NCBI GenBank assembly: GCA_030040815.1
Contig: JASHSZ010000130.1
Coordinates: forward strand, 1-7,200
DNA: 7,200 nt
Source: Streptosporangiaceae bacterium
Lineage (GTDB): Bacteria > Actinomycetota > Actinomycetes > Streptosporangiales > Streptosporangiaceae
Direction of reading: 5' to 3'
A program made the position numbers and the translations under genes. The notes under the pieces are model-generated. The model worked only from the letters and a program-made list of their open reading frames with translations. It was not told the origin of the DNA and did no database searches. Positions 1-7,200 of the stretch are shown here, in pieces; within the stretch, counting starts at the first letter, position 1; the number at the start of each line of letters is the position of its first letter.

Positions 1-201
1 CAGCGCTGCCGCCGGGACGGGCCCCGCGTCCAGGCGCCCGGCGGCGGCGGTCCCCGACATGCCGGTCAGGTAGGAAAGGTAGCCGGGTACCAGCGGCAGG
101 CAGCACGGTGACAGGAAGGTGACCGCGCCGGCGGCGGCCGCCACAGGGATGGCGAGCAGCACCGGTCCGGAGAGGATCAGGTGCTCGACTCCGCCACTCA
201 C
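1..201 (-). CDS. ccdA: CcdA/DsbD-family thiol-disulfide transmembrane protein, N-terminal part (cut by window edge)
   Basis: The first 67 residues of a membrane protein are visible and the frame stays open to the left edge. The start is a GTG at 201-199, preceded by a good GGGAGG Shine-Dalgarno site about 8 bases upstream. A hydrophobic first helix (about residues 13-30) leads into the motif FLSPCCLPLVPGYLSYLTG (residues 29-47), the hallmark of the CcdA/DsbD central domain. That family carries electrons across the membrane from cytoplasmic thioredoxin to extracytoplasmic proteins, for example in cytochrome c maturation. The family usually has SPCxLPLVP with one cysteine at this point; here a second cysteine follows it directly. 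The gene is last in a minus-strand series after yidC and the hydrolase remnant. The family call is firm; the exact role (c-type cytochromes or other thiol targets) cannot be told from this part. Confidence 0.85.
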   Translation of the reverse strand, partial: MSGGVEHLILSGPVLLAIPVAAAAGAVTFLSPCCLPLVPGYLSYLTGMSGTAAAGRLDAGPVPAAAL

Positions 202-236
202 GTCTTGCCTCCCGCTGCGACCTGCTCGGACCGCAT

Positions 237-520
237 CTAAGTTACTCGGGCTCCAGCGGTCAGGCAGCAGATGGCCGGGCGAGCGCCCGACGGCTCACAA
301 CGACGCAGGACGTCCAGCAGCCCGAAGCAGTGCTCGGGGTCGTCGAACTGGGCCAGGCGGCTGCCGTCCGGGCAGTGCAGGTATCGGCCCCGCGGCAGCT
401 GACCGGACATCCAGCACATGTGGGCGGGGTCCATGCTGTCGTGGGCGGAATCATCCGCGAGCCGCGGGAGATGATGTCGCGCGGCAGCCACGTGGACGTG
501 TCGAAGTACGAGACGGCCTG
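237..520 (-). pseudogene. Decayed C-terminal fragment of a proline-iminopeptidase-like alpha/beta hydrolase
   Basis: The frame from GTG 491 to TAG 237 (84 codons) contains HDSMDPAHMCWM, then LPRGRYLHCPDGSRLAQFDD and a GLLDVLRR end. From memory this resembles the C-terminus of proline iminopeptidases (DTMDPxxMxxM, then GRYLxCPxGSHLAxxDD, then GLxxFL). The Asp in DSMDP would be the catalytic acid. The catalytic His of GSH is Arg here (GSR), so even this part would be inactive. Upstream of about 450 the strong third-position G/C bias moves to another frame, which reads SYFDTSTWLPRDIISRG at about 511-461; this points to a frameshift. No Shine-Dalgarno site precedes GTG 491 or the in-frame ATG at 434, and the N-terminal catalytic-serine half is absent. 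A repeat copy abuts the broken end (521-553). The alternative is a real small protein of 65-84 residues. Homology is judged by eye only. Confidence 0.5.
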
Positions 521-553
521 CGCTGGCCCTGGGGGACGACCCCCGGACCCCCC
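521..553 (-). repeat. G/C-rich dispersed repeat, copy 1
   Basis: On the minus strand the element reads GGGGGGTCCGGGGG, TCGT, CCCCC, AGGGCCAGCG. It aligns with copies at 4330-4363 and 4926-4959: a G-run, T, one variable base, C, a second G-run, TCGT, a C-run, then GGGC and AGC. The second G-run and the C-run can form a 5-bp hairpin with a TCGT loop. This copy lies between yidC and the hydrolase remnant and touches the broken end of the remnant. Confidence 0.65.
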
Positions 554-631
554 TGCTGTGCAGTCACGACGGACAACCTATCCCGCCTCCGTGCTGTTGG
601 GCAGTATGCGGCTGCGGGCGGTGGTGCTTGG

Positions 632-1393
632 CTACCCGGCTGTCGCGCTCGGCGCTGCGCGACCTCGCCGATGGGACCGATGCCGCCAGACGGCTCGTTC
701 CGCGCCGGTCCAGGTCGTCGTCGTGAGCAGGTAGAGCCCGGCCGCCAGCGGCACGAACGCGGCGATGACCACCGTGATGTAGGGCAGCGCGCGGCCGAGC
801 AGGCGGGCCGGCCCGGTGCGGGGCGCGGCGGCGGCCGGCAGCGGTCCGCTGCGGCTGGCGGATTGGCTGATCCGCGCGACGGCGAAGCACGCGAGGGCCA
901 GCAGAGCGAACAGGCCGAGGAACACCAGGCCGTGGAGGCTCAGCGGACCCACACCGGTCAGCCAGTGGCTGCCCAGGGGAGTGCCGAGCAGGTTCCTGGC
1001 CAGCAGCGCGTTCGGCCGCCCGGCCACCGTCTTGGACAGAAAGAGCCGGTAGAGCACGCTGAAGAACGGCAGCTGCACCAGGAGCGGCAGGCAGCCGCCC
1101 AGCAGCGTGCCGCCCTGGGCCTGGTAGAACGCAGCGAGCTCGCGCTGCAGCCGCTCGGGCTGGTGGGCGTAGCGGGTGCGCAACTCGGCCACCTGCGAGT
1201 GCAGCGCGGCGAGACCGGCCTGACCGCGAAGCGCGGCGAAGCTGACCGGCGACAGCAGCAGCCGCACGGCAACGGTGAAGATCACGATCGCCGCGACGGT
1301 GGCGAGCCCGCCGGGCAGCGGTGCCAGCATGTGGGCCAGGTCGAACAGCAGGGCATAGGCAACGCCCAGCGGCGCATTGAGGAATCCGAGCAT
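632..1393 (-). CDS. yidC: YidC/Oxa1-family membrane protein insertase, short actinobacterial paralogue
   Basis: This 253-residue polytopic protein would insert or fold membrane proteins in the cytoplasmic membrane. It has the family layout without the large extracytoplasmic domain of Gram-negative YidC. A hydrophobic segment at about 30-52 ends in VRLLLSPVSF, where Arg44 fits the conserved positive residue of the insertase groove. A charged cytoplasmic hairpin follows (about 66-92), then GCLPLLVQLPFFSVLYRLF (100-118), a helix at about 153-173 and a last helix at about 204-225 ending TTTTWTGAERAV. The ATG start at 1393 has a GGAGGG site 9 bases upstream. The C-terminal tail is short and Arg-rich. 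It lies 104 bases downstream of the DUF6412 gene on the same strand, a pairing common in actinomycetes, so this is probably an accessory copy rather than the essential yidC beside rnpA and rpmH. That last point is inference, because the genome is not visible. Confidence 0.93.
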   Translation of the reverse strand: MLGFLNAPLGVAYALLFDLAHMLAPLPGGLATVAAIVIFTVAVRLLLSPVSFAALRGQAGLAALHSQVAELRTRYAHQPERLQRELAAFYQAQGGTLLGGCLPLLVQLPFFSVLYRLFLSKTVAGRPNALLARNLLGTPLGSHWLTGVGPLSLHGLVFLGLFALLALACFAVARISQSASRSGPLPAAAAPRTGPARLLGRALPYITVVIAAFVPLAAGLYLLTTTTWTGAERAVWRHRSHRRGRAAPSATAG

Positions 1394-1497
1394 GGTGAAC
1401 TGCCCTCCAGCAGGTCGAAGATTTTCTGGGTCAGCTGGAGGCGGCCGCGAGGTATAGAGCCAGCTAACGCGTCTGGCACCCTAGGCAGCGGGCAAGG

Positions 1498-1812
1498 TCA
1501 GGCGGCCGCCCGGGCGGCCGACGGTGCCCTGGGCCGGGCGCGGCCGGCCGCGTCCGGATCACGCTGGCGCTGGAATACCGCACCCCACGACTTGCGGCGG
1601 AGCGCGATGGCACGCCGTAGCAGCGGCCCGGCAGGGGTAATGCTCCCCGTCGGCCGCCCGTGCGCAACCACCGCGAGCAGCGTCGCGACCAGGGCGAGGG
1701 CCGCGATGGCGAGCGCGCCCGCCGGCGTCGCTGGCGGATGGCCGGCCAGCTGCCACCAAGCGGCTAGCTGTGCCACCGAGATAGCGAGCGTTATGCGGAA
1801 CACCCAGGTCAC
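1498..1812 (-). CDS. DUF6412 small membrane protein, YidC neighbour
   Basis: This 104-residue protein has two predicted membrane helices, at about residues 5-22 (ITLAISVAQLAAWWQLA) and 31-51 (an Ala/Leu-rich stretch). A cytoplasmic basic tail follows, with LRRKSWGAVF and then QRQRDPDAAGRARPRAP (81-97). That RDPDAAGRxRPRAP tail is what I recall as typical of DUF6412 proteins, which occur next to a short YidC in many actinomycetes. Its biochemical function is unknown; work alongside the insertase is inferred only from the neighbourhood. The start is a GTG at 1812 with no convincing ribosome binding site. A TAACCT hexamer ends 7 bases before it, which would suit a leaderless mRNA. The gap to yidC is 104 bases and shows no terminator, so co-transcription is likely. 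Confidence 0.8.
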   Translation of the reverse strand: MTWVFRITLAISVAQLAAWWQLAGHPPATPAGALAIAALALVATLLAVVAHGRPTGSITPAGPLLRRAIALRRKSWGAVFQRQRDPDAAGRARPRAPSAARAAA

Positions 1813-1819
1813 AGCAGAC

Positions 1820-1825
1820 AGGTTA
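1820..1825 (-). promoter_or_regulatory. Possible -10 box for a leaderless DUF6412-yidC transcript
   Basis: On the minus strand TAACCT fits the actinobacterial TANNNT -10 pattern. Its distance of 7 bases would put the transcript start on the GTG codon itself. No clear -35 box is seen, and in such GC-rich DNA the match is only suggestive. Confidence 0.3.
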
Positions 1826-1876
1826 CGCCGCCTAGGGCCGGCTCGGCTCGCAGCCGCGGCCGACGCCGCGGGGGCG

Positions 1877-1915
1877 GGGCGGGCTCCGCCGGGTTAACCG
1901 GGCCGGAGCCCGCCC
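1877..1915. terminator. Strong hairpin with 12-bp perfect stem between two minus-strand genes
   Basis: GGGCGGGCTCCG (1877-1888) pairs perfectly with CGGAGCCCGCCC (1904-1915) across a 15-base loop. The loop holds the palindrome GGTTAACC. The hairpin lies between the end of the small membrane protein gene (2109) and the start of the DUF6412 gene (1812), so it could end transcription coming from the former. Neither side has a real T-run (only TTCGCGTCTT on the plus strand), so this would be a hairpin-only terminator of the kind often proposed in actinobacteria. The structure is certain; the function is inferred. Confidence 0.5.
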
Positions 1916-2108
1916 TTCGCGTCTTGCTACGGCGCTCTGCCGTCGGCCGGCTCGGTGACGACCGCGGGACAGCCCGTCCGCTGACACGATGGCGCGACCA
2001 TGCGCACTGAGACAGCGACGGCTGGCAGAGTCCTTCCGGGCGGGCCCGGTTCTGCGGGCCGCTCCGACCGCCCGGCGTAAGGGTCTTGCTGGTGGCTGAG
2101 CCAGCAGC
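1916..2108. other. Non-coding stretch between small membrane protein gene and hairpin
   Basis: No reading frame here looks like a real protein on either strand. A short inverted repeat, GCTGG/CCAGC at 2088-2105, lies just after the stop of the small membrane protein gene and might take part in its termination. Nothing else is recognised. Confidence 0.4.
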
Positions 2109-2387
2109 TCAGGCGTGTGTCCGCTGAAGGCCGTTGTGCTGTTGCCAGGCGGCCGCGCCCGCAGCACTCGCTGCTTTCGTCTGGCTCCACTTGTGCCTGG
2201 CCGCCTCGCTCGGCGTCACTTCGAGCTCGCGGAACCACTGGCGGCAGGCGGACGCCAGCGCGGTTCCGCCGACAAGCATGCCGATGAGCCCGATCAGGCC
2301 GCCGGTGCCCACGAGCACGGCGCCGGTGATCATTGACGACTTGTTCAGCTGGAATGCGGTAGAGGAGTAGGTCTGGCCGTTCTTCAT
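2109..2387 (-). CDS. Small actinobacterial membrane protein of unknown function
   Basis: This 92-residue protein starts at the ATG at 2387, chosen because a good AAGGA site lies 7 bases upstream. The frame is open further upstream, but that part does not look coding. A polar N-terminus (MKNGQTYSSTAFQLNKSS) leads into one long hydrophobic, Gly-rich helix at about residues 19-47 (ITGAVLVGTGGLIGLIGMLV). An amphipathic segment with WFRELEVTPSEAARHKWSQ (51-69) and an Ala-rich tail follow. From memory, similar short proteins with a Gly-rich helix followed by RRW.R.L...PSE are widespread in actinomycetes, but I know of no assigned function. It probably sits in the membrane with its charged tail in the cytoplasm. 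It follows speD on the same strand about 300 bases downstream, but there is no evidence that it belongs to the polyamine cluster. Confidence 0.75.
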   Translation of the reverse strand: MKNGQTYSSTAFQLNKSSMITGAVLVGTGGLIGLIGMLVGGTALASACRQWFRELEVTPSEAARHKWSQTKAASAAGAAAWQQHNGLQRTHA

Positions 2388-2485
2388 GTGTGTCCTTCCC
2401 CCGAAGAGTGTGATCGCTTTGGTCACCGTTCCCGTGGTGCGGTGCCGGAGCGTCATCCGTTCCGGGTGATTGCGGCCAGCACCGC

Positions 2486-2660
2486 TCACCCGAGCTGGCG
2501 CAAGGCGTCCTCGACCACGCGGTGGAAAGCGGAATCGGCGTCGGCCATCTCCGCAGCCGGGACACCCGGACCGGTGCGCGCACTGCGACGTCAGCACGAT
2601 GAGGAAGCGCGCGCCCCCGTCACGCCCGATGGCGCCGACACTCCGGTAGACCAGCCGGCC
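2486..2660 (-). pseudogene. Possible frameshifted remnant of a small unknown protein
   Basis: The stretch 2388-2686 between speD and the small membrane protein gene has no intact gene. On the minus strand, two pieces in different frames look protein-like and have high third-position G/C. One reads LVYRSVGAIGRDGGARFLIVLTSQ (about 2655-2585, only partly quoted in some alignments). The other reads ADADSAFHRVVEDALRQLG and stops at TGA 2486. Joining them needs one frameshift at about 2550-2590. No start codon with a ribosome binding site is seen for the first piece. I do not recognise the family. It may be a decayed gene, a sequencing error in a real one, or chance. Confidence 0.25.
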
Positions 2661-2686
2661 CGGGCGATGTCGGCGCCGCAGCGCGG

Positions 2687-3097
2687 CTAGGCGCGCCGCT
2701 GGCCGGGGATGCCCCGGTCGACCTCAGCGACTTGGACGGAGGTGAGGTGCAGAGCGGCGGTCAGTTCGTCCAGCACTCGCTGCCCGTCGATCGCACCGCA
2801 GCTGAACAGGTCGATCGCGATCAGGCGCTCCTCGGGCCAGGTATGGATCGACAGGTGCGACTCGGCGAGGATCAGGACCAGCGTGAGTGCGCCGTTGGGG
2901 AACACGACATGGCTGTTTGCGAGCACGTGCCCGCCGCCAGACCGGACGGCAGCGCCCGCGAGGTCGGCCAGCGCAGCGACGTCGGTTACCGGGGACGCCG
3001 CGGTGCAGGCAGCGTCGATGGCGTAGAGGCGCTTGGGTGAGGTGGCTTCCCGGCGGCGCAGGTCGGCGTAGCCGCTCGCCACGTCCATGGACGGCAT
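2687..3097 (-). CDS. speD: S-adenosylmethionine decarboxylase proenzyme (SpeD, prokaryotic pyruvoyl type)
   Basis: This 136-residue protein would decarboxylate S-adenosylmethionine to give the aminopropyl donor for polyamine synthesis. The signature LAESHLSIHTWPE (78-90) contains the Glu79-Ser80 self-cleavage site, where Ser80 becomes the pyruvoyl cofactor. His85 (SIHTW) and Cys100 (LFSCG) match the processing and catalytic residues of the family. GGHVLANSHVVFPNGA (55-70) is also typical. The length fits the short one-piece bacterial enzymes (about 120-140 residues). The frame is open far upstream, but that part is antisense to bpsA. I chose ATG 3097; ATG 3088 is possible. There is no Shine-Dalgarno site, and TATTCT ends 8 bases upstream, so the mRNA may be leaderless. 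The gene is divergent from bpsA with a 76-base gap, and BpsA needs the product of SpeD. Confidence 0.95.
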   Translation of the reverse strand: MPSMDVASGYADLRRREATSPKRLYAIDAACTAASPVTDVAALADLAGAAVRSGGGHVLANSHVVFPNGALTLVLILAESHLSIHTWPEERLIAIDLFSCGAIDGQRVLDELTAALHLTSVQVAEVDRGIPGQRRA

Positions 3098-3173
3098 GAT
3101 GTGGAAGAATACCGTACCTGTGGCGAGGGGCTCAGAGTCGTCCCCCCGGCGCGGCACGGGTGAACAGACAGCC
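3098..3173. promoter_or_regulatory. Shared divergent promoter region of speD and bpsA
   Basis: This 76-base gap separates two head-to-head genes. On the minus strand TATTCT (3111-3106) lies 8 bases before the speD ATG and fits a -10 box for a nearly leaderless transcript. On the plus strand TACCGT (3110-3115) also fits TANNNT and overlaps it, so the two promoters would be mutually exclusive or jointly regulated. GTCGTCCCCCCGG at 3137-3149 looks like half of the dispersed repeat and would lie in the bpsA leader. No -35 boxes or operator palindrome are clear. Confidence 0.4.
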
Positions 3174-4394
3174 ATGGACATAGACGAAGCAGTGCTCGCC
3201 GTCGCGGCTGCCGTGGGCCTGGCAGAGGGCGAATCGGGCATCCGTGACATCCTGTCGGCGGTGCTGACCGCCGAGCCTGCTGCCGTGCGCGAGATTGCCC
3301 GGCTTGCCGAGCTGCCGGTGCCGATCGTGGCGGCGACCTGCAACGAGCTGCGTAAGCACGGCATCGTGGATACCCAGCGGCCGGTCCGGCTCACGGTCAG
3401 CGGCCGGGCCGCCGTCGCGGCGGCCAACCTCGCGGTGGACCTGCGGGCCACCTGCCCGGAGTGCGGCGGGCGCGGCGAGGTCGTGCCCCGCGAACTGGCC
3501 GGCCTCGCGGCTACGCTGCACGCGATCGCCGAGGGGACGCCCAGCGCGAAGGCCGAGCTCGATCAGACGCACTGCACCATCGACACCAAGCTGGGCCGCG
3601 TGCTGCGGCTGCACCAGGCCCGCGCGCTGGCCGGGCAGCGCATCATCCTGCTGGGTGACGACGACCTCGTCTCGGTCGCCCTCGCGCACTTCACCGTGCA
3701 GACCGGCCATGCGGGTGCGATCCGCCGGCTCACGGTTGTCGACAGCGATGCTGACATCCTGGCCTGGATTGACCGGAACGTGGCCGACACCGGGACTGTC
3801 GTCGAGACGGTGCGGCATGACTTGCGCCAGCCGCTGCCTGCCGAGCTCGCGAGCGGGTTCGACGTTGTGCTGACAGACCCGCCGTACACCGTGGCCGGAG
3901 CGCAGTTGTTCCTGAGCCGGGCGGTGTCCGCTCTGGTGCCGCGGCCGGGTCGGCACGTGTTCTTTTCCTTCGGGGCGCGACGGCCGGACGAGACGATCGC
4001 GGTGCAGCGTGCCGTGGCCGAGATGGGGCTGGTGATCAGGTCGCTCGCGCCGGGCTTCAACGAGTACCTTGGTGCTGGCGTGCTCGCGGGTACCAGCAAC
4101 CTGTACCACCTGCGCACGGCGGCCGGGGCCCGCCCGCTCATCGACGGCGAGTACGACGGACCGCTGTACACCGCGGCTAACCGGGTCGTGTCCACCAGGC
4201 CCTATCGGTGTGCCCGCTGCCGCGAGGTCCACGAGGTGGGCCCCGGTGGACGCTGGCCGCAGATCGCGGCGCTCCAGGCGGCGGGCTGTCCCGCGTGCGC
4301 CGGAACCGTCTTCCGGCCGATGCCCCTGCGGGGGGTGCGGGGGGTCGTCCCTCCGGGCCAGCAGCAGCCCCTCCAACCACGGCGGCACCGATGA
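3174..4394 (+). CDS. bpsA: BpsA-type branched-chain polyamine synthase (N4-bis(aminopropyl)spermidine synthase family)
   Basis: This 406-residue aminopropyltransferase would move aminopropyl groups from decarboxylated AdoMet onto an inner nitrogen of a linear polyamine such as spermidine. A winged-helix-like N-terminal domain (about 1-85, ending LRKHGIVDTQRPVRLTVSG) is followed by CPECGGRGEV (94-103). A Rossmann methyltransferase-like core follows, with ILLGDDDLVSVA (158-169; the GDDD motif of BpsA) and DVVLTDPPYT (230-239). The C-terminus adds CARC (346-349) and CPAC (372-375), which look like a four-cysteine zinc ribbon. Residues from about 386 (GVRGVVPPGQQQ) are encoded by repeat copy 2 and look like an acquired tail. 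I chose the ATG at 3174 because the upstream ATG at 3087 would overlap the start of speD; GGTGA lies 10 bases before it. The stop overlaps the next gene by ATGA. The archaeal enzyme is, as I recall, about 350 residues. Linear products cannot be excluded without assay. Confidence 0.9.
   Translation: MDIDEAVLAVAAAVGLAEGESGIRDILSAVLTAEPAAVREIARLAELPVPIVAATCNELRKHGIVDTQRPVRLTVSGRAAVAAANLAVDLRATCPECGGRGEVVPRELAGLAATLHAIAEGTPSAKAELDQTHCTIDTKLGRVLRLHQARALAGQRIILLGDDDLVSVALAHFTVQTGHAGAIRRLTVVDSDADILAWIDRNVADTGTVVETVRHDLRQPLPAELASGFDVVLTDPPYTVAGAQLFLSRAVSALVPRPGRHVFFSFGARRPDETIAVQRAVAEMGLVIRSLAPGFNEYLGAGVLAGTSNLYHLRTAAGARPLIDGEYDGPLYTAANRVVSTRPYRCARCREVHEVGPGGRWPQIAALQAAGCPACAGTVFRPMPLRGVRGVVPPGQQQPLQPRRHR
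4330..4363 (+). repeat. G/C-rich dispersed repeat, copy 2 (inside the bpsA 3' end)
   Basis: The element reads GGGGGGTGCGGGGGG, TCGT, CCCTCCGGG, CCAGCA. It matches copies 1 and 3 at most positions, with a few substitutions and G-run length changes. The second G-run and CCCTCC can pair as a 6-bp stem with one G-T wobble and a TCGT loop. It is translated as the last part of BpsA, just after the zinc-ribbon-like segment and about 30 bases before the next start codon. Confidence 0.7.
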
Positions 4395-4912
4395 CCGGGT
4401 ACCTGGTCCGGCCCGCGACGGCCGCAGACGTCGAGGCGATCGTGGCATACGAGATCGACATTGCCGTCGTTTCGTTCGCCGACGACGCCATCACCGACCC
4501 GGCGCTGCACCGCAAGCGGGTGACCGGCGCGCTCGGCAAGCCGGGGGAGATCATGCTGGTCGCGGTCGCCGAGCGCGCGCCGGATGCACCGGTCGGCTGG
4601 GCCTGGGTGTCGGCCAGGACCAACTCGCTCACCGGAGACCGGTACGGCAACTTCCGGTCCCTGGCCACCTCGGCGGGCCCGGACCGCGGTCACGTTGGCG
4701 AGGTGCTGATGGCGGCGGTGCTCGCGGCGGCGGACAAGGCCGGGCTGACCCAGCTGACCGGCAAGGTCCACGCGGGCAACCTCGGCATGCGGACGCTGTA
4801 CCGGAAGTACGGCTTTACCGCTACTCACCTCACGATGGAGCGCAGGGCCGAGCCGACCGACAACTCGAGCCGGCCGGTGCAGCCGCCGGCAACCGGCGGA
4901 CCCCGTGGCTAG
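4391..4912 (+). CDS. GNAT-family N-acyltransferase of the polyamine operon
   Basis: This 173-residue protein has the GNAT fold pattern throughout. It starts YLVRPATAADVEAIVAYE (4-21), the usual strand 1-helix 1. A strand-rich middle follows (EIMLVAVAE, VGWAWVSA). The acyl-CoA-binding motif A is seen at about 98-117 (DRGHVGEVLMAAVLAAADKAG), then KVHAGNLGMRTLYRKYGF (125-142), the motif B region with Asn130 and Tyr137. GNAT enzymes transfer acyl groups, mostly acetyl from CoA, to amines, and polyamines are classic substrates (as for SpeG). Its place between bpsA and the FkbH/ACP pair suggests a polyamine acceptor and perhaps an acyl-ACP donor; both points are inference. The ATG overlaps the bpsA stop (ATGA), so translation is probably coupled. 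The last 20 or so residues look unstructured. The 3' end overlaps the next gene by 8 bases. Confidence 0.88.
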   Translation: MTGYLVRPATAADVEAIVAYEIDIAVVSFADDAITDPALHRKRVTGALGKPGEIMLVAVAERAPDAPVGWAWVSARTNSLTGDRYGNFRSLATSAGPDRGHVGEVLMAAVLAAADKAGLTQLTGKVHAGNLGMRTLYRKYGFTATHLTMERRAEPTDNSSRPVQPPATGGPRG

Positions 4913-6023
4913 CGCAAGCGCCGCAGGGGGTTCGGGGGGGTCGTCCCGCCGGGCTAGCACGGTCGGTGCCCCGATCAAGTGCGTGGTGTGGGACATCGAC
5001 AACACCCTGCTAGACGGCATCTACCTGGAGTCCGATCAGCAGCCGCCGCCGGCCGACCCAGTGCTCCTGAGCGTGCTGCGCGAACTGGCCGAGCGCGGCA
5101 TCCTGCAGGCGGTGGCCAGCCGGAACCCGCCGGCCGCCGCCGAGTACGTGCAGCGGCTCGCCGGGCTGGAGCTCGCCGCTGCCGAGTGTGGGTGGGACGC
5201 CAAGCCGGAGGCCCTCCGGCGGATAGCGGCCAGTCTGGACGTGCCGGCCGACGCGATGGCGTTCATCGATGACGACATGGTGGAGCGCGCCGAAGTCGCG
5301 GCGGCGCTGCCCGCTGTGTTGGTCTTGACACCCGAGGACGCAGCCGAGGCGGCGAGCTGGCCGCAGTTCAGCCCCCCGGTCGTGACCGCCGAGGCGCGCC
5401 GGCGCGGCCAGCTGTACGTCGAGCGACGGCGCCGCCAGGCTGCCGCGCGCGAGTTCGGCGGCTCCCGCGCGGAGTTCCTGCGGCACGTGGGTACGCGCGT
5501 CACGATCGCGCCCGCGACGGCGGCCGACGTGCCCCGCCTGCTCGAGCTGTCAGTCCGGACACACCAGCTGAACTCGGCCGGACAGCCGGTGACCGAGGCC
5601 GAGCTCACGGCGCTGCTGACATCGGCTGGCCAGCACATCACGACGGTCAGGCTTGCTGACAACTTCGGTGACGACGGCCTGGTGGGCGCCGCGATCGTGA
5701 CCGGCAGTGGCGGCGGGCGCTCGCCAGGGTCGGCGGCGACGGCGATGGCGCCGCTGGTGATGATGTCCTGCCGCGCGCTCGGCCGCGGTGCACTCGACGC
5801 GCTGCTGGCCTTTCTGTGCCGGTCGGCCGCCGCGGCAGGCGCCGCCAAGCTGACGGTGCCGTGCCGGGTGACCGACCGCAACGTGCCCTTCCGGCTGGCC
5901 CTAGCCGCCGCGGGGTTCCGGGCCGAGCCCGGCGTGACCGGGGCCGACGGGCGGGCGCTGTTCAGCCGGCCGCTGACCGGGGAGCTACCCCGGCTGCCGG
6001 ACTTCGTCGTGGCACTGCCGTGA
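4905..6023 (+). CDS. FkbH-like HAD-family glyceryl transferase/phosphatase (HAD-IIIC)
   Basis: This 372-residue FkbH-like protein would take the glyceryl unit of 1,3-bisphosphoglycerate, remove phosphate and load it onto an acyl carrier protein, as FkbH proteins do in methoxymalonyl- and glyceryl-ACP pathways. The HAD domain has motif I KCVVWDIDNTLLDG (25-38; Asp30 and Asp32), motif II AVASRN (69-74; Ser72), motif III WDAK (97-100) and motif IV FIDDD (120-124). The C-terminal half is the GNAT-like FkbH domain, with FTIA-like VTIAPATAADV (199-209), RTHQLNSAG (218-226), FGDDGLVG (254-261) and MSCRALGRG (287-295). Both halves match the FkbH subfamily that carries RTHQLNSTG. The GTG start at 4905 has weak GGCGGA 4 bases upstream; translation is probably coupled. 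The first 22 or so residues (Ser/Gly/Arg-rich) are encoded across repeat copy 3. The stop overlaps the ACP start (GTGA). Confidence 0.9.
   Translation: MASASAAGGSGGSSRRASTVGAPIKCVVWDIDNTLLDGIYLESDQQPPPADPVLLSVLRELAERGILQAVASRNPPAAAEYVQRLAGLELAAAECGWDAKPEALRRIAASLDVPADAMAFIDDDMVERAEVAAALPAVLVLTPEDAAEAASWPQFSPPVVTAEARRRGQLYVERRRRQAAAREFGGSRAEFLRHVGTRVTIAPATAADVPRLLELSVRTHQLNSAGQPVTEAELTALLTSAGQHITTVRLADNFGDDGLVGAAIVTGSGGGRSPGSAATAMAPLVMMSCRALGRGALDALLAFLCRSAAAAGAAKLTVPCRVTDRNVPFRLALAAAGFRAEPGVTGADGRALFSRPLTGELPRLPDFVVALP
4926..4959 (+). repeat. G/C-rich dispersed repeat, copy 3 (inside the 5' end of the FkbH-like gene)
   Basis: The element reads GGGGGTTCGGGGGGG, TCGT, CCCGCCGGG, CTAGCA. It aligns base for base with copy 2 apart from a few substitutions and G-run length. 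It encodes GGSGGSSRRAS near the protein start, a linker-like segment before the HAD domain. The 7-base word GGCTAGC occurs on both sides (4907-4913 and at its right end, 4952-4958), which might be a trace of insertion or may be chance. Confidence 0.65.
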
Positions 6024-6274
6024 CGGCCGCGGACCAGCTGGCCGCCGAACTGGCCGATCTGCTGGCCGAGATCACCGGGCGGGCCGAGCTGCGCGGCATC
6101 GACCCGACGACCCCGCTGCTGCGCGGCGGCGCCGGGCTGGACTCGCTGGCCGGCACGCTGCTGCTGCGGCAGGTCCACCGCCGGTACGGCGTAGACGTCG
6201 CGGCCGAGGACCTCAACCTGGATGCGCTGGAGACCCTGGGCGCCCTGGCGGCGTTCATCGCGGCGCGGATCTAA
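6020..6274 (+). CDS. Free-standing acyl carrier protein
   Basis: This 84-residue protein is the size of a discrete carrier protein. The phosphopantetheine site is AGLDSLAG (38-45) with Ser42, and helix 2 follows as TLLLRQVHRRYGVDV (46-60). DLNLDALETLGALAAFI (64-80) matches the usual helix 3-4 end. It would be modified by a phosphopantetheinyl transferase, which is not encoded here, and would carry the glyceryl unit loaded by the FkbH-like protein. The GTG start overlaps the FkbH stop (GTGA at 6020-6023), so the two are probably made in a fixed ratio. FkbH/ACP pairs normally sit in PKS or NRPS clusters, but none is in view. The last 20 bases overlap the convergent antiporter gene. Confidence 0.9.
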   Translation: MTAADQLAAELADLLAEITGRAELRGIDPTTPLLRGGAGLDSLAGTLLLRQVHRRYGVDVAAEDLNLDALETLGALAAFIAARI

Positions 6275-7190
6275 CGGCGGTGCGGTGCAGCGTGGTGGCA
6301 ATGGCCGGGTACACGAGGACCGACACGACCCCGGCGCCGACCAGCGCGGCCGCGTTTGAGGGCAGCATGACGCCGTCACTGAGGCCGATCGCGGCGAGCG
6401 CGATCAGCAGCGGCATGGTGGTCGCGGCGATGAAGGTCATCTCGAGCCGCTCCCGGAACGGCAGCACCGGGGCGTAGATCAGCAGCGATGGCAGGCCGCG
6501 CACGACGAGGAGCAGGACCGCGAAGACGATGAGCCGGAGCGGATTGGCGGCGATCGAACGGATGTCGAGAGACATGCCGGAGGAGACGAAGAACAGCGGG
6601 ATGAAGACGTCGTAGCCGACCGCCTCGAGCTTGTTCTCGAGGGCGTCGGCGTCGACCTCCGTCCGGCGTGTCCACCGGCGCAGCACGACGCCTGCCAGCA
6701 CCGCACCGAGCACGACGTCAAGGCCAAAGTGGGCGGCCAGGCTCAGCAGCACGATCAGCAGCACGATGGACCAGCGAAAGATGGGCAGCAGCAGCGTACC
6801 GAGCGCCGTGGTCGTCAGCGCGAGGCCGATGGGCACGAAGTCGCGGACGAAGCCGAACGAGGCGAGCACCGCGACGGCTGCCACCGCCAGCGCGGCGCTC
6901 ACCAGCCAGCCGACGATAGCCATCCGGCCCGATCGCTCTCGTAGCTGGCCAGGTTCTAGCTCGTAGCCCGCCAGCAGGAACAGGAACCCGAGGCCGATGT
7001 CGGAGAGCAGCGAGATGTCGGCGGGGTGGCCGATATCGAGGCCCTGCGGGCCGATCAGGATGCCGCCGAAGATGAGCACGACGACCTGCGGGATGCGCGG
7101 GCCGGGTAGCACGCCGACGATCGCCGGCGCCAGCGCGGCCACCAGGACCACGGCGAGCAGGGTGTCGAGCCCCTGTTCCGTGGGCGTCAC
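6255..7190 (-). CDS. CPA2-type cation/proton antiporter (Na_H_Exchanger family), internally shortened
   Basis: This 311-residue membrane protein is related to KefB/NhaS-type exchangers that swap Na+ or K+ for protons. The N-terminal half is typical: LPGPRIPQVVVLIFGGILIGPQGLDI (about 28-53, with the conserved IGP), then LSDIGLGFLFLLAGYELEP (62-80). The later part has HFGLDVVLGAVLAGVVLR (154-171) and DVFIPLFFVSSGMSLDI (194-210), also family signatures. Between TTTALGTLLLPI (126-137) and the LLIVLLSLAAHFGLDVVLG segment, the family usually has about 70-90 further residues with ion-site helices; here they are joined directly at about residue 138. The reading frame is intact. I used GTG 7190; the frame is open to the window edge (three more codons), so the true start could lie outside. 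The 3' end overlaps the ACP gene on the other strand by 20 bases. Activity is doubtful. Confidence 0.85.
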   Translation of the reverse strand: MTPTEQGLDTLLAVVLVAALAPAIVGVLPGPRIPQVVVLIFGGILIGPQGLDIGHPADISLLSDIGLGFLFLLAGYELEPGQLRERSGRMAIVGWLVSAALAVAAVAVLASFGFVRDFVPIGLALTTTALGTLLLPIFRWSIVLLIVLLSLAAHFGLDVVLGAVLAGVVLRRWTRRTEVDADALENKLEAVGYDVFIPLFFVSSGMSLDIRSIAANPLRLIVFAVLLLVVRGLPSLLIYAPVLPFRERLEMTFIAATTMPLLIALAAIGLSDGVMLPSNAAALVGAGVVSVLVYPAIATTLHRTAVRSAPR

Positions 7191-7200
7191 GTGCGCCAGT

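Follow-up and report, generated by a model that had tools for sequence, protein, structure and literature searches.

The window, a stretch of 7,200 nucleotides from a Streptosporangiaceae bacterium, carries a compact cassette of five genes, which we read as a dedicated pathway with a probability of about 50%. In this pathway, an amine would be aminopropylated by SpeD and BpsA, and then capped with a glyceryl-type acyl group that is loaded by an FkbH-like protein and transferred by a GNAT. SpeD would produce decarboxylated SAM (dcSAM), from which BpsA would pass an aminopropyl group to an amine acceptor, not necessarily spermidine. FkbH would charge a free acyl carrier protein (ACP) with an acyl unit of three carbons, most likely glyceryl derived from 1,3-bisphosphoglycerate, and the GNAT would pass this unit from the carrier on to an amine group of the BpsA product. 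From gene content, conservation, a gene fusion and residues, all of which can be seen in the sequences, we infer each of these reactions as well as the GNAT donor, the acceptor and the product, which is probably an undescribed acylated amine. A first-pass annotation knew of no described pathway with this combination, and among the matches listed in our literature search we likewise found no paper with these parts together.

The first gene, speD, lies on the reverse strand (2687..3097) and encodes a class 1b AdoMet decarboxylase-like protein of 136 residues. Its likely start is the ATG at 3097, with matching MPG/MPS start residues in the 7 Streptosporangiaceae-type orthologues found. A gap of 76 bases (3098..3173), presumed to contain a two-way promoter, separates it from the divergent start of bpsA (3174..4394, forward strand), which encodes a BpsA-family aminopropyltransferase of 406 residues. 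This is followed on the same strand by the genes for the GNAT acyltransferase (4391..4912, 173 residues), FkbH (4905..6023, 372 residues, a HAD-IIIC domain with a C-terminal GNAT-like domain) and the free ACP (6020..6274, 84 residues). The sequence confirmed the head-to-head arrangement annotated earlier, together with its overlaps: ATGA at 4391-4394 between bpsA and the GNAT gene, 8 bases at 4905-4912 between the GNAT gene and fkbH, and GTGA at 6020-6023 between fkbH and acp. Because copies of a dispersed repeat, GGGGGTCGTCCC, occur in the tail of bpsA and in the beginning of fkbH, the exact bpsA/GNAT/fkbH junctions are local to the window; the relatives, as a rule, have junctions that are close or overlap. 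The gene order is more than chance, since it recurs in other genomes.

All five products scored above the cut-offs of their families: SpeD with 76.9 bits to Pfam AdoMet_dc (PF02675, cut-off 25), BpsA with 130.2 bits to BpsA_C (PF01861, 27), the GNAT with 28.5 bits to Acetyltransf_3 (PF13302, 25.4), FkbH with 200.3 bits to NCBIfam TIGR01686 (146.65) and the ACP with 44.9 bits to PP-binding (PF00550, 20.8). Against the NCBIfam equivalog TIGR03330, SpeD reached 75.4 bits, just under the cut-off of 75.65.

All 5 Streptosporangiaceae-type loci of sufficient length (L001-L005) contained the five genes together, as did all eight BpsA-bearing genomes in a second order, sampled with 245 genomes. We take this second order to be Streptomyces-like by inference, with proteins 35-47% identical. 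The five-gene unit is thus real and recurs in two distant actinobacterial groups, in line with the recurrence expected in the first-pass annotation. Furthermore, with at most five candidates scored per genome, cluster-type FkbH (565-578 bits) was present in exactly three of 396 genomes of the phylum, the same three that carry cluster-type BpsA and GNAT, and the next-best FkbH scored 287 bits. Counting against the reading, the speD gene of genome G007 is located on a separate contig, away from bpsA, and a related locus, L046, comprises speD-bpsA only. As some of the genomes are MAGs with no stated completeness, absences weigh less than presences.

We rejected the notion that any BpsA-like gene marks the cassette. 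A BpsA match was found in 205 of the 249 genomes in the order of G003, and 29 of the 30 listed BpsA loci there (L058-L086) showed no match to speD, the GNAT or fkbH in roughly 3.5 kb, the remaining one being the cluster locus of G003 itself. In a BpsA tree of 43 rows, which took in 15 of these 29 non-cluster loci, the non-cluster rows of this order fall apart from the cluster group. Three rows (L009, L048 and L106) being fragments, this group comprises 16 of the 17 cluster rows plus L046, with a support of 90/97.

The window BpsA has solved relatives (5xnc, 6j27) and shares with the BpsA, or N4-bis(aminopropyl)spermidine synthase, of T. kodakarensis and T. thermophilus the Pfam BpsA_C family, the GDDD motif and the equivalents of Asp225 and Tyr290. 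Its GDDD at 161-164, Asp235 and Tyr298 correspond to Gly157-Asp160, Asp225 and Tyr290 of the reference, residues whose roles are covered in passages of a review (PMC12979288), and are invariant in all 11 aligned rows, two of them Streptomyces-like. Glu259 of the reference aligns, counted by hand, to Arg270 beside a gap. The C-terminal region, which according to the same passages holds an acidic carrier cluster and sets substrate choice (PMC12979288), appears to differ between the enzymes. T. kodakarensis BpsA carries this acidic cluster, whereas the window BpsA ends in a zinc-ribbon-like Cys4 tail (Cys346, 349, 372 and 375) with few clustered acids and no recognisable acidic cluster, the alignment stopping at residue 306, ahead of the Glu339-Glu345 segment. 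Unlike the T. kodakarensis and T. thermophilus enzymes, the cluster BpsA is also fused or coupled to a GNAT, and no strong match to a spermidine synthase was obtained in Streptosporangiaceae-type genomes. As to the branched polyamine put forward in the first-pass annotation, the latter result and the Cys4 tail leave spermidine as the acceptor and branching at N4 without support.

BpsA and the GNAT form one fused protein in 8/8 Streptomyces-like loci, so that the BpsA product is most likely the substrate of the GNAT. The structural model of the GNAT matched many GNATs, including many acetyl-CoA enzymes and, among the matches listed, the polyamine acetyltransferases DpA and SSAT, with an uncharacterised N-acetyltransferase as the best match. 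Aligned to 4j3g, all 17 rows lack the Gly at position 4 of motif A, which we take to read Q/RxxGxG/A in canonical acetyl-CoA GNATs; its replacement throughout would agree with a donor that is not free CoA. The cluster GNAT would thus share its fold with DpA and SSAT and differ from them in the lost motif-A Gly, in a donor that is possibly the ACP, and in its fusion to an aminopropyltransferase in one lineage. FeeM- and LuxI-type enzymes are acyl-ACP-dependent N-acyltransferases of the GNAT fold and may serve as a working analogy for an amine receiving its acyl group from an ACP dedicated to the task, their acceptor being different from that of the cluster. The same cassette could be wired otherwise, with the GNAT using acetyl-CoA to acetylate the aminopropylated amine, and the ACP-bound unit being joined to it by the C-terminal domain of FkbH, which has a GNAT fold of its own in the structural model, or by an enzyme encoded elsewhere. 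The acetyltransferase folds closest to the GNAT model, some of them polyamine-specific, agree with this wiring; we nevertheless consider it rather unlikely, given the motif-A Gly missing in 17/17 and the co-conservation of ACP and GNAT, for which ACP-dependent transfer by the GNAT would require no extra enzyme.

In FkbH, residues D30, D32, T34, S72, K100, D122 and D123 and the motif SCRxxGRG are invariant in 14/14 rows; these HAD residues and SCRxxGRG presumably mark the FkbH-family active site. FkbH is the predicted acyl loader of the free ACP, whose attachment residue, Ser42, lies in the motif GLDSLAG and is kept in all 15 aligned rows. A phosphopantetheinyl transferase, encoded at most 1.1 kb from speD in 8/8 Streptomyces-like loci (PF01648 in L045), would activate the ACP; tblastn with the L045 protein found none in Streptosporangiaceae-type loci. 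In the nine cluster genomes searched, the cluster FkbH proved divergent, scoring 175-212 bits to TIGR01686 against 363-403 for three other FkbH proteins, and was the only FkbH in six. This divergence would suit a unit other than glyceryl, or aminopropylation of an ACP-bound intermediate instead of a free amine, and the extra Cys4 tail of BpsA could bind a protein partner. Such a variant seems unlikely to us, as the HAD motifs and SCRxxGRG of the cluster are the same as in FkbH of other loci (SCRxxGRG in L107 and L108; L109 has SCRVVSFG).

The assignment of SpeD as maker of the aminopropyl donor remained plausible for the window and was weakened for the Streptomyces-like branch. Ser80, His85 and Cys100 of the window SpeD align to S63, H68 and C83 of T. 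maritima SpeD, both central prolines of which are also kept, and the three residues have equivalents in all eight Streptosporangiaceae-type rows, the window counted. The ten other rows (8 Streptomyces-like, L106 and L046) have Tyr at the C83 position. Passages of PMC10407285 give the roles of S63, H68 and C83 and report Cys83 as essential, which makes the supply of dcSAM uncertain in the Streptomyces-like branch, where SpeD may have a product other than dcSAM. The cluster SpeD is the sole AdoMet_dc in 15 of 16 cluster genomes. It would be quite improbable, in our view, that this SpeD decarboxylates an amino acid instead and that the donor of BpsA is a different one, in which case the pathway would not be aminopropylation. 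The C83 equivalent is indeed missing in 8/8 Streptomyces-like SpeDs, 16 of 20 genomes picked from those with other BpsA-like genes gave no SpeD match, and, as passages of PMC10407285 describe, SpeD homologues that lack a spermidine synthase as partner can decarboxylate arginine or ornithine. However, the window SpeD retains all three residues and both prolines, the adjoining BpsA has an intact GDDD motif, and in the second-order sample SpeD was found in 8/8 BpsA genomes versus 4 of the other 237 (Fisher p about 2e-12, relatedness ignored).

A PKS or NRPS just outside the operon that used the ACP would have spoken against the pathway put forward in the first-pass annotation. In a simple scan for motifs, 15 loci gave neither a KS nor an adenylation motif, and the two HHxxxDG matches that turned up were stray; the family scan covered part of the flanking ORFs. 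We therefore rejected PKS/NRPS supply, and it is highly improbable that FkbH and ACP provide an extender derived from glycerate (hydroxy- or methoxymalonyl-ACP) to a PKS/NRPS encoded elsewhere, with bpsA as an incidental neighbour. Of the three other FkbH proteins nearest by profile, two (G029 and G177) do adjoin genes whose translations, inspected by eye, resemble acyl-CoA dehydrogenases and PKS/NRPS, but the third (G208) does not show this picture. Against this supply, the window has no oxidising enzymes, the cluster FkbH is the sole copy in 6/9 genomes, and BpsA is fused to the GNAT and shares its presence, like the GNAT, with FkbH.

Among known small-molecule pathways, microcin C7 tailoring includes the addition of an aminopropyl group, there on a nucleotide peptide and by different enzymes. 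Tetronate and methoxymalonyl-ACP pathways combine FkbH with a free ACP as the cluster does, whereas here the two stand with a gene pair of polyamine type plus a GNAT. In the methoxymalonyl-ACP cassette, FkbH and ACP are accompanied by two dehydrogenases; a scan of 9 ORFs of the window gave no match to a dehydrogenase, methyltransferase, FabH-like or PKS family. In tetromadurin biosynthesis, mad7/mad8 and mad14/mad12 each pair an FkbH-domain protein with a stand-alone ACP as proposed makers of glyceryl-ACP, according to passages of PMC7489565.

More tentatively, with odds below even, the cassette would make polyamine conjugates of a new, carrier-protein-dependent class, the amine built by SpeD and BpsA without spermidine synthase and the glycerate cap delivered from a dedicated ACP by a BpsA-coupled GNAT. 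If so, 1,3-bisphosphoglycerate from glycolysis would enter amine biosynthesis directly. BpsA-type enzymes are described in thermophiles in passages of the review (PMC12979288) and go unmentioned in the searched passages of a paper on bacterial aminopropyltransferases (PMC11107197). The cluster offers them a likely use beyond thermophiles, and likewise a use for the cluster SpeD, in most cases the single SpeD of the genome (15/16). The pathway, if true, would represent an amide-forming branch of glyceryl-ACP chemistry that requires no PKS/NRPS alongside, and small cassettes of this kind may escape cluster-finding tools. The Streptomyces-like hosts would allow the pathway to be tested in the laboratory. 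Finally, since close relatives are numerous, with at least 120 database rows for BpsA and at least 120 for FkbH, each at least 70% identical, the compound may be widespread.

The cassette in the window consists of speD on the minus strand (2687-3097), whose ATG start at 3097 is backed by its orthologues, and of four plus-strand genes, each overlapping the next: bpsA (3174-4394) and the genes for a GNAT (4391-4912), an FkbH-like protein (4905-6023) and a free ACP (6020-6274). All five match curated families, the NCBIfam SpeD equivalog score alone falling marginally under its cut-off; coordinates and families thus bear out the first-pass annotation of speD beside an overlapping bpsA–GNAT–fkbH–acp set. 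A dispersed repeat with the core GGGGGTCGTCCC is present in three copies, against 0.14 expected (533-544, minus; 4340-4351 and 4936-4947, plus). One copy lies within the end of bpsA and one within the start of fkbH, and these two shape the bpsA tail and the N-terminal extension of fkbH.

Among the flanking genes, those for a YidC-like insertase and an adjacent DUF6412 protein (632-1393 and 1498-1812, both minus) also occur in the related loci L001, L002, L003, L006 and L009. L001, L002 and L006 encode conserved relatives, 55-84% identical, of a small 92-aa protein (2109-2387, minus) that has no Pfam match. A CPA2-type antiporter gene (6255-7190, minus) is convergent with the ACP gene, into which its 3' end runs, and was not counted in the unit. 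Its product is ~80 residues shorter than the L001 relative and lacks an internal stretch around residues 122-138, reflecting a deletion or an assembly fault.

Scanning genome contigs with the window FkbH as query yielded nine loci, eight from Streptosporangiaceae MAGs and one from an Actinomycetes MAG. The five genes appear in the same order on every contig long enough to hold them (L001-L005, 5/5). L006 carries speD-bpsA-GNAT-fkbH up to the contig end, L008, from a MAG of the same name, begins with the tail of fkbH followed by the ACP gene, and L009 runs from speD into the start of fkbH at the end of its contig. The exception is L007, where bpsA-GNAT-fkbH have no adjoining speD, that genome's speD being located on another contig. 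The neighbours vary among loci, with yidC and an antiporter in several and a phosphate transporter in L003, which points to a unit limited to the five genes.

The expected recurrence of the five genes in related genomes was upheld by L001-L005 together with eight loci of a second type. These come from the order of genome G031, where BpsA was detected in 8 of 245 sampled genomes, each 8.2-9.2 Mb in size. Tyrosinase orthologues (Pfam match in L045) and one small conserved protein, which we take to be a chaplin, accompany seven of the eight loci, and we infer that the hosts are Streptomyces or close kin. All eight genomes contain speD, bpsA, GNAT, fkbH and ACP genes, with proteins 35-47% identical to those of the window. 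In each locus BpsA and GNAT form a single open frame (8/8), and a phosphopantetheinyl transferase homologue of the ACPS superfamily (PF01648, 53 bits in L045) is encoded within 1.1 kb of speD (8/8). L087 holds the full set outside the tyrosinase neighbourhood; therefore, the set stays together at more than one genomic place.

In the AdoMetDC of T. maritima, S63, H68 and C83 are reported to be essential, and SpeD homologues not paired with a spermidine synthase can instead decarboxylate arginine or ornithine (PMC10407285). Equivalents of all three residues are present in the SpeD of the window and seven relatives, whereas C83 is replaced by Tyr in ten SpeDs: those of the Streptomyces-like loci (L044, L045, L087-L092), of L106 and of the speD-bpsA locus L046. 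Judging from this residue, formation of decarboxylated SAM (dcSAM), the presumed aminopropyl donor for BpsA, is well founded for the window SpeD and uncertain for the Streptomyces-like branch. All ten Tyr-bearing SpeDs are candidates for changed or lost decarboxylase activity.

L106 (3074-11204) is the second speD locus of genome G536 and looks like another small biosynthetic cluster. Its SpeD is 92% identical to that of L045. Encoded alongside are a phosphopantetheinyl transferase, a divergent BpsA-like protein, a protein with a BtrH_N domain, a B12 radical SAM enzyme, an alpha/beta hydrolase and a PIG-L-like protein whose score narrowly misses the cut-off. The hydrolase resembles a protein encoded between speD and the phosphopantetheinyl transferase gene in L089, L090 and L092. 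In butirosin synthesis, BtrH hands an ACP-bound acyl group over to an amine. Carrier-protein-type partners at a second SpeD/BpsA locus fit the reading of the cassette.

The proposed co-occurrence of BpsA with FkbH was followed through a sample of 396 genomes of the phylum. BpsA exceeded the cut-off in 14 of the 396, and in three of these (G003, G031 and G198) bpsA is of the cluster type and accompanied by GNAT and fkbH. The cluster-FkbH profile scored 565-578 bits exclusively in these three and at most 287 bits elsewhere (up to five candidates scored per genome). G141 carries speD-bpsA without the remaining cassette genes, and the short loci of the other ten BpsA-bearing genomes gave no GNAT or fkbH match, with a speD match close by in five (L020, L021, L023, L024 and L030). 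SpeD was found in 12 of the 245 genomes from the order of G031, among them all eight BpsA-bearing ones. The cluster SpeD is the sole AdoMet_dc protein in 15/16 cluster genomes, and the cluster FkbH the sole FkbH in 6/9 genomes searched.

BpsA-family matches are present in 205 of 249 genomes from the order of G003. Since speD, like GNAT and fkbH, was absent beside all 29 non-cluster bpsA genes fetched (L058-L086), and 16 of 20 chosen genomes with other BpsA-like genes gave no SpeD match, BpsA-family proteins outside the cassette in this order may not use dcSAM as donor. At L046, speD and bpsA overlap (8896-10421) and GNAT, fkbH and ACP gave no match. Its BpsA belongs to the tree group of the cluster type, its exact place in the group not being settled, and the locus possibly represents an earlier state preceding the arrival of the other genes.

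The GDDD motif is kept in 11/11 BpsA rows, as are the counterparts of Asp225 and Tyr290 in the T. kodakarensis enzyme (roles described in PMC12979288). The same review assigns the aminopropyl carriers to an acidic cluster at the C-terminus, which also controls substrate choice (PMC12979288); unlike the T. kodakarensis enzyme, the window BpsA ends in a CxxC...CxxC tail with few clustered acids. We read it as an active dcSAM-binding core that would serve a different acceptor. Spermidine, the acceptor first suggested, is unsupported in the window's lineage because Spermine_synth matches there are weak or missing (best 41.6 bits in eight Streptosporangiaceae-type genomes, one genome having none); the best matches in the eight Streptomyces-like genomes score 71-115 bits and lie in open frames 541-582 aa long. 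Spermidine could possibly come from import or another route, or its synthesis be hidden by MAG gaps. Diamines are plausibly available, since Orn/Lys/Arg decarboxylase-family matches occur in 13/16 cluster genomes.

The HAD residues and SCRxxGRG motif of FkbH are kept in 14/14 and the ACP serine in 15/15 proteins, and the FkbH model comprises a HAD domain and a GNAT-fold domain (pLDDT 84, pTM 0.56). The GNAT model has a pLDDT of 77 and is weak beyond residue 126. Its structural matches are numerous GNATs, which include DpA and SSAT, both polyamine acetyltransferases, as well as aminoglycoside acetyltransferases; the motif-A Gly of GNATs is missing from the cassette protein (17/17). The BpsA-GNAT fusion supports a predicted action of the GNAT on the BpsA product.

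In the open-licence literature, where absence is no proof, 'bis-aminopropyl spermidine synthase' was not found together with Streptomyces, nor SpeD together with FkbH, nor glyceryl, polyamine, acyl carrier protein and Streptomyces jointly; none of the matches listed combined branched-chain polyamine and FkbH in one paper. One joined route through SpeD/BpsA, FkbH/ACP and GNAT is the most economical account of the cassette. SpeD and BpsA would provide an aminopropylated amine and FkbH and the ACP an acyl unit, probably glyceryl by analogy with an FkbH precedent that was itself proposed from genes (PMC7489565), and the GNAT would join the acyl unit to the aminopropylated amine.
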